From: an uncultured delta proteobacterium
GTDB taxonomy: Bacteria > Desulfobacterota > Desulfovibrionia > Desulfovibrionales > Desulfovibrionaceae
Direction: 5' to 3'
NCBI GenBank assembly: GCA_903835685.1
Contig: CAILNX010000030.1
Span: 62,001 to 126,000, forward strand
DNA: 64,000 bases
Both the position numbers and the translations under genes were made by a program. Of this stretch, positions 1-64,000 are shown one piece after another. The notes beneath the pieces are model-generated. The model was given only the letters and a program-made list of their open reading frames with translations. It ran no database searches and was not told the DNA's origin. How positions within the stretch are numbered: the stretch's first letter is position 1; each line of letters begins with the position of its first letter.

Positions 1-2
1 GC

Positions 3-674
3 TGGCTGGCCAAGCTCATGCGGCCCGTGCTGCCCGATCTGCCCGCCAAGGTCCTGCCCAACGGCGTGCCCTGGCCCGGGGTGGACCTACCCGAGCCCAA
101 GACGCCCCGGGCCGAGCTGCGCCGCGCCCTGGGCCTGGACCCGGCGGCCCGGGCCGTGCTCTTCTGCGCCCACGGCGGATTTCAGGCGGCCTACAAGGCC
201 GGGGACCTCTGGCAGACCTATTTTGCGGACATCAAGGCCCTGGAGCCCCGGGCCGTGGCCTTCATGGTCGGGGGCCAGGAGGCCCGGAAGGAGGGGGACA
301 CTGTCTTCTGGCCCTACGTGCCCCAGGAGAAGCTCCTGGACCTCATGCGGGCCGTGGACGTCCTGGCCTACCCCACCCATGCGGACAACCACCCCCTGGT
401 GGTCTTGGAGGCCATGAGCGCCGGGCTGCCGGTGGTGTCCTTCGCCGTAGGCGGCCTGCCCGAGCAGGTGGTCCCGGGCAAGACCGGTCTTCTGGTCCCG
501 CCCGGGGATCATTCGGGCCTGTCCCAGGCCGTGGCCTGGCTCCTGCATAATGATTCCTTGCGCCGGGGCATGTCCCGGGAGTCCCTGGCCTACGGCCGGA
601 CCCGCTTCACGGTCCGCCGCCTGGCCCGGGAGCACCGCAAGATCTACGAGACCTTGGCCAGTCCCCGGGCGTAG
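3..674 (+). CDS. Glycosyltransferase, GT4-type (5' end missing)
   Basis: The reading frame is open from the window edge, so only the C-terminal 223 residues are visible. The segment looks like the nucleotide-sugar-binding half of a GT-B glycosyltransferase: a start-of-domain NGVPW stretch (about residue 24), then a Rossmann-type core, and the donor-site signature VVLEAMSAGLPVVS followed by GGLPEQV near residue 135-155. This is typical of retaining GT4 enzymes that build LPS, capsule or other glycans at the inner face of the membrane. The substrate cannot be read from sequence. Its last 31 bases overlap the convergent transporter gene on the other strand. No start codon or promoter is in view. 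Confidence 0.9.
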   Translation, partial: WLAKLMRPVLPDLPAKVLPNGVPWPGVDLPEPKTPRAELRRALGLDPAARAVLFCAHGGFQAAYKAGDLWQTYFADIKALEPRAVAFMVGGQEARKEGDTVFWPYVPQEKLLDLMRAVDVLAYPTHADNHPLVVLEAMSAGLPVVSFAVGGLPEQVVPGKTGLLVPPGDHSGLSQAVAWLLHNDSLRRGMSRESLAYGRTRFTVRRLAREHRKIYETLASPRA

Positions 675-1636
675 CGTTCGGCCACGATGGAGCAGGCAAA
701 CAGCTGCAACTGGTGGTAGAACATGATGGGCAGCACGATCATGCCCAGGGCCGGGTGCGCGCCGAACAGGAGCTTGGCCATGGGCACGCCCGAGGCCAGG
801 GTCTTCTTGGACCCGCACATGACCGTGGTGATGCGGTCCTCCCGGTCAAATCCCAGGGCCTTGGCCGCCCGGCTGGACAAGAACAGCACCGAGACCAGGA
901 TGACGCTGGTCACGGCCACGGTGAGGGCCAACAGTCCGAGCCCGTAATTGGTCCACAGGCCCGAGCGCACGGAGTCGCAGAACGAGGCGTAGACCAGCAT
1001 GAGGATCACGCACTTGTCAAAGGAGTTGATGTAGCGCTTGTACCGGGCGAACCACTTGCCGAGCAGGGGGCGCACGGCCTGGCCGATGACAAAGGGCAGG
1101 AGCAGCAGGCAGGCGATCTTGAAGATGGCGTTGCCCAGGGACAGGGCCTCGCCGGTTCCGGAGGTCACCAGGCTGATGAAGAAGGGGGTCAGGAACACGC
1201 CCAAAAGGCTGGAGAGCGTGGCGTTGAAGATGGCCCCGGGCACGTTGCCCTTGGCGATGGCGGTCATGGCCACGGACGAGGAGATGGTCGAGGGCAGGGC
1301 GCAGAGGTAGAAGAACCCGAGCATGAGCCCCTGGGGGATCAGGCCGCCCAGGGTGGCGTTCAAGCCCAGCCACAGGAGCGGGAAGAGCCCGAAGGTCAGG
1401 AGCTGGACCACCAAATGCAGCTTCCAGCGGGACATGCCCGACCACATCTGCTCGGTGGACAGGCCCAGGCCGTGGAAGAAGAACACGGCGAAGATGCCGT
1501 AGTCGGACAACTGGTCCGCGTGGATGGTCCCGCCCGTGCGGCCCACCTCGGGAAACAGGGTGGCCAGGGCCACGGCCGAAAGCATCCCGGCCAGAAACCA
1601 ATCCTTGCTCATGCGTGTCAGAATCCTGGAAATCAT
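644..1636 (-). CDS. Bile acid:sodium symporter-like transporter (YfeH/SBF_like type)
   Basis: A 330-aa integral membrane protein with about ten hydrophobic segments. Family hallmarks are visible: an early FFFHGLGLS segment, a conserved SSSVAMTAIAKGN stretch about one third in, and a C-terminal CGSKKTLASGVPMA motif. This matches the SBF-like (PF13593) branch of the bile acid/Na+ symporter superfamily, whose members move organic anions or are uncharacterised. The ATG at 1636 is chosen because GGGGAGGA lies 4-11 bases upstream; more upstream starts in the frame lack a ribosome site and add a non-hydrophobic, low-complexity tail. It is transcribed alone and converges on the glycosyltransferase. 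Substrate is unknown. Confidence 0.88.
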   Translation of the reverse strand: MISRILTRMSKDWFLAGMLSAVALATLFPEVGRTGGTIHADQLSDYGIFAVFFFHGLGLSTEQMWSGMSRWKLHLVVQLLTFGLFPLLWLGLNATLGGLIPQGLMLGFFYLCALPSTISSSVAMTAIAKGNVPGAIFNATLSSLLGVFLTPFFISLVTSGTGEALSLGNAIFKIACLLLLPFVIGQAVRPLLGKWFARYKRYINSFDKCVILMLVYASFCDSVRSGLWTNYGLGLLALTVAVTSVILVSVLFLSSRAAKALGFDREDRITTVMCGSKKTLASGVPMAKLLFGAHPALGMIVLPIMFYHQLQLFACSIVAERYARGLAKVS

Positions 1637-1703
1637 GGGTCCTCCCCGGCCGCGCTCCATGAAAGGCGGCCGTTCTTTTTCTGGGAGATAGGTCCTGGGG
1701 GGC

Positions 1704-1720
1704 TGTGCGTCTATCGCACA
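1704..1720. promoter_or_regulatory. Palindrome upstream of the symporter gene
   Basis: A perfect 6-bp inverted repeat TGTGCG-N5-CGCACA lies about 70 bp upstream of the minus-strand symporter start, beside a TATATC sequence that could be a -10 element. It resembles a regulator operator in size, but no regulator gene is adjacent. Seen in sequence; function inferred. Confidence 0.3.
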
Positions 1721-1810
1721 AACAGCAAGATATAGCGCGAATCGGACAGACCGGCCCTGATCCGGGCTTTTGCACCCGCCCAGAGGGCGGCCCAGGCCGG
1801 GCCCCGGGTT

Positions 1811-1839
1811 TTGACAATGGCCCCCTGATGGTCTAACCA
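1811..1839 (+). promoter_or_regulatory. Possible hisS promoter
   Basis: TTGACA (1811-1816) is followed after 17 bp by TAACCA. The -35 is perfect but the -10 is poor. Just downstream, GGCCCCcT (1819-1826) can pair with AGGGGCC (1858-1864) followed by six T (1865-1870), a terminator-like fold inside the region between this promoter and the hisS start at 1894. Whether it attenuates hisS cannot be told, because the predicted start of transcription falls within the stem. Confidence 0.3.
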
Positions 1840-1893
1840 CGGGCGTTTGAGCCCATGAGGGGCCTTTTTTCCACCTCATCCGCTGGTTGGTGC

Positions 1894-3138
1894 ATGGCTG
1901 ACATCCAAAAAATCAAGGGCTTCGTGGACCTCTTCCCCTCGGAGAGCGACAAATTCACCTTCCTGGAGCAGACCGCGCGCACGGTCTTTTCCCGCTACGG
2001 TTTCGGGGAGTTGCGCACGCCCATCCTGGAGAAGACCGAACTCTTCTGCCGGTCCATCGGCGAGGAGACCGACGTGGTCCAGAAGGAGATGTACACCTTC
2101 CTGGACCGCAAGGACCGCTCCCTGACCATGCGCCCCGAGGCCACGGCCGGGGTGGCCCGGGCCTTCATCGAGTCCGGGCTCTGGCAGCCCGGCCTTATCA
2201 GCCGCCTGTACAGCTTAGGTCCCATGTTCCGCTATGAGCGGCCGCAAAAGGGCCGCCAGCGCCAGTTCCATCAGGTCAATGCCGAATTGATCGGGCCGGT
2301 GGAGCCCCAGGCCGACGCGGAAGTCATCCTCATGCTGGACGCTTTTTTGAAGGCCATCGGCCTGCAAAAGCTCACCGTGGAGTTGAACTCCCTGGGCTGC
2401 CCCGAGTGCCGCCCGGTGTTCAAGCACGCCCTCAAGGAATTTTTCGCGGGCATCGACGCGGCCGGACTGTGCGAGGACTGCCGCCGCCGGGCCGGGACCA
2501 ACCCCCTGCGCGTGCTGGACTGCAAGGTCCCGGGCTGCAAGGCCCTGACCAAGGACGCGCCGTCCATCCTGGACCATCTCTGCGACCACTGCGTGCCCCA
2601 TTTCGAGACGGTGAAGACCGTCCTGACCCGGGCCGGGCTGCCCTTCACCCTGAACCCCCGGCTGGTGCGCGGGCTGGACTACTACCAGCGCACCACCTTT
2701 GAGATCACCAGCGCGGACATCGGGGCCCAGGCCTCCGTGGCTGGCGGCGGCCGCTACGACGGGCTGTTCAAGGCCCTGGGCGGGCCGGACATCCCGGCCG
2801 TGGGATTTGCCTGCGGCATGGAACGCCTGGCCCTGCTTTTGGGCCAGATGGAGCGGCCCAGGCCGGACTTCTTCGTGGCCGTGCTGGACGAGCGGGCCGA
2901 GGATGCGGCCGTGCTCCTGGCCCAGACCCTGCGCGAGGCCGGTTTCAGCGGGGAGGTCTCCTACAAGGCCGGGAGCATGAAGAGCCGCTTGCGCCAGGCG
3001 GACAAGAGCCGGGCGCGCAACGGCCTGATCCTGGGCGAGAGCGAGATTGCGGCCTCCCAGGTGACCATCAAGAACATGACCGTGGCCGGTGAGCAGAAAA
3101 CCGTGCCATGGGCACAAGTTATAGAAAATCTTTACTAA
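1894..3138 (+). CDS. hisS: Histidyl-tRNA synthetase
   Basis: Charges tRNA-His with histidine in the cytosol (class II aminoacyl-tRNA synthetase). At 414 aa it has normal bacterial length. Class II motif 2 is visible as FRYERPQKGRQRQFHQ, the histidine-specific loop as GLDYYQRTTFE, and motif 3 as GFACGMERLALLL. A C-terminal anticodon-binding domain ends with the usual VTIKNM and VPWAQV stretches. The insertion domain carries a set of cysteines (CPEC, CEDC, CDHC). The ATG at 1894 gives the expected N-terminus; an in-frame ATG at 1855 would add 13 unrelated residues. The ribosome site is weak. It is followed after 29 bp by aspS, a common pairing. Confidence 0.98.
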   Translation: MADIQKIKGFVDLFPSESDKFTFLEQTARTVFSRYGFGELRTPILEKTELFCRSIGEETDVVQKEMYTFLDRKDRSLTMRPEATAGVARAFIESGLWQPGLISRLYSLGPMFRYERPQKGRQRQFHQVNAELIGPVEPQADAEVILMLDAFLKAIGLQKLTVELNSLGCPECRPVFKHALKEFFAGIDAAGLCEDCRRRAGTNPLRVLDCKVPGCKALTKDAPSILDHLCDHCVPHFETVKTVLTRAGLPFTLNPRLVRGLDYYQRTTFEITSADIGAQASVAGGGRYDGLFKALGGPDIPAVGFACGMERLALLLGQMERPRPDFFVAVLDERAEDAAVLLAQTLREAGFSGEVSYKAGSMKSRLRQADKSRARNGLILGESEIAASQVTIKNMTVAGEQKTVPWAQVIENLY

Positions 3139-3167
3139 TTCTACCATATTTTGAGAGGAACCCGAGA

Positions 3168-4991
3168 ATGACTGAGCCACTGATCGAGGAACGGGACTAC
3201 GACCAATACCGCACTGTGGAAGACCTGGGCGGCTGGACCCGCACCCATCATCTGGGCGAACTGACCGCCGCCGACGTGGACCGCGAGGTCTGCCTCATGG
3301 GCTGGGTGCAGTTCCGCCGCGACCACGGGGGCCTCATCTTCATCGATCTGCGCGACCGCATGGGCTTGACCCAGATCGTGTTCGGCGCGGACTACGGCCT
3401 GGACGCCCACGAGCGCGCCCACGCCATCCGCTCGGAATACGTGCTGGCCGTCAGGGGCACGGTCAAGGCCCGGCCCGAAGGCATGGCCAATCCGGGCATG
3501 CCCACGGGCCAGATCGAGGTCCAGATCAGCGGGCTGAAATTCCTGGCCCTGTCCAAGACCCCGCCCTTTGAGATCGAGGACCGTTCCGAACCGGCCGAGG
3601 TCCTGCGCCTGAAATACCGCTACCTGGACCTGCGCCGTCCCAAGCTGGCCAAGAATTTCATCCTGCGGCACAAGGCCGCCCAGAGCGTGCGGCGCTATCT
3701 GGACGGCCTGGGCTTCCTGGAGATCGAGACCCCCATCCTGACCAAGAGCACCCCCGAGGGCGCGCGCGACTTCCTGGTGCCCAGCCGCCTGAACCAGGGC
3801 TCCTTCTACGCCCTGCCCCAGTCCCCCCAGCTCTTCAAGCAGCTGCTCATGGTCTCGGGCCTGGAGCGCTACTACCAGATCGTCAAATGCTTCCGCGACG
3901 AGGATTTGCGCGCCGACCGTCAGCCCGAGTTCACCCAGATCGACATCGAGATGAGCTTCGTGGACGAGGAGCAGGTCATGCACATGGCCGAGAACATGGT
4001 CCGCGCCCTGTTCCGCGAGACCATCGGCGTGGACCTGCCCACCGCCTTCCCGCGCATGCCCTTTGCCGAGGCCATCAGGGACTACGGTCTGGACAAGCCC
4101 GACGTGCGCTTCGACTTGAAACTGAAAGACGTCACCGAGGTGGTGCGCGGCTCGGAGTTCAAGCTCTTTGCCAAGGCCGAGCTGGTCAAGGCCCTGCGCG
4201 TTCCGGCCGGAGGCGAGCTCTCCCGCAAGGAGATCGACGACCTCACCGAATTCGTGAAGATTTACGGGGCCACGGGCCTGGCCTGGATCAAGATCAAGGA
4301 GGACGGCGAGTGGCAGTCGCCCATCGCCAAATTCCTGTCCCAGGCCGAGCGCGACGGACTGACCACAATCTGCGGACTCGAGGTCGGGGACATCGTGTTC
4401 TTCCAGGCCGCCAGCCCTGACGTGGTGAACACCGCACTCGGCCAACTGCGGCTCCAACTCGCCGAGCGTTTCGGGCTCATCAAGGACGGGACCTTCGCCC
4501 CCTTGTGGGTCACGGATTTCCCGCTGCTCGAATACGACCCCGAGGACAAGCGCTGGGTGGCCCGCCACCATCCCTTCACCTCGCCCCAGCCCGGCCAGCT
4601 CGACCTGGTGGCCACGGACCCGGGCGCGGCCCTGGCCCGGGCCTATGACCTGGTCTTGAACGGCAGCGAGATCGGCGGCGGCTCCATCCGCAACCATACC
4701 ATGAGCATGCAGCAGGCCATGTTCACGGCCTTAGGCATCGACCAGGCCGAGGCGACCGAGAAATTCGGCTTCCTCCTGGAGGCCCTGGAATTCGGAGCCC
4801 CGCCCCACGGGGGCATTGCCTTTGGATTCGACCGCCTTATCATGATCCTGTGCGGGGCCAAATCCATCCGCGACGTGATCGCCTTCCCCAAGACCCAGAA
4901 GGCCACCTGCCTCATGACCGAGGCCCCGGGCGAGGTGTCCAACCGCCAGTTGCGCGAGTTGGGGATACGGCTGCGGGAAAAGAAGGACTAG
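3168..4991 (+). CDS. aspS: Aspartyl-tRNA synthetase
   Basis: Attaches aspartate to its tRNA. The 607-aa length and the GAD insertion domain (around residues 310-430) mark the bacterial type. The N-terminal OB-fold anticodon-binding domain contains GWVQFRRDHGGLIFIDLRD. The catalytic core has motif 2 FRDEDLRADRQPEFTQID and motif 3 GIAFGFDRLIMILCGA. Many organisms with this enzyme type also charge tRNA-Asn, but discrimination cannot be decided from what is visible here. The start at 3168 is preceded by GAGAGGA; an in-frame ATG at 3108 lies inside hisS and adds 20 unlikely residues. Cotranscribed with hisS and probably with the downstream def-fmt genes (62-bp gap). Confidence 0.98.
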   Translation: MTEPLIEERDYDQYRTVEDLGGWTRTHHLGELTAADVDREVCLMGWVQFRRDHGGLIFIDLRDRMGLTQIVFGADYGLDAHERAHAIRSEYVLAVRGTVKARPEGMANPGMPTGQIEVQISGLKFLALSKTPPFEIEDRSEPAEVLRLKYRYLDLRRPKLAKNFILRHKAAQSVRRYLDGLGFLEIETPILTKSTPEGARDFLVPSRLNQGSFYALPQSPQLFKQLLMVSGLERYYQIVKCFRDEDLRADRQPEFTQIDIEMSFVDEEQVMHMAENMVRALFRETIGVDLPTAFPRMPFAEAIRDYGLDKPDVRFDLKLKDVTEVVRGSEFKLFAKAELVKALRVPAGGELSRKEIDDLTEFVKIYGATGLAWIKIKEDGEWQSPIAKFLSQAERDGLTTICGLEVGDIVFFQAASPDVVNTALGQLRLQLAERFGLIKDGTFAPLWVTDFPLLEYDPEDKRWVARHHPFTSPQPGQLDLVATDPGAALARAYDLVLNGSEIGGGSIRNHTMSMQQAMFTALGIDQAEATEKFGFLLEALEFGAPPHGGIAFGFDRLIMILCGAKSIRDVIAFPKTQKATCLMTEAPGEVSNRQLRELGIRLREKKD

Positions 4992-5053
4992 AGGCCCCCT
5001 GGCATTGACCACAGCAAGGCCCCGGAAGGTGGCCTGAAGAACGAGATTGACCC

Positions 5054-5551
5054 ATGGTCCTGAATATTCTGCATTATCCTGACCCGATCCTGGCCCAGAA
5101 GGCCAAGCCCGTGGACAAGCTGACCCCGGAGCTCAGAGCCCTCATCGGGGACATGGTGGAGACCATGTACGAGAAGGAGGGCGTGGGCCTGGCCGCGCCC
5201 CAGGTGGGCCATTCCGTGCGGCTCATCTGCCTGGACCCCACCGGCCCCAAGGAGCGCACCAACCTCATGGTGGTCTTCAACCCGGAGATCGTGGCCCGGG
5301 AAGGGTTTGTGGAGGACGAGGAACGCTGTTTGAGCGTGGCCGAGACCAGTTGCAAGATCATCCGCAGCGACAAGATCACCGTGCGCGGCCTGGACCAGAC
5401 CCTGGCCCCGGTGCGGTACGAATGCGACGGGTATCTGTCCCGGGTCTTCCAGCACGAGATCGACCATCTGGACGGCAAGACCATCGTGGACCATATGAGC
5501 CGCTTGAAGCGCACCATGTACGAAAAAAAAATAAAGAAATGGCAGATATAG
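5054..5551 (+). CDS. def: Peptide deformylase
   Basis: Removes the formyl group from the N-terminal methionine of nascent proteins, using a metal bound by one Cys and two His. Three family motifs are present: GVGLAAPQVG (motif 1), EERCLSV (motif 2, metal-binding Cys) and HEIDHLDG (motif 3, catalytic Glu between two His). Motif 2 is normally EGCLS; here the Gly position holds Arg, a conspicuous but probably tolerated change. Length 165 aa is standard. It overlaps the start of fmt by 13 bases, so the deformylase and the formyltransferase that creates its substrate are translationally linked. Confidence 0.97.
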   Translation: MVLNILHYPDPILAQKAKPVDKLTPELRALIGDMVETMYEKEGVGLAAPQVGHSVRLICLDPTGPKERTNLMVVFNPEIVAREGFVEDEERCLSVAETSCKIIRSDKITVRGLDQTLAPVRYECDGYLSRVFQHEIDHLDGKTIVDHMSRLKRTMYEKKIKKWQI

Positions 5552-6513
5552 GCGCACCACCCCTGAACATCGTGTTCATGGGCACCCCGGACTTCGCGGC
5601 CACCATCCTCAAAGGCCTTCTGGCCTGGGAGGGAAGCAAGGTCACGGCCGTGTACACCCAGCCCGACCGGCCCAGCGGACGCGGCCTGGCCACCAAGCCC
5701 TCGCCGGTCAAGGCCCTGGCCTTGGCGCAGCATCTGCCCGTGCTCCAGCCCCTGAATTTCAAGGACCCGGCCGAGGTGGCCCGCCTGGCGGAGCTGGCCC
5801 CCGACGTGCTGGTGGTGGCCGCCTACGGGCTCATCCTGCCCCAGTCCGTGCTGGACGTGCCCCGGCTCGGCCCCTACAACGTGCACGCCTCGCTCCTGCC
5901 CAAATACCGGGGCGCGGCCCCCATCCAGCGGGCCATCCAGAACAACGAGCGCACCACGGGCGTGTCCATCATGTGCATGGAGGCGGGCCTGGACACCGGG
6001 CCGGTGGTGCTCCAGCGGGCCATGGTCATCGGAGCGGACCAGGACGCCGGGAGCCTGCACGACGATCTGGCCGAGCTTGGCGCGCACATGATGGTGGACG
6101 CCCTGGTCCGCCTGAGCCAGGGCCGCCTGGGCCTCTTCCCCCAGGACGGGGCCCAGGTCACCTACGCCCCCAAGCTCAGCAAAAACGAAGGGTTGATCGA
6201 TTTTGCCAAACCCGCACAATTGGTGCATAGTCACATCCGGGCCATGCATCCCTGGCCGGGCGCGGCCTTTGACTGGACCCACGCGTCCAGGAAACTGCGC
6301 CTGATCCTGTCGCCCGGGAGCATCGGCGGGGTCCTGCCGCCGGAGACCCGGCCCGGAACCGTGCTGGGCCTTCAAGGCCAGGCCCTGGCCATCGCCTGCG
6401 CGGACCTGGCCTATCTGGTGCGCGCTGTAAAGCCAGAGGGCAAAAAGACCATGACCGCCCAGGAATTCGCCAACGGCTATTTGCGCCTGCCCGAGACCCC
6501 GGCGGCGTCCTGA
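5539..6513 (+). CDS. fmt: Methionyl-tRNA formyltransferase
   Basis: Formylates initiator Met-tRNA using 10-formyltetrahydrofolate. The 324-aa protein begins with the family stretch IVFMGTPDFAA, carries the folate-binding and catalytic segment NVHASLLPKYRGAAPIQ (Asn and His) followed by GLDTGP with the catalytic Asp, and has a C-terminal tRNA-binding domain after about residue 210. The ATG at 5539 lies inside the end of def; the upstream reading frame continues into def but the family N-terminus fits this start. Next gene begins 12 bp after its stop. Confidence 0.97.
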   Translation: MADIGAPPLNIVFMGTPDFAATILKGLLAWEGSKVTAVYTQPDRPSGRGLATKPSPVKALALAQHLPVLQPLNFKDPAEVARLAELAPDVLVVAAYGLILPQSVLDVPRLGPYNVHASLLPKYRGAAPIQRAIQNNERTTGVSIMCMEAGLDTGPVVLQRAMVIGADQDAGSLHDDLAELGAHMMVDALVRLSQGRLGLFPQDGAQVTYAPKLSKNEGLIDFAKPAQLVHSHIRAMHPWPGAAFDWTHASRKLRLILSPGSIGGVLPPETRPGTVLGLQGQALAIACADLAYLVRAVKPEGKKTMTAQEFANGYLRLPETPAAS

Positions 6514-6525
6514 TTCGGAGAGTCC

Positions 6526-7464
6526 ATGTCCGAGAACGATAAAGAACCCAACCTCGACCACATTGACGAGGACGCCAGCGGCCGGGTGGCCCGCAAGCGC
6601 CTGTTCATCGGGCTGACCTGCGCCACGGCCCTGTTCCTGGTGGCCTGCCTGGTCCTTCTGTGGGTCATCCCCTACTACGGGCTGACCAACATCCACCCCT
6701 GGGCCCCGGCCCTGTTCGGGGCTTTTGTGGGGGTGCTCATCCTGGCCGTGGGCTGGTCCTTCGGCGGGCTCATCCTGAACATCCTGCTGGGCCGCTCGGT
6801 GCTCTACTCCGGCCGCATCCGGGGCCTGACCATCAAGCTCTTCCTGCCACTCATGACCCTGCTGGGCCGGGCCCTGGGCATCTCCAAGAAGGACATCCGG
6901 GCCTCGTTCATCAATGTGAACAACGAACTCGTCCTCTCGGAAGCCAAGACCTATCCGCCGGAGAAGATCCTCCTGCTCATGCCCCACTGCCTCCAGATGA
7001 GCCGCTGCGACATGCGCCTGACCTACGACATCAACAACTGCAAGCGCTGCGGGATGTGCCCCATCAAGGGCCTCCTGGAGATCACCGAAATCTACGGGGT
7101 GCACCTGGCCATCGCCACGGGCGGCACCATCGCCCGGCGCATCGTGGTCCAGAAGCGGCCCAAGCTCATCGTGGCCGTGGCCTGCGAGCGGGACCTGGCC
7201 GAGGGCATCCAGGACACCTACCCCCTGCCGGTCTTCGGCGTGCTCAACGAGCGGCCCCACGGCCCCTGCCTGGACACCACCGTATCCCGGGAGAGCGTGG
7301 AGGCGGCCCTGGAACGCTTCATCGACCCCTCCTTCCAGGCCCAGATACAGGAACGCAAGGTCCAGGCCGCCCGCAAGCCCAAGAAGCCCCGGCTCAAGCC
7401 CCTGGACATCACGCCTGATCCGGCCCCTGCGGCCGAACCGGCCCAGGCCCGGTCCGAGGCCTAG
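6526..7464 (+). CDS. DUF116 family membrane protein
   Basis: A 312-aa protein of the DUF116 family (PF01976), whose biochemical role is unknown. Two hydrophobic helices occupy roughly residues 25-50 and 60-85, placing the rest in the cytoplasm. The conserved domain is cysteine-rich: PHCLQ, NNCKRCGMCPI, VACERDL and GPC suggest binding of a metal or Fe-S cluster. The C-terminus (from about 285) is a Lys/Pro/Ala-rich tail. A GGAGAG site precedes the ATG. In related organisms this family often sits beside fmt and an rRNA methyltransferase gene, as here, so a link to translation is suggested by context only. Confidence 0.85.
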   Translation: MSENDKEPNLDHIDEDASGRVARKRLFIGLTCATALFLVACLVLLWVIPYYGLTNIHPWAPALFGAFVGVLILAVGWSFGGLILNILLGRSVLYSGRIRGLTIKLFLPLMTLLGRALGISKKDIRASFINVNNELVLSEAKTYPPEKILLLMPHCLQMSRCDMRLTYDINNCKRCGMCPIKGLLEITEIYGVHLAIATGGTIARRIVVQKRPKLIVAVACERDLAEGIQDTYPLPVFGVLNERPHGPCLDTTVSRESVEAALERFIDPSFQAQIQERKVQAARKPKKPRLKPLDITPDPAPAAEPAQARSEA

Positions 7465-7509
7465 CTGTCGCGAACGCCAGACCCATACCGAGCTCATGGA
7501 GCAAGAATG

Positions 7510-7538
7510 AAGAATAAGAATAATTTTTTCTTATTCTT
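7510..7538 (+). repeat. A+T-rich hairpin element 1 (probable 3' terminator)
   Basis: Perfect 11-bp inverted repeat AAGAATAAGAA / TTCTTATTCTT with a 7-base loop, 46 bp after the DUF116 stop. It is nearly identical to the element after rex (17816-17844). Very low GC stands out against GC-rich genes. Probably ends the preceding transcript; see the findings on this repeat family. Confidence 0.7.
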
Positions 7539-7573
7539 ACGTCTTGTTGGGGTTCTTTTCCACGCCACGTGCC

Positions 7574-9007
7574 ATGACTGAAGACAAGACCACAAAAGGC
7601 CACAAAAAGGCCTCCACGGATTCGCGACCGCCCGGGAACAAGGCTGCGGCCACCCCTCCAGCCCGACGACTGGCCCTGCGCGTCCTGGCCCTGACCCTGG
7701 ACAAGGGCATGGACCTCCAGGCCGCCCTGGATCAGACCCTGAATCAATCCCAGGCCAAGGCCCAGCGCCAGGACCAGGCCCCGCCAGACCCCCGCGACGC
7801 GGCCCTGGCCACGGAACTCTCCTACGGATTCCTGCGCCTCAAAGGCCGGGTGGAGTTCGTGCTCTCGCTTTTCCTGAAAGACGCGGCCCGGCTCCATCCG
7901 GCCATCCGCCGGGCCATGGCCCTGGCGGCCCACGAGATTATGCACCTGGACTTTGTCCCGGCTCGGGCCTCGGTGCACTGGGCCGTGGACCTGGCCAAGT
8001 CCCTGGCCGGGCCGCGCCTGGGGGGCCTGGTCAACGCGGTGCTGCACAAGGTGGCTGACCTCGGCCCGGCCGCCCTGGACCCGGGCCTGTACCGCAAGGA
8101 CCAATGCCCCACCGCGAAATATTTCAGCCGCTACTACTCCTGTCCGGAATGGATCGTGGACCTCTGGGTGAGCACCCTGGGCGAGGAAGGGGCCGAAGCC
8201 TGCCTCAAGGCCCAGATTCAGGCCCCTCCCCTGGGTTTGTGGGTGCCTTCGACCGGAGCCGAGGCCGACGCCCTCCTGGAGCGCCTGGCCGCCCGGCCGG
8301 ACTGCCTGGTCCGCCAGGGCCGGGGCCTGGCCTTTGCGGCCGGAACGAGTCTGGACGACCTGGGCCTGAGCGGGACCGATGTCGCCCAGGGCCGCGTCCT
8401 GCGCCAGAGCCTGGCCGCCCAGGAGGCCCTCTTGTCCTTCGGGCCAGAGATTTTCGCCGGTCCTGGCCCGGTCTGGGACTGCTGCGCGGGCCGGGGAAAC
8501 AAGACCCGGCACATCCTGGCCCTGGCCAAAGGGCCGGTCCTGGCCAGCGACGTGCACGCCGGGCGGCTCAAGGTCTTGCGGCAGGACCTGGGCCAGGCCG
8601 AAAACCTCCTGGTCTTCCGCGCCCGGGCCGACATGCCCGCGCCCCTGGCCGCCCACCTGGCCGCCTCCCAGGCAAAGGCGCCCGGCCTCATCGTGGTGGA
8701 CGCGCCCTGCACCGGCCTGGGGGTGCTCTCCCGGCGGCCGGACAGCAAATGGAAACGCACCCCGGAGGACGCCGACACCCTGGCCCGGCTCCAGGCCCAC
8801 GTCCTGCACGAGACCTTTGCCGCCCTGGCCCCGGGCGGGCGGCTCCTGTACCTCACCTGCACCCTGAACCCGGCCGAGAATCAGGACCAGGTCCAGGCCC
8901 TGCTAGCCCAGGTCCCGGGCGCGCATCTGGCCGGCCAGTGGTCCACGCCCCTGGATTCGCCCTTGCGGGAGTTCTTTTTCACCGCCCTGGTGGAAAAGGG
9001 CCGCTGA
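7574..9007 (+). CDS. rsmB: RsmB-like 16S rRNA (cytosine-C5) methyltransferase
   Basis: 477 aa. An N-terminal NusB-like RNA-binding domain (about residues 30-165, with the LSYGFLRLKGRVEF stretch) is fused to an S-adenosylmethionine-dependent m5C methyltransferase domain. The SAM site is WDCCAGRGNKT; the two catalytic cysteines are in DAPCTGLG and LTCTLNPAENQ. This architecture matches RsmB, which methylates C967 of 16S rRNA; the exact target base is inferred from family. The ATG at 7574 is chosen over a TTG 30 bp upstream, although neither has a clear ribosome site. The Lys/Thr-rich first 25 residues are not part of the fold. Confidence 0.9.
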   Translation: MTEDKTTKGHKKASTDSRPPGNKAAATPPARRLALRVLALTLDKGMDLQAALDQTLNQSQAKAQRQDQAPPDPRDAALATELSYGFLRLKGRVEFVLSLFLKDAARLHPAIRRAMALAAHEIMHLDFVPARASVHWAVDLAKSLAGPRLGGLVNAVLHKVADLGPAALDPGLYRKDQCPTAKYFSRYYSCPEWIVDLWVSTLGEEGAEACLKAQIQAPPLGLWVPSTGAEADALLERLAARPDCLVRQGRGLAFAAGTSLDDLGLSGTDVAQGRVLRQSLAAQEALLSFGPEIFAGPGPVWDCCAGRGNKTRHILALAKGPVLASDVHAGRLKVLRQDLGQAENLLVFRARADMPAPLAAHLAASQAKAPGLIVVDAPCTGLGVLSRRPDSKWKRTPEDADTLARLQAHVLHETFAALAPGGRLLYLTCTLNPAENQDQVQALLAQVPGAHLAGQWSTPLDSPLREFFFTALVEKGR

Positions 9008-9089
9008 AAAGCGGTTGCGAAAACCCAGGCCCCAGGGCTAAATTCCATCCCGCCACTACTTTTAGCCCCTTCGGCCCATCGGAGCATCC

Positions 9090-9848
9090 ATGCCCACGGT
9101 TTCCTTCATCGGCGCAGGCCCCGGCGACCCCGACCTCATCACGGTCAAGGGCGCGCGCCTCATCAGCCAGGCCGATCTGGTGCTCTATGCCGGGTCCCTG
9201 GTGCCCCTGGCCCTGGTGGAATCGGCCAAGGCCGGGGCCAAGGTGGTGGACTCGGCCCCCCTGACCCTGGAGGCCACCCACGCCCTGATCCTGGAGACCG
9301 TGGCGGCAGGCGGCGCGGTGGCCCGGGTGCATACCGGCGACCCCTCGCTCTACGGGGCCATGCGCGAGCAGATGGCCCTGCTGGACCGGGACAACATCGA
9401 CTACGAGGTGGTGCCCGGGGTCACGGCCGCATTCGCCGCGGCGGCCGCAGCCGGGCTCTCCTTCACCGTGCCGGAAACCACCCAGACCTTGATCCTCACG
9501 CGGCTCCCCGGCCGCACCCCGGTGCCCGAGGCCGAACGCCTGCGCGAGCTGGCCCGGCACGGGACCTCGCTGGCCGTGTACCTCTCGGCCGGGGACGTGG
9601 ACGCCTTGCAGACCGAACTCCTGGCCGCCGGACTGCCGCCGGACACCCCGGTCCTGGCCGCCCAGGCCGTGGGCTGGCCGCACCAGACCCTGGCCCGCAC
9701 CACGGTGGCCCAGGTGGCCGCCTGCGCCCGGGAGCACGGCTTCACCCGCCAGACCGTGTTCCTGGTCCTGCCCGGGGAGAAGAACAAAGAGGCCGCCCGG
9801 TCCAAGCTCTACGATCCTGATTTCAAGCACGGATATCGGGAGGACTAG
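9090..9848 (+). CDS. cobM: Precorrin-4/cobalt-precorrin-4 C11-methyltransferase
   Basis: A tetrapyrrole methylase of the CobM/CbiF type that methylates C11 of the corrin ring during cobalamin synthesis. The 252-aa sequence opens with the family GAGPGDPDLIT motif, then LYAGSLVP, HTGDPSLYGAMREQ and VVPGVTAAFAAAA, all characteristic of this enzyme and distinguishing it from CobA or CbiL types. An anaerobic sulfate reducer would use the early-cobalt route (CbiF). A second cobalamin gene, cobS, lies about 9.8 kb downstream; the rest of the pathway is not in the window. The next gene starts immediately after its stop. Confidence 0.93.
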   Translation: MPTVSFIGAGPGDPDLITVKGARLISQADLVLYAGSLVPLALVESAKAGAKVVDSAPLTLEATHALILETVAAGGAVARVHTGDPSLYGAMREQMALLDRDNIDYEVVPGVTAAFAAAAAAGLSFTVPETTQTLILTRLPGRTPVPEAERLRELARHGTSLAVYLSAGDVDALQTELLAAGLPPDTPVLAAQAVGWPHQTLARTTVAQVAACAREHGFTRQTVFLVLPGEKNKEAARSKLYDPDFKHGYRED

Positions 9849-9849
9849 C

Positions 9850-10248
9850 ATGGAAACCTTGCGCGTACGCACCACGGCCCATGAGGAAATGGCCGACGTC
9901 ACGGCCGAGATTCAGGGGATCATCCGGGCCAGGGCCTGGAAGAACGGAGCAATGCTGGTGTTCTGCCCGCACACCACCGGGGCGGTGACCATCAACGAGG
10001 GCGCGGACCCGGACGTGGTGCGCGACATGCTGGTGAATCTGCGCGGGCTCATCCCCCGCACCGGGGACTATCGTCACGCCGAGGGCAACAGCGACGCGCA
10101 TATCAAGTGCAGTCTGGTGGGGCCGAGCGTCCTGGTCCCGGTGGAAGCAGGCCGCCTGGCCCTGGGGACCTGGCAGAAAATCTATTTTTGCGAATTCGAC
10201 GGCCCGCGCGAACGCAGCCTCTGGCTGACCTGGCTGCCCGGGGAATAG
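9850..10248 (+). CDS. YjbQ-family (UPF0047) protein
   Basis: 132 aa, with the family signature blocks FCPHTTGAVTINEGADPDV, DYRHAEGNSDAHIK and VPVEAGRLALGTWQ. Members of this family have been reported to have secondary thiamine-phosphate synthase activity, but the physiological role is not settled. The conserved His and Glu residues could bind a metal. The ribosome site GGGAGGA lies within the last codons of cobM, so the two genes are coupled. Nothing in the neighbourhood points to thiamine metabolism. Confidence 0.9.
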   Translation: METLRVRTTAHEEMADVTAEIQGIIRARAWKNGAMLVFCPHTTGAVTINEGADPDVVRDMLVNLRGLIPRTGDYRHAEGNSDAHIKCSLVGPSVLVPVEAGRLALGTWQKIYFCEFDGPRERSLWLTWLPGE

Positions 10249-10257
10249 GGCTGCGGA

Positions 10258-10650
10258 TCAGCCTTTGAGACCGGCCTTGGGACTGGGCCGCTGGCCCCGC
10301 ACCCGGCGCTTGCGGGCCGAGCGGGCCGAATGAATGAGGTCCATCCCGGAATGTTCCCGGGCCAGGGCCACGGGCGCTTCGGATTCCGGCCGGTCAGCCA
10401 CCTGGCGCAGCAAGGACCGGCAGCGGGCCAGGCCGCCCAGGACCTCACCCAGGCGCTGGCCGCCTAAGGATCGCCCCGCGCCCTTGAGGCAGACCCGGTA
10501 GCAGAAGAGTTCCGCGCCGCGCAGACGATCCTTGGCCGCGGCCAGCATCTCCTCTCCGGCCCGGCGCAGGGCCTCGGAATAGTTCGCGCCCCGGCGCTCG
10601 TACCGGGCGGCCTTGCTGGCCAGCAGCTCTTCCAGAAGCTCCAGGTGCAT
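10258..10650 (-). CDS. Small hypothetical protein, basic tail
   Basis: A 130-aa unrecognised protein. It is predicted mostly helical with charged repeats in the first half (LLEELLASKAARYERRG) and a strongly basic C-terminal tail (SARSARKRRVRGQRPSPKAG), which suggests nucleic-acid or membrane-surface contact. The ATG at 10650 has a good GGAGGTG ribosome site 7 bases upstream; a longer in-frame start at 10701 lacks one. It fills what would otherwise be a 470-bp gap and ends 9 bp from the convergent YjbQ gene. No function is assigned. Confidence 0.6.
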   Translation of the reverse strand: MHLELLEELLASKAARYERRGANYSEALRRAGEEMLAAAKDRLRGAELFCYRVCLKGAGRSLGGQRLGEVLGGLARCRSLLRQVADRPESEAPVALAREHSGMDLIHSARSARKRRVRGQRPSPKAGLKG

Positions 10651-10721
10651 GGTATCCACCTCCGTGAAACGAGGCCCCTCCCATTCAGGGCCAAAAACCA
10701 AACCAGAACCGATAGCGAATC

Positions 10722-11078
10722 ATGAAGCAAAAACCAGGCCAGCCACCAATTTTGCCGGACCCCGCCGCAGCCGTGGAGCCCCACAGCCACCGGTTCTTCC
10801 GCAACACGGCCTGCCGCTACTTCCCCTGCCACCAGGGGGTGGCTCCCGAGGAATTCAACTGCCTGTTCTGCTATTGTCCGCTGTATTTCCTGAAGGATTG
10901 CGGCGGGACCCCGGACATGAGCCGGGGGATCAAGGACTGCACCCCGTGCGTGAAGCCCCATGCGGCCGGGGGGTATGACCGGGTGCTGGCGCGGTTGAAG
11001 CGGGAGTTTGAGAAGATGCGGCAAGCCACAAAAAAATCCCCTGGGTCAGAGCCCCAAGGGGATTCAAGCCCGCGTTGA
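10722..11078 (+). CDS. Cysteine-rich small domain protein (PF04071-like)
   Basis: 118 aa. The pattern F-x-N-x-x-C-x-Y-x-x-C, then FNCLFCYCPLY, CGG, GIKDCTPC and KPH is diagnostic of the cysteine-rich small domain (PF04071), a probable zinc or metal-binding module of unknown role that is sometimes associated with cobalamin salvage genes. That would fit cobM nearby, but the link is only contextual. A minus-strand terminator serving the convergent gene lies within its last 35 bases. Confidence 0.8.
   Translation: MKQKPGQPPILPDPAAAVEPHSHRFFRNTACRYFPCHQGVAPEEFNCLFCYCPLYFLKDCGGTPDMSRGIKDCTPCVKPHAAGGYDRVLARLKREFEKMRQATKKSPGSEPQGDSSPR
11029..11064 (-). terminator. Intrinsic terminator, minus strand
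   Basis: Read on the minus strand: AATCCCCT, a 14-base loop region with further pairing, AGGGGATT, then a run of seven T. It is about 150 bp downstream of the AMMECR1-domain gene and inside the 3' end of the convergent cysteine-rich gene. Confidence 0.75.
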
Positions 11079-11212
11079 TCGGTCCACGATTCCGGGAAGA
11101 CCGACCGGACGGGTCACGTTCCGGGACAGACAGTCCCAGATTGGCGCGCAACGGAGAGAATGAACTCTTTTTATTCCTCTTTCTTGGTTCCTGATATCCC
11201 AGGAACTCCCCC

Positions 11213-11770
11213 CTAGAACACCTCGGCCTCGAACCACAATATCTCCGTGTCCGGCTCCTTCCAGCAGTGCGGGCCAAGGCCCGCCTTGCGGCAGGTGTGC
11301 TCCAGAAAGGCCTGGCGGTCCCAGTTCCATTCGATGGGCACCTGGGGCAGGAGCAGGCCCGAGCGGCCGTGCTGGCGCATGATCAGCCCGTGGCGGCCCA
11401 CCTCCACCAGTTCCGGGTCCGGGCAGGCCGTGACCGGGCTTAAGATGGAGATCTCGATCTCGGCCTGGTCGAACTCGGCCTGGGTCAGGGGGGGGAAGCG
11501 GGGGTCTTCGAAGGCCGCGGCCTGGGCCATCTCCTGGATGGTCCGCCATACCGGGCGGCCGCCGTGGATGAAGCCGATGCACCCGCGCAAACGGCCCCGG
11601 ACCTTCAAGGTCACAAAGGCCCCCAGATGCTCCGTAAGCCGCTGGGTCGGAGGCTTGGCGGGCAGGTCCACGGTCCCGGGCGCGAGGCGGCTCACTATGG
11701 CCCGGCGCACCAGGTCCTTGAGAAAGGCCTTTTCCTCGTCGGTCAGGGTGAAGCGGAATTCCTGGGCCAT
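11213..11770 (-). CDS. amrA: AmmeMemoRadiSam system protein A (AMMECR1 domain)
   Basis: 185 aa covering the whole AMMECR1 domain (PF01871), including the invariant LRGCIG motif at about residue 60 and the C-terminal FLEHTCRKAGL block. In bacteria this protein belongs to a three-part set with a Memo-like protein and a radical SAM enzyme; neither partner is in the window, so it is a detached member. The reaction is unknown. Start supported by GGGAGGA 4-10 bases upstream. It follows the LonB-like cluster in the same direction. Confidence 0.93.
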   Translation of the reverse strand: MAQEFRFTLTDEEKAFLKDLVRRAIVSRLAPGTVDLPAKPPTQRLTEHLGAFVTLKVRGRLRGCIGFIHGGRPVWRTIQEMAQAAAFEDPRFPPLTQAEFDQAEIEISILSPVTACPDPELVEVGRHGLIMRQHGRSGLLLPQVPIEWNWDRQAFLEHTCRKAGLGPHCWKEPDTEILWFEAEVF

Positions 11771-11786
11771 GAGTCCTCCCTGATCT

Positions 11787-12554
11787 CTATTTGAGCATCC
11801 GCCGCCAGTTGTCCAGAATCCCTTTTTCCTGAAGCACTCGCTCGCTCTTGGCGTTGATCTTCTGGGCCTCGGCCACGGACCTTGCGGCCTCGTCCATCCA
11901 GCCGCCCTGGCGCAGGCTCTGGGCCGCCAGCACGTACATGTTCTCGGGCTTGCCCTTGTAGATGGAGGCGGTCAGGTGCTCGTACTCCTCGCCGAACACC
12001 CGCCGGACCAGCTCGTTGTCCGTGAAGATGAAGCGGGCCACCAGGGGGTTGGCCGGATGCCCGGCCAGATATACGGGCAGGAGCTTGCGGCACTGGGCCA
12101 TGATGAAGCGGATGCGGTCGATCTCCCGGCGCATGCTCTCCTTGGTCTGGGACAGGACCTTGAACAGCTCGTCGCCCACCCGGGTCTCCAGTTCGGGCAA
12201 CGGAGCGCGCAGGAGATTCTCGAACATGGGCGCGTAGTTCAGGAGCTGGTAGGAGTCCTCCTTGAGCTTCATGGTCTCGTGGAAGATGTAGCCCATGCCC
12301 CAATCCAGGAAACGCCCCACGGCCGTGCTCTCGGGCTTGTTGCGGAACACGTGGTGGGCCGAGTCCTTGAGCCGCCACAAGAGCCCCTTGTTGGTGGGCT
12401 GGCCCAGAAGCTCGTCCAGGACCTTGAACTCCACCCGGGTCTCCAGGTCGAAAAGCCGGGCCTGACTCTCCAGGCACTCTGCCGCCAGGCAGAAGCCCCT
12501 GAACACGTCCCGGATGAACTCCGGCTGTTTGTCCCTCAACCAGGCGCTGGACAT
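11787..12554 (-). CDS. Unknown conserved-looking cytoplasmic protein
   Basis: 255 aa, no family recognised. The sequence is rich in helix-forming residues, lacks a signal peptide or membrane segment, and its last 60 residues (YVLAAQSLRQGGWMDEAARSV and following) resemble a single TPR-like helical pair. It lies 9 bp downstream of the LonB-like protease gene and 16 bp upstream of amrA, so the three are almost certainly one operon. The product could be a substrate, adaptor or partner of the protease, but that is a guess from position. Confidence 0.75.
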   Translation of the reverse strand: MSSAWLRDKQPEFIRDVFRGFCLAAECLESQARLFDLETRVEFKVLDELLGQPTNKGLLWRLKDSAHHVFRNKPESTAVGRFLDWGMGYIFHETMKLKEDSYQLLNYAPMFENLLRAPLPELETRVGDELFKVLSQTKESMRREIDRIRFIMAQCRKLLPVYLAGHPANPLVARFIFTDNELVRRVFGEEYEHLTASIYKGKPENMYVLAAQSLRQGGWMDEAARSVAEAQKINAKSERVLQEKGILDNWRRMLK

Positions 12555-12563
12555 GGCTCTCTC

Positions 12564-14987
12564 CTATCTCTTGCGTCCCTTGGTCTCCATGCGCAGGGCC
12601 AGGACGGCCAGCTCGGCCAGGCGTTCGTCCACCAGCCGGAACAGGGAGTTCTTGGGAAAGCGGTTGTTCTTGCCCTTGCGGCCTGCGGGCAGGCCGGTCA
12701 AAATCTCCATGGCCTCCTCGATACTTTTCACCGGGGAGACGCTGAAGGTCCCGAGCGTCACGGCCTCCAGCACCTCGGGCTTGAGCATCAGGTTGGCCAC
12801 GTTGTCCGCCGGGATGATGACCCCCTGGCGGCCGGTCAGGCCCCGGCGGCGGCAGACCTCGAAAAATCCCTCGATCTTGCGGCTCACTCCGCCCACGGCC
12901 ATGATGGTCCCGGACTGGCTCACGGCCCCGGTAAAGGCGTAGGACAGGTCGATGGGCACCTGGCCCAGGGCCGAGAGCAGGGCGGCCAGTTCCGCGCCCG
13001 AGGCCGAATCGCCCTCGATGCCCGCGTAGCTCTGCTCGAAGCAGAGGTTGCCGGTGAGCACGATGGGCTTGTTCTGGGCAAAGCGGCTGACCAGATAGCC
13101 CTTGATGATCATCATGCCCTTGGTGTGGATGGGACCGCCGAGCTGGGCCTCGCGCTCCAGGTCCAGGATGCCGCCATGCCCCACGCCCACGGTGCAGGAG
13201 ATCTGATGCGGCAGACCGAATTCGTAGTCCCCGAACAGGGTCACGGACAGCCCGTTGGCCCGGCCCACGGCCTGGCCGCCGGTGGCCACCTTGATGACCT
13301 CCCGGTCGTAGTCGGTCATGAACTCGGCCTCGAAGAGGTTGGAGCGGAATTCCCGGCTCTGCACCGCATGGCGCAACAGGTCCTTGTCCACCATCTTCTG
13401 CCCGGCCATGCGGGCCAGGGCCGTGGCCTCGATCATGCGCTCGCGCAGCAGGGGGAAATGCAGGGAGAGCTTGCTCTGGTCCTCGGCCAGGCGGCAACCA
13501 AGTTCCAGCAGCCCGGCCAGGGCCTCCCGGTCAAAGGGCAGAAGCTCGGCCTCCCCGATGATCTGGGCCAGGGCCTGGAGGTAGCGCTTGACGTTCACCG
13601 GGGTGCGCTCGGCCGTGGACTGGAGATGGGCCTTGAGCTTGAAGAATTTGGAGAAACGCTCATCCCCGTAGAGCAGGGTCTCGTACATCTCGTCCGTGCC
13701 CACCAGGATGACCCGGGCGGAGAGGGGCACGGCGTCCGGCTCGATGGTCTTGGCCCGGACCTGGTCCGGATCGCCCGGGTCCTCGATGCGGCTCTTTCCC
13801 GTACGCAGGGCGCGCAGCAGCCCTTCCCAGGACTGGGGGTTGCCCAGCACGTCCTCCAGATTGAGGATGAGAAATCCCTGGTTGGCCTTGTGCAAGGCCC
13901 CGGCCTTGATCAGCCGGAAATCCGTGTACAGGGCTCCCATCTCGGTCTCGCGCTCGATGCAGCCCAAGAGATTGAAATGGGTGGGATGGTCCTCCTGCAC
14001 CACGGGCGCGCCCGTGGTCTTGGAGTTGTCCACGAACAGGTTCACCTCGTAACGCCAGAAGACCTCGTCGGCCGCATGGGGATCGGGCGGCGGGCCGGAC
14101 TGGGTGGGCGCGGACTGGGGCTGGGACTCCTTGGGCATGAACAGTTCGATATGCTCCAGGATGTCCTGGCGCAGGGCCTTGAAATAGGCCATGAGCCGCT
14201 TCACCGGACGAAATTTGGCCGCCAGGGGGTTCAAATGGCCCGAAAGCACGGATTCGGCCGTGTCCCGGTGCAGGGACAGCTCGTCCTTCTTGAACCAGTC
14301 CTCCTTGCGGTTCATGCGCCGCAAAAGGGTGGTCATGCGCGAGAGCAGGTTGTCGCCCTGGAGTTTGAGCTTCTTGCGCACGGCCGGGGCCAGGCGGTCG
14401 AAATCATCCTGGCTGATGGTCTTGCCCTCGAGCACCGGGGTCAGGATGAGCGCGCCCTGCTCGTCCATCTCCAGGTTGAAGCCCTTGCGCCCGGCCATGT
14501 CCTCCATGCGATTCAAGAGCTTGTCCCGCTCGCTCTGGTAGCGCCGGATCAGGTTCTCGTGCTTTTTTATGTGCGCTTCCTGGGCCAGGCGGGCCGGAAT
14601 CTGCTTCTTGATCTCGGACACGGACTTGGCCAGAAGCGTTTTCAGCTCCCGCCCCTGCCCGGCCGGAAGGGACAGGGCCGTGGGCCGATCCGGGTCCTCG
14701 AAATTGTGCAGAAAGACCCAGTCCGGGGGCTGGGGCAGCTTGGCCACGATGGGTTCCAGGAAATTCTTGACGAAATAGGTCCGGCCCAGGTTGGCCTCCC
14801 CAGCCACAAAGACGTTGTACTCCCCGCCTTTTATGGTCAGGGCCAGGCGCAGGGCCTGCAAGGCCCGGGGCTGGAAGGGCAGGGGGCCGGAGTTCCGGGG
14901 GATTGACCTGGAGTCCGGAAAGGGTATCTTCGCGGGGTCGAACACCCCCCGGAGCTTGTGAGCGGGCAGGGTCTTGATTTTGGGCAT
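12564..14987 (-). CDS. LonB-like ATP-dependent protease (AAA_32 + Lon C-terminal domain)
   Basis: 807 aa. The N-terminal region holds a degenerate P-loop GEANLGRT in which Arg replaces the usual Lys, a feature common in this family (PF13654). A long coiled-coil-rich insert follows (about residues 100-330), then AAA core segments such as LNLEDVLGNP, and a C-terminal Lon proteolytic domain. The catalytic Ser is in GDSASGAELAALL and the catalytic Lys in GGVSRKIEGFF, giving an intact Ser-Lys dyad. It should degrade or remodel specific cytoplasmic proteins; targets are unknown. Start at 14987 fits the family; a GGAG site lies 11 bases upstream. First gene of the lonB-unknown-amrA operon. Confidence 0.92.
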   Translation of the reverse strand: MPKIKTLPAHKLRGVFDPAKIPFPDSRSIPRNSGPLPFQPRALQALRLALTIKGGEYNVFVAGEANLGRTYFVKNFLEPIVAKLPQPPDWVFLHNFEDPDRPTALSLPAGQGRELKTLLAKSVSEIKKQIPARLAQEAHIKKHENLIRRYQSERDKLLNRMEDMAGRKGFNLEMDEQGALILTPVLEGKTISQDDFDRLAPAVRKKLKLQGDNLLSRMTTLLRRMNRKEDWFKKDELSLHRDTAESVLSGHLNPLAAKFRPVKRLMAYFKALRQDILEHIELFMPKESQPQSAPTQSGPPPDPHAADEVFWRYEVNLFVDNSKTTGAPVVQEDHPTHFNLLGCIERETEMGALYTDFRLIKAGALHKANQGFLILNLEDVLGNPQSWEGLLRALRTGKSRIEDPGDPDQVRAKTIEPDAVPLSARVILVGTDEMYETLLYGDERFSKFFKLKAHLQSTAERTPVNVKRYLQALAQIIGEAELLPFDREALAGLLELGCRLAEDQSKLSLHFPLLRERMIEATALARMAGQKMVDKDLLRHAVQSREFRSNLFEAEFMTDYDREVIKVATGGQAVGRANGLSVTLFGDYEFGLPHQISCTVGVGHGGILDLEREAQLGGPIHTKGMMIIKGYLVSRFAQNKPIVLTGNLCFEQSYAGIEGDSASGAELAALLSALGQVPIDLSYAFTGAVSQSGTIMAVGGVSRKIEGFFEVCRRRGLTGRQGVIIPADNVANLMLKPEVLEAVTLGTFSVSPVKSIEEAMEILTGLPAGRKGKNNRFPKNSLFRLVDERLAELAVLALRMETKGRKR

Positions 14988-15001
14988 GGACAGGGCACTC
15001 C

Positions 15002-15026
15002 GAAAAAAAAATTGGGGCATGTCCCC
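15002..15026 (-). terminator. Terminator-like hairpin in the lonB leader
   Basis: On the minus strand GGGGACATGCCCC is followed by AA and nine T, ending only 15 bases before the LonB start codon. It has the form of an intrinsic terminator but sits in the 5' leader, so it could be an attenuator or could end an unseen upstream transcript. Confidence 0.45.
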
Positions 15027-15166
15027 AGGTCCGAGAGTACGGAGTTTGCGCCAAAATGTCACTAGGAAGCGGCCCCTTTCATTCCGGCGGTCCGCGCCCT
15101 GGCCTGGGCCGGGAAATTCCCGGACGGGAAATCCCGGGGAAATCTCCATGCTTCGGCTTTTTCCCG

Positions 15167-15195
15167 TTGACGGGGACTGGCCCTTGTGGTAGTTG
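15167..15195 (+). promoter_or_regulatory. Possible atp operon promoter
   Basis: TTGACG, 17 bp, TAGTTG, about 66 bp before the atpZ start. The -35 is good and the -10 weak, so the assignment is tentative. It is the only sigma70-like pair seen in the 273-bp divergent gap. Confidence 0.3.
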
Positions 15196-15260
15196 CCGCG
15201 ACTTGTGAAGGATGGCGCAAAGCCCCTCGGGCACGGGGAAAGTCCTGGAGGATTTGAGCC

Positions 15261-15518
15261 ATGGCCTTCAAGATCTTCAAGGAAAAAGCCGCGTGGGACA
15301 TGATCGGCACGGCCAGCACCATGGGAATGCACATGGTGTCCGGGACCCTGGTCGGATTGACCATGGGGTATTTCCTGGATCGCTGGCTGGGGACCGAACC
15401 CTGGCTTTTGCTGAGTTTCTTGCTGGTCGGCATCGTGGCTGGGTTCAAGATGGTTATCGAAGACTCCCAGCGCATCCTGCGCAAGCAGAAGGACGAAGAC
15501 GATGATAAAGGCGTTTGA
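15261..15518 (+). CDS. atpZ: AtpZ-type F0F1 ATP synthase accessory protein
   Basis: 85 aa with two membrane helices (about residues 20-40 and 48-66) joined by a short loop containing DRWLGTEPW, the typical AtpZ/AtpI-like (PF09527) layout. Such proteins help assemble the c-ring and may affect Mg2+ handling. The C-terminus is strongly charged ([10 protein letters not shown]). Start supported by GGAGG. The gene overlaps atpI by 17 bases. Confidence 0.88.
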   Translation: MAFKIFKEKAAWDMIGTASTMGMHMVSGTLVGLTMGYFLDRWLGTEPWLLLSFLLVGIVAGFKMVIEDSQRILRKQKDEDDDKGV

Positions 15519-15939
15519 GGGCATAAACCGGAGCGTGGAGACCTTCCTGTTCCGGCATGGGTTCCAGAGGCGGGAAGTACGCGAACTGGTGCGGAACCAG
15601 GTGTACCTGTCGGTTCTGGCCAGCCTGGCCCTGGCCCTTCTCACCGGATTCTCCCTGTGGAGCGCGGGCTTTGCCGCCGGAGCGGCCCTGGTGACGCTCA
15701 ATTTCTGGGCGCTGGCCCGCGTCGCCCCGGAACTTGTCAAGATGGAGAAGGGCGCTGTCCTTCCCCTCTTGGTGCAGTTCTATGGACGATTGATTGTGAC
15801 CGGCGCCTGCCTGTTCGTGCTCATCGTCTGGGTCAAGGTATCGGTCTCGGCCCTGCTTGTGGGGATGGCCACAGTGCTGGTCAACGCCCTGTCCTGGGGT
15901 CTCATGTCTCGCATCGGGCAAAAAGTGAAGGAGGCGTAA
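15502..15939 (+). CDS. atpI: ATP synthase subunit I (AtpI-like)
   Basis: 145 aa, four predicted membrane helices, family PF03899. Such subunit I proteins act in c-ring assembly. The helix-2 stretch [15 protein letters not shown] resembles the conserved region of the family. It begins inside atpZ and ends 4 bp before atpB, giving tight coupling of assembly factor and structural subunits. Confidence 0.87.
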
Positions 15940-15943
15940 GGGT

Positions 15944-16633
15944 ATGGCTGCTGGTGGATTGCCTCATCCGTTGATTTATTTCAACGAACTCAACCACGCT
16001 TTGGGGCTGAACGTGCCCATTCATGTCTGGTACACCTGGGCCGTCATGGCCATTTTGTTCACCCTGTCCCTGGCTGTGCGGGGCAAGCTGGCCATGGTTC
16101 CGGCCGGGCTCCAGAACTTCTTCGAAGTGGTCATCGGGGGGCTCGAGGACTTCGTCGTCGCCAACATCGGCGAGAAAGGCCGGACGGTTTTCCCGATCAT
16201 GGCCGTGATCTTCATCTTCATTCTGGGCATGAACCTGACCGGGCTCGTTCCCGGCTGCGACGCGCCCACGGCCAACGTGAACACCAACGCGGCCATGGCC
16301 GTGTGCGTGTTCCTCTACTACAACTATATCGGCTTGAAGACCCACGGCGCGGGCTACATCCACCACTTCATGGGTCCGGTGAAGGCGCTCTCCCCGCTCA
16401 TGCTCGTCCTGGAGACCGTGTCCCACCTGGCCCGGCCGCTCTCGCTCACCCTTCGACTCTTCGGCAACATCCGGGGTGAGGAAATCGTGCTCATCCTGCT
16501 GTTCACCCTGGCGCCGGTGGTGGGCACCCTGCCCATGTACTTCCTGTTCATCCTGGCCAAGGTGATCCAGGCCTTCATCTTCTTCATGCTGACCATGATC
16601 TACTTGAAGGGTTCCCTGGAACACGCCCATTAA
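15944..16633 (+). CDS. atpB: F0F1 ATP synthase subunit a
   Basis: 229 aa, about six membrane helices. It carries the essential stator arginine in the [14 protein letters not shown] segment of the fourth or fifth helix, which works opposite the c-ring glutamate during ion translocation. Also visible are the conserved NLTGLVPG and [12 protein letters not shown] blocks. Standard length. Followed by a 56-bp gap with an AAGGAG site before atpE. The F1 genes are not in the window, consistent with a split atp locus. Confidence 0.97.
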
Positions 16634-16689
16634 TCCTGGGGGAAATGGTCTTTCGACCACAACACTATACACTGTAAGGAGTTTTTATT

Positions 16690-17010
16690 ATGCGCAAATC
16701 CATGAAGACCGTTCTGAGCACCGTGGCCATGGTCCTGTTCGCCTCTGTCGCTTTCGCCGCTGACGGCGGCGCCGTGGGCCCGGTCTCCGCTTGGGCCACT
16801 GCTTGTGGCATGGCTTTCGCCGCCGGCCTGTGCGGCCTCGGCCAGGGCATGGGCCTGAAGGCCGCCTGTGAAGGCACCGCCCGCAACCCCGAAGCCGGTG
16901 GCAAGCTCACCGTGACCCTGATCCTGGGCCTGGCCTTCATCGAGTCCCTGGCCATTTACGCCCTGGTCGTGAACCTGATCCTCCTGTTCGTGAAGCCCCT
17001 GGGCGCCTAG
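16690..17010 (+). CDS. atpE: F0F1 ATP synthase subunit c
   Basis: 106 aa. A signal-like first segment (ending AFAA, about residue 24) precedes the two-helix hairpin, so the mature subunit is about 80 residues. Helix 1 has the glycine ladder [12 protein letters not shown]; the loop is the conserved ARNPEA; helix 2 carries the ion-binding Glu in [14 protein letters not shown]. The Gln in GLGQG together with Glu-Ser and the Tyr four residues later resembles the Na+-binding pattern known from Ilyobacter, though the adjoining Thr is Leu here. Coupling ion therefore uncertain. Ends the F0 cluster before a strong terminator. Confidence 0.96.
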
Positions 17011-17035
17011 TCCGAAGCCTTACGTGATCGCAAGA

Positions 17036-17062
17036 GGGAGGCCCCCGGGGCCTCCCTTTTTT
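17036..17062 (+). terminator. Intrinsic terminator after atpE
   Basis: Perfect 9-bp stem GGGAGGCCC / GGGCCTCCC with a 3-base loop and six T. It ends the F0 operon and isolates rex. Confidence 0.93.
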
Positions 17063-17073
17063 CCACTTTGATT

Positions 17074-17091
17074 TTGTTACTTTTTTCACAA
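17074..17091. promoter_or_regulatory. Rex-box operator upstream of rex
   Basis: TTGTTAC-TTTT-TTCACAA is 18 bp with the Rex consensus layout TTGTGAA-N4-TTCACAA: one half-site is perfect, the other differs at two positions. It lies 53 bp before the rex start and suggests autoregulation by the cellular NADH/NAD+ ratio. Confidence 0.7.
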
Positions 17092-17144
17092 ATCAGCCGC
17101 CCTGCAGCAGGTCCAAAACACCCCTTCCAACCAGGACGCGAGAC

Positions 17145-17783
17145 GTGAAGAGCGAACACATCCCCAAGGCCACCATCGAACGGCTGGCGGTCTATCTCCA
17201 GATTCTGGGCAACCTCGGCCGGGACGGGGTGAACATCATCTCCTCGGACAAGCTGGCCCAGGCCTGCAAGGTGAATCCGTCGCAAATCAGAAAGGACTTG
17301 GCCTACTTCGGCGAGTTCGGAGTGCGCGGGGTGGGCTACTACATCCAGGAACTCATCACGGCCATCAAGCAGTCCCTGGGCATCGACCGGCACTGGTACT
17401 GCGCCCTGGTGGGCGTGGGCAACCTGGGCCGGGCGCTTTTGCGCCACAACGAGTTCGCCCGCCGGGGGTTCATCATCCGGGGGGCCTTTGACTGCGACCA
17501 GGACAAGATCGGCAAGGTCGAGTCCGGCCTGGAAGTCATCTGCTCCAAGCGGCTGAAAACCAAGGTCCGGGACTTGGGCCTGGAGATCGGCATCATCACC
17601 ACCCCGCCCGAGCGCGCCCAGCGGGCCGCCGACTATCTGGTGGAGTCGGGCATCAAGGGAATCATCAACTTCGCCCCGGCCCGCATCGCGGTTCCCGAGC
17701 CCATTCCCGTGGAATACGTGGACTATTTCCACCAGTTCTACGCCCTGGCCTTTCATATCACCTTGAGCCAGCACCGCGCCTAG
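17145..17783 (+). CDS. rex: Redox-sensing transcriptional repressor Rex
   Basis: A 212-aa homodimeric repressor that releases DNA when NADH binds. The N-terminal winged helix includes QACKVNPSQIRKDLAYFGEFG (conserved recognition region, about residues 39-60), the Rossmann domain has GVGNLGRALL, and the C-terminal swapped helix holds YVDYFHQFYAL. Translation starts at GTG (17145) with AGGA upstream. In sulfate reducers Rex controls energy genes such as those of ATP synthase and sulfate activation; here it directly follows the F0 genes and has its own operator. Confidence 0.97.
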   Translation: MKSEHIPKATIERLAVYLQILGNLGRDGVNIISSDKLAQACKVNPSQIRKDLAYFGEFGVRGVGYYIQELITAIKQSLGIDRHWYCALVGVGNLGRALLRHNEFARRGFIIRGAFDCDQDKIGKVESGLEVICSKRLKTKVRDLGLEIGIITTPPERAQRAADYLVESGIKGIINFAPARIAVPEPIPVEYVDYFHQFYALAFHITLSQHRA

Positions 17784-17815
17784 GGTCGTTCGCAACAAAC
17801 GATGCCCCAAGACTG

Positions 17816-17888
17816 AAGAATAAGAATAATAATTTCTTATTCTTGCGCGCCCGTGCAGGCTGCCGCCCAGTGCGGAGCACAACACGGG
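17816..17888 (+). repeat. A+T-rich hairpin element 2 with conserved 3' block
   Basis: Perfect 11-bp inverted repeat AAGAATAAGAA / TTCTTATTCTT (17816-17844), then TTGCGC (17843-17848) and, 28 bases from its first base, TGCGGAGCACAACAC. The same order and spacing recur after cas9 and after the MocR gene. Located 32 bp after the rex stop, in rex orientation. Probably a terminator within a larger dispersed repeat. Confidence 0.7.
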
Positions 17889-18011
17889 TGGCCCCTGCCA
17901 AGGCCGGGTCATGCACTTGCACCGCGCCCGGCATGGGGCTATCCTCTCTTCCCGTTGATCCTGCCCCGTGCGGCCGGATCGTTTCTTCACCCCTTGATCC
18001 ACGGATTGCTT

Positions 18012-18890
18012 ATGGCTGTGTCCCCTTTTCAGCAGTGGTTCCGCAAATTCAGCTATTCCGTGCCCTGGAATGTGGGCCTGATCACGGCCGGCGCTGCCCT
18101 GGTGGCCGTGGCCATCAAGTCCGTGATCATCCCCCACGGATTTCTGGCCGGAGGCATCTCGGGCCTGGGCGTCCTGGCCTACTACGTGTTCGGCGGGCTT
18201 TCCCCGGGCGTGTGGTTTTTGGTCCTGAACATCCCGGTCTTTCTCATGGGCTGGGTCTTTGTCAGCCGCCGCTTCTTTTTCTACAGCGTGTACGGGACCC
18301 TGGCCGTGACCCTGCTCATGGAGCTCATCACCTTTCAGATGCCCATTGCGGACAAGTGGCTGGCCGTGCTGGCCGGGGGGGTGCTCCTGGGCTCCGGAGT
18401 GGGCCTGGCCCTGCGCTCGCTCGGGTCCACGGGCGGGGTGGACATCCTCATGGTCATCTTCTTCCAGAAATACAACCTGCGCATGGGCCAGTTCGAATTT
18501 TTGTTCAATCTCCTGGTCTTTGCCGGGGGCCTCATCTGGCTGAACCTGGAGAGCGTGCTCTATTCCCTGGCCCTTATCGCGGTCATGTCCGCGGTCATCG
18601 AGCATTTCCTGTCCATGTTCAACGAGCGCAAGATGGCCCTGGTCATCTCGGACAAGCCCGAGGAACTGGCCCAGGAGATCATCGCCTCCCTCGGCCGGGG
18701 CGTGACCTTCATCGACGCCGTGGGCGCGTACACCGGCCAGCCCCGCAGGGTGATCCTGACCGTGGTGCACAACCACCAGCTCAAACGGCTGGAGGAGCTG
18801 GTCTACGACTTCGACCCGGCGGCCTTCACCATCATCGGCTCCACCTTCAATGTCCTGGGCGAAGGCTTCGCCACGCGCAAAATTTATTGA
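18012..18890 (+). CDS. YitT family membrane protein (DUF161 + DUF2179)
   Basis: 292 aa. Five or six membrane helices in the first 200 residues include the family blocks FLAGGISGLGVL and GGVDILMVIFFQKY, and a soluble C-terminal DUF2179 domain begins at about 205 (GRGVTFIDAVGAYTG, IIGSTFNVLGEGF). The transport or signalling function of this family is not established. The ATG at 18012 starts just before the first helix; no strong ribosome site is visible, and a longer in-frame extension to 17853 is low-complexity. Followed after 16 bp by cobS, so the two are probably cotranscribed. Confidence 0.88.
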   Translation: MAVSPFQQWFRKFSYSVPWNVGLITAGAALVAVAIKSVIIPHGFLAGGISGLGVLAYYVFGGLSPGVWFLVLNIPVFLMGWVFVSRRFFFYSVYGTLAVTLLMELITFQMPIADKWLAVLAGGVLLGSGVGLALRSLGSTGGVDILMVIFFQKYNLRMGQFEFLFNLLVFAGGLIWLNLESVLYSLALIAVMSAVIEHFLSMFNERKMALVISDKPEELAQEIIASLGRGVTFIDAVGAYTGQPRRVILTVVHNHQLKRLEELVYDFDPAAFTIIGSTFNVLGEGFATRKIY

Positions 18891-18906
18891 GACCAGGAGA
18901 CCACCC

Positions 18907-19635
18907 ATGCCCCGCTTCCTGAACGCCCTGGGCTTTCTGACCCGGCTTGGCCCCAGCCGAGGCCTGGACCCGAACCAGGCGGCCGGAAGCCTGGCCGCCT
19001 TTCCCCTGGTGGGCCTGGTTCTGGGCCTGATCCTGACCGCTGTTCCGGCCCTGGGGCTTTTTTCCGGCCATTCCCAGGTCCAGGCCTGGATCATGGTCCT
19101 GGCCGGGGTCTGGCTGACCCGGGGCCTGCACCTGGACGGGGTGGCCGACCTGTGCGACGCCGTGGGCGCGGTCCTCGACCCCGCACGCTTCTGGACCATC
19201 CTCAAGGACAGCCGCACCGGGGCCTTCGGGGCCTTGGGCCTCATCCTGGCCCTGACCGGACAGATGGCGGCCTTAAGCGGTCTGATCGAAGGCCGGGCCT
19301 ATGGCGCGCTCATCTTTGCCCCGATCCTGGGCCGCACTGCGGCCGTGCTCCTGGGGACCTTCAGCCGGGACCTGCTGCGGCCGGGCCTGGGCCAGTTCTT
19401 CATGCAGATCGTCCCCGAACAAACCCTGGCCCTGGTCCTGGGCCAGACCGTGCTCCTGGGCCTCTTCCTGGTCCCGGTGAAGGCCCAGATCACGGCCTGG
19501 GCCCTTATGGCCGCCGGGCTGGCCGTTCTCCTGCGCCTGGGCCGCAGGGTGAACGGGATCAACGGCGATTTCCTGGGCGCGGCCATTGTCTGGGGGGAGA
19601 TGGCCGCGGCCCTGGCCTGCCTGGCCTGGCTTTGA
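18907..19635 (+). CDS. cobS: Adenosylcobinamide-GDP ribazoletransferase (cobalamin synthase)
   Basis: 242-aa integral membrane enzyme that joins adenosylcobinamide-GDP and alpha-ribazole in the last steps of cobalamin assembly. The metal-binding signature GLHLDGVADLCDAVG and the LKDSRTGAFGALGL block are typical, as is the C-terminal GRRVNGINGDFLGA. Several hydrophobic helices follow. AGGAGA precedes the ATG. The start at 18907 is preferred to an in-frame upstream ATG at 18850 that overlaps the YitT gene. Confidence 0.95.
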   Translation: MPRFLNALGFLTRLGPSRGLDPNQAAGSLAAFPLVGLVLGLILTAVPALGLFSGHSQVQAWIMVLAGVWLTRGLHLDGVADLCDAVGAVLDPARFWTILKDSRTGAFGALGLILALTGQMAALSGLIEGRAYGALIFAPILGRTAAVLLGTFSRDLLRPGLGQFFMQIVPEQTLALVLGQTVLLGLFLVPVKAQITAWALMAAGLAVLLRLGRRVNGINGDFLGAAIVWGEMAAALACLAWL

Positions 19636-19640
19636 TTCTG

Positions 19641-19674
19641 CCCCGGCCCATTTTCCGGGCCAGGGGGGTTTTCC
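19641..19674 (+). terminator. Intrinsic terminator after cobS
   Basis: CCCCGGCCC, 7-base loop, GGGCC-A-GGGG, then a T-rich tract. Stem has one bulge. Placed 5 bp after the cobS stop. Confidence 0.7.
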
Positions 19675-19763
19675 TTTCACACTGAATTCTGCTATTATAT
19701 TTTTTGTAATGCCGGAGCGGTGCTTCCGCTGGGAACGAGCCTTCATCCAGGGCGAGGAAATCT

Positions 19764-20396
19764 GTGCAGCAGACCAAATCAGCCGGGTATCTGGTCAAGA
19801 CCTTCCTCAAGCACAACGTGATCTTCACCGAGGGTTCGCGCGGGGAGCACGCCTTTGTGCTCACCCAGGGCCGGGTGGAGATCTCCGGCATGGTTTCGGG
19901 CCGGAAGAAGGTCTTTGCCGTGCTCAAGCCCATCTCCATCTTCGGGGAGATGGCCCTGTTCCTGGACAACCAGCAGCGCACGGCCACGGCCATGGCCCTG
20001 GAAGACTGCAAGGTGGTGGTCATCAACAAATACGACCTGGACCAGTTCATCGCCAGCTCCCCGCCCATCGTGGCCACGCTCATGAACGTCCTGGTGCACC
20101 GTTTGAAGACCGCCACCCAGAAGGCCCTGCTCTGCCCCAACGTGCCCCTGGGCATCTGCCGCATCCTGGACCTCTTCGCCCTGAACGGGGTCATGGACCT
20201 GGTCTACGAACCGGCCATCCGGCACATGTCCGACGTGTTCGTGGCCACCCCGGCCCAGATCGAGACCTATCTCTCCAATCTGGAGGCCAAGAAGCTCCTG
20301 TCCGTTGAGGAGCGCGAGGGCGGGACCCGCCACATCGTGCTCAAGCAGGCCAAGTTCATGGAATCCGTGCTGAAGCAGATGCGCGAAGACGAATAG
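19764..20396 (+). CDS. Crp/Fnr-type transcriptional regulator
   Basis: 210 aa. The N-terminal cyclic-nucleotide-binding beta-barrel is clear (HAFVLTQGRVEIS, then IFGEMALFLDNQQRTATAMA), followed by a dimer helix and a C-terminal winged-helix region (ATPAQIETYLSNLEAKKLLSV). The DNA-recognition helix is less standard than in Crp or Fnr, and no Fe-S cysteines of the Fnr kind are present, so the effector is unknown. The GTG start at 19764 has GAGG 5 bases upstream. Upstream, a TATTATAT stretch near 19694 may contain its -10 element. It precedes the sRNA/cas9 locus but is separated from it by the convergent sRNA. Confidence 0.88.
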   Translation: MQQTKSAGYLVKTFLKHNVIFTEGSRGEHAFVLTQGRVEISGMVSGRKKVFAVLKPISIFGEMALFLDNQQRTATAMALEDCKVVVINKYDLDQFIASSPPIVATLMNVLVHRLKTATQKALLCPNVPLGICRILDLFALNGVMDLVYEPAIRHMSDVFVATPAQIETYLSNLEAKKLLSVEEREGGTRHIVLKQAKFMESVLKQMREDE

Positions 20397-20475
20397 CGCC
20401 CTCGCTGACCTGAACATCCCCGCCTTTCGCCCCTGCCCCCTGCCCTGGCCTGAAACCCGGCCCCCCAGCCCCATG

Positions 20476-20564
20476 AAAAAAAGGACGCCCCACTGGGAGG
20501 CGTCCAGGCCGTCCCCTCGGGGAACGTTGCCTACGGGACCATGGTCCCTTGTTGTGACGTGACA
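20476..20564 (-). ncRNA. Candidate tracrRNA (structured sRNA divergent from cas9)
   Basis: On the minus strand a sigma70-like promoter leads into roughly 85-90 nt with three consecutive hairpins. First comes a possible anti-repeat GTCACGTCACAAC (about 20563-20551). Then AA and the stem GGGAC-CATG-GTCCC (palindrome 20535-20548), in the position of the nexus hairpin of type II-C tracrRNAs. Next is CGTTCCC-CGA-GGGGACG (20510-20526). Last is a terminator stem GGACGCC / GGCGTCC with seven T (20476-20505). Known type II-C tracrRNAs show the same order of anti-repeat ending in ACAA, a hairpin directly after, and a terminal T run. The matching repeat would begin GTTGTGAC; no such repeat array is seen in the window. 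5' end is inferred. Confidence 0.62.
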
Positions 20565-20569
20565 TCTGA

Positions 20570-20598
20570 TACGTATCCAGGCACATATATATTGTCAA
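20570..20598 (-). promoter_or_regulatory. Promoter for the minus-strand sRNA
   Basis: On the minus strand, TTGACA (20598-20593), 17 bp, TACGTA (20575-20570). The -35 is perfect. The -10 lies within the 10-bp palindrome GATACGTATC. The -35 overlaps that of the cas9 promoter on the other strand. Confidence 0.6.
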
Positions 20599-20620
20599 TA
20601 CATATTTTATATTGTAACAT
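20592..20620 (+). promoter_or_regulatory. Promoter for cas9
   Basis: TTGTCA (20592-20597), 17 bp, TAACAT (20615-20620), in an AT-rich island of about 60 bp. Predicted transcription start near 20627 leaves a leader of about 50 nt before the preferred ATG at 20678. Confidence 0.6.
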
Positions 20621-20677
20621 GTATCGTTTTGTCTTATGATGGTTTGGTCCTTGGGACATACGGCGGTCACCCCCCCC

Positions 20678-23600
20678 ATGAGCAAAGACCATATCACCCT
20701 GCTGGGCCTGGACATCGGGTCGAATTCCGTGGGCTGGGCCCTGGTCCGGGCCGGTTTCGTCTTGGGCGCGCTCCGGCCCCTGGGGCTCCTGGCCCTGGGC
20801 GTGCGGGTCTTTCCCGAGAACTGCGACGGGGACCGCTCCCTGGGCCAGGACGCGCCCCGCAACCGGCAGCGCCGCGAGGCCCGGAAACGGCGGCGCATGC
20901 TGGATCACCGCGCCCGCCGCCTGGCCGTGGTGGCCAGCCTGCTCCAGGGCCAGGGGCTCCTGCCCTCGGGACCCTCGTCCAATGGCCCGGATCGCCACCG
21001 CCTGCTCAAGGACCTGGACGCCCGGCTCTGGACCCGGCAGACCCAGGACCGGACCATCACCCCGGATCGGTCCCTGCGCCCGGCCTTGCTGCCCTGCCTC
21101 CTGCGCCACCAGGCCCTCAAGCGGCCCCTGGAGCCCTTTGAAATCGGCCGCGCCCTGTTCCACCTGGCCCGGCGGCGGGGCAGCCAGGATCTGGACCAGG
21201 CCCGGGCTTGGGCCATGGGTGCGGGCCAGGTCATGGCCGCCCTGGACGAGGCGACCCTGGCCCGGGAGGGGAGGGGCGAGACGCCGGGGAGTTATCTCTC
21301 CCGGCTGGCCCGGGATGGCCACCCTGCGCGGGGCCATGTGTTCAGCCGTTGTTCCCTGCGCCAGGAGTTCGAGGCCATCTGGGCCATGCAGGCTGTCCAC
21401 CATCCCCGGCTCCTGGACGAACCCTTCCGCCTGCGCCTGGCTGCGGCCATCTTCGCCCAGCGCCCCCAGAAGAAATCCAGGACCGGGGCTGGCCCCTGCT
21501 CCCTGGAAAAGGACCAGCGCCGCGCGCCCTGGTCCCATCCCCTGGCCCAACGCTTCCGCCTGCTTCTGGGCCTCAATGACCTGCGCCTCCTGGACCCGGC
21601 CCGCCTGACTCATCAAGCCCGGCCCCTGGACCCGGACCAGCGCGCCCGCCTCCTGCTTCGCCTGGAGACCGCCGGGGACGCCAGTTGGACGGAAATCCGC
21701 AGCCTGCTGGGCCTGTCCCCGGACACGCTCTTCAACCCGGAGGCCACCGGCAGCCGAGGACTGCCCGGAGACCGCCTGGCCCAGGCCCTGCTCCCGGTCT
21801 TTGGCCCGGCCTGGCTTGATTTTGATTTGGCCCAACAGTCCCGGGTGGCCGAGGACCTGCGCGGCATGGTCAAGCCCGAGGCCCTGGCCGCCCGGGGCCG
21901 CCTGGTCTGGAGCCTGACCCCGGACGCGGCCCAGGCCTTGTCCCGGGTGGTCCTGGAGCCCGGGTGCTGCGCCCTGTCCCGCAAGGCCCTGGCCCGGATT
22001 CTCCCGCACCTGGAAGCAGGCCTGCCCCTGGCCCGGGCCGTGGCCCTGGAATACCCGGACCAGAATCGGGAAGAGCCCCGCGACCGCCTACCCCCCCTGT
22101 TCCTGGCCCTGGACACGGCCGCCAACCCGGTGGTGTCCCGGGCCTTGGGCGAGATGCGCAAGGTGGTCAACGCCCTGATCCGGGAGCACGGCAAGCCCGG
22201 GCTCATCCGGGTGGAGCTGGCCCGGGACCTGGGCCAGGGCCGAGGCCAGCGCCGCCGGGAGTTCGAGCAAAACCAGAAGGCCCAGGCCGCCCGCGAAACA
22301 GCCGCCCGAGACATCCTGGCCTTTCGGGGACATATGGACCCCCCCCGGGCGGAGGTGAAACGGGTGGCCCGGGCCGAGGTGGAGCGGCTGCTCCTGGCCC
22401 GGGAATGTCGCTGGGCCTGCCCCTACACCGGCCAGGCCCTGGACATGGCCGCCCTGTTTGGCCCGGAGCCGGGCTTTGATCTGGAGCACATCATCCCCCT
22501 GTCCCGGCGCTGGGACACCTCCCTGGCCAACAAGACCCTGTGCGCGGCCACGGAGAACCGCCTGCGCAAGGCGGCCCGGACCCCTCGCGAGGCTTACGCT
22601 CACGATCCCGAGCGCTATGCCCGGATTCTGGCGCGGGTGGAGGGATTCGACGCGGACCCGGCCCTTAAGGCCGCCAAGCTGCGCCGGTTCCTGGCCCAGG
22701 ACCCGGCCGACCTTCCCCCCCCGGCCGGGCGGCTCCTGTCCGACGCGGCCCAGGCCGGGCGCAAGGCCCGGGAATACCTGGGCCTGTTGTACGGGAGTCA
22801 GGCCCAGGCCCGGGTCCAGGCCCTGCCCGGCCGGGCCACGGCCCGGATGCGCGCCGCCTGGAACTTGAACGCGCTCCTCGGTCCCGGGGGCAAGAACCGC
22901 CAGGACCACCGGCACCACGCCCTGGACGCCCTGGCCGTGGCCCTGTGCGGACCAGCCGAGTTGGCCGAATTGGCCGAGCCCTGGCCCGGATTCCGTGGCC
23001 AGGCCCGGGAGATGCTCCAGGCCTGTCTGCCCTCCCACCGGGTCTGCCGCAAGGCCCGGGGGGAGCTGCATCAGGAGACCCTCTATGGTCTGCGGGCCGA
23101 AGGACCCCACGGGCCGGAAGTGGTCCTGCGCAAGCCCCTGACGGCCCTGCGACCCGGGGACATCCTCTCGGATCGGGCCATGCCCGACCGGGCCGTGCGC
23201 CAGGCCGTGCGCGAACAGTGGGAGGACGGCGGACGCAAGGCCCCGGCCCGTTTTTTCGCCGATCCGGCCAATCTGCCTCCCCGGCCCGGGGACCCGGAGG
23301 CCTCCCTGCGCCGGGTGCGTGTGCCCCAGTCCGTGCGGGTGGTGTCCGTGGGCCAGGCCCCGCACGCACGCCTGGTGCATACGGCCGCCAACCATCACTT
23401 GGCCGTGTTCGAGGGTCGGGTCGGGGACAAGTCGGTCTGGCGCGGCCAGGTGGTCACCCTCCTGGAGGCCATGGCCCGCAAGCGTGACGGCCGGGCCATC
23501 GTGGACCGCCAGGCCGGGCCAGAAGAGCGCTTCCTCTTCTCCCTGGCCAGGTCCGAGGTGCTGGAGATCCGCCTGAACGGGATCACGGAATATTTGCGGC

Positions 23601-23800
23601 TGCGCACCTTCTACCCGGACCCGGCCGGAGGGGCCAGGCTGGAGCTGGTGCGTCTCACCGACGCCCGCAGGCAACGGGACATGGAGAAAAAGACCCGGGA
23701 CAACGGCTGGTTCAAGTTCAGCGTCAAGCAGCTCGGGGGCCTGCCCTGCCGCAAGGTGCGCATCACGCCGCTGGGCCGGGTGGTCCCGGCCAATGACTAA
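20678..23800 (+). CDS. cas9: Cas9 endonuclease, compact, stand-alone
   Basis: RNA-guided DNA endonuclease of type II CRISPR systems, 1040 aa, in the size range of type II-C. RuvC-I is LLGLDIGSNSVGWAL (catalytic Asp12). An Arg-rich bridge helix follows at about 60-85. RuvC-II is IRVELARDL (Glu513), RuvC-III is HHALDALAVAL (His747, Asp750). The HNH domain has DLEHIIPLSRRW with Glu603-His604, then Asn618 and Asn627. All catalytic positions are present, so the enzyme should cut both strands. The C-terminal 250 residues are the wedge/PAM region. The ATG at 20678 begins just before RuvC-I; an in-frame ATG at 20636 adds 14 residues, and neither has a clear ribosome site. GC content is like the host genes, so there is no sign of recent arrival. 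No cas1, cas2, csn2, cas4 or array adjoins it. Confidence 0.97.
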   Translation: MSKDHITLLGLDIGSNSVGWALVRAGFVLGALRPLGLLALGVRVFPENCDGDRSLGQDAPRNRQRREARKRRRMLDHRARRLAVVASLLQGQGLLPSGPSSNGPDRHRLLKDLDARLWTRQTQDRTITPDRSLRPALLPCLLRHQALKRPLEPFEIGRALFHLARRRGSQDLDQARAWAMGAGQVMAALDEATLAREGRGETPGSYLSRLARDGHPARGHVFSRCSLRQEFEAIWAMQAVHHPRLLDEPFRLRLAAAIFAQRPQKKSRTGAGPCSLEKDQRRAPWSHPLAQRFRLLLGLNDLRLLDPARLTHQARPLDPDQRARLLLRLETAGDASWTEIRSLLGLSPDTLFNPEATGSRGLPGDRLAQALLPVFGPAWLDFDLAQQSRVAEDLRGMVKPEALAARGRLVWSLTPDAAQALSRVVLEPGCCALSRKALARILPHLEAGLPLARAVALEYPDQNREEPRDRLPPLFLALDTAANPVVSRALGEMRKVVNALIREHGKPGLIRVELARDLGQGRGQRRREFEQNQKAQAARETAARDILAFRGHMDPPRAEVKRVARAEVERLLLARECRWACPYTGQALDMAALFGPEPGFDLEHIIPLSRRWDTSLANKTLCAATENRLRKAARTPREAYAHDPERYARILARVEGFDADPALKAAKLRRFLAQDPADLPPPAGRLLSDAAQAGRKAREYLGLLYGSQAQARVQALPGRATARMRAAWNLNALLGPGGKNRQDHRHHALDALAVALCGPAELAELAEPWPGFRGQAREMLQACLPSHRVCRKARGELHQETLYGLRAEGPHGPEVVLRKPLTALRPGDILSDRAMPDRAVRQAVREQWEDGGRKAPARFFADPANLPPRPGDPEASLRRVRVPQSVRVVSVGQAPHARLVHTAANHHLAVFEGRVGDKSVWRGQVVTLLEAMARKRDGRAIVDRQAGPEERFLFSLARSEVLEIRLNGITEYLRLRTFYPDPAGGARLELVRLTDARRQRDMEKKTRDNGWFKFSVKQLGGLPCRKVRITPLGRVVPAND

Positions 23801-23837
23801 AGTTGTGTTCCTCGAATAAGACCCGACAGGAAAGAAG

Positions 23838-23906
23838 CATATGAATCATTCTTTCTCATTCTTGCGCTCCTCTGCCAGAGATTGCCAACTCCAGAACGCA
23901 ACACAA
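23838..23906 (+). repeat. Element 4: degenerate A+T-rich hairpin with conserved 3' block, after cas9
   Basis: GAATCATTCTTTCTCATTC followed by TTGCGC (23862-23867), and AACAC at 23900, exactly 38 bases from the start of TTGCGC, the same spacing as in the element after rex. The hairpin arm is eroded. A second AT-rich stretch (23908-23935) follows. It fills most of the gap between cas9 and the convergent exporter gene. Confidence 0.5.
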
Positions 23907-23953
23907 AGAATATATTATTATTTTTCTCTGGGTCCTCTTTCGCAGACGCAACG

Positions 23954-24601
23954 CTAGAACAGCCCCTCCTGGACCAGGTCCCGGACCATGGGGGCCATGC
24001 TGACCACCAGGAGCAGGGCCATGCTCACGTTGAACACCCGGAGCCGGGTGCGGTCCTGCAACAATCCGCGCAGGGCCGTGCCCAGGGCGGCCCAGGCCCC
24101 CACGCAGGGGAAGTTCACCACCAGATACACCCCGCAGATAATCAGGACCCCCAGGGTGGGATGATCCTTGGGAGTGAACGTGCTGGCTGCGGTGATGCAC
24201 ATCATGAGCGCCTTGGGATTCACCCACTGGAAGGCCGTGGCCTGAAGGAAAGTCATGGGCCGCGCGCCGACGGACCTGGACCCTGGCCTTTGGGCCGCGC
24301 GCTCCGGGACGGCCGGGGGCGTGGAGGCCGCGATGCGCCAGGCCAGATAGAGGAGATAGCCCGCCCCGGCCACGCGCAGGATGGTGTACAGCGAGGGAAA
24401 GGCCTCGAAGGCCAGGCCCACGCCCAGGCCCAGGGCCAGTTGCATGAAGGTGAAGCCGATGCTCACGCCCAGGATGTGGGGCAGGGTGCGCCTGAGCCCG
24501 AAATTCACGCCCGAGGCAAAAAGCATGGCGTTGTTCGGCCCAGGGGTGATGGAGGTCACAAAGGCAAAGGCGATGAGTGAGACAAGGGTTTCCGGGGTCA
24601 T
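23954..24601 (-). CDS. LysE/RhtB-family amino-acid exporter
   Basis: 215 aa with six hydrophobic segments and the family signature SITPGPNNAMLFASGVNFG near the N-terminus, followed by GVSIGFTFMQLALG and WVNPKALMM. Such proteins export amino acids such as threonine, homoserine or lysine; the substrate is not predictable. Start at 24601 has AGGAGA 6 bases upstream. It is divergent from a MocR-type regulator, which very likely controls it through the shared 163-bp region that carries an 8-bp inverted repeat around the exporter's probable -10. Confidence 0.93.
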   Translation of the reverse strand: MTPETLVSLIAFAFVTSITPGPNNAMLFASGVNFGLRRTLPHILGVSIGFTFMQLALGLGVGLAFEAFPSLYTILRVAGAGYLLYLAWRIAASTPPAVPERAAQRPGSRSVGARPMTFLQATAFQWVNPKALMMCITAASTFTPKDHPTLGVLIICGVYLVVNFPCVGAWAALGTALRGLLQDRTRLRVFNVSMALLLVVSMAPMVRDLVQEGLF

Positions 24602-24628
24602 GGTCTTCTCCTGATGCGGTCCTGATCG

Positions 24629-24661
24629 CGGATGGATACAATATATAATTGCCTCCATCCG
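24629..24661. promoter_or_regulatory. Operator candidate between exporter and MocR genes
   Basis: Perfect inverted repeat CGGATGGA / TCCATCCG with 17 bp between arms, enclosing the AT-rich sequence ATATATAATTG that likely holds the exporter's -10. Placement over a promoter and beside a divergent regulator argues for a binding site. Confidence 0.6.
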
Positions 24662-24727
24662 TGCTCCGGCCATATTCCATTTACATTCAGCCATGCTGGC
24701 CAATTCCGAACAGCCCAAGCCTATGCC

Positions 24728-24756
24728 TTGACGGAATCGCACGGTCAATGTATTTA
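24728..24756 (+). promoter_or_regulatory. Promoter of the MocR gene
   Basis: TTGACG, 17 bp, TATTTA. The predicted transcription start (about 24763) falls at the ATG at 24765, and no ribosome site precedes it, so the mRNA may be leaderless. Confidence 0.5.
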
Positions 24757-24764
24757 TTGTCACC

Positions 24765-26147
24765 ATGACAATATGGACGCCGCAATTGACCGGAGACCGC
24801 CCCATCTCCCTGGGCCTGGCCGAGGCCATTGCCGCTGAAGTGGAGCGCGGGGGCCTCAAGCCAGGCGACCGCCTGCCCACCCACCGGGATCTGGCCGATC
24901 TCCTGGGCGTGTCCGTGGGCGCGGTGACCCGGGGCTATGCCGAGGCCGCCCGGCGGGGACTGGTGCGTGGAGAGGTGGGCCGGGGCACCGTGGTCTGCGG
25001 GGTCCAGAAGCCCGGCCTGCCCTGGTGGGGCCAGGCCGACTCCGAGCCCGGGCTGGTGGACCTGGGCCTGGTCACCGGCATGTACGGCCTGGACCCGGAC
25101 CTGGGCGAGGCCTTGCGTCGCCTGGCGGATTCCGGCAACGCGCAGGACCTCCTGCGCTATCAGCCGCCCCTCGGCATGCCCCGCCACCGCGAGGCCGGGG
25201 CGGCCTGGCTCTCCCGCTTCGGGCTGCGCGTGGAGCCCGAGCGCGTGCTGGTCACCAGCGGCGGCCAGCACGCCCTGGTGGTCCTCTTCTCCTCCCTGTT
25301 CCGGCCCGGGGACCGCATCGCGGCCGCCAGCCTGAACTATCCCGGCCTCATGTCCGCAGCCGGAATCCTGGGCCTGAAACTCGTGCCCCTGGAGTCCGAC
25401 CACCAGGGCCTCCTGCCCGAGGCCCTGGCTGCGGCCTGCGACCGGGAGCCCTTGCGCGGCCTGTATTTCATGTCCGGGATGCACAACCCGACCACGGCCA
25501 GCGCCGGGTCGGAGCGGGTGGCCCGCCTGGCCGAGGTGGCCCGCAAACACGGGCTGCTCGTGGTCGAGGACGGGGCCTATGCCTTGAGCGCGGACGAGCC
25601 CTGCCAGACCCTGGCCGGGCTTGCGCCGGAACGGACCTTTTTCGTGGCCAGCGTGTCCAAGATGCTGGCCGGGGGCTTGCGCGTGGCCTATGTGGCCAGC
25701 CCGGCCGAACACCTGGAGCGCCTGGCCCTGGGCGTCACCAGCACCACCTGGATGGCCTCGCCCCTATGCGTGGAGATCGCCAGCCGATGGATCATGGACG
25801 GCACGGCCGATGCGGTGCTCGGGCGCAAGCGGGCCGAGGCCCGGAAGCGGGCTACCCTGGCCCGGGAGATTTTCGCCGGGCAACGCGCGAGCCTCGGCCG
25901 CCAGGGCTATTTTTTGTGGCTTCAACTGCCCGAGCCGTGGCGGGCCGCTGATTTCGAGCGGGCGGCGGCCAAGCGCGGGGTGCTGGTCATTAGCGGGGAC
26001 GCCTTTGCCCTGGGCCAGACGCCAGCGCCCATGGCCGTGCGGGTGTCCTTGAGCGCGGCCCGCAGCCGGGACGAACTGGCCCGAGGACTCACCATCCTGG
26101 CCGCCCTGCTGGAAGAATCGCCCCGGCCCGGCCGCGCCATTGTCTAG
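24765..26147 (+). CDS. MocR-type regulator (GntR winged helix fused to PLP aminotransferase fold)
   Basis: 460 aa. Residues 15-75 are a GntR-type winged helix (GDRLPTHRDLADLLGVSVGAVTRGY); from about 95 on is a type I aminotransferase fold. The PLP-binding lysine is in FVASVSKMLAGGLRVAY; other fold residues appear as YQPPLGMPRHREA, MHNPTTAS and VVEDGAY. MocR proteins sense PLP or amino-acid-related ligands and usually control a divergent gene, here the LysE-type exporter. No aminotransferase activity should be assumed. Starts at 24765 without a ribosome site, consistent with the near-leaderless promoter. Confidence 0.92.
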   Translation: MTIWTPQLTGDRPISLGLAEAIAAEVERGGLKPGDRLPTHRDLADLLGVSVGAVTRGYAEAARRGLVRGEVGRGTVVCGVQKPGLPWWGQADSEPGLVDLGLVTGMYGLDPDLGEALRRLADSGNAQDLLRYQPPLGMPRHREAGAAWLSRFGLRVEPERVLVTSGGQHALVVLFSSLFRPGDRIAAASLNYPGLMSAAGILGLKLVPLESDHQGLLPEALAAACDREPLRGLYFMSGMHNPTTASAGSERVARLAEVARKHGLLVVEDGAYALSADEPCQTLAGLAPERTFFVASVSKMLAGGLRVAYVASPAEHLERLALGVTSTTWMASPLCVEIASRWIMDGTADAVLGRKRAEARKRATLAREIFAGQRASLGRQGYFLWLQLPEPWRAADFERAAAKRGVLVISGDAFALGQTPAPMAVRVSLSAARSRDELARGLTILAALLEESPRPGRAIV

Positions 26148-26176
26148 GGTGGCCTTCCAGAGCCATGATCAACCAG

Positions 26177-26250
26177 AAATAAAAATAAGAATAATTATTT
26201 ATTGTTGTTGCGCAGTCTCGAAAGAACCAGCCTCTTGCGGAGCACGACAG
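26177..26250 (+). repeat. A+T-rich hairpin element 3 with conserved 3' block
   Basis: AAATAAAAATAAGAATAATT then TATTTATTGTTG, followed by TTGCGC (26208-26213) and TGCGGAGCACGACAG starting 28 bases from TTGCGC, the same spacing as in element 2 after rex. Located 29 bp after the MocR stop in the same direction. Confidence 0.65.
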
Positions 26251-26281
26251 GAGGTCCGAAGCCGCACCAGTCAAGGTTCAA

Positions 26282-26330
26282 ATATTACCCGGGCAAAATC
26301 CTTGACAGGATGATTATACCCGGGTAATAT
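26282..26330 (+). promoter_or_regulatory. Strong promoter with paired CCCGGG operator, upstream of DUF2239 gene
   Basis: TTGACA (26302-26307), exactly 17 bp, TAATAT (26325-26330) is the best sigma70 match in the window. Two 12-bp arms in perfect inverted orientation, ATATTACCCGGG (26282-26293) and CCCGGGTAATAT (26319-26330), flank the -35 and overlap the -10. The second site is itself centred on the palindrome TACCCGGGTA. This is a typical repressor-controlled layout; the regulator is not adjacent. Confidence 0.75.
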
Positions 26331-26362
26331 CATCCTCCAGATCACTTCAGGAGGAAGACCCC

Positions 26363-26992
26363 ATGAACGCATCCGAGCACCCCTTTTGCACGGCCTTTCA
26401 GGAGGCCGTGGCCATTGCCTCGGGCCATCTGGCCCAGGTGGCCGTGCAGGCCAAGGCGGCCATGGAGGCCGAACCCCAGGCCACCATCCTGGTCTTTGAC
26501 GACCAGACCGGCGAACAGGTGGAAGTGGATTTTCGGGGCACGGCGGAGGATGTCCGGGCCAGGGTCGAGGCGCGGACATTTCCCGAGCCCGATCCGGCTC
26601 CCGTCCCCGGGGACCAGAAGGCTGGGCGCGGCCCGGGCCGCCCCAAACTGGGCGTGGTCTCCCGGGAAGTGACCCTGCTCCCCCGCCACTGGGAGTGGCT
26701 GAACGACCGCCCGGGCGGGGCCTCCGTGGCCCTGCGCAAGCTGGTGGAAGAGGCCAAGCGGGCCTCTGTTGAAAAGGACCAGGTGCGTAAGTCCCGGGAG
26801 GTCTGCTACACCTTCATTTCGGCCATGGCCGGGAACCTGCCCGGGGTCGAGGAGGCCACGCGGGCGCTGTTTGCCGGGAACAGGGCCGGTTTTGAGGAAC
26901 ACACCCGGGCCTGGCCCGTGGATGTCCGGGAATACGCCTTGAAAATCTCGGTCGCGGCCTTTGAGGACCCCTCCCCCGAAAAGGCCGGATAG
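26363..26992 (+). CDS. DUF2239 family protein
   Basis: 209 aa, cytoplasmic. The conserved core reads RGRPKLGVV-like as GPGRPKLGVVSREVTLLPRHW, then GGASVALRKLVEEA and SAMAGNLPGVEEATRALFAG, which identify DUF2239 (PF09998). The function is unknown; the arginine/proline motif near residue 90 suggests nucleic-acid contact. An excellent AGGAGGA ribosome site precedes the ATG. The gene is single, strongly promoted and apparently tightly repressed, which suggests an inducible response. Confidence 0.85.
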   Translation: MNASEHPFCTAFQEAVAIASGHLAQVAVQAKAAMEAEPQATILVFDDQTGEQVEVDFRGTAEDVRARVEARTFPEPDPAPVPGDQKAGRGPGRPKLGVVSREVTLLPRHWEWLNDRPGGASVALRKLVEEAKRASVEKDQVRKSREVCYTFISAMAGNLPGVEEATRALFAGNRAGFEEHTRAWPVDVREYALKISVAAFEDPSPEKAG

Positions 26993-27033
26993 ACCGGCCC
27001 CGGACTGACCCCGGATCGGTCCCGGGCAGACCC

Positions 27034-29313
27034 CTACCGCCCGGGAATCTTCTCCTCGCCCAAGGCCCGCATGACGTATTCCGGGATGGGCACGCCCGCC
27101 CCGCGCAGGTTGTGCATGGCCGTACGGGCCATGTTCTCGGGCACCCCGTGCTCGGCCCAGTAGCGGGCCGGGTCCTGGATGAAGGCCTCGATGATGGCCA
27201 GGCCCTCGGCGTAGGTGCGCACCAGGTGGCAGCAGTTCACCACCCAGGCCGGACCCAGGGGCTCGATGGTCAGTCCCCCGACCTGCTTCTCGGCCACGAT
27301 GGTGTGGAACTGGCCGATGGCCTGCTCCCAGATGTGCCCGCCGTTCACCCCCAGGCCCAGGGGGTCCACGAAGAGGTAGGGCGCGGGCAGACAGTGGCAG
27401 ATCTTCATGAAGGTCAGGGCCATGTTGATCTCGTAGCAGGTCCCGTATCCGCCCACGTTGAAGACCTTGAAGATGGAGTGCCGGTCCAGGATGTCCTGGC
27501 GGGTGTTCAAGGCCAGGTTGGTGAACTGGACCAGGGCCTCGGGGGAGAAATTCGAGCGCTGGCCGATGGTTTCCGCGTCAATGCCCACGCCGATGCGGAA
27601 GATGCCCAGCTCGGCCGCCACCTCATCCACCACGCGCATGATTCCCGGCCCGCTCCCGTGGGCCACGGCCAGGCCCTCGCCCAGACTGGGGTTGCGTTGA
27701 AGCCCGGCCAGGAACTCCCGCAGCTCCACGCGCAAAGGCTCCTGCATGCTCTCCACGGCCGAGCCGAACATGGCCACCGTGGTGTGCATGCGGCCCTGGC
27801 GTTCCTTGCCCTCGGCCGTGACCCAGGTGCCGTTGCGGAACTCGCGCACATGGGGCTTGTCCGCGCTCTCCAGGGGGATGTAGAAGCGCATGCCCTCGCG
27901 CTCCAGGCGCACCAGCTCCTCGTAGGCGGTCTGGTCCAGGCGGAAGGAGGGCTTGGTCCCGTTGCCCAGCCGGGGGTTTAACGAGCGCACCACCACCACG
28001 CCCACCCGGTTGCGCTTGAGCACCCGCAGGGTGTCCACGGGCGGCAGCCAGTCGGCCACAAAGACCTGGCGCAGGTTCTGCTCCCCGCCCACATAGGTCA
28101 GATCGTCCTGAAAGGCGCGGAAGCGCAGGGGAATCTCCCCGGCCGTCAAGGACCCGTCAGACAGATTGCCCCGGGCGTATTCATAGACCAGTCGCCACTG
28201 GAATTCCGGCATCCAGCGGCCGTGCTCCTCCTCCCAGGGGATGTTGATCATCCGGTCGGGCATGAGGATGCGGCCGTAGTAGCCGCCGTGCTTGGGCGAG
28301 ACCGTGATCTCGTCGAACAGCCCGGCGCAGGTCTCCACGGTGAACACGTCGGTCAAATCCGCGAAATCTACCCCGCGCTCCAGGATGGTGGCGGCCCGGG
28401 CCGGGGTCAGGATGCGCTTGGCCAACCGGGCCACCCGGTCGTCGGCCGGGTAAAGCCGCATGCGCACCCAGAGGTCGGCCGGGTCCACGGGGCTCTCGCC
28501 CTGGTTGTAGAGTTCGAGCTGGCGCAGGGTGCCCATGCCCGTGGTGCGGATTCCGTCCAGGAGCCGGGAGGCCAGGTGGAAGACGTCCGGGTGGCTCATC
28601 TGGCGCTCGATGAAGGCCGTGTACGGCCCCAGCGAGATGCGCATGGCGCTGACCAGGAATTCCTTGGGACCCACGGGCTCGGACAGGCGCAAGGGCGAGA
28701 CGTTCTGGCACAGGCTTAACCCGTGCTTGCCCTTGACGATCATCTCCGCGAAATTGTTGGCCACGCCCAGGAGCCGGGGGGAGAGGATGTAGCGGACGTT
28801 CTCCAGGGGCAGTTCGATGATCCCGTCCTCGGTGATCCGGTGGCGTTCGGGCAGAAGGAGCCACTGCTTGGCCATGGCCTCCTCGATCTCGGCCCGGGAC
28901 AGGGCCTCGCTCAAGGGGATGAACACCCGGGCGATGTCCACCCGTTCGCTGGCGGCCAGGCGGCGCAGGTCGGCCAGGGACTCGGCCAACATGGGATTCA
29001 AGGCCGTGACCAGGATGGGCAGGTCGATGGTTTTGTCCAGGTCCGCGATCCGGGGCATCCCGTCTTCCAGGCTGACATCGATGCCCACCTGGGAATGCCC
29101 GCTGCGGCCGCTCACGTCCAAGAAGGCGGACACGGGACGTTTTTCCCGCTCGGCCCGTTCGCAGATGTCCCGCACCAGACCCCGCATGGAGTCGCCGGTG
29201 TTGTGGAAGCGCATGGTCCCGCGCACCTGGGGCGCGGCCAGGGTCTGGTTGTAGTGCACGTCGCCGACGTCCAGGAGTTGGCCGTCGCCGCTGATGAAAG
29301 GCGCTTTCTTCAT
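27034..29313 (-). CDS. Large unknown protein with LOG-like Rossmann C-terminal domain
   Basis: 759 aa, no signal peptide or membrane segment. The last 250 residues look like a lysine-decarboxylase/LOG-type nucleotide-binding fold: GSAVES, then HGSGPGIMRVVDEVA and FNVGGYGTCYEINMALTF, the latter two resembling the GGG-M and PGGxGTxxE signatures with changes (VGGYGTCYE). The first 500 residues match no family I recognise. The C-terminal domain could bind a nucleotide monophosphate or a ribosyl compound, but activity cannot be claimed. It is monocistronic, about 200 bp downstream of the fmdB-like gene. Confidence 0.8.
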   Translation of the reverse strand: MKKAPFISGDGQLLDVGDVHYNQTLAAPQVRGTMRFHNTGDSMRGLVRDICERAEREKRPVSAFLDVSGRSGHSQVGIDVSLEDGMPRIADLDKTIDLPILVTALNPMLAESLADLRRLAASERVDIARVFIPLSEALSRAEIEEAMAKQWLLLPERHRITEDGIIELPLENVRYILSPRLLGVANNFAEMIVKGKHGLSLCQNVSPLRLSEPVGPKEFLVSAMRISLGPYTAFIERQMSHPDVFHLASRLLDGIRTTGMGTLRQLELYNQGESPVDPADLWVRMRLYPADDRVARLAKRILTPARAATILERGVDFADLTDVFTVETCAGLFDEITVSPKHGGYYGRILMPDRMINIPWEEEHGRWMPEFQWRLVYEYARGNLSDGSLTAGEIPLRFRAFQDDLTYVGGEQNLRQVFVADWLPPVDTLRVLKRNRVGVVVVRSLNPRLGNGTKPSFRLDQTAYEELVRLEREGMRFYIPLESADKPHVREFRNGTWVTAEGKERQGRMHTTVAMFGSAVESMQEPLRVELREFLAGLQRNPSLGEGLAVAHGSGPGIMRVVDEVAAELGIFRIGVGIDAETIGQRSNFSPEALVQFTNLALNTRQDILDRHSIFKVFNVGGYGTCYEINMALTFMKICHCLPAPYLFVDPLGLGVNGGHIWEQAIGQFHTIVAEKQVGGLTIEPLGPAWVVNCCHLVRTYAEGLAIIEAFIQDPARYWAEHGVPENMARTAMHNLRGAGVPIPEYVMRALGEEKIPGR

Positions 29314-29509
29314 GGTGGTGTCGTCCGCTGGAGGCCCGTAAGGCCCCCGGTTGATTCATCCCCGCTGAAAACCCTCGGGTTCAGGCCCACTTGTCCCAAT
29401 CCCCGCCTTGCGTCAAGACGGGTATTGGAGCCAGGGACGCCGAAATCCCGTCATGTTCAGGAATGATGCAATTCAGGGGCCGGGTGGAAAAACCACCCAT
29501 GGGCGCGGG

Positions 29510-29716
29510 TCAGGAGGACGAGGGCGAGGAGGTCCCCTTGCGGGCGTAGTCCGTGACGTACCAGCCCGTGCCCTTGAGCACAAAGGCGCTGCCGGAAATG
29601 ACCTTCTTCAGGCGGCCCGAGCAGTCCGGGCAGGGCTCGGCAGCGTCTTCGCAGCGCTTCTGCCATTTTTCCACCACGATTCCGCACTGCTGACATTCGT
29701 ATTCATAGATGGGCAT
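29510..29716 (-). CDS. FmdB-type zinc ribbon protein
   Basis: 68 aa. Begins [12 protein letters not shown] and continues with CPDC, the CxxC-x(n)-CxxC zinc ribbon of the FmdB family, and ends in a Ser/Pro tail. First named as a putative regulator of formamidase genes; general function is not known. Start at 29716 has a perfect AGGAGGA site. Downstream of the hybrid kinase gene (55-bp gap) in the same direction. Confidence 0.9.
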
Positions 29717-29771
29717 GTGTTCCTCCTGGCCTCCTGGCGCGGTCACAGAGATAATCCCCCGGCCAGGCATG

Positions 29772-32700
29772 TCAAGGGGAAGCGCGCCGGGCCAGGACCC
29801 GGGCCATGGCCTGGCGCAGCCGGTCCAGGTCCAGGGGCTTGGACACATAGTCGTCCATGCCCCCGGCCAGAAACCGTTCCCGGTCCCCCTGCACGGCGTG
29901 GGCCGTGAGCGCGATGATCGGCAGGGCCGGGTCAATGCCCGGGGCCGCCCGATCCCGGATCAGCCGGGTGGCTTCCAGCCCGTCCATGACCGGCATCTGC
30001 ACGTCCATGAGCACCAGGTCGTGGGGCGCCTGGGCCAGGAGATTCACGGCCTCCAGGCCGGTAGAGGCCTGGGTCACAAAGTGTCCGTCCAACTCCAGCA
30101 GGCGGGCGGTGGTCACGCGGTTGATGTGGTCGTCCTCGGCCAGAAGAATCCGCAACCCCGGCCTGGGTTTCAGGGGTTGAGGAACAGCGGCCGCATCCGG
30201 CGAGGGTCCGGTCCCCGGCCGACCCTCTCCGGCCGCCTTGAACAGGGCCTCGAAACTGACCGTGGTGCCCTGGCCCAGGGCGCTCTGGATGGACACGCTC
30301 CCGCCCAAAAGCCCGACCAGGCGGTTGACGATGGACAGGCCCAGGCCCAGGCCCTGATAGCGCCGGGAATAGGTGCCGTCCACCTGGGTGAAGGGGTCGA
30401 ACAGGGTCTCGATCTTCTCCGGCGGAATGCCCACCCCGGTGTCGCTCACGGACACGGCCAGACGCAGCATGCCTGGGCCGTCCCCAGGCCGGGCCCCGGC
30501 AGGGCGCAGGGAGATGCGCACCTCGCCCTGGCTGGTGAACTTGACCGCATTGCCCACCAGATTGAAGAGGATCTGGCGCAAACGGCCCTCGTCCCCGATC
30601 AGGACCTGGGGCAGGCCGGGGTCTGTGTCCAGGATCAGGGCCAGGCCTTTTTCCCGGGCTGGCTTGGCAAAGGTGGCTTGCACGGAGTGCAACAGGTCCG
30701 CCGGGATGAAATCGTACTCCCTGAGCGCCACCTGGCCCGTGTCCATGCGGGAAAAGTCCAGGATGTCATTGATGACCGTGAGCAGGCCCTGTCCCGAGAG
30801 AAAGGCCGTGTCCACATACTCCTTCTGGTCCCCGGCCAGGGGGGTGGTGGACGTAAGAAGGTGCAGCGCGCCCAGGATTCCGTTCAAGGGGGTGCGCACC
30901 TCATGGCTCATGTTGGCCAGAAATTCGCTCTTGGCCTGGTTGGCCTGCTCGGCCACCAGCCGGGCCTGATGGAGTTCGCTCTCCATGCGCATGCGGGCGT
31001 CGATGTCCAGATGGGTCCCGGTGATGCGCACCACCGAGCCGTCCTCGGCCCGCTCCACCACCCGCCCCCGGGCCAGGGTCCACTTGTAGCGCCCATCCTT
31101 GCCGCGCTGCCTGTATTCGGCCTCGTACATGGGGGTCTTGCCCTGGAAATGCTCCAGACGCAGGGCCAGGACCCGGGGCAGGTCCTCGGGGTGGATGAGG
31201 CTGTCCCAGAAGGCCAGATCGTTCCCGATCTCGGCCGGGTCGTATCCGGCCATTTCCGCCATCCGGGGCGAACCCACCATCTTGCCCGTGCGGGCGTCCC
31301 AGTCCCAGGCGGCCTGGTCCGCTCCGGCCAGGGCCAGCTCCAGGCGCTCCCCGCTCTCGCGCAGGGAGGCCTCCACCTGCTTGCGGGCCGTGATGTCAAA
31401 AAAGAACCAGACCACGCTTGGCCTCTCGCCCCCGGGGACCAGGGACACGGCGGACAGCTCGCTCCAGAGCCAGGTCCCGTTTGTGCGCAGCAACTGCCGT
31501 TCGGCCCGCACCCGCTGCCCTGGCCCGGCCGCCGCCTGAAAGTCCCGGCCGTCCGCTGGATGGAGAAAGATGCGGTGCAGGGATTGGCCGATCAGCTCCC
31601 GGCCCGGGCAGCCGAGCATCTCGCCCAGGCGGCCATTGGCCTCGGCAATGGTCAGATCTGCCCCGGTCACGGCGATGCCCGCGGAACTGGCGTCCAGGAT
31701 GGCCTCTTTCCAGGACAGGGCCTCCTGCATGCGGGCCTGGCTCTGCTCCAGGTCCGTGCGGGTCTTGCGGGCCTGGTCTTCCCGGGTCTGCACCAGCTCG
31801 GCCATGGCGTTGAAACCCTGGGCCAGGTCCCGGAGCTCCCGGCAGACGCCGGTCGGGGCCACCCGGGCCGAGAGGCCTCCCTGGCCCAGGTCCCGGAAGG
31901 CCAGGACCAGGGACTCCAGCCCCTGGACAATGGCCCGCTCCCCCACCCACCGAGCCGAGAACAGGGCCAGGAGCGTGGCCCCGGCCAGGAAGAGCAGGAA
32001 GCGCAGGGCCAGGGCGTCGGCGTCTTTGAAGGCCTCGGCTTCGGCCAGGGACATGAGCACGGTCAGGTAGGGCTCCGGAGCTCCGGCCAGACGCAGGCGT
32101 CCATAAGTCCGCAGCATATTTCCCTGGGACGGGGTCTCGTCCAGGAACCAGCCCTCGTCCTTGCCCTCTGTATTCAGGCGGTCCCAGATGCGATCCGCGA
32201 TCCGCTCTCCCGGCGCCCGGTCCCTGGTTTCAGGATAGCCGAAAATCCGAACCCCGTCCGCGTCCAGAAAATCCACCCACGCGCCCGGGGGCAGATCGGC
32301 CTGGGCCAGAAACCGCCGGTAGGCGTCCAGGCGGAAGGCGGCCATGAGCACGGCCCGGGGGGTCTGGTCCGGCCCGAAAACCGGCAGGGCGAAGGGCAGG
32401 GCAGGGACGGTGGCATGGCGGCCCAGGATGTAGCCCCCGGCCGCAAAGCCGCCCACGGACAGGGCCTGGCTGAACTGGCGGCGGTCGGCCAGGCTGACCG
32501 GCCCCTCCGAAGCCAGGGACGAGGGCACGGCCGTGACCGTCACCAGCCCGGACAGATCGGTCATGAGGATGTTGGCGTAGGCTGGATTTTCCCGCAACTG
32601 GGCCTGGAAGATGGGGGTCAGGGCCGCCCGGTCCTGGTTCTGGGCCTCGGGCAACAGGGCGATGACCCCGAGCATCTGGCGCAGCCCCTCGGTGGCCGAG

Positions 32701-32876
32701 GCCTGCTGGGCGGCCAGGCTGCGGACCAGGGCCAGACCCTGGTCCAGGGCCTCCCCGGTTTCATGGTGGCGACGCTCCAGGCTGACGGCCACGACCAGGA
32801 TCAGGGCTGGCAGGAGGGCCGCCAGGGCCAGCAGGCTCAATATCCTGCGTATGGGCCAGGACACGTCATTTTTCAT
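29772..32876 (-). CDS. Hybrid sensor histidine kinase with C-terminal receiver
   Basis: 1034 aa membrane-anchored sensor. Order: membrane helix (about 12-33), extracytoplasmic Cache-like sensor (to about 280), second helix ([14 protein letters not shown]), HAMP region, PAS ([21 protein letters not shown]), two further PAS/PAC repeats, HisKA with the phosphorylated His in [15 protein letters not shown], HATPase_c ([34 protein letters not shown]), then a receiver domain with the phosphoacceptor Asp in [13 protein letters not shown]. Signal and output partner are unknown; no HPt or regulator gene adjoins. ATG at 32876 is preferred to a GTG two codons upstream; no strong ribosome site. Confidence 0.93.
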
Positions 32877-32961
32877 GGCCACTCGCCTGGTTGCGTCCCG
32901 GATGCGCCGGATCGCTCATTGCTGCACACCCAAGCCCCCCTGCCTGGCGAAGGGCCGGGGG

Positions 32962-35478
<2,517 letters not shown>

Positions 35479-35518
35479 GAAATGCTCCTCATAGGAAAGT
35501 GCGTGGGACTGTATCCCG

Positions 35519-36691
35519 TTACGCGAGAATATCAAGCCAGTGCCCGGCCGCCACCCCTGCGGGGGCGGTCTGGGCCAGGCGCAGGGCGCAGGCGGCGCAG
35601 CCGGTCAGGACCTGGGACCCGGGCGCGGGGCTGGCGGCGGACCAGAGCCGGGCGTTCACCCGGTCGGCCAGGGCCGGAGCGCCCAGGCGCAGCACCCCGC
35701 CGAATCCGCAGCACTGTCCCTGGCCCGTGGTCTGCACCCGGCCCAGCAGGGCGCGGCGCAGAAAGGCGAAATCCCCGCCCCCTTCGTCGTGACAGGGAAC
35801 GTGGTAATACACGTCCCGGGGCGCGGACTCAAGGCTGAGAAAGGCGGTCTCCTCCAGGAGCCCGGTCAGGGGGACCAGGGCCGCTTTCCATTCCTGGCCC
35901 GCCTGGGGATCGGCCGCGTACCCGCCCAGGGTGTGCTGGCAGGAGGCGCACAGGGTGGCCACCAGGGGACGTCCGGCCTCGCGCCAGAGGGACAGGTTGC
36001 GCACCCTGGCCCGGTCTTTCAAGTCCGGCTGCCCGGCCTGGCCCAGGGTCCCGCCGCAGCAGGTGAAGTCCAGGCTGAGCAGGGAAAAGCCCAGGCTGGC
36101 GAGGAGCTGTTCGGCCCGCTCTTTCCAGCGAGGCCGGGCGTAGAGCGCCGCGCATCCGGCAAAAAGGGCCAGGGGTCGGCCCTGGCCCGTGGCCGAAAAG
36201 GCCTCGACCGTGAGCCAGGGCGTTTCGGTCCAGACATCGGCCATGGATTTGAGCCCGCTGAAGGCCGTGGCCAAAGCGCCCAGCCTGCTGGCCAGCCCCT
36301 CGGGAAGATCGGGCAGGAGCCGGGCCAGCCCGGCGGCCCGGGGCCAGAGCAGGGGGGCCTTAGCCACCCACTGGGTCCACAGCCAGGTCGCAAAACCCGG
36401 GTGCGCGGCCCGCAAGGCCGCCACCAGGTCCGCACCCTTCAAATCCTGGGGGCAGACCGAGGCGCACCGGCCGCAGGACAGGCACAGGCCAGCCAGGTCC
36501 GCGCAGGCCTTTTCCGAAAGTTTGGTCCCGGGTTTGGCCAGGGTCTGGGTCAGAACGAATTTGGCCCGGGGGGAGAGTTCCTCCTGCCCGGTGGCTAAAA
36601 ACAGAGGGCAGACCTCCAGGCACCGGCCGCACAGGATGCACTCCCGGCCAGGGTCCCGGCCGCCCGAGGTCCAGGTCGGCGCGCCCGCCAC
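35519..36691 (-). CDS. GlcF/LldF-like Fe-S subunit of a 2-hydroxyacid dehydrogenase
   Basis: 390 aa. Two 4Fe-4S motifs ([12 protein letters not shown] at about 18 and [12 protein letters not shown] at about 70) are followed by two cysteine-rich CCG domains ([10 protein letters not shown] about 215, GQCCGFGG about 345) found in heterodisulfide-reductase-like subunits. Paired with the upstream FAD subunit, it should pass electrons from lactate or glycolate oxidation to the membrane pool. It begins at GTG (36691), whose G is shared with the TAG stop of the FAD subunit, so translation is coupled. Confidence 0.92.
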
Positions 36692-38070
36692 TAGAACAGT
36701 TCCTTGCCCGGGTTCATGATCCCGCTGGGGTCAAAGGCGGCCTTGATCTGGCGCATGAGGTCGCGCTCCACCTCTCCGAGCTGGCGGGCGGCATAGGCGG
36801 CCTTGGTCAGGCCCGTGCCGTGCTCCCCGGACACCGTGCCGCCCAGGGACAGGGTCAGGTCCAGGACCTTGGCCTTGGCCTTGGCCAGGCGCTCCAGATC
36901 CCCGGGTTTGGTCGCGTCGTACATGATGTTCACGTGGATGTTCCCGTCGCCCAGGTGCCCGAAACACAGGATGGGCAGGTCGGCCTCGTCGGCCACGATC
37001 CGGATGGCGGCCAAGGCCTGGCCCACCCGGCCCCGGGGCACGGCGATGTCGTCGGCCGCCTTGTTGGGCCGCACGGTGAACGCGGCCGGGTTGATCAGGC
37101 GACGGATCTCCCACAGGGCCTCTTCGTGCTCCGGCCCCACGCCCACGGCCTGGTACGAAGGCTCGGACTGGGCCACGGTCTCCTGCAGACGCTTGAGCTC
37201 CAGGCCCAGGCCCAGGCGCGAGCCGTCGGTCTTGATGAGCAGGGCGGCCTGGCTGTCCTTGGGCCAGGGCGTGTCCCTTAAGTTCTCCAGGGCGCGCAGG
37301 GTGCCGTGGTCCATGAGCTCCAGGGCCACGGGCAGGATTCCGGCCCGGAACAGGCTCTTGGCCGCGGCCAGGGCCTTGTCCAGGGTGGGGAAGCAGGCCA
37401 GGACCGTGGCCGAGGCCTCGGGCAGGGGCAGAAGTTTCAAGGTCAGGCGGGTGAAATAGGCCAGGGTGCCCACGGAGCCCACCAGGAGCCGGGTCAAGTC
37501 CAGGCCCACCACGTTCTTGTGCGCCCGGCCGCCCGTGGTCAGGACCCGTCCGCCGGGCAGCACGGCGTGCAGGCCCAGGACATAGTCCCGGGTGACCCCG
37601 TATTTCACCGCGCGCATGCCCCCGGCGCAGGTGGACACGCTCCCGCCCACGGTGCAGACCTTGAAGCTGGCCGGGTCCGGGGGATAGTACAGACGCCGGG
37701 AGGCCAGTTCGCGCTGGAGGTCGCCCACCACCACCCCGGGCTCCACCTCGGCCACGAAATCATTCTCGTCCATATCCAGGATGCGGTTCATCCCCAGGCA
37801 GGACACCACCACCCCGGGCTTGACCGGCACGCAGCCGCCCACCACGTTGGTGGCCCTGGCCCGGGGGTAGATGGGGATGCGCCCAGCCTCGGCCCAGGCC
37901 AGAAGCTCGCGCACCTGGTCCTGATGCGTGGGCCGGACCACGGCCAGGGGCGGGGCGGACAGGCGGCTGGCGTCCATGCCGTAGACCAGGGTCTCCTCGG
38001 CCGAGAAAAGGGCCTGGTCCCCGGGGAAAAGTCCGAGCAGGAAATCGCGCTGGCTATCGGTCAGGGTCAT
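36691..38070 (-). CDS. FAD-linked 2-hydroxyacid (lactate/glycolate) dehydrogenase, GlcD type
   Basis: 459 aa. N-terminal FAD-binding domain of the vanillyl-alcohol-oxidase/GlcD fold (PRARATNVVGGCVPVKPGVVV replaced as two blocks around residues 85-105; VGGSVSTCAGGMRAVKYG about 150), and a C-terminal FAD-oxidase domain with GHLGDGNIHVN and SGEHGTGLTK. Likely oxidises D-lactate to pyruvate, a central step in lactate-fed sulfate reduction; glycolate is the alternative substrate. A divergent lactate permease two genes away supports lactate. Start at 38070 chosen for AAGGACA upstream. Confidence 0.93.
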   Translation of the reverse strand: MTLTDSQRDFLLGLFPGDQALFSAEETLVYGMDASRLSAPPLAVVRPTHQDQVRELLAWAEAGRIPIYPRARATNVVGGCVPVKPGVVVSCLGMNRILDMDENDFVAEVEPGVVVGDLQRELASRRLYYPPDPASFKVCTVGGSVSTCAGGMRAVKYGVTRDYVLGLHAVLPGGRVLTTGGRAHKNVVGLDLTRLLVGSVGTLAYFTRLTLKLLPLPEASATVLACFPTLDKALAAAKSLFRAGILPVALELMDHGTLRALENLRDTPWPKDSQAALLIKTDGSRLGLGLELKRLQETVAQSEPSYQAVGVGPEHEEALWEIRRLINPAAFTVRPNKAADDIAVPRGRVGQALAAIRIVADEADLPILCFGHLGDGNIHVNIMYDATKPGDLERLAKAKAKVLDLTLSLGGTVSGEHGTGLTKAAYAARQLGEVERDLMRQIKAAFDPSGIMNPGKELF

Positions 38071-38144
38071 GGGTTGTCCTTGGTGGAGGGGCGGATTCAC
38101 GGTAAGCATTCAGGGCCGGGAAGGCAAGCGGGGCTCTCTCGCGG

Positions 38145-40106
38145 TCAGGGCAGGGGGAAGGAGATGGCAAAGCGGGTCCCGGGCGAACGGCGCACCGCAA
38201 GCGTCCCGTGCAGTTGCTCCACCAAGCTCTGCACCAGTTGCAGGCCCAGGGTTTCTGTTTCGGGCAGGTCCAGGTTCTCCGAGAGGCCCGTCCCGTTGTC
38301 CTCCACGGTCAGGACCAGGATGTCCCCCTGGCGGACCATGCCGACCTGAATCCGTCCCTCCTCCCGGCCGGCAAAGGCGTGCTTCAGGACGTTGGTCAGC
38401 AGCTCGTTTAAGATGAGCCCGCAGGGCACGGCCGCGTCAATGGGCAGTTCGATCCCCTGGGCCGCCACCTCCAGGGTGAGGGAGCGGTCCCGGTTCAGGG
38501 CGAACAGGAGCTTGTCCCCCAGGCTGCGGGCGTAATGCCCGAAATCGATGCGGGCCTGGCTGCCCGAGCGGTACAACTCCTCGTGCACCAGGGACATGGA
38601 CATGACCCGGCCGCGAGTCTCCATGAACAGGGCCAGGGCCGCCGGGTCGCGCACCTGGGAGGCCTGGAGGCCCAGCAGGCTGGACACGATCTGGAGGTTG
38701 TTCTTCACCCGGTGGTGGACCTCCTTGAGCAGGATCTCCTTTTCCTGGAGCGAGGCCCGGATGCGCTCCTCGGTCAGCTTGCGCTGGGTCAAGTCCACGT
38801 TCACGCCCAGAATCCCAGTGATGACCCCCTGATCCCGGATGGGGGCCACGATGTTGTGGAAGCTGCGCCGCTCTCCGCTGGGCAGGGTCATCTCCACCTC
38901 CTCGCGCAGGGTCTCCCCGGCCAGGACGCGGCGGTTGTTCTCCGCCCATTTCCCCAGGGTCTCCGGGTCCTGGTCCTGGCTGTTGAAGGCGGTCTGGCGC
39001 AGGTCCCCCCAGAGCTGCCGGGAGATGTCGCTCTGCATGATGCAGTTCAGTTGGGCGTCCCTGGCCCAGAAATCCACGGGCAGGTTCTTGAGCAGGGAAC
39101 CCAGCAGGACCTCCCGCTCGCGCAGGGCCTCCTCGATGACCTGGCGCCGGGCCTCCTCCCGCTGGCCGAGATAGACCCGGAACAGGGAAAAGGCGGCCAC
39201 GGCCGAGGCCAGGACCAGGGCCAGAAGCATCATGAACCAGCGGTCCCGGAAACCGGACATGAAGGACAGGGCCTCTTCCTCGGGCGTGGTCACGCAGATG
39301 GACCACCAGGTGTTCAGGAGATGGACGGGCCGGAACACGGCCTGCTTGCGCAGGCCCGCTCCCGGGGGGTCCTGGACCACATTGGAGAGGTACGTGGCGC
39401 TGCCCTGCTCCCCGGCCATCATCCGGCGGGCCAGGTCCCGGGCCGAGGCGGATTCGTGGCTGTTTTCGACCAGGGTCCTGCCCGCGTGGCCAGGGGCAGG
39501 GCTGTACAGCTCCACCCCGTCCCGGCTCAGGATGAAGGCGTAGCCCGTGCGCCGCACGGAAATCTGGCTCACGTACTGGCGGCAGATGCGCTCAAAGGGA
39601 AAAAGCAGGGCCAGGGACCCGTCGAACCGCCCGGCCTTGAGCACCGGCACGTGCAGCACCACGCCCGTGGGACCCTGGACCGAGGTGAACACCTCGCTGA
39701 CCACGGGCTGATGGGTTTTCAGCATCAGGGCCACATGGGGCTGGGCCGAGATGTCTCGGCCGCTGGACTGTTCCTGGGGAGAGACGAAGATGAGCCGCCC
39801 GGAAGCATCCATGCGGGCCAGGGACAGGATCTTGTCCCCATGCACGGAAGTGAAGGCCCGCAGGAGGTCCCGGCCGTCCTCGTCGAAATCCGCGATGTGC
39901 CGGTCCCGGGCCAGGCTGGCCAGGATGTCCTGGTAGGAGGTGAACAGGGTCTCGATGCCCTCGGCCGCCTGCTGGGCCAGGATGGCCTGCTGGGTGTTCA
40001 GCCGCTCGATGGCCTCGCGCTTGGCCTCGTCATAGGCCCCGAACAGCAGCAGGAGGCTTATGCCCGTGAGCACGATGAGCAGCAGGACATGCTTGGCGAA
40101 ACGCAT
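38145..40106 (-). CDS. Sensor histidine kinase, HisKA_2 type with dCache and PAS domains
   Basis: 653 aa. Membrane helices at about 7-25 and 290-310 flank a double-Cache extracytoplasmic sensor (DASGRLIFVSP, GYAFILSRDG). A PAS domain (about 345-455) and a HisKA_2 domain follow, with the phosphoacceptor His in LKEVHHRVKNNLQIVSSLL, then a divergent ATPase domain (NELLTNVLKHAF, VEDNGTGL). Such kinases often sense small organic acids. Located between the lactate dehydrogenase genes and the divergent permease, it may regulate them, but no cognate response regulator is adjacent. Confidence 0.92.
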   Translation of the reverse strand: MRFAKHVLLLIVLTGISLLLLFGAYDEAKREAIERLNTQQAILAQQAAEGIETLFTSYQDILASLARDRHIADFDEDGRDLLRAFTSVHGDKILSLARMDASGRLIFVSPQEQSSGRDISAQPHVALMLKTHQPVVSEVFTSVQGPTGVVLHVPVLKAGRFDGSLALLFPFERICRQYVSQISVRRTGYAFILSRDGVELYSPAPGHAGRTLVENSHESASARDLARRMMAGEQGSATYLSNVVQDPPGAGLRKQAVFRPVHLLNTWWSICVTTPEEEALSFMSGFRDRWFMMLLALVLASAVAAFSLFRVYLGQREEARRQVIEEALREREVLLGSLLKNLPVDFWARDAQLNCIMQSDISRQLWGDLRQTAFNSQDQDPETLGKWAENNRRVLAGETLREEVEMTLPSGERRSFHNIVAPIRDQGVITGILGVNVDLTQRKLTEERIRASLQEKEILLKEVHHRVKNNLQIVSSLLGLQASQVRDPAALALFMETRGRVMSMSLVHEELYRSGSQARIDFGHYARSLGDKLLFALNRDRSLTLEVAAQGIELPIDAAVPCGLILNELLTNVLKHAFAGREEGRIQVGMVRQGDILVLTVEDNGTGLSENLDLPETETLGLQLVQSLVEQLHGTLAVRRSPGTRFAISFPLP

Positions 40107-40439
40107 GGGTCAGCCTCACAAGGATGGCGAAAATTCGATCCGGCCCGGGCCACGTTTTCCTGATCGCAAGCCCGCAAAGGCCCAAGCCGCCCCACTTGCC
40201 ACCCTACATATATTTACCGGGGAGAACAAGCGGCTCCCTTGTTCAATAAAAGCCCTTCATTGCCCTGGGCCCAGTCCGAGCCGGACCAGGCCGCTCACCA
40301 CCGCACCGCCCGGGATTCGCATCCCAAGGCCCCCGGAGGGCTACCCTTTTGCCCCTGTTCGTGGCATGGACCGGGGCGGGTCCTGGGCTCGGATTCATTC
40401 CTGGCCCGAGCCACGCCCTTGCCCCCAAAGGATTCTTTC
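40107..40439. other. Divergent intergenic region, kinase/lactate permease
   Basis: 333 bp without a gene. It contains the AT-rich stretch TACATATATTTACC (40205-40218) and a perfect 7-bp inverted repeat GAACAAG / CTTGTTC (40224-40230, 40238-40244), followed by AATAAAA, which could be an operator or a weak terminator. I found no convincing sigma54 -24/-12 site, though lactate genes in this group can be sigma54 dependent. Confidence 0.5.
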
Positions 40440-41990
40440 ATGGACATACTCTCCATCGGTCTGGCCTTTTCCCCGGTGCTCCTGGTTCTGGCCCTGCTGG
40501 TCGTCTGGCGTCTGCCCGCGGATTCGGCCGGGGCCATCGGCTGGGCAGCGGCCACGGCCGTGGCCTGCCTGTACTTCCACACCGACCCGGTGGTGGCCCT
40601 GAAGGCCGGGCTCTCGGGCCTGGTGGCCTCCTTTCCCATCTCCCTGGTGGTGGCCGCCTCCATCTTCCAGATCACGGTCATGATCGAGTCCGGGGCCGTG
40701 GCCCGGGTGGTGGCCCTGATCAAGACCGTGGCCCCTGGGGACCAGATCGTGCAAATCATGCTCATCAATGTTGGGTTCGGCACGCTGATCACCTCGCTGG
40801 GGGCCGTCCCGGTATCCATCCTGCCGCCCATCATGCTGGCCCTGGGCTATTCCTCCTTCGCCGCCATCATGCTCCCGGCCATCGGGTACGACGCCCTGTG
40901 CACTTATGCCCTGCTCGGCATCCCGGCCGTGGTCTTCGCCAATTTCACCGGCCAGGTCGTGACCGAGGTGGGCATGCTGTTTGCCCGGTACATGCCGGTG
41001 ATCAGCACCTGCATCGCCCTGTCCATGCTCCTCCTGGCCGGGGGCTGGGACATGCTGCGCCGAGGGGTCAAACCGGCCATCCTGGCCGGGGTCACGGCCG
41101 GTCTGGTGGCCATGGGCATGGCCCTTCTGGGCCTGGTGACCATCACCGGCATCGCGGCCGGGCTTGCGGTCATCGCGGTCATGCTGGTGTACTTGAAAGC
41201 CACGGGCCGCCCCCTGGTGAACCGGGCCGCCCTGACCGAGAAGGACCTGGAGGCCGAAAAACGCCTCTCGCTCTGGGCCGCGCTCTCGCCCTGGGTGATC
41301 ATGAGCCTCATCTCCGTGGTGGTGAACGCCCCCTTTCTGCCCTTCTTCGACCTGACCTTCAAACAGTGGGACATGCCCCTGACCATCATTCCGGGCGCGC
41401 CGGAAAAAATCCGCCTGTTCTGGCAGGCCTATTTCTGGGTGCTTACCTGCACCCTGATGTCCCTGCCCCTGCTCAAGCTGCCTTTGAGCGACCTGGGCCG
41501 GGTGGCCAAAATCTCCGTGCGCCGCTCGGCCCGCCCGGCCCTGTCCGCCGGAATCTTCTTCGCCATCGCCTACGTCATGAACCATTCGGGCAAGGGGCCG
41601 GACTGGGCCTTGACCGCGCCAGCCCACAACATGATCTACATCATGGCCGACGGCTCGGCCCGGGCCTTCGGAACCCTGTACCCCCTGGTGGCCCCGTTCC
41701 TGGGCCTCCTCGGCGGCTTCATCAGCGGGTCCGAGTCCTCCTCCATCGCCATGCTCACCAAGCTGCACCTGTCCACGGCGGACAAGATCGGGGCCTCGGG
41801 CCTCATCGTGGCTGCCGGAAGCGCCATCGGCGGCGGCCTGGCCAGCGTCATCTCCCCGGCCAAGCTCCAGAACGCGGCAGCCAGCATCGACCGCATCCGG
41901 GACGCCTCCCAGGTCATCCGGCCCGCCTTCATCATTTCCCTGTGCATCACGGCTGTGTGCGCGGTGATGACGCTTTTTTGGGCTTTTTAG
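40440..41990 (+). CDS. Lactate permease (LctP family)
   Basis: 516 aa with about 12-14 membrane helices, the L-lactate permease family (PF02652). Conserved blocks include the early FPISLVVAASIFQITVMIESG and the later GLLGGFISGSESSSIAML and ASVISPAKLQNAAASI. It brings lactate (or glycolate) in with protons. The ATG at 40440 has AAAGGA 7 bases upstream; the frame is open further upstream, but that part is proline-rich and lacks coding character. It is divergent from the kinase and near the lactate dehydrogenase subunits, forming a lactate-use locus. Confidence 0.93.
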   Translation: MDILSIGLAFSPVLLVLALLVVWRLPADSAGAIGWAAATAVACLYFHTDPVVALKAGLSGLVASFPISLVVAASIFQITVMIESGAVARVVALIKTVAPGDQIVQIMLINVGFGTLITSLGAVPVSILPPIMLALGYSSFAAIMLPAIGYDALCTYALLGIPAVVFANFTGQVVTEVGMLFARYMPVISTCIALSMLLLAGGWDMLRRGVKPAILAGVTAGLVAMGMALLGLVTITGIAAGLAVIAVMLVYLKATGRPLVNRAALTEKDLEAEKRLSLWAALSPWVIMSLISVVVNAPFLPFFDLTFKQWDMPLTIIPGAPEKIRLFWQAYFWVLTCTLMSLPLLKLPLSDLGRVAKISVRRSARPALSAGIFFAIAYVMNHSGKGPDWALTAPAHNMIYIMADGSARAFGTLYPLVAPFLGLLGGFISGSESSSIAMLTKLHLSTADKIGASGLIVAAGSAIGGGLASVISPAKLQNAAASIDRIRDASQVIRPAFIISLCITAVCAVMTLFWAF

Positions 41991-42032
41991 GGGGCCGGGG
42001 CATACAAACTTGGCCAAACGAAGGTAAACGGC

Positions 42033-43271
42033 ATGTGGCAAAGTCTATTCGGCCTGGTCTGCCTGGTGGGCCTGGCCTGGGCGGTGAGCGAAAACCGGCG
42101 GCGGTTTCCCTGGCGCATCGTGGTCTCGGGCCTGCTGCTCCAGGCGGCGGTAGCGATTTTCATGTTCAAATTCCCGCCGTTCCGGGCCTTTTTCCTGGCC
42201 TTGAACGGCCTGGTCTCGGCCATGGAAGGGGCCACCCGGGCCGGGACCTCCTTTGTCTTCGGGTATCTGGGCGGCGCGCCCCTGCCCTTTGAGGAGGCCT
42301 CGCCCGGCGCGGCGTACGTGTTGGCCCTGCGCGCCCTGCCCATGGTGGTGGTCATGGCCGCCTTGGCGGCCGTGCTCTATTACTGGAAGGTGCTGCCCTG
42401 GGTGGTGCGGGGTTTTTCCTTTGTGCTGAAAAAGACCATGGGCCTGGGCGGGGCCTTGGGCGTGGGCGCGTCCTCCACCATCTTTCTGGGCATGGTGGAA
42501 GGCCCGCTCATGATCCGGCCGTACTTGAAGACCCTGACCCGCAGCGAGTTCTTCGCCCTCATGGCCTGCGGCATGGCCTGCATTGCCGGGACCATGCTGG
42601 TCATCTACGCCGAGGTTCTCAAAGCCGTGGTCCCGGACTCCATGGGACACATCCTGACCGCCTCCATCATCCACGCCCCGGCCGCCCTGGTCATCGCCTC
42701 GGTGATGATCCCGGAGACCGGGCCGCTCACCGTGGGCGAGGACCTGCCCCCGGCAGCGGCCGAGAGCACCATGGACGCCGTGGCCAAGGGCACGGCCGAC
42801 GGCATGCACATGTTCCTGGGCATCGTGGCCATGCTGGTCAGCGTCCTGGCCCTGGTCAAGCTGGTGGACCTGGGGCTGGGCCTGTTCCCGGATCTGGCCG
42901 GAGCCCCCCTGAGCATGGAGCGCATCCTGGGCACGGTCATGGCCCCCCTGGCCTGGCTTCTGGGCGTGCCCTGGGCCGAAGCCCGCACGGCCGGGGCGCT
43001 CCTGGGCACCAAGGTGATATTGAACGAATTCCTGGCCTACATCCAGATGTCCAAGCTGCCCGAGGGCACGCTCTCCCCGCGCTCCCAACTGATCATGACC
43101 TACGCCATGTGCGGGTTCGCCAACCTGGGCAGCCTGGGCATCATGCTCGGCGGCCTGGGGGCCATCTGTCCTGAGCGGCGCACGGAGATGGTCGGCCTGG
43201 GGTTTAAGGCCATCCTGGCCGGGGTCCTGGCCTGCTCCATGACCGGGGCCTTGGTGGGCCTGTTGTATTAG
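42033..43271 (+). CDS. NupC-type nucleoside transporter (CNT family)
   Basis: 412 aa concentrative nucleoside transporter. The three-part family pattern is visible: N-terminal helices with WRIVVSGLLLQ, the Gate/nucleoside-recognition segment VGASSTIFLGMVEGPLMIRPYL, and the C-terminal GTKVILNEFLAY and ALCGFANLGSLGI-like block (MCGFANLGSLGI). Imports nucleosides with H+ or Na+. It starts 42 bp after the lactate permease and may be cotranscribed, although the two substrates have no obvious connection. Confidence 0.93.
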   Translation: MWQSLFGLVCLVGLAWAVSENRRRFPWRIVVSGLLLQAAVAIFMFKFPPFRAFFLALNGLVSAMEGATRAGTSFVFGYLGGAPLPFEEASPGAAYVLALRALPMVVVMAALAAVLYYWKVLPWVVRGFSFVLKKTMGLGGALGVGASSTIFLGMVEGPLMIRPYLKTLTRSEFFALMACGMACIAGTMLVIYAEVLKAVVPDSMGHILTASIIHAPAALVIASVMIPETGPLTVGEDLPPAAAESTMDAVAKGTADGMHMFLGIVAMLVSVLALVKLVDLGLGLFPDLAGAPLSMERILGTVMAPLAWLLGVPWAEARTAGALLGTKVILNEFLAYIQMSKLPEGTLSPRSQLIMTYAMCGFANLGSLGIMLGGLGAICPERRTEMVGLGFKAILAGVLACSMTGALVGLLY

Positions 43272-43346
43272 AAGCGGCCTTGATTCTTCGGGCCGAAACA
43301 GCTACCCAAAAACAATGCGCAAACCCCGGGCCAGGAGGCGGCAGTC

Positions 43347-43586
43347 GTGAAATACATCATGTTCGAGGATTTTACCGGCCATCCGGTGCCGGTGATCTTC
43401 CCCAAACGCATCGCCCACGACGAGATGCGCGAGCAGATCCTCTACTCCAAGGTCCTGTCCGCCGGGTACGTGCAGCTCAGCGGGGGGCAGGTGGTCTGCC
43501 ACGGCGAGTCCCGGGAGCTGTCGGCCAAGGCCCGGCCCGAGGACGCCGAGATCATCACCGAGAAACTGTCCCGGGCGGATACCTGA
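43347..43586 (+). CDS. Small hypothetical protein
   Basis: 79 aa, starts at GTG with an AGGAGG site 8 bases upstream. Contains FEDFTGHPVPVIFPKRIAHDEM and a Gly/Val-rich second half; no family recognised. The good ribosome site and compact neighbours support a real gene. It directly precedes the glycosyltransferase-like gene (7-bp gap). Confidence 0.65.
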   Translation: MKYIMFEDFTGHPVPVIFPKRIAHDEMREQILYSKVLSAGYVQLSGGQVVCHGESRELSAKARPEDAEIITEKLSRADT

Positions 43587-43593
43587 TCCGGCC

Positions 43594-44451
43594 GTGACCG
43601 CCCGCCTCCTGCCTGACACGGCCGGGTTCAACCTCTGCCTCGTCTCCCCGGCCGGGGACGTGTCCACCCACTGTTTGGCCGAAGTGGCCATGCTCCTGTC
43701 CTCGACTTTGGCCAGCTTGGGCCATGACTGCGTGTTCACGCCCAACGCCTTGATGCCCGACCGCGTCAACATCCTCCTGGGCTACCAGGCCCTGCCGTAC
43801 ACCCCGGATCTGGCCCGGTTCACCTACATCCCCTATCAGCTCGAACAGCTCCACGCCCAGACCGGCCTTTTCAACGCCAATGCGGCGGCCATCCTGTCCA
43901 GCGCCGCCGAGGTCTGGGACTACTCCCCGGCCAACATCGCCTTTCTGGCCGAGCGGGGCATTGCGGCCAAACACCTGCCCCTGGGCTGGCACGAGGATCT
44001 GCACCGCTTCGACCAGGCCCCGGATAAGGACATCGACCTGCTCTTCTACGGGATGATGAACGAGCGCCGCATGGCCGTGCTGCGCGCGGCCCACGATCTG
44101 GGGCTGAAAGTGGAGGCCCTGTTCGGGGTATTCCTGGCCGAGCGGGACGAGATGATCGCCCGGGCCAAGGTGGTCCTGAACATGCACTACTACCCCATGC
44201 GCATCTTCGAGGCCGTGCGGGTGTCCTATCTGCTGAACAACGCCTGCTTCGTGGTCAACGAGGAGTCTGAGGACAACCCCTATCCCCGCTGCGGGCTCAT
44301 CTTCGCCCCGGCCGAGGACCTGGCCGAGACCTGCAAGTATTTCGCGGATCGGGCCGAGGAGCGCGAGGCCCTGCGCCTGCGCTCCCACCTGGCCTTCAAG
44401 ACCCATTACCCCATGACCGCCCATCTGCGGGCCGTACTGGAGGCGCGATGA
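43594..44451 (+). CDS. Glycosyltransferase-like protein (GT-B C-terminal half, CgeB-like)
   Basis: 285 aa. The C-terminal half (LFYGMMNERRMAVLRA, then VLNMHYYPMRIFEAVRVSYLL and VVNEESED) resembles the donor-binding lobe of CgeB/GT1-like glycosyltransferases found in bacterial surface polysaccharide clusters. The N-terminal part is short. Acceptor and donor unknown. GTG start at 43594; no clear ribosome site, probably coupled to the small gene upstream. Its TGA overlaps the ATG of the next gene (ATGA). Confidence 0.65.
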   Translation: MTARLLPDTAGFNLCLVSPAGDVSTHCLAEVAMLLSSTLASLGHDCVFTPNALMPDRVNILLGYQALPYTPDLARFTYIPYQLEQLHAQTGLFNANAAAILSSAAEVWDYSPANIAFLAERGIAAKHLPLGWHEDLHRFDQAPDKDIDLLFYGMMNERRMAVLRAAHDLGLKVEALFGVFLAERDEMIARAKVVLNMHYYPMRIFEAVRVSYLLNNACFVVNEESEDNPYPRCGLIFAPAEDLAETCKYFADRAEEREALRLRSHLAFKTHYPMTAHLRAVLEAR

Positions 44452-45047
44452 CCCTTCCCCTCCCCTTGAGAATCAACCTGGGCAGCGGCCGGGATTTCCG
44501 GCCGGACTGGCTGAACATCGACCACTCGGCCTTCTGGAAGCCCGACCTGATCCTGGACCTGAACCAGCCCTTTGCCGGACTGGGGCCGCTGGCTTCGGAG
44601 CGCTTCGGCCCGGTGATCCTGACGCGGGGCGCGTTCCAGGAAATCCTGGCCCAGGACCTGCTCGAACACCTGCCCAACCTGGTGGGGGCCATGACCTCCT
44701 GCCTGAATCTCCTGGCCGTGGGTGGAATCCTGCGCCTCAAGGTCCCCTACGACCTGTCCTACGGGGCTTGGCAGGACCCCACCCACGTACGGGCCTTCAA
44801 CGAGCAGAGTTTCGGCTATTACACGGAGAATTTCTGGTACCTGGGCTGGACCGAGGCCCGCTTCGACCTGACCGAGCTGCGCTTCGGCATCAGCCCCCTG
44901 GGCCGGGAACTGGCCGAGAAGGGCCTGCCCCCGGAAGAGGTCCTGCGCACCCCCCGGGCCATCGACAGCATGGACGCGGTGCTCACCAAGCGCCTGCTCC
45001 CCACCGAGGAGCGCCAGCACGCCCTGTCCTTTGGGACCCGGGCCTGA
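44448..45047 (+). CDS. SAM-dependent methyltransferase-like protein
   Basis: 199 aa. Begins with INLGSGRDFRPDWLNID, the nucleotide-binding loop of type-11-like methyltransferases that often act on sugars, and continues with DLLEHLPNL and a VGGILRLKVP strand. Mixed order compared with standard class I enzymes, so a degenerate or specialised member. ATGA overlap with the glycosyltransferase-like gene suggests a shared role in modifying a glycan. Confidence 0.75.
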   Translation: MTLPLPLRINLGSGRDFRPDWLNIDHSAFWKPDLILDLNQPFAGLGPLASERFGPVILTRGAFQEILAQDLLEHLPNLVGAMTSCLNLLAVGGILRLKVPYDLSYGAWQDPTHVRAFNEQSFGYYTENFWYLGWTEARFDLTELRFGISPLGRELAEKGLPPEEVLRTPRAIDSMDAVLTKRLLPTEERQHALSFGTRA

Positions 45048-45091
45048 CCATGGACAATCAGGACTCTTTAGGAAAATAGCAGGAAGGAAAC

Positions 45092-45116
45092 AGAAGAAAA
45101 TTTCATATTTTCTTCT
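45092..45116 (+). repeat. A+T-rich hairpin element after the methyltransferase gene
   Basis: Perfect 10-bp inverted repeat AGAAGAAAAT / ATTTTCTTCT with a 5-base loop, 45 bp after the stop, followed by TGGTGCGCC. Member of the AT-rich 3' hairpin family; probable terminator. Confidence 0.65.
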
Positions 45117-45142
45117 TGGTGCGCCTCAGCCCTGGGGCTTAC

Positions 45143-45202
45143 GTGCAAAGTCCTGTGCAAACCCTGCCCTGTTGTGCAAAATATTTCGTATTGATGTGCA
45201 AA
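45143..45202 (+). promoter_or_regulatory. Four GTGCAAA direct repeats upstream of the DUF2318 operon
   Basis: GTGCAAA occurs at 45143, 45155, 45174 and 45196 (spacings 12, 19 and 22), three of them as TGTGCAAA. The rest of the 300-bp gap (45048-45347) holds the AT-rich hairpin and no other clear element. The clustering suggests a regulator-binding array for the downstream operon. Confidence 0.5.
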
Positions 45203-45347
45203 GGGTGGCGCACCCCGGACCATGCCTTCCCAGGGACGATGCCGAACCCCTTCATTTCCCATTCTTTTTCTCAAACAGCCCGGGATTCTCCCCTTTGGTA
45301 CGGGACTTGAAAGGACCCCCTGCCATCCAGGAACAAGGAGGATGTTC

Positions 45348-45812
45348 GTGAAAACCAAAATTTTGCTGCTCTGCCTGGGTCTGACCCTGGGCCTTACCCT
45401 GGCCCTCATGCCCGTGAAAGCTTGGGCCCTGTTCGGATTCGGTGGAGGACCGGAAGAGGTCAAGCCTGTGGACGGAGTGGTGCGTATCCCGGCCGCCCAG
45501 TTCAAGGACGGCAAGGCCCGCTTCTACAAATTCGCCAGCGAAGGCAAGGAGATCACCTTCTTCGCGGTCCAGAGCAAGGACGGGACCGTGCGCACGGCCT
45601 TCAACGCCTGCGACGTGTGCTGGCCGGCCAAGAAGGGCTACACCCAGGACGGCGAGTACATGATCTGCATGAACTGCGGACAGCGCTTCCACGTCAGCCG
45701 GATCATGGAGGTCAAGGGCGGGTGCAACCCCGGCCCCCTGGTTCGGACCATGGACAAGGACACCATTGTCATCAAGGTCGAGGACCTGGCCGCCGGAGCC
45801 CACTATTTCTGA
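45348..45812 (+). CDS. DUF2318-type exported Fe-S/metal-binding protein
   Basis: 154 aa with an N-terminal signal or anchor helix (about residues 3-26), then a periplasmic domain. The cysteine set CDVCWPAKKGYTQDG, MICMNCGQRF and GGCNPGP matches DUF2318, proposed to bind metal or an Fe-S cluster. The start is set by the AAGGAGG site: the ATG at 45342 abuts it, whereas the GTG at 45348 has proper spacing. First gene of an operon with a small membrane peptide, an FtsX-type permease and an ABC ATPase; similar sets accompany iron uptake in other bacteria, so a metal-handling role is inferred. Confidence 0.85.
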   Translation: MKTKILLLCLGLTLGLTLALMPVKAWALFGFGGGPEEVKPVDGVVRIPAAQFKDGKARFYKFASEGKEITFFAVQSKDGTVRTAFNACDVCWPAKKGYTQDGEYMICMNCGQRFHVSRIMEVKGGCNPGPLVRTMDKDTIVIKVEDLAAGAHYF

Positions 45813-45845
45813 AACTGACCGAAGCTTGAAGGATCGGTGACGGCC

Positions 45846-45953
45846 ATGTTTTCCATCCTTTCGTCTCTCGTCATTGCCCTGTTCCTGGTCATCGGCCGCC
45901 CGGGCGGCCCCCTCCAGCCCGTGCGGGTCAAGGCGGAGCGGAAAAACCCGTGA
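45846..45953 (+). CDS. 35-aa membrane peptide in the DUF2318-ABC operon
   Basis: MFSILSSLVIALFLVIG is one membrane helix, followed by a short basic, Pro/Gly-rich tail. It lies between the DUF2318 and permease genes, and its TGA overlaps the GTG start of the permease (GTGA), which implies coupled translation. AAGGAT lies upstream. Too short for family assignment; supported by position and overlap only. Confidence 0.55.
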   Translation: MFSILSSLVIALFLVIGRPGGPLQPVRVKAERKNP

Positions 45954-47113
45954 ACATCCTGACCATCCCCCTGCGCAATTTGCGGCGCAAACTGGCCCGC
46001 ACCCTGCTCCTGCTCCTGGTCTTCGCCCTGGGCGTGACCTCCATCGTGGCCCTGAACCACGTGTCCACTGTCGTGGGCGAGAGCCTGGAAAAAAAGCTCA
46101 CGGCTTACGGGGCCAACATCCTCATCGCGCCCAAGGCCGAGACCCTGACCGTGAGCTACGGCGGGTTCTCCCTGGGCGACCTGCTCTTTGACCTGCACTA
46201 TCTGTCCGAGGCCGACAGCGTGGCCAAAATTCGAAATATCCACATGAAGGACCGCATCAGCGCCGTGGCCCCCAAGCTGGTGGTCCTGTCCAAGGTGGGC
46301 GAGGCCAGCCTGGGCCTGGTGGGCGTGCGCTTTGCCGAGGAACAGCTCATCAAGAGTTTCTGGGCCGTAAACGGTCGCATTCCCGAAGCCAAGGGCCAGG
46401 TCCTGGCCGGGGCGGACGTGGCCCGCACCTATGATCTTTCCCCGGGCAAGGCCCTGACCACCACCCTGGGGACCTTCACGGTCTCCGGGGTTCTGGAGCC
46501 CACGGGCGGGGACGACGACCACGTGCTTCTGATGGATTTGGGCGAACTCCAAACCCTGGCCGGAAAGCCCGACGCCGCCAGCTTCATTGAGGTGGCCGCC
46601 CTGTGCTCGGGCTGCCCCATTGACGAGATCATCACCGAGATCAGCCACAACCTGCACGGGGTGGAGATCAAGGCCTTGAGCAGCATCATCAAGCAGCGCA
46701 TGTTCTCCATCACCTTTGTGCAGCGCCTGGCCCTGATCTTAAGCCTGGTCATCCTGGTCACGGCCTGCTCCATGGTCGGGCTGTCCATGCTCTCGGCCGT
46801 GAACGAGCGCAAGAAGGAGATCGGCATTCTGCGCTCCCTCGGCTACTCCAAGGCGAACATCTTCAGCATTTTCAGCTTCGAGGCCCTGTTCCTGGGACTC
46901 AGCGCCGGGGTCCTCGGCTATGTCTCGGGATTTCTTTTGAGCTTCCCCATCCTGGACCTCCTGGGCATCCCGGACGAGGGACGGCTGGTGTTCAGTTGGG
47001 CGGCCTTTGCCCTGGCCTGCCTGCTCATCGCAGCCGTGTCCGTGCTCTCGGCCGCGCTTCCGGCCTACAAGGCCTCCCGGGTGGAGCCCTCGGAAGCCCT
47101 GGTCACCCTGTGA
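45950..47113 (+). CDS. ABC transporter permease, FtsX/MacB type
   Basis: 387 aa. First helix about 18-40, a large extracytoplasmic MacB-PCD-like domain (about 45-260) that includes an unusual CSGCPIDEI pair of cysteines, then three helices of the FtsX domain (from ALILSLVILVTACSM) with the conserved ERKKEIGILRSLGYSK loop. Such permeases act mechanically rather than as channels, for lipoprotein export, cell-envelope signalling or metal-linked systems. GTG start overlaps the small peptide. The matching ATPase follows after 132 bp. Confidence 0.9.
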   Translation: MNILTIPLRNLRRKLARTLLLLLVFALGVTSIVALNHVSTVVGESLEKKLTAYGANILIAPKAETLTVSYGGFSLGDLLFDLHYLSEADSVAKIRNIHMKDRISAVAPKLVVLSKVGEASLGLVGVRFAEEQLIKSFWAVNGRIPEAKGQVLAGADVARTYDLSPGKALTTTLGTFTVSGVLEPTGGDDDHVLLMDLGELQTLAGKPDAASFIEVAALCSGCPIDEIITEISHNLHGVEIKALSSIIKQRMFSITFVQRLALILSLVILVTACSMVGLSMLSAVNERKKEIGILRSLGYSKANIFSIFSFEALFLGLSAGVLGYVSGFLLSFPILDLLGIPDEGRLVFSWAAFALACLLIAAVSVLSAALPAYKASRVEPSEALVTL

Positions 47114-47245
47114 GCGGTTGGCCGCAGGAAGGCGAAAGGCAGAAGATAAGAAAATGAATTTTATTGATAAAAAAAATTCCGGGTGTCGCGGGGCAGACCC
47201 CAGGTGGCGCGACGTGGGAAACGGCCCCAGTGCCGGGAGAAACCA

Positions 47246-47926
47246 ATGCTAGAAGCCAAGAACCTAGTGAGGCGCTTCGCCTCGGACGGAACCGAGACCC
47301 TGGTCCTGGACGACGTGTCCCTGGACGTTCCGGCCGGGCGCTTCGTGTCCATCGTGGGCCGCTCGGGCTCGGGCAAGACCACGCTGCTCAATGTCCTGTC
47401 CACCCTCCTGGCCCCGGACGCGGGCCTGGTTCAGTACCAGGGCCGGGACCTGGCCCGCATCCCGGAAAAGGACTTGAACGCCCTGCGCCGCCAGGATTTC
47501 GCGGTGATCTTCCAGTTCCACTACCTCCTGCCCTATCTGACCGCCCTGGAGAACACCCTTCTGCCCTTCATGGCCGGGCTTGCCCCGGTGTCCCGGGCCA
47601 GGCGCGAGGAGGCCCGGGCCAGCCTGGCCCGGGTGGGCCTTGCGGGCAAGGAGGACCGTTTGCCCGGCCAGCTCTCGGGCGGGGAGCAGCAGCGGGTGGC
47701 CATTGCCCGGGCCCTGGTCAAGAAGGCCAAGATCCTGTTCGCGGACGAGCCCACGGGCAGCCTGGACAAGAAAACCGGGGAGAGCGTCATGGGCCTGATG
47801 AAGGACCTGAACCAACAGGAAGGCCTGACCGTGGTCATGGTCACCCACGACCTGGGCTATGCGGCCTACGGGGACCAGGTGGTGGAGATCGAGGACGGGC
47901 GGATTACCGGGGTGCGGGAGGTCTAG
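47246..47926 (+). CDS. ABC transporter ATPase, LolD/MacB-like
   Basis: 226 aa. Walker A GRSGSGKTTLL, Q-loop FQFHYLLPYLTALEN, signature LSGGEQQRVAIARAL, Walker B ILFADEPTGSLD and switch His in VTHDLGYA are all intact. Partner of the upstream FtsX-type permease. GGGAGA lies 5 bases before the ATG. The 132-bp gap before it is AT-rich (47140-47180), unusual within an operon, and may contain an internal promoter or attenuator. Confidence 0.95.
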   Translation: MLEAKNLVRRFASDGTETLVLDDVSLDVPAGRFVSIVGRSGSGKTTLLNVLSTLLAPDAGLVQYQGRDLARIPEKDLNALRRQDFAVIFQFHYLLPYLTALENTLLPFMAGLAPVSRARREEARASLARVGLAGKEDRLPGQLSGGEQQRVAIARALVKKAKILFADEPTGSLDKKTGESVMGLMKDLNQQEGLTVVMVTHDLGYAAYGDQVVEIEDGRITGVREV

Positions 47927-48627
47927 ACCTTTTCGCTCAGCCCCCGCCTTCGCCTGACCCAGCCCACAGCCTTTTTCACCACCAGGGGGAAGAGGCCCAA
48001 GGCGGCGAAGGACAGGATAAGCCCTGGGGAGAGGATGCCGGACAGGGAGTCCAGGCGGCCCAGTTCACTGCCTGCGTTCAAATAGACCAGGGTGCCGGGA
48101 AGCATGCCCAGTTGGGACACCCCGTAGAAGGTGGTCAGGCGCATGGGGGTCAGGCCCACCAGCAGGTTGATGGCGAAAAAGGGAACCACCGGGATGAGGC
48201 GCAGGGTGAAGAGGTAGAAGGCCCCTTCGGCCGCGATGCCCTGCTCCACCTTGGCCAGCCGTTCGCCCAGGCGTCGGCGCACCCAGTCCCGGAACAGGTA
48301 GCGGGACAGGCCGCAGGCGCACGTGGCCCCGATGGAGCTGGCAAAGGACACCAGGACCGTGCCGGTGACCAGGCCGAACAAGGCCCCGGCCGCCAGGCTC
48401 ATGACCGCAGCCCCGGGCAGGTTCAGGGCCACCACCACCACGTAGAAGAGGAAAAAGCCACCGAGCACGGTGACGGGGCTTTCCGCGTACAGGGTCTGGA
48501 ACCCGGCCTGTCCGGCCTTGAGGGCGGAGAGCGAGAGGTGCCGGTGCAGGCCCAAGCCGAAGAACAGGGCGATCAGGGCGGCCAGTCCGGCCAGCACCGC
48601 CATCCGCTTCCACTGCCCGCTGTTCAT
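47923..48627 (-). CDS. TVP38/TMEM64 family membrane protein
   Basis: 234 aa with six hydrophobic segments and the SNARE-associated (DedA-like) core: AVMSLAAGALFGLVTG, then the FxxRLIPVVPFFAINLL motif. Members are thought to act on lipids or small molecules across membranes; no specific substrate is known. Convergent with the ABC ATPase gene, overlapping by 4 bases. Monocistronic. Confidence 0.9.
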   Translation of the reverse strand: MNSGQWKRMAVLAGLAALIALFFGLGLHRHLSLSALKAGQAGFQTLYAESPVTVLGGFFLFYVVVVALNLPGAAVMSLAAGALFGLVTGTVLVSFASSIGATCACGLSRYLFRDWVRRRLGERLAKVEQGIAAEGAFYLFTLRLIPVVPFFAINLLVGLTPMRLTTFYGVSQLGMLPGTLVYLNAGSELGRLDSLSGILSPGLILSFAALGLFPLVVKKAVGWVRRRRGLSEKV

Positions 48628-48734
48628 GCCCGTTGCCCCGCACGTTTCGTTTGCCGCCTCGGTTCGGATAGCACGGGCGGTATTCTCAGCCTGGCATCCC
48701 CCCGAAGACGGGGAGAGAAATAAACTGAGTAACT

Positions 48735-48770
48735 ATTTAATTATTTTAATTTATTTTCTTCTTTCTTGGG
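48735..48770 (-). repeat. A+T-rich 3' element, minus strand
   Basis: A block of nearly pure A/T (CTATTTAATTATTTTAATTT and following TTTTCTTCTTTCTT) 21-56 bp beyond the stop of the C_GCAxxG_C_C gene. Pairing is irregular, but position and composition fit the AT-rich 3' family. Confidence 0.4.
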
Positions 48771-48790
48771 CGGCCCAAGCCTGCCCGCCC

Positions 48791-49381
48791 CTACCCGATC
48801 TTATCCGCCAGCCTCCGCAGAAGCGCGGCCAGGAACGAGGGCTTGCGCTCAAGGCCCTGAATGTCCATGCCCTCGGCCAGTTCCGGCCTGCGCTCCAGGA
48901 TGAGACGGGCGGCCGTCTCCCCGGCCTGGCCGGTGAAGCCCGCGCACTGGGTGAAATGCTCGGTCGAGCCCTGGACCACGTCCTTGCACAGCACCCGGCA
49001 GCAGGTGGCCTTGTTGGCCGCCTTGAAGGCGTCGTGCAACTCGTGGGCGGCCTTGCGCACCTCCCGGCGCGGCCCGTGCCCGGCCAGATACAGGCCCAGG
49101 CCCAAGGCCCCCCCGCTCACGGCCCCGCACACACAGCCCGCCCGGCCCAGGCCCTCGGGAAAGGGCGCGGCCAGACCCAGGGCCTGCTCCCGAGTCAGGC
49201 TGCCCCCAAAGGCCTCCACCAGGGCGGCCAGAATGGCCTCGGAGCAGAGCATCTCCCGGCTCTGAAACAGGGCCTTGGCCCTCTGCCCAACCGCGTGCGC
49301 CGGGTCAGACGACAGGGCGGCTCTCTCCTGTGGCGAGTCGGCCGCAGGGACCTGAGCTGTTCCGGGCGCGTCGGCCATCAT
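48791..49381 (-). CDS. C_GCAxxG_C_C family redox-type protein
   Basis: 196 aa. The family name pattern appears as LCSEAI, GRAGCVCGAVSGG, CCRVLC and QCAGFTG, the arrangement of cysteines in PF09719, found in anaerobes and thought to bind a cluster or react with thiols. The first 35 residues are a low-complexity Ala/Pro/Ser stretch. Its ATG overlaps the stop of the MoaE-like gene (TGATG), so both are coupled. Confidence 0.85.
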   Translation of the reverse strand: MMADAPGTAQVPAADSPQERAALSSDPAHAVGQRAKALFQSREMLCSEAILAALVEAFGGSLTREQALGLAAPFPEGLGRAGCVCGAVSGGALGLGLYLAGHGPRREVRKAAHELHDAFKAANKATCCRVLCKDVVQGSTEHFTQCAGFTGQAGETAARLILERRPELAEGMDIQGLERKPSFLAALLRRLADKIG

Positions 49382-49743
49382 CAGGCCAGGATTTCCTTTT
49401 TGGCCACGGCCTCGGCCTTGATCCGGTCCAGAAGCTCGGACAGGGCGGCCTTGACGTTCTCGCGCAGGTCTCCGGCCACCACCAGGAACAACAGGTCGTC
49501 GCCCGGGACGAACCGGCCGGTGCGGGCCTCGGCCAGGACCCGGAAAATGCCCGGCCTGGACTCGAACTCCTTGCGGATAGCCTCCACCTTGGCCTGGTCC
49601 GGGGCGATCTCCACGGCCACGACCTTGCGGCCGTCCTTGCGCGAGGTGCCCCGCACCACCCCGTTGTGCACCAGAACCATGCCCACCTTTTCCGTGAATC
49701 CGGGCTCTTTTTTCAGAGCCGCCAGGGTCGCGCTGATATCCAT
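49381..49743 (-). CDS. MoaE-like molybdopterin synthase large-subunit protein
   Basis: 120 aa with the MoaE layout: N-terminal VGMVLVHNGVVRG, VVAVEIA, and C-terminal GDDLLFLVVAGDLRENV followed by the Lys-bearing DRIKAEAVAKKE. MoaE forms molybdopterin synthase with MoaD. Here it is shorter than typical enzymes (about 140-150 aa) and no moaD adjoins, so full activity is uncertain. GGAG precedes the start. Confidence 0.8.
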   Translation of the reverse strand: MDISATLAALKKEPGFTEKVGMVLVHNGVVRGTSRKDGRKVVAVEIAPDQAKVEAIRKEFESRPGIFRVLAEARTGRFVPGDDLLFLVVAGDLRENVKAALSELLDRIKAEAVAKKEILA

Positions 49744-49833
49744 GTTGGTACTCCGGTTTCCCGATAGCTAATCCGCCCGTGCCCCTGGGTCAAGGGCATG
49801 GGCTGGTATGGGGTCTTCAAGGGGGAATGGGGA

Positions 49834-50550
49834 CTACCTGGCGGCCAGGGCCTCTTCGTCGGTGTCGTAGAGGTTGACCAGTTCGGTGATGCCCACGATG
49901 GTGAACACCTTTTTGAAATTCTCCGAGAGCCCGGCCAGGGCCATGTCCCGGCCCTGTTCCCGGGCGTCCAGGAGGATGTGGGTCAGGATGGCGATCCCGG
50001 CCCCGTTGATGGAGGCCGAGTCGTCGAAATGCAGGAGGATGCGGTCCTTGCCCAGGGCCACGGCCTCTTTGTAGGCGCTCAGCAGAAAGGCCTCGGACTG
50101 GGAGGTCAGGTTGCCCTTGATGGAGATGATGGCCGCGCCGCCGTAGGTGGACACCTCCACCTCGTTCATCCGGCTCTGGGCCAGGGCGAGGCGCTCCTCG
50201 GCCCGCTTCAGGGCCTGGCTCAAGGTCTGGCGCTGGATGGGCTTGTTGATGAAGTCCGTGGCGTCCAGGTTCAAGGCCCGGATGGCCAGGTCCATGTCCC
50301 CGTGCCCGGTGATGACGATGACCTCGGCCCGGGGGTCGCGCTCCTTGATCTGGCGCAGAACCTCGATGCCGTCCATGCCGGGCATCTTGATGTCCGTCAG
50401 CACGATGTCCGGGGCGTCCCGCTCAAAGGCCGCCAGACCTTCCTCCCCGTCCCGGGCGGCCAGGACCTTGTAGCCGTAAGCCTCGAGCATGAGGGAGAAC
50501 ATCTCCAGGGTGGGTTCTTCGTCGTCGATGATGAGCACGGTCTTTTGCAT
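49834..50550 (-). CDS. Response regulator with C-terminal STAS domain
   Basis: 238 aa. Receiver domain (1-125) with the phosphoacceptor Asp in IVLTDIKMPGMDG and the Lys in FINKPIQ; a STAS anti-sigma-antagonist-like domain follows (about 133-230: ISIKGNL, LLHFDDSASINGAGIAIL). The conserved Ser in DDSASINGAG is in the position phosphorylated by anti-sigma kinases. Output is thus probably by protein-protein contact, not DNA binding. Last gene of a binding protein-kinase-regulator operon (19-bp gap). Confidence 0.93.
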   Translation of the reverse strand: MQKTVLIIDDEEPTLEMFSLMLEAYGYKVLAARDGEEGLAAFERDAPDIVLTDIKMPGMDGIEVLRQIKERDPRAEVIVITGHGDMDLAIRALNLDATDFINKPIQRQTLSQALKRAEERLALAQSRMNEVEVSTYGGAAIISIKGNLTSQSEAFLLSAYKEAVALGKDRILLHFDDSASINGAGIAILTHILLDAREQGRDMALAGLSENFKKVFTIVGITELVNLYDTDEEALAAR

Positions 50551-50569
50551 GAATGATCCTTCGCGGACG

Positions 50570-52555
50570 TTATGCGGCTGCCGGGAAGCGTACGGTGAAG
50601 GTGGTGCCTTCCTTGACCTTGCTGTCGATGGTCAGCACCCCCCCGTAGTCCTTGACGATGCCGTAGATGATGGCCAGGCCCAGGCCCATGCCCTTGCCCG
50701 CCTCCTTGGTGGTGAAGAAGGGCTCGAAAATCTTGTCCCGCACTGCGGCCGGGATGCCCACTCCGGTGTCCTTCACGGAAATGCACACCGAGGCCCCCTC
50801 CACCCAGGTGCTCAGGGTGATGACCCGGGCCACGGCCTTGTCCTCGCCCTTTTCGTTGATGGCGTCGCGGGCGTTGGTCACCAGGTTGAAGAAGACCTGC
50901 TGGAGCCGATTGTCGTGGGCCAGGACCGGGGGCGCGTTCTCGGCCAGGTCCAGCTCCAGGCGGATGTTCTCCAGTTCGAGCTGCTTGCGCACGATGGTCA
51001 GCATGCCCTGGATGGCCTGGCTGACGTTCACCTTCTCCTTGAGCAGTCCCGCCTTGCGGCCAAAGGAGCGCAGGGTCTGGATGATCTCGGCCGCCCGGTC
51101 CACCTGGGCGCTGATCTGGGTGACCACCCGGTAGAAATTCTCCTTGGGCACGTCCATGTCCCGCTCGTTCATGAGCATGAGGAACTCGCTGCCCATCTTG
51201 ATGGCGTTCAAGGGCTGGTTCAGTTCGTGGGCGATGCCCGCGCTCATCTCGCCCAGGGACTTCATCTTGCTGGCCTGGATGAGCTGGGCATCCTTCTCCA
51301 TCATCTCGGTCACGTCCGTGGCCGCGATGATGATGGCCGCCTGGCCCCGATAGGTGGTGGAGCAGGCGTGGATGTTCACGAAAAAGGGGCGCTGGCCCTT
51401 TTTGTAGTGCAGGAGCTTGGGCGCGTTGATGCAGGCCGAGCCCATGTCCGGCCGGTCGAAATAGGCCAGGAAATCCAGGTTCTGCTCCGGTCCCAAATCC
51501 ACGAAGGAGCGGCCCACCAGTTCCTCCTTGGCGAACCCGTAGATCTCCTGGGCCCGGGGGTTGGCGTCCAGGATGGCGTAGGACTTGAAATCAATGACAA
51601 AGATGGGGTCCGGCCCGGAGTCGAACAGGGAGCGGTACTTCTCTTCGGACTCGCGCAACCTTCGGCGGTAGAGCTTGATGCTCCAGACCATGTTCCGGAA
51701 GGAGTCGGCCAGTTGGACCACCTCATCCCCCCGGCGCTTGCGGTAGAACACGCATTTCTTGCAGGTGCGCAGGGTCTCGGGCAGGGCCTGCTGACTGGCG
51801 GCCGCAGCCGAGAGGTCGAAACTCCAGCAGGGCAGATCGGTGTTGGTGTAGGCCGGGCAGGCGGCCGTGTCCCAGCCCTCGTCCTGTCCGGTCAGATCCA
51901 GCTTGATGTCGAAATTGCCCCGGGACAGCTCGTCCGCCACCCGGGTCAGTTTGGAGATGGGCATGGTGATGTGCCGGGAGATGCGCGTGCTGATGAAGAA
52001 GATGATCAGGATGATGGCCGAGATGAATCCCAGAAAAGTGAAGCGCAGCTTGGCGATGAGGCTGTCGATGTGCTTCATGGACAGGCCCACGTGCACGGTC
52101 CCGATGCGATACAACCCCTCGCTGATGGGCACGGAGATGTCCGTCACCGGCTGGTCCTCCAGCACCAATTGGCGCACGTTCCTGGTCTGGTCCGCCGGAA
52201 ATTCGCTGCTGGACAAAATCTCCTTGGGAAAGGCCCGCACAAAGGAGTGGGAAAGGATCTGGCCCTTGGTGTCCGTAACGTAAATGTAGGAAATGAGGTA
52301 CTTGCGCTCGCGGAGCATGGCCTCGTCAAAGATCAGGGCCAGGAGCTGGGGGGAGTTCTTGTCCAGGATGAAGGCCCCGCCGCGCTCGGCAATGGACCCG
52401 GCAATGGCGCTGCCGCGCATCTCCAGCTCGCCCGTCAAGGAGGAGACCAGGATGAAGCGGGTCAGGAAGGCGATGGCCACGCTGATGGCCACGATCACGG
52501 CCAGGATGGAGAAGACGATCTTGTTCTTCAGGCTGATGTTGGTGAGTCGTTTCAT
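50570..52555 (-). CDS. Sensor histidine kinase with Cys-rich insert after HAMP
   Basis: 661 aa. Membrane helices at about 12-33 and 170-190 flank an extracytoplasmic sensor; a HAMP start ([20 protein letters not shown]) is followed by an insert with four cysteines ([12 protein letters not shown] and CKKC, about residues 230-265), then PAS ([12 protein letters not shown], about 305-420), HisKA with His in [18 protein letters not shown], and HATPase_c ([34 protein letters not shown]). The Cys insert could hold a metal or redox switch. Its ATG overlaps the stop of the upstream binding-protein gene. Confidence 0.93.
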
Positions 52556-53790
52556 GGGGTCTTCCCCCCGGCCAGGCGTTCCTTGCTGCGCTCAAAGGCC
52601 TGGCGCACGCCCTGCCAGTCCCCGATAAGAGTGAAACGCTCGTTCTCCAGCCGGGTCAGGTACACCCGGTCCATGCCCTGATGGTCCGTGGCCGAAAAGC
52701 TTATGTCGATGTCCGGGCCAGGCTTGAAGGCGTGCATGGACTCGATGGCCTCGATGAACCGCTCCCGGGTGATCTCCCGCCCGGCGCGGCGCAGGCCCTC
52801 GACCAGGACCCGGGCGTTGATGTAGCCCTCCAGGCCCACGTAATTGGGGGTGTCGTCCGGGAAGGAGCGCTTCAGGTGGGTCATGTACTCCGAGGCCCCG
52901 CCCGGCCGATCCGGCGGGGGCACCACCTGGGACATGATCACGATGCTCTTGTCCGTCGGCCCCAGCCTGCGGGCCAGTTCCTCGGCGCCCACAAAGGACA
53001 CGGTGTAGAAAATGGGGGCAAAGGCCCCCTCCTCGGCCAGGCGGATGAACCGGGCGCAGGGATCAGCGGTCCCGATCATGACCACGGCCTCGGCCCCGGA
53101 CTTCTCGATGCGGGCGTAGCCCTCCTCCACCTCAGCGGTCCCGCGCACATAGGACCCGCGGGCCACGGGCTCCAGCCCGAAGCCCTTCAAGGCCAGTTCG
53201 GCCCCGGTCAGCCCGTCGAACCCGTAGGCGTCATACTGATAGAAGACCGCGATCTTCTTGATCCCCAAATCACTGACCAGATGGCGCACGGCCGTGGCCG
53301 TCTCCTGGTAGTAGGAGGTGCGCACGTTGATGATGTGCCGGTTGAAGGGCTCGCGCAGGGCCTTGGCCCCGGTGAACATGCCCAGAAGCGGGATGCCGGC
53401 CTCCTCCACCATGGGCAGGATCTTCACCGTGGTGGGCGTGCCCACGTAGCTGAACAGGGCGAAGACCTTGTCCTCCACGATGAGGCGCTGGGTGTTGGCC
53501 AGGCAGCGGGGCGGGTCATAGGCGTCGTCATAGGCCTTGACCCTGATCTTGCGGCCGAAAACCCCGCCCTCTTCCTCGTTCACGTGATTGATGTAGGACA
53601 GAGCCCCGCGCAGGGTCTGGGTGCCCAGATATCCGGCGTGCCCCTCCAGGGCCAGGGAAGAGCCCAAAAGGATCTCGGAGTCGGAAACGCCGGGCGTGAT
53701 CTGGTCCGGCTTGACGGCCCGATCCTGGCCCTCGCAGGCCGCCAGGGCCAGGAAAAGGAGCAGGCCCAGGGCCAGGGGTCTGAATTTCAC
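52552..53790 (-). CDS. ABC-type branched-chain amino-acid-like binding lipoprotein
   Basis: 412 aa. A lipoprotein signal with lipobox LALAAC (Cys19) anchors a type I periplasmic-binding fold (Peripla_BP_6): ILLGSSLALEGHAG, GGVFGRKIRVKAYDDAYDP, FALFSYVGTPTT. No permease or ATPase genes adjoin. Instead it is cotranscribed with a histidine kinase and a regulator, so it probably works as a ligand-sensing partner of the kinase. GTG start at 53790 with a GGAG site. Confidence 0.93.
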   Translation of the reverse strand: MKFRPLALGLLLFLALAACEGQDRAVKPDQITPGVSDSEILLGSSLALEGHAGYLGTQTLRGALSYINHVNEEEGGVFGRKIRVKAYDDAYDPPRCLANTQRLIVEDKVFALFSYVGTPTTVKILPMVEEAGIPLLGMFTGAKALREPFNRHIINVRTSYYQETATAVRHLVSDLGIKKIAVFYQYDAYGFDGLTGAELALKGFGLEPVARGSYVRGTAEVEEGYARIEKSGAEAVVMIGTADPCARFIRLAEEGAFAPIFYTVSFVGAEELARRLGPTDKSIVIMSQVVPPPDRPGGASEYMTHLKRSFPDDTPNYVGLEGYINARVLVEGLRRAGREITRERFIEAIESMHAFKPGPDIDISFSATDHQGMDRVYLTRLENERFTLIGDWQGVRQAFERSKERLAGGKTP

Positions 53791-54401
53791 TGAAACAGGC
53801 TCCAGCTTCGCAGGATAATGGAGCCACCCCTACACCAAAACCCCGGTCCAGACAATGCGCCCAGGGAGAAAACCCTTACTCCTCTCCCCTGGCTTGCGGG
53901 TTGGCCCGGCCAGACCCCAGAGTTTCATGTATTGATGACTACACGATTTCTTATTGAATTTTTCGTGCTCCCCTTCTATGCACCAGGGACAGACAGCGAC
54001 GAGTGCAAGGTGAGAAAAGGTTTTATTGTGACCTGACACCATCCGCCCCTGGGCGGACCAAGGGATCACCCCTGTTGCAAGACGTGACGGAATTGCAGAA
54101 CTCATCCTTGCCCGCCGTCCTGGCCAAAAGTACTCCCTCCCCAGCCCGTCTTTGCTGTTCCAAAGACAGTACTTCGATAGCGTATTCGCCCTGCATCAAG
54201 TTTCATTAAATAGTACATGGTACGTTTATTTTTAAAAATCGGCGGCAAAAAGCGGACGAGGCCTCCGGTCCAGCCGGGCCTTTTCCCAGGCCCTGGCTGT
54301 GCGGGCCAGGGCCGCATTGACCTGGGCCAGGGTCGTGTTTATCATGGCCGCCCAGGGGCTGTCCCTCCCCCGGGTCGCCGCGCTGAAGGAACGTAAAGGC
54401 C
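53791..54401. other. 611-bp AT-richer intergenic region
   Basis: No gene I can support. It is clearly lower in GC than its surroundings, especially 53925-53980 and 54190-54240. Visible items: a weak sigma70-like pair TTGAAT-N17-TATGCA near 53954-53982, AGTACT at about 54129 and 54168, and a GTACATGGTAC near-palindrome at 54213-54223. Two short minus-strand frames (54102-54206 and 53830-54105) overlap by ATGA but lack ribosome sites and recognisable products. Could be a degraded gene or a regulatory or ncRNA region. Confidence 0.5.
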
Positions 54402-55181
54402 ATGGCCGAGAGCACCGAGAGCAAACAGCCGCCCAAGACAGAGCCCCCCAAATCCGGGCTGGGGGGTTTCGGCTGGCTTTTGACCGACTCCGAGCAGCGG
54501 TCCCTGCTCAACACCATGGCTATCGGCATCATCCTCATCGAGTTCGCGGTCACGGTTTTCGCCGTGGGGTCCTGCATCGCCAGCGCCCAGACCCTGGCCG
54601 ACGGGTCCGTAAGCTTCCGCTTCCCCTGGGCCGCCTATCTGGTGGCCGTGCTCCTGGCCCCGGTGGCCGTGATGTTCGTGGCCCACATCATCGACCTGGG
54701 ATTTTCCCGCATGGTCAAGGGCGATCCGGCCCTGGACCCGGAAAAGATGAAGACCCTGCCCCTGGGCCTGCAGAAGCTCATCGCCCTGGTGCACGGCGCG
54801 CCCACCATCATCCTCCTGGGCGGGGTCCTGGTCCTGGGCATCCTGCTCTACTACCTGGATGCGGTCATGGGCTTTGTGGTCCGGCTGGGGGACAACGCGG
54901 AGAAAGTGGCCCTGTGGGCCACCATCGGCCTGGTCACGGCCTGGTGCGTGAGCTACCTGGCCCGCATGTGGTTCTTGTACAAGACCCGGCGGATGCAGGA
55001 GGAATACGCCTTCCGCCGGGAGGTGCTGGAGCGCACGGGCATTGTCATTACCGACGCGGCCTCGGTGGCTTCGAGCCGTCCGGCTCCGGCCCTGGAGGAG
55101 GCCACGGTGCAACGGGCCATTGACGTGTCCCCGACCCCGCGCAAACGGCTGCCCCCGGGTCCTGGTCCCGAGGCCGATTGA
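54402..55181 (+). CDS. Hypothetical inner-membrane protein, four helices
   Basis: 259 aa. An N-terminal Lys/Pro-rich cytoplasmic segment of about 30 residues is followed by four hydrophobic stretches (about 38-60, 75-100, 130-155, 165-185) and a charged C-terminal tail with a Pro-rich end. No family recognised. The ATG lies 14 bases after an AAGGAA site, slightly far. Followed by an AT-rich 3' element. Confidence 0.75.
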   Translation: MAESTESKQPPKTEPPKSGLGGFGWLLTDSEQRSLLNTMAIGIILIEFAVTVFAVGSCIASAQTLADGSVSFRFPWAAYLVAVLLAPVAVMFVAHIIDLGFSRMVKGDPALDPEKMKTLPLGLQKLIALVHGAPTIILLGGVLVLGILLYYLDAVMGFVVRLGDNAEKVALWATIGLVTAWCVSYLARMWFLYKTRRMQEEYAFRREVLERTGIVITDAASVASSRPAPALEEATVQRAIDVSPTPRKRLPPGPGPEAD

Positions 55182-55235
55182 CAGGGCAATTTTGGCCCGC
55201 TAGGGTGGCTTCCTCCAAACAGCCCCCTGGGAAAA

Positions 55236-55259
55236 GAAGAAAAAGATAATATTTTCTTT
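55236..55259 (+). repeat. A+T-rich 3' element after the membrane protein gene
   Basis: AAGAAGAAAAAGATAATA paired imperfectly with TTTTCTTT, 54 bp after the stop. Same composition and placement as the other AT-rich hairpins; imperfect stem. Confidence 0.45.
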
Positions 55260-55359
55260 GGATTACCCACTGTGGACGGCAACGAGGGGACTTGCGGACG
55301 CGATGCGGGTTTTGTAGGGCCAGCGCGTTCTGAAAAAACCGCCCAGCGCCGGAGGACCG

Positions 55360-56055
55360 TTGCCCAGGACCATTTCCAGGGATGAGCAGACCAAGCGCAA
55401 ACTGCTCCAGGCCGGGGGCCAGGTCTTTGCCAAGAAGGGCTTCCGCCGGGCCACGGTGCGCGACATCTGCCTGCGGGCCGAAGTGAACGTGGCCTGCATC
55501 GCCTATCATTTCGGGGGCAAGGCCGGGCTGTACGAAAGCGTGCTGAACGAGGCCCATGACGAGGCCCTGCGCCGCTTTCCCACGGACATGGGCCTTCCGC
55601 CCGAGGCCCCGGTGCGGGACCGGCTCAAGGCCTACATCCACTCCTTTCTCCTGCGCCTTCTGGGCCAGGGCCGTTCGGCCTGGCACGGCCGCATCCTCAA
55701 CTGGGAGCTCATCGAGCCCACCGAGGTCCTGGGCTCCCATCTGCGCCGGTCCATCCTGCCCAACGCCCGCAAGCTCCAGGCCATGGTGGCCGAAATACTT
55801 TGCGCGAGCGCCGACGACTGTTCGGTCATCTTCTGCGCCCAGAGCATCGTGGGCCAGTGCCGCCACTACACCCTGGCCCGGCCCATCCTGGAGCTGCTGT
55901 TCCCGGGCCTGAGCCTGGACGACGCAGGCATCGCCCAACTGGCCGAGCACATCACGGAATTCTCCCTGGCCGGAATCCGCCGGTTCAAGGAGTTGCAGCC
56001 GGACCCGGACGCCCCTCTTCCGGCCCCAGCACCGGGAGAGGCGGACAAGGCGTAA
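55360..56055 (+). CDS. TetR-family regulator (CecR/YbiH-like)
   Basis: 231 aa. The N-terminal helix-turn-helix is clear (LLQAGGQVFAKKGFRRATVRDI, then VACIAYHFGGKAGLYESVL), and the C-terminal ligand domain has the WELIEPTEVLG-type block and CRHYTLARPIL of the DUF1956 subgroup. Such proteins usually repress adjacent efflux genes, but none is present here, so its target is elsewhere. Starts at TTG (55360) with GGAGGA 3 bases upstream. Its last 71 bases overlap the convergent peptidase gene. Confidence 0.9.
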   Translation: MPRTISRDEQTKRKLLQAGGQVFAKKGFRRATVRDICLRAEVNVACIAYHFGGKAGLYESVLNEAHDEALRRFPTDMGLPPEAPVRDRLKAYIHSFLLRLLGQGRSAWHGRILNWELIEPTEVLGSHLRRSILPNARKLQAMVAEILCASADDCSVIFCAQSIVGQCRHYTLARPILELLFPGLSLDDAGIAQLAEHITEFSLAGIRRFKELQPDPDAPLPAPAPGEADKA

Positions 56056-56863
56056 GACCGGCCAGGACCCGGCTTTTTAAGATGAGTTCCGGCCGGTACT
56101 CGAAGTGCATGAGATCAAAGGCGGCCCATTTCCCTCCCCAGATGAAGCCCTCGGCCTCGAAGGCGGCCACCACCTCGGCCGGAAAGGCCCGGCGTTCGGC
56201 CGCGATCCTGGCCCCGCCCCGAAAGGTGCGCCAATAGGGCAGGTTCCCGTTGAAATCCACGGCCACGGCAAAGGAATGCAGGCTCAACCGGGTGGTCCCG
56301 GCAATGGGCCGCCAGCAAAAGGTTCCGGCCATGGGAAAGAGGGTCGGCCGCCAGGCCCGATGCGCCCGGACCAGGGGGGCCAGGCGCTCACCCACCCGGT
56401 TCAGGGCCGCAGCCGCCCCATGCGCCCCGTGGAACAGCAGCCGTCGGCCCAGAAAGGGCACCGCCACCCCACCGGCCTGAACCGCCTCCTTGTCCTGACC
56501 GTACAGGGCCTTGAAAAAGGACGTCACCCGCCTGCGGCCAGGGTCGAATCCCGGGGCCGGGGAAAGGCCCGCCTCTCCCAGGGGATAGACCTGCTCCAGC
56601 ATGTCCTTGACGTCCGGGTTCTCCAGGGCCGCCTCGGCGGTCTTGTCGCGGGCCGTGGCATAGACCAGACGCTGGCCGTTGGCCAGGACCAGGACCGGCT
56701 TTTGGTCCGGGGTGTACTCAAGGCCCAGCACGGCCTCGGGATAGGCGGCGCAGAGCACGGCCGCGTCCAGTTCGGCCTCTCCCCCGGCCGGGACTTCGGC
56801 GGAAAAAGACCGGACCGGGAGCAGAAGCAGACAGCACGCCAACCAGGGGCCGAGCCAGACCAT
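55985..56863 (-). CDS. M15-family peptidase (VanY/D-Ala-D-Ala carboxypeptidase-like), exported
   Basis: 292 aa with a signal peptide (about 1-22, ending SFSA). The C-terminal zinc peptidase core reads LSLHSFAVAVDFN (His and Asp ligands) and FDLMHFEYRP (third His), the M15_4 pattern. Predicted to trim peptidoglycan stem peptides in the periplasm. GGAGGT precedes the ATG by 4 bases. The tail after about residue 265 is Pro/Gly-rich and runs into the TetR gene; whether this tail is functional is uncertain. Confidence 0.85.
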   Translation of the reverse strand: MVWLGPWLACCLLLLPVRSFSAEVPAGGEAELDAAVLCAAYPEAVLGLEYTPDQKPVLVLANGQRLVYATARDKTAEAALENPDVKDMLEQVYPLGEAGLSPAPGFDPGRRRVTSFFKALYGQDKEAVQAGGVAVPFLGRRLLFHGAHGAAAALNRVGERLAPLVRAHRAWRPTLFPMAGTFCWRPIAGTTRLSLHSFAVAVDFNGNLPYWRTFRGGARIAAERRAFPAEVVAAFEAEGFIWGGKWAAFDLMHFEYRPELILKSRVLAGLTPCPPLPVLGPEEGRPGPAATP

Positions 56864-56936
56864 ACGGACCTCCGGGGATCATGGGGCAACACGGGGAGAC
56901 AGGGCGGATACTAGACAGTGCCTTTCACGAGCACGC

Positions 56937-56964
56937 AAGAAATAGAAATTATTATTCTTATCTT
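56937..56964 (-). repeat. A+T-rich hairpin element, minus strand
   Basis: On the minus strand AAGATAAGAA-TAATAAT-TTCTATTTCTT then GCGTGC, a close copy of the element after rex but inverted with its gene. Lies 34 bp beyond the stop of the exported protein at 56998-57408. Confidence 0.65.
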
Positions 56965-56997
56965 CAACTCTTGGGTGAGCCCTTTGCGGGGCGCACC

Positions 56998-57408
56998 TTA
57001 GAAGAAAGAACCTCCGGAACGGCGGTGTCCGCCGCCCTGCCGTCCCTTGTGCCCGGAATCATCCGGCCCGCCCCGCACGGTGCGCTCCGAGGGCGGCTCC
57101 CCGCCTTTCACGGCCGCAGCGAAACGGTAGGACAGATCCTGGTATTTCTGGCTGTCCGCCGACACCGTGCTGTTTCGGGCCATGTCCGCCAATTGGTCTG
57201 CGATCTTGAGCATATGCTCCCTGTACACGTCCGGGGCCACGGTTCGCAACTCCTCCAGAAGCCCCCGGCCTTCCTCTGCGCGCCCGGCGCCCCGGCCGGA
57301 CGGACTGCTGGAATTGGCCGGAGGGTCGGCGCTCAAGGCTGGGGACGAGGTCCAGGCGCAAAGAAACAGCGCGGCCAGGACCAAAGGGACCAAAATCTGG
57401 GCACGCAT
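56998..57408 (-). CDS. Small exported protein, unknown
   Basis: 136 aa. Signal peptide (about 1-26, ending PALSA), a Ser/Pro/Gly-rich linker, a helical segment (LLEELRTVAPDVYREHMLKIADQLADM) shown in parts here, and a Gly/Arg/His-rich C-terminus (GGGHRRSGGSFF). No family identified. The ATG at 57408 is favoured by the GGAGGTGT site; a TTG four codons upstream lies within that site. Next to another small exported protein in the same direction. Confidence 0.7.
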   Translation of the reverse strand: MRAQILVPLVLAALFLCAWTSSPALSADPPANSSSPSGRGAGRAEEGRGLLEELRTVAPDVYREHMLKIADQLADMARNSTVSADSQKYQDLSYRFAAAVKGGEPPSERTVRGGPDDSGHKGRQGGGHRRSGGSFF

Positions 57409-57573
57409 GCACACCTCCAAAAGACCGCCGGGCCAGGGCAGGGATTGACCCTGGCCCTGGGGTCGGGTTCGTGTTGACCGGGCGGAAACAACCCAGGCCC
57501 GGCCGCACGAGATCGGGCGGGCCGGGCCTGGCAGGGAAGGGGGACCGGGCGGGGGACGCCACGGTCTGGATGC

Positions 57574-58035
57574 CTAATTGGCGGGCTGGGCCTCTTGTCT
57601 GGCCTTCATCATGGCCGCCTTCATCTTCTCGTGCTTCTTGGCCCGCTTTTCCTTCATGGCGTCGATCTTGGCCAACTGCTCCTTGGTGGCGATCTTGCGG
57701 ACCGCGCGGATGAACTTGGCCTTTTCCAGGGCCAGGGCGTATTCGGCGTCCGCGATCTTGGACACCTGGGCCTTGATGGCCGCGTCCCCGGCCGCCTCGT
57801 CCTTGAACAGGGCGTACAGGGCGCGCTTCTCAGCCATCAGCTTCTCCATCAGGGGCATGGTCTTGGGCTTGGAATCCGCCTTCAGCTTTTCGAGCTGGGC
57901 ATTCTGCTGGTCATTGAAGAGCAGTTCGTAGGCTTTCAAATGACCGCCGCCTTTATGGCCGAAAGCCAGGGCCTGTCCGCCGAAAAGGGCCAGCAAACCG
58001 ATCAGCAGGGCGCTTTTGAGCAAAAGAGAACGCAT
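57574..58035 (-). CDS. Spy/CpxP-like periplasmic protein
   Basis: 153 aa with a signal peptide (ending ALAFG, about 24). The mature part is all-helical and very rich in Lys/Ala/Met, with two LTxxQ-like motifs, LFNDQQNAQLEKL and ATKEQLAKID, that mark the Spy/CpxP/heavy-metal-sensor superfamily of envelope chaperones and sensors. GGAGGA precedes the ATG at 58035; an upstream in-frame extension adds no signal-peptide character. No sensor kinase is adjacent. Confidence 0.8.
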   Translation of the reverse strand: MRSLLLKSALLIGLLALFGGQALAFGHKGGGHLKAYELLFNDQQNAQLEKLKADSKPKTMPLMEKLMAEKRALYALFKDEAAGDAAIKAQVSKIADAEYALALEKAKFIRAVRKIATKEQLAKIDAMKEKRAKKHEKMKAAMMKARQEAQPAN

Positions 58036-58101
58036 ACTTCCTCCGATGAATGATAGGGGTTGGGACTTCACAGACACTAGACCCCGGTCGGACCCGAAAG
58101 G

Positions 58102-59334
58102 TTACACGGCCGGGAGAAACAGGGAGGGCTCCAGGGCCATGGCCGCTCCGGCCGGGCGCAGCTCCAGGACCGCGCGCATGAGGATGGCGTCGTCGTGCCG
58201 GTGCACCGGGTCCAGGCCGGTCTGGTCCTTGAGCCGCCCCAGACGATAGGTCAGGGTGTTGCGGTGGATGCCCAGGGCGTAGGCCGTGGTCTCCAATTCG
58301 AAGCGGTTGGCGAACAGGGCCAGGGTGGTGGCCCGCAACTCGGGCTTTGCGGCCAGGCAGCGGCCCAGGCGGGCGGCCAGGGGCCGCAGGACCATGCCGC
58401 CTGGTCCGGCCCCCAGCTCCCGGAGCAGATAGCCCACGGACAGGGCCGGATCGTGGATGGAGCGCAGGCCCAAGGCCTGGCTCTCGCCCTGATCCCTGGC
58501 CTGGAGGCAGTACAGGGCCTGCCGGTAGGAGGGCGGGTATTCGCTAAAATTCAAGGCCAGTCCGCCGATTCCGCAACAGGTCGCCCCCTCTCCAAGACGG
58601 CCCAGGCAGTCCAGGACCAAATGCCCCCACTCCCGGGCCGCCTCGGCAGCCCCGTCCAGGGGCAGGTGCTTGAGCACGATGAGCCGTTCGTCCAGAACCA
58701 CGGCCACGTCCTGCCCGCACAGGGCCTGGCCCGAGGCCAGCCCCTCCATGATGGCCTCGGAGGAGCGGTCCAGGACCAGTTCCGAGGCCCCGTACAGGGA
58801 CTGGAATCCGGCCAGGAGCGCGGACACGTCGGCCACGGCCACGGCCCGGGGCAGGTCCGGGTCCAGACCCAGGGCCTTGGCCGCGCGCGAGATCCGCCCA
58901 CGGCTCGGCAACGGCCCGGCCCAGAGCAGAAGCTCCACCAGGTGTTCGGTCAGGCGCAGGCGGCTCTGGGTCTCCTGGTGCAGAAGCTCGCGCTCCAGAA
59001 TCAGCTCGGTGATCATCTTGGCCAGCCGGGCGATGCCGCGCACTCCGTCCGGGTCCCCGGTCACCCCGATGACCCCCACGATCTGCCCGTCCATGACAAT
59101 GGGCAGGTTCACACCCTCGCGCGCCCCCGGATACAGGGTGACCTCTCCCGGGTAGATGTCCACGGCTCCGCCGCTCTCCACCACATCCAGGGCGCCCTTG
59201 TGGAAGGTGCGCCGCCGGTCAGGCTGGGCCGTGCCGATGATGACCCCTTCCCGGTTCATGATGTTCACGTTGCAGTGGACCAGGCAGGCGGCCGTGTCCA
59301 CGATGCGCTGGGCCAGGATATCCGAGATGATCAC
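58102..59334 (-). CDS. CdaR-type sugar-diacid/glycerate regulator
   Basis: 410 aa. N-terminal sugar-diacid recognition domain (ILAQRIVDTAACLVHCNVNIM, GVIGVTGDP), a GGDEF-like linker region, and a C-terminal PucR-type helix-turn-helix (NRFELETTAYALGIHRNTLTYRL, in two blocks). In E. coli CdaR activates glucarate/galactarate/glycerate genes. Here it is divergent from an MFS carboxylate carrier and a glycerate kinase, so glycerate or a related acid is the likely effector. GTG start with AAGGAG; that site lies inside one arm of a 14-bp inverted repeat. Confidence 0.92.
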   Translation of the reverse strand: MIISDILAQRIVDTAACLVHCNVNIMNREGVIIGTAQPDRRRTFHKGALDVVESGGAVDIYPGEVTLYPGAREGVNLPIVMDGQIVGVIGVTGDPDGVRGIARLAKMITELILERELLHQETQSRLRLTEHLVELLLWAGPLPSRGRISRAAKALGLDPDLPRAVAVADVSALLAGFQSLYGASELVLDRSSEAIMEGLASGQALCGQDVAVVLDERLIVLKHLPLDGAAEAAREWGHLVLDCLGRLGEGATCCGIGGLALNFSEYPPSYRQALYCLQARDQGESQALGLRSIHDPALSVGYLLRELGAGPGGMVLRPLAARLGRCLAAKPELRATTLALFANRFELETTAYALGIHRNTLTYRLGRLKDQTGLDPVHRHDDAILMRAVLELRPAGAAMALEPSLFLPAV

Positions 59335-59338
59335 GGGA

Positions 59339-59500
59339 CGCTCCTTTGTGCAAAATGACGAAAATACCCCGATCTGTTCTCATTCCCATGGTCAACATTC
59401 CAGTTGAATATTCGCTGATTTCTTTCGATAGAGCAAGGAGAGGCGAATAGTTTTTTCGGCGCACAGGCCTGAACTCTTTTGCTTCATGCACAAAGGAGCG
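59339..59500. promoter_or_regulatory. Inverted-repeat pair in the cdaR/MFS divergent region
   Basis: CGCTCCTTTGTGCA (59339-59352) and its exact reverse complement TGCACAAAGGAGCG (59487-59500) sit near the start of each divergent gene. A nested 7-bp pair TATTCGC (59409-59415) and GCGAATA (59443-59449) and a weak promoter TTGAAT-N17-GATAGA (59404-59432) lie between. Likely regulator-binding sites; function inferred. Confidence 0.55.
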
Positions 59501-59549
59501 CAGCCCCAAGCAGGAGCAGCCCCACCCCTTACAGGAGGTTTTAAGGACC

Positions 59550-60881
59550 ATGAACATCGATCCAGGCAAAGAGGCCAAAGCGTATTCCAAGGTTGACTGG
59601 CGGCTCATCCCCTTCCTCTTTCTCTGCTACATCCTGGCCTACCTGGACCGGGTGAACGTGGGCTTCGCCAAACTCCAGATGCTCAAAGACCTGAACATGA
59701 GCGACGCGGCCTTTGCCACGGGCGCGGGCATCTTCTTCATCGGGTATTTCTTCTTCGAGGTGCCCAGCAACGTGCTGCTGAAGAAATTCGGGGCCAGGAT
59801 GTGGATCGCCCGGATCATGATCACCTGGGGGATCATCTCCTCGCTCATGATGTACGTGACCAGCGAATGGGCCTTCTACTGCATGCGTTTCGTCCTGGGC
59901 CTGGCCGAGGCCGGGTTCTTCCCCGGGATCATCTTCTACCTGACCCTGTGGTATCCCTCGCGCCTGCGCTCCACCCGCCTGGCCCTGTTCGTCTCGGCCA
60001 TCGCCGTGTCCGGGGTCATCGGCAATCCCATCTCGGGCTGGATCATGGACACCTTCAGCGGGTCCGGGGGCCTGGCCGGGTGGCAGTGGCTCTTCCTGGT
60101 CGAGGGCATCCCCTCCATCATCGTGGGCTTCTGGGTCATCGGCTACCTGGACAGCAGCATCGGCGAGGCCAAGTGGCTGGACGCGGAAGAAAAGGCCCTG
60201 CTCATCCACAATGTGGAGAGCGAGGACAGGCACAAGACCGAGCACAAGCTCTCCGACGCCTTCAAGAGCGGCAAGGTCTGGGTCCTGTGCGCCATCTATT
60301 TCACCCTGATGATCGGGCTCTATGGCATCGCCTTCTGGCTGCCCACCATCATCAAGGCCTTCGGGGTCAAGGGCTATTTGAGCGTGGGCCTGATCACGGC
60401 CATCCCCTACGGCGTGACCGTGGTGGGCATGATGCTCATCAGCCGCCATTCCGACCGCACGGGCGAGCGGCGCATGCACTACGTGGTGAACGTCTGCGCC
60501 GGGGCCCTGGGCCTGGTCTTGAGTGGGGTCTATGCGGACACCCCGGCCCTGGCCATCCTGTTCATCTCCATCGGCACCCTGGGGGTCGTCGGGTCCATGC
60601 CCCTGTTCTGGCCCATGCCCTCGGCCTTCTTGACCGGGACCGCGGCTGCGGCGGGCATCGGCATCGTCAATTCCGTGGGCAACCTGGGCGGGTACGTGGG
60701 TCCCAACGTGCCCATCTGGATCAAGCAGTACTCCCAGGACCCCTCGGCCGCCCTGTACGCCATTGCGGCCATCCTGGTCCTGGGCGCGTTCTTGACCTAC
60801 GCCTTCATCCCCGCCGACCTGCACGCCAAGGACCGGGTGGCGGCCCCGGCCGGGGTGGCTCCGGTCCCTGAGGAGGCCTAG
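59550..60881 (+). CDS. MFS carboxylate transporter (ACS/phthalate-permease family)
   Basis: 443 aa, 12 membrane helices. Family features: YILAYLDRVNVGFAKLQML near the start, RFVLGLAEAGFFPGI, and DRTGERRMHY after helix 8. This family carries sugar acids, glycerate, galactonate or tartrate with protons. Divergent from cdaR and followed by glycerate 2-kinase, which points to glycerate or an aldarate-derived acid. A GGAGG and an AAGGA site precede the ATG. Confidence 0.93.
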   Translation: MNIDPGKEAKAYSKVDWRLIPFLFLCYILAYLDRVNVGFAKLQMLKDLNMSDAAFATGAGIFFIGYFFFEVPSNVLLKKFGARMWIARIMITWGIISSLMMYVTSEWAFYCMRFVLGLAEAGFFPGIIFYLTLWYPSRLRSTRLALFVSAIAVSGVIGNPISGWIMDTFSGSGGLAGWQWLFLVEGIPSIIVGFWVIGYLDSSIGEAKWLDAEEKALLIHNVESEDRHKTEHKLSDAFKSGKVWVLCAIYFTLMIGLYGIAFWLPTIIKAFGVKGYLSVGLITAIPYGVTVVGMMLISRHSDRTGERRMHYVVNVCAGALGLVLSGVYADTPALAILFISIGTLGVVGSMPLFWPMPSAFLTGTAAAAGIGIVNSVGNLGGYVGPNVPIWIKQYSQDPSAALYAIAAILVLGAFLTYAFIPADLHAKDRVAAPAGVAPVPEEA

Positions 60882-60902
60882 CCCCTTTCCGCCTGAACCA
60901 TC

Positions 60903-60938
60903 CCGGGGAGGCCCCCAAAGGGTCTCCCCGGCCTTTTT
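60903..60938 (+). terminator. Intrinsic terminator after the MFS gene
   Basis: CCGGGGAG-GCCC, 5-base loop, GGG-TCTCCCCGG, CC and five T. One mismatch in the stem. It separates the transporter from the kinase gene, which then probably has its own promoter or depends on read-through. Confidence 0.8.
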
Positions 60939-61007
60939 GGATGCTCGCACCGCCAGTCGGCCTGCTGACAAAAATCAATCCGGCCAGCCGGAACCCAGAG
61001 GACAGAC

Positions 61008-62369
61008 ATGCGCCAGTTCGATCACTTGCGTGAAATATTCCAGGCCGCCCTGACCCGGATCGACCCCTTTCAGATGATGATCGACCACGTCCGGCTGGAC
61101 GGGGACATCCTGTCCGTGTCCTTTGACGACGAGCGGCACGAGGTGGACCTTGCGGCCTATGACCAGGTGCTGGTGCTCGGCGCGGGCAAGGCCTCGGCGC
61201 GCATGGGCCGGGCCGTGGAGGACATCCTGGGGGAGCGCGTGACCCGGGGCCTGATTTCGGTGAAATACGGCCACGCCGAACCCCTCACCCGGATCACCGT
61301 GGTGGAGTCCGGCCATCCCACCCCGGACGAGAACGGGGAGGGCGCGGCCCGAAGCATGGCCGAGATGGTGCGCACGGCCGACGAAAAGACCCTGATCCTG
61401 AACCTGGTCTCCGGGGGCGGGTCGGCCCTGCTGCCCTGCCCCCTGGTGCACGAGGGGGAGGGCCTGCGCCTGACCCTGGCCGACAAGCAGAACATGACCC
61501 GCTGCCTCCTGGCCTGCGGGGCGGACATCGGGGAGATCAACTGCATCCGCAAGCACATTTCCGGGGTCAAGGGCGGGCGGCTGCTGGAGCTCATGGCCCC
61601 GGCCCGGAGCCTCAACTTCATCCTCTCGGACGTGGTCGGCGACCGCCTGGACACCATCGCCTCGGGGCTCACCAGCGGGGACGAGACCACCTTTGCGGAC
61701 GCCCTGGCCATCATCGAGAAATACCGCATCGCGGACCAGGCCCCGCCCGAGGTGATGAAGGCCTTAAGCCTCGGGGCCCAGGGCCGCATCCGGGAGACCC
61801 CCAAGCCCGGGGACCCAGCCACGACTCTGGCCACCAACATCCTCATCGGCACCAACCAGGCCGCCCTGCTGGCCGCCTGCGAAAAGGCCCGGTCCTTCGG
61901 CTACAACACTGCGGCCCTGACCTGCGCCCTGACCGGAGAATCGCGGGAGGCGGCCAAATTCCTCTTCGGCATCGCCCGGGACGTGCGCAAGAGCGAGATG
62001 CTGGTCAAAAAACCAGCCTGCGTCATCGCCGGAGGGGAGACCGTGGTCACCCTGACCGGCACGGGCAAGGGCGGCCGCAACCAGGAGATGGCCCTGGCCT
62101 TTTTGATCGAGCTGGCCAAGGACGAGGCCCGGGGCGCGGACATCTCCTTTCTGTCCGCGTCCACGGACGGCACCGACGGCCCCACGGACGCGGCCGGGGC
62201 CTTTGCCTCGACCCAGGTCCTGGACCTGGCCCGCCAGGCCGGGCTGTCCCTGGAGTCCTATCTGCGCAACAGCGACTCCTACCATTTCTTCGAGAAAATC
62301 GGACACCTCCTGAAAACCGGCCCGACCATGACCAATGTCTGCGATTTGCACATGCTGCTTATTGTCTGA
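61008..62369 (+). CDS. gckA: Glycerate 2-kinase (DUF4147/MOFRL type)
   Basis: 453 aa. N-terminal DUF4147 domain (VLVLGAGKASARMGRAVE, then NLVSGGGSALLP, GEINCIRKHISGVKGGRL) and C-terminal MOFRL domain (ETVVTLTGTGKGGRNQEMAL, STDGTDGPTDAAGA) match the glycerate-2-phosphate-forming kinase. It feeds glycerate into lower glycolysis. AGAGGA precedes the ATG. Together with the MFS carrier and cdaR it makes a glycerate-use locus. Confidence 0.95.
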   Translation: MRQFDHLREIFQAALTRIDPFQMMIDHVRLDGDILSVSFDDERHEVDLAAYDQVLVLGAGKASARMGRAVEDILGERVTRGLISVKYGHAEPLTRITVVESGHPTPDENGEGAARSMAEMVRTADEKTLILNLVSGGGSALLPCPLVHEGEGLRLTLADKQNMTRCLLACGADIGEINCIRKHISGVKGGRLLELMAPARSLNFILSDVVGDRLDTIASGLTSGDETTFADALAIIEKYRIADQAPPEVMKALSLGAQGRIRETPKPGDPATTLATNILIGTNQAALLAACEKARSFGYNTAALTCALTGESREAAKFLFGIARDVRKSEMLVKKPACVIAGGETVVTLTGTGKGGRNQEMALAFLIELAKDEARGADISFLSASTDGTDGPTDAAGAFASTQVLDLARQAGLSLESYLRNSDSYHFFEKIGHLLKTGPTMTNVCDLHMLLIV

Positions 62370-62491
62370 CCCGGCCACCTCAACTTCTCCGGGCCTGGGC
62401 CGATAAGGACATTGCGCCCATCACGGCAGAGACTCCATGGGGGAGTTTCTGGCTTTAATTGTCCAAAATCCCAACGTTTCGGAGGCCCTTC

Positions 62492-62683
62492 ATGAATCCA
62501 GTGTCCGGCGCCTTAAGCGCCCCTGTGCAGCAAGCTTCCCCCCTGGGCTCCGTTTCACCGTCAGGTCCTTCCGCTGCCCAGCAGACCCAGACCCCCCAGG
62601 GGGACACGGTCTCCATCTCCGCCCAGGGGAGACAGTTGGCCAAGGGGCCGTCCGCCCTCGACGTTGACGCTCCTTCCGCCTAG
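62492..62683 (+). CDS. Small Ser/Gln/Pro-rich protein
   Basis: 63 aa with a GGAGG site 8 bases before the ATG. The first 40 residues are low-complexity Ser/Pro/Gln; the end has GDTVSISAQGRQLA, a motif seen in small flagellar or anti-sigma-like proteins of this group, though no flagellar gene is near. Followed by a strong terminator, which supports that it is transcribed. Function unknown. Confidence 0.6.
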   Translation: MNPVSGALSAPVQQASPLGSVSPSGPSAAQQTQTPQGDTVSISAQGRQLAKGPSALDVDAPSA

Positions 62684-62720
62684 AAGCCTTTCAAGACCAG
62701 ATCGCGCGCCAAGAAAGAAA

Positions 62721-62751
62721 GGCGGCTCGGGATGACCGGGCCGCCTTTTTT
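62721..62751 (+). terminator. Intrinsic terminator after the small gene
   Basis: GGCGGCTCGG, 5-base loop, CCGGGCCGCC and six T, 38 bp after the stop. Confidence 0.88.
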
Positions 62752-62849
62752 AGTGCGGGTCGTTCGGATATTGGTTATTCATGAACAGTCATATCAAATA
62801 GACATGAGGGCAGGAAGCAAGAAGGCTCAAAGCCGAGAAAGGGGGGGCC

Positions 62850-63701
62850 ATGACGCCGAAAGAAGTGGTTGCGTCTCACCATCAGACGTTTGAAAGCATA
62901 CGCCATTTTGACGAGCAGGGGAACGAATTCTGGCTTGCCCGAGAACTCGCGGTCGTCTTGGAGTACTCCCAATTCCGCCATTTCCTGCCGGTCATTGCAA
63001 AAGCGAAAGAGGCATGTACTGGCAGCGGGCAGGTATTGGAAAACCATTTTGAGGATATCCTCACAATGGTCGAGATAGGTTCCGGGGCCAAACGGCCAAT
63101 TGAGGATTGCCGTCTCACCCGCTACGCCTGCTATTTGATTGTCCAAAACGGCGATCCGTCCAAACCGGTCATTGCCAACGGCCAAACATATTTTGCCATC
63201 CAGACCAGGCGGCAGGAACTCAGCGATGATCAAGCCTTCTCACGGTTGTCGGAGGATGAGCGCCGCCTGATGCTGCGCCGCGAAGTGGCGGAACACAACA
63301 AGGGACTGGTGGCCGCCGCCAAGGACGCCGGGGTGGAAACGACCCTGGACTATGCCATATTTCAGGACCACGGGTATCGCGGTCTCTACGGCGGCCTGGG
63401 AGCCAAGGACATACACTCCCGCAAGGGGCTCAAGAAGAGCCAGAAAATACTCGACCATATGGGCAGCACGGAACTCGCGGCCAACCTGTTCCGCGCCACA
63501 CAGACGGAAGAGAAGCTGCGCCGGGACAAGATCAAGGGCAAGCGGGCCGCCAATGACACACATCACAAGGTTGGAGCAAAGGTCCGAAAAACCATCGAGG
63601 ACCTTGGCGGAACCATGCCGGAACATCTCCCGACCCCGGATCGGAGTATCAAGCAACTTGAAAAGGGTCCGAAAAAGATTGGCAAATCTGACGATGAATA
63701 G
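62850..63701 (+). CDS. dinD: DinD-like DNA-damage-inducible protein D
   Basis: 283 aa. N-terminal BRO-N-like domain (EFWLARELAVVLEYSQFRHFLPVI, in two parts; RLTRYACYLIVQNGDP) followed by the DinD-specific region (YFAIQTRRQEL, FQDHGYRGLYGGL, GSTELAANLFRATQTEEKL). E. coli DinD is SOS-induced and inhibits RecA strand exchange. The gene is visibly lower in GC and uses different codons from the rest of the window, and lies beside an attachment site, so it was probably acquired. A GGGGGG run, not a normal ribosome site, precedes the ATG. No clear LexA box was found. Confidence 0.9.
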   Translation: MTPKEVVASHHQTFESIRHFDEQGNEFWLARELAVVLEYSQFRHFLPVIAKAKEACTGSGQVLENHFEDILTMVEIGSGAKRPIEDCRLTRYACYLIVQNGDPSKPVIANGQTYFAIQTRRQELSDDQAFSRLSEDERRLMLRREVAEHNKGLVAAAKDAGVETTLDYAIFQDHGYRGLYGGLGAKDIHSRKGLKKSQKILDHMGSTELAANLFRATQTEEKLRRDKIKGKRAANDTHHKVGAKVRKTIEDLGGTMPEHLPTPDRSIKQLEKGPKKIGKSDDE

Positions 63702-63739
63702 CGGCAGCATTCCTGTCCGACCTTTCCCCCCTCATCCAA

Positions 63740-63760
63740 ACCCGCCCCGGCGGGTTTTTT
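63740..63760 (+). terminator. Intrinsic terminator after dinD
   Basis: ACCCGC-CCCG-GCGGGT followed by a run of six T (63755-63760), 38 bp after the dinD stop. Confidence 0.85.
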
Positions 63761-63871
63761 GTTGCTCCGTGACCGAGATACCCTGGGATTCCGGTTGCGC
63801 CGACCGCTTTTCCTCATGGCTCTTCACTGAAGAGAGTGGGAACAGGATGGGGGCAGAAACAAAGAACAACG

Positions 63872-63904
63872 AAAAAGGGGCCAGACATCTCTGTCCAACC
63901 CCTT
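63872..63904 (-). terminator. Terminator of the tRNA-Arg gene, minus strand
   Basis: On the minus strand AAGGGG-TT-GGACA-GAGA-TGTCT-GG-CCCCTT followed by TTTC. It lies just beyond the CCA end of the tRNA fragment, where an ordinary tRNA terminator would be. Confidence 0.7.
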
Positions 63905-63912
63905 GATTTCCA

Positions 63913-63958
63913 TGGTGCGCCCGGCAGGATTCGAACCTGCGGCCTACGGATTCGTAGT
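63913..63958 (-). pseudogene. 3' half of tRNA-Arg(ACG), probable attachment site
   Basis: Minus strand: anticodon loop CTACGAA (anticodon ACG), stem half TCCGT, variable loop AGGCC, T-arm GCAGG-TTCGAAT-CCTGC, acceptor half CGGGCGC, discriminator A and CCA. The sequence 5' of the anticodon loop (63959-64000) does not pair with these: no GCGCCCG acceptor strand or D-arm is present. The break at the anticodon loop is typical for integrase attachment sites. The intact tRNA would be at the far end of an element that extends to the right beyond the window. Confidence 0.8.
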
Positions 63959-64000
63959 TCTTTTTTCATACTTTCACGGCCCTTCATAAATCCGCACGGA

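What the first reader, a model, noticed from the sequence alone, without database searches (positions are those of the whole stretch)
20476..23800. Stand-alone Cas9 without adaptation genes or CRISPR array
A complete compact Cas9 with all RuvC and HNH catalytic residues lies between a Crp-type regulator and an amino-acid exporter gene. No cas1, cas2, cas4 or csn2 is in the 64 kb, and I saw no tandem repeats with spacers. Host-like GC and its own promoter and small RNA argue that it is retained and expressed. It may serve an array elsewhere in the genome, or may have been redirected to gene regulation, as known for Francisella Cas9 with its scaRNA.
Basis: partly seen in the sequence, partly recalled or inferred. 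Interest (0 to 1): 0.8.

Follow-up and report, generated by a model that had tools for sequence, protein, structure and literature searches.

The report
Cas9 and tracrRNA without an array
A bacterium related to Desulfovibrio keeps an intact-looking Cas9 gene and its helper RNA, but no matching spacer array or adaptation genes were found, so Cas9 is either an idle leftover or takes its guides from somewhere unexpected.

Summary
A full-length II-C-type Cas9 (ORF 20636-23800; likelier start 20678) lies between a Crp-type regulator and a LysE exporter. On the opposite strand just upstream is an intact-looking tracrRNA gene (about 20571-20476). The window has no cas1 or array. The 3.94-Mb draft genome has one cas1 and one cas2, both in a type I-C operon on another contig. 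Five pattern searches found no array matching the anti-repeat. Of 13 family relatives tested, 13 carry a type II cas1 beside cas9 and 11 show array repeats there. Of 80 broader loci, none with adequate flanks lacks both. So this is the effector half of a II-C system, without adaptation genes or array. Cas9 is not a plain pseudogene: catalytic core and host codon usage are intact. It deviates about twice as often as five relatives at moderately conserved sites (41 of 222 against 19-23), about half of them in the REC lobe, though it is no outlier among 79 Cas9s. Best reading: an orphan effector with no cognate guide. Guides from host RNAs or an unassembled array are not excluded. Orphan cas9 without cas1-cas2, but with repeats, is known (Campylobacter coli clade 3).

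The parts
20636..23800 (+). cas9 ORF (1054 aa); likelier start at 20678 (1040 aa), judged from the length of relatives' N-termini
20476..20571 (-). inferred tracrRNA, about 96 nt, from just after the -10-like box to the end of the T run; ends not mapped
20551..20567 (-). anti-repeat (reads GTTGTGACGTGACATCT on the + strand), 85 bases before ORF start 20636 (127 before 20678); in G003, G026, G020, G135 it lies 73-89 bases before the called start, same strand
20483..20505 (-). intrinsic terminator stem of the tracrRNA, T7 at 20482-20476
20570..20598 (-). promoter-like boxes of the tracrRNA: TTGACA 20598-20593, 17 nt, TACGTA 20575-20570; TTGAC recurs at about the same place in 4 relatives. Read by eye; the consensus scan lists no minus-strand promoter
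23801..23953 (.). 153-bp gap (43% GC) where tested relatives carry cas1 (13 of 13) and, in 8 of 12 tried, a cas2 hit; shorter than either gene
19764..20396 (+). Crp-type regulator (flanking gene, not part of the system)
23954..24880 (-). LysE-type exporter (flanking gene, convergent with cas9)

Best explanation
[quoted passage not shown] Shown: both parts are intact by sequence and arranged as in array-bearing near relatives, and no cognate array is in the assembly. Inferred: the missing parts were lost in this lineage; tracrRNA and Cas9 are still made and bind each other; without a cognate crRNA the complex is mostly idle, with at most weak loading of stray RNAs that pair with the anti-repeat; selection is partly relaxed, and adaptive immunity is carried by the co-resident type I-C system.
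For: 13 of 13 family relatives tested (of 25 with a match) carry a type II cas1 on the cas9 contig, G020 as a piece cut by the contig end. 11 of 13 show array repeats in the fetched stretch, G266 and G119 only one repeat pair at a contig end. cas2 hit in 8 of 12 tried. Anti-repeat at a like place and strand in 4 relatives. No cognate array. Single cas1 and cas2, in the I-C operon. Partly relaxed constraint: 41 of 222 columns at 70% conservation deviate, against 19-23 in five relatives (paired p 0.0007-0.011), 20 of the 41 in the REC lobe. Longest root-to-tip of 82 in a midpoint-rooted tree. Only one of 83 without F or Y after RRG in the REC motif, and a shortened segment after RuvC-III.
Against: No stop or frameshift in 1054 codons. 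Among 79 Cas9s its deviation is ordinary: rank 13 of 79 at 70%, 14 at 80%, 26 at 90% (z 0.82, 0.61, 0.11); by residual it ranks 48 of 83. Columns at 90% or more are kept as in relatives (5 of 98 deviate, relatives 3-4), and the excess at 80% is not significant (17 of 159 against 8-11, p 0.06-0.31). In a leave-one-out on five close sequences G135 keeps no more (230 of 299 against 230 of 296). Relative-rate p runs from 0.28 to 1.5e-5 by outgroup and sister. Host-like codon usage and an intact tracrRNA would also fit active retention.
Confidence: 0.5

Rival explanations
1. Domesticated Cas9: the Cas9-tracrRNA pair is kept because it uses non-array guides (host transcripts paired to the anti-repeat, or a degenerate repeat RNA like scaRNA) to regulate genes or to restrict DNA.
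For: tracrRNA with promoter-like boxes, anti-repeat and terminator looks intact; catalytic core kept; host-like codon usage. Host transcripts can act as non-canonical crRNAs for C. jejuni Cas9 (PMC8224270, passages). A II-C scaRNA acting after transcription in Neisseria meningitidis is reported in PMC13431127 (search listing and start of abstract only).
Against: No repeat-like single site stands out: 6 non-self 13-mer hits against 3 with the reversed control pattern; their contexts were printed but not tested for promoters or terminators. No other genome of the genus appeared in the searches, so conservation of the bare state is untested.
Confidence: 0.26
2. A cognate array exists but is not in the assembly (gap between contigs, or a replicon missing from the draft), so Cas9 is an ordinary effector with an array in trans.
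For: Draft of 65 contigs, 97.56% complete; the I-C array is cut by a contig end. CampyICE1 has cas9 without cas1-cas2 and three dispersed arrays (PMC8743540, passages).
Against: The cas9 locus is inside a 142-kb contig; where relatives showed an array, it was near cas9. No two sites within 1 mismatch of the 13-base pattern lie near each other. No array with this exact repeat start in IMG/VR.
Confidence: 0.19
3. Assembly artefact: the true locus has cas1-cas2-array and the contig is chimeric after cas9.
For: The other relatives tested have cas1 after cas9; the gap is AT-rich.
Against: No type II cas1 over cut-off anywhere in the assembly; a LysE-GntR pair like the downstream one exists in relative G155; host-like GC3; contamination 0.44%.
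Confidence: 0.05

Closest known systems
   Same: cas9 with a divergent tracrRNA just upstream; Cas9 42% identical
   Different: G003 has cas1, cas2 and an array after cas9; none of these here
Orphan cas9 of Campylobacter coli clade 3 (PMC4607530, passages)
   Same: II-C cas9 without cas1 or cas2
   Different: the paper labels it 'cas9 only + repeats'; here no repeats were found
CampyICE1 Cas9 system (PMC8743540, passages)
   Same: cas9 without cas1-cas2
   Different: has up to three short arrays on the element
Nme1Cas9 (solved structure)
   Same: best sequence match in PDB (E 2e-46) and best Foldseek match (E 1.4e-47, TM 0.55)
   Different: 23% identity in the structural alignment; around the REC motif Nme1Cas9 reads HRGYLSQRK where this protein reads RRGSQDLDQ; this pairing of the two motifs is by eye
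scaRNA systems and C. jejuni non-canonical crRNAs (PMC6199352, PMC8224270, passages)
   Same: Cas9 plus tracrRNA using RNAs from outside an array
   Different: the C. jejuni strain also has crRNAs; that Francisella keeps an array is recalled; no scaRNA-like unit was found here

Membership tests
Cas9 (TIGR01865) | profile over cut-off with RuvC and HNH motifs | tested here: met
[quoted passage not shown]
[quoted passage not shown]
   (assembled genome only)
[quoted passage not shown]
   by sequence only
[quoted passage not shown]
   no csn2 search was run
Cas9 regulator with scaRNA (Francisella type) | second small RNA with a degenerate repeat that pairs with the tracrRNA | tested here: inconclusive
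   counts near the control; no RNA data
Cas9 with non-canonical crRNAs (C. jejuni type) | host transcripts bound through the anti-repeat | not testable with these tools
   needs RIP-seq

The most novel reading that the evidence does not exclude
A naturally array-less Cas9-tracrRNA pair that has been domesticated: it draws its guides from host transcripts that pair with the anti-repeat, and its REC lobe (changed RRGFxSNRK motif, more change than in near relatives) has adapted to irregular duplexes.
Probability: 0.18. Interest if true: 0.85.

Novelty: new variant of a known kind. Interest (0 to 1): 0.42.

Why it matters
In the C. jejuni work I read passages of, non-canonical guides had to compete with the strain's own crRNAs and their role stayed unclear (PMC8224270). 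A natural genome with Cas9 and tracrRNA but no array would be a cleaner background: RNA bound besides tracrRNA must be non-canonical. If none is bound, it is an example of an effector that has outlived its memory.

Tried and rejected
Natural single guide: the hairpin at the 5' end of the fold of 20600-20470 overlaps the TTGAC box seen at about the same place in four relatives, so I read it as promoter, not as guide. This is inference.

I-C array serving Cas9: the first 20 bases of the I-C repeat hardly pair with the anti-repeat (-3.8 kcal/mol, against -29.2 for the implied own repeat and -15.7 to -18.9 for four relatives' repeats; one orientation only).

Plain pseudogene: rejected by intact frame, conserved core and codon usage.

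Ancestral site: none of eight flanking proteins hits the relatives' cas9 stretches. Six relatives' Crp stretches lack the other neighbours, while LysE and GntR sit together in G155. The order of events was not resolved.

The first genome-contig scan with the single protein found nothing; the scan with alignment A1 did. A viral scan with the DUF2239 neighbour was off the question and empty. Paper searches gave mostly genome-editing papers; one search gave none.

Full report
WHAT IS THERE. The window is bases 62001-126000 of a 142,079-bp contig (C30) of a 3.94-Mb draft genome in 65 contigs, 97.56% complete. The ORF 20636-23800 encodes Cas9 (TIGR01865, 430.6 bits). Alignment with relatives suggests a start at 20678. 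An AlphaFold2 model of the 1040-aa form (33 sequences, mean pLDDT 83.4, pTM 0.60) matches Nme1Cas9 best (Foldseek E 1.4e-47, TM 0.55). Its rmsd is 13.5 A, so domain placement is not to be trusted. By sequence the best solved relative is also Nme1Cas9 (E 2e-46).

THE SMALL RNA. On the minus strand upstream of cas9 lies a tracrRNA-like gene: TTGACA and TACGTA boxes 17 nt apart (my reading; the scan lists no minus-strand promoter), an anti-repeat, hairpins, and a terminator stem with seven T. The stretch folds only moderately better than shuffles (z -2.06). Rfam at gathering thresholds gives nothing in the window. The case rests on comparison: in G003, G026, G020 and G135 the first 14 bases of the array repeat recur with one mismatch, 73-89 bases before the called cas9 start, in the same orientation, with a TTGAC box at about the same place. 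The repeat used for G020 was that of G026, as its own stretch holds no array. For G277, G249, G266 and G164 the same scan found no such site outside the array. In the wider set 2 of 23 loci showed it within 400 nt upstream. So this layout is shown for near relatives only.

WHAT IS MISSING. Genome-wide there is one cas1 and one cas2. They sit with cas3, cas8c, cas7 and cas4 in a type I-C operon on C16, beside an array cut by the contig end. The type II cas1 profile gives only a sub-threshold hit to that gene. GTTGTGAC pairs at array spacing: none. A looser 13-base pair pattern: none. A 22-mer with up to 3 mismatches: self only. A 16-mer with up to 2: self plus 5, against 4 with the reversed control. 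A 13-base pattern with up to 1: self plus 6, against 3, no two near each other. Between the cas9 and LysE stops there are 153 bp.

HOW UNUSUAL. Of 288 family genomes, 26 hold a match, this one included. I tested 13 of the other 25, mostly the best-scoring. 13 of 13 have a type II cas1 on the cas9 contig (G020 a piece at the contig end, below cut-off there; its better hit is on another contig). Array repeats are seen in 11 of 13: G266 and G119 show a single pair at a contig end, G020's contig ends inside cas1, and G030 has none in its 20-kb stretch. For cas2 I tried the one ORF that best filled the stretch after cas1 in 12 genomes (G020 left out): 8 hit, misses G135, G115, G030, G188, perhaps from a wrong ORF. 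The six misses are L118, L129, L134 and L153, where the contig ends within about 340 bp of the match, and L146 and L166, which have an array. So none of the 80 with adequate flanks lacks both. Of 9 viral loci one (L177) lacks cas1, and it has an array.

STATE OF THE PROTEIN, AGAINST DECAY. Among 83 Cas9s it deviates at 5 of 93 columns conserved at 90% or more, rank 48 of 83 by residual. Among 79 (L111, L097, L150 and L100 dropped as truncated or short) it ranks 13 at the 70% threshold (42 of 226), 14 at 80% and 26 at 90%, z 0.82, 0.61 and 0.11: no outlier. Codon usage is host-like: GC3 0.887; CAI-like 0.67 in frame against 0.35 one frame off, 0.59-0.77 in eight segments; the flanking gaps are 56% and 43% GC.

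STATE OF THE PROTEIN, FOR PARTLY RELAXED CONSTRAINT. Against its near relatives (G003, G026, G020, G135, L117), with 73 background sequences, it deviates at 41 of 222 columns at 70% conservation, they at 19-23 (paired p 0.0007-0.011); at 80% 17 of 159 against 8-11 (p 0.06-0.31); at 90% 5 of 98 against 3-4. In the REC lobe it is 20 of 81 against 8-11 in the four relatives printed. Domain limits are my own, set by eye. In a FastTree of 82 (L111 dropped, midpoint root) it groups with G020, G026 and G003 (support 0.955) and has the longest root-to-tip path, 2.07 against mean 1.53, sd 0.23. In 22 of 22 relative-rate comparisons it is the faster side, p 0.28 to 1.5e-5, not independent; the control G003 against G026 gives p 0.053 to 1 in six. 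In a five-sequence leave-one-out, however, G135 keeps no more than it does. Two private features: the REC motif mostly read RRGFxSNRK reads RRGSQDLDQ, the only one of 83 without F or Y after RRG; and the segment after RuvC-III has 37 residues where the others have a median of 55 and a minimum of 45. That this REC motif contacts guide RNA is recalled, not tested.

READING. An effector pair without memory or the means to make it. Codon usage and the kept core argue for recent loss or continued use; the extra change against near relatives argues for relaxed or altered demands on guide handling. I favour an orphan with no cognate guide (0.50) over domestication (0.26), an unassembled array (0.19) and artefact (0.05). 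No other genome of the genus appeared in the sets searched, so conservation of the bare state in sister strains could not be tested.

LITERATURE. PMC4607530 (passages): C. coli clade 3 has cas9 without cas1-cas2, 'cas9 only + repeats'. PMC8743540 (passages): CampyICE1 cas9 without cas1-cas2, with up to three arrays. PMC8224270 (passages): host transcripts serve as non-canonical crRNAs for C. jejuni Cas9, physiological role unclear. PMC6199352 (passages): in silico scaRNAs in type II systems. PMC6882279 (passages): the three passages shown do not touch array-less cas9. PMC13431127 (listing and start of abstract): a II-C scaRNA regulator in N. meningitidis. No title or abstract start listed describes a cas9-tracrRNA locus without array; the listings held at most 12-20 papers each and most subscription papers are not in that library.

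Noticed in passing
L007:1-771 (contig C35 start) and L008 (contig C40 start), own genome: Two near-identical IscB-like C-terminal pieces run off contig starts; L007 scores 152.4 bits to NF040563 guided_IscB, under the whole-protein cut-off of 175, being cut.
   Followed up: partly
L002:3518-11472 (contig C16, own genome): Type I-C genes cas3, cas8c, cas7, cas4, cas1, cas2 with an array cut by the contig end; cas5 was not checked.
   Followed up: partly
L141:11041-11700 (Lentisphaerae SIG86): Only a short weak cas1 hit (E 1.6e-10), overlapping the start of an array: looks like a truncated cas1.
   Followed up: no
L146 (Phaeovibrio sulfidiphilus DSM 23193): cas9 followed directly by a short array, no cas1 hit in the locus.
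   Followed up: no
window 20551-20567: The anti-repeat has G at position 9 (+ strand) where repeats of G003, G026 and G135 have T; none of 39 loci with a readable repeat start has G there (L039 and L110 are one; a few starts may be misread).
   Followed up: partly
L048 (G030): cas9 and type II cas1 but no array found in the 20-kb stretch by the simple finder.
   Followed up: no
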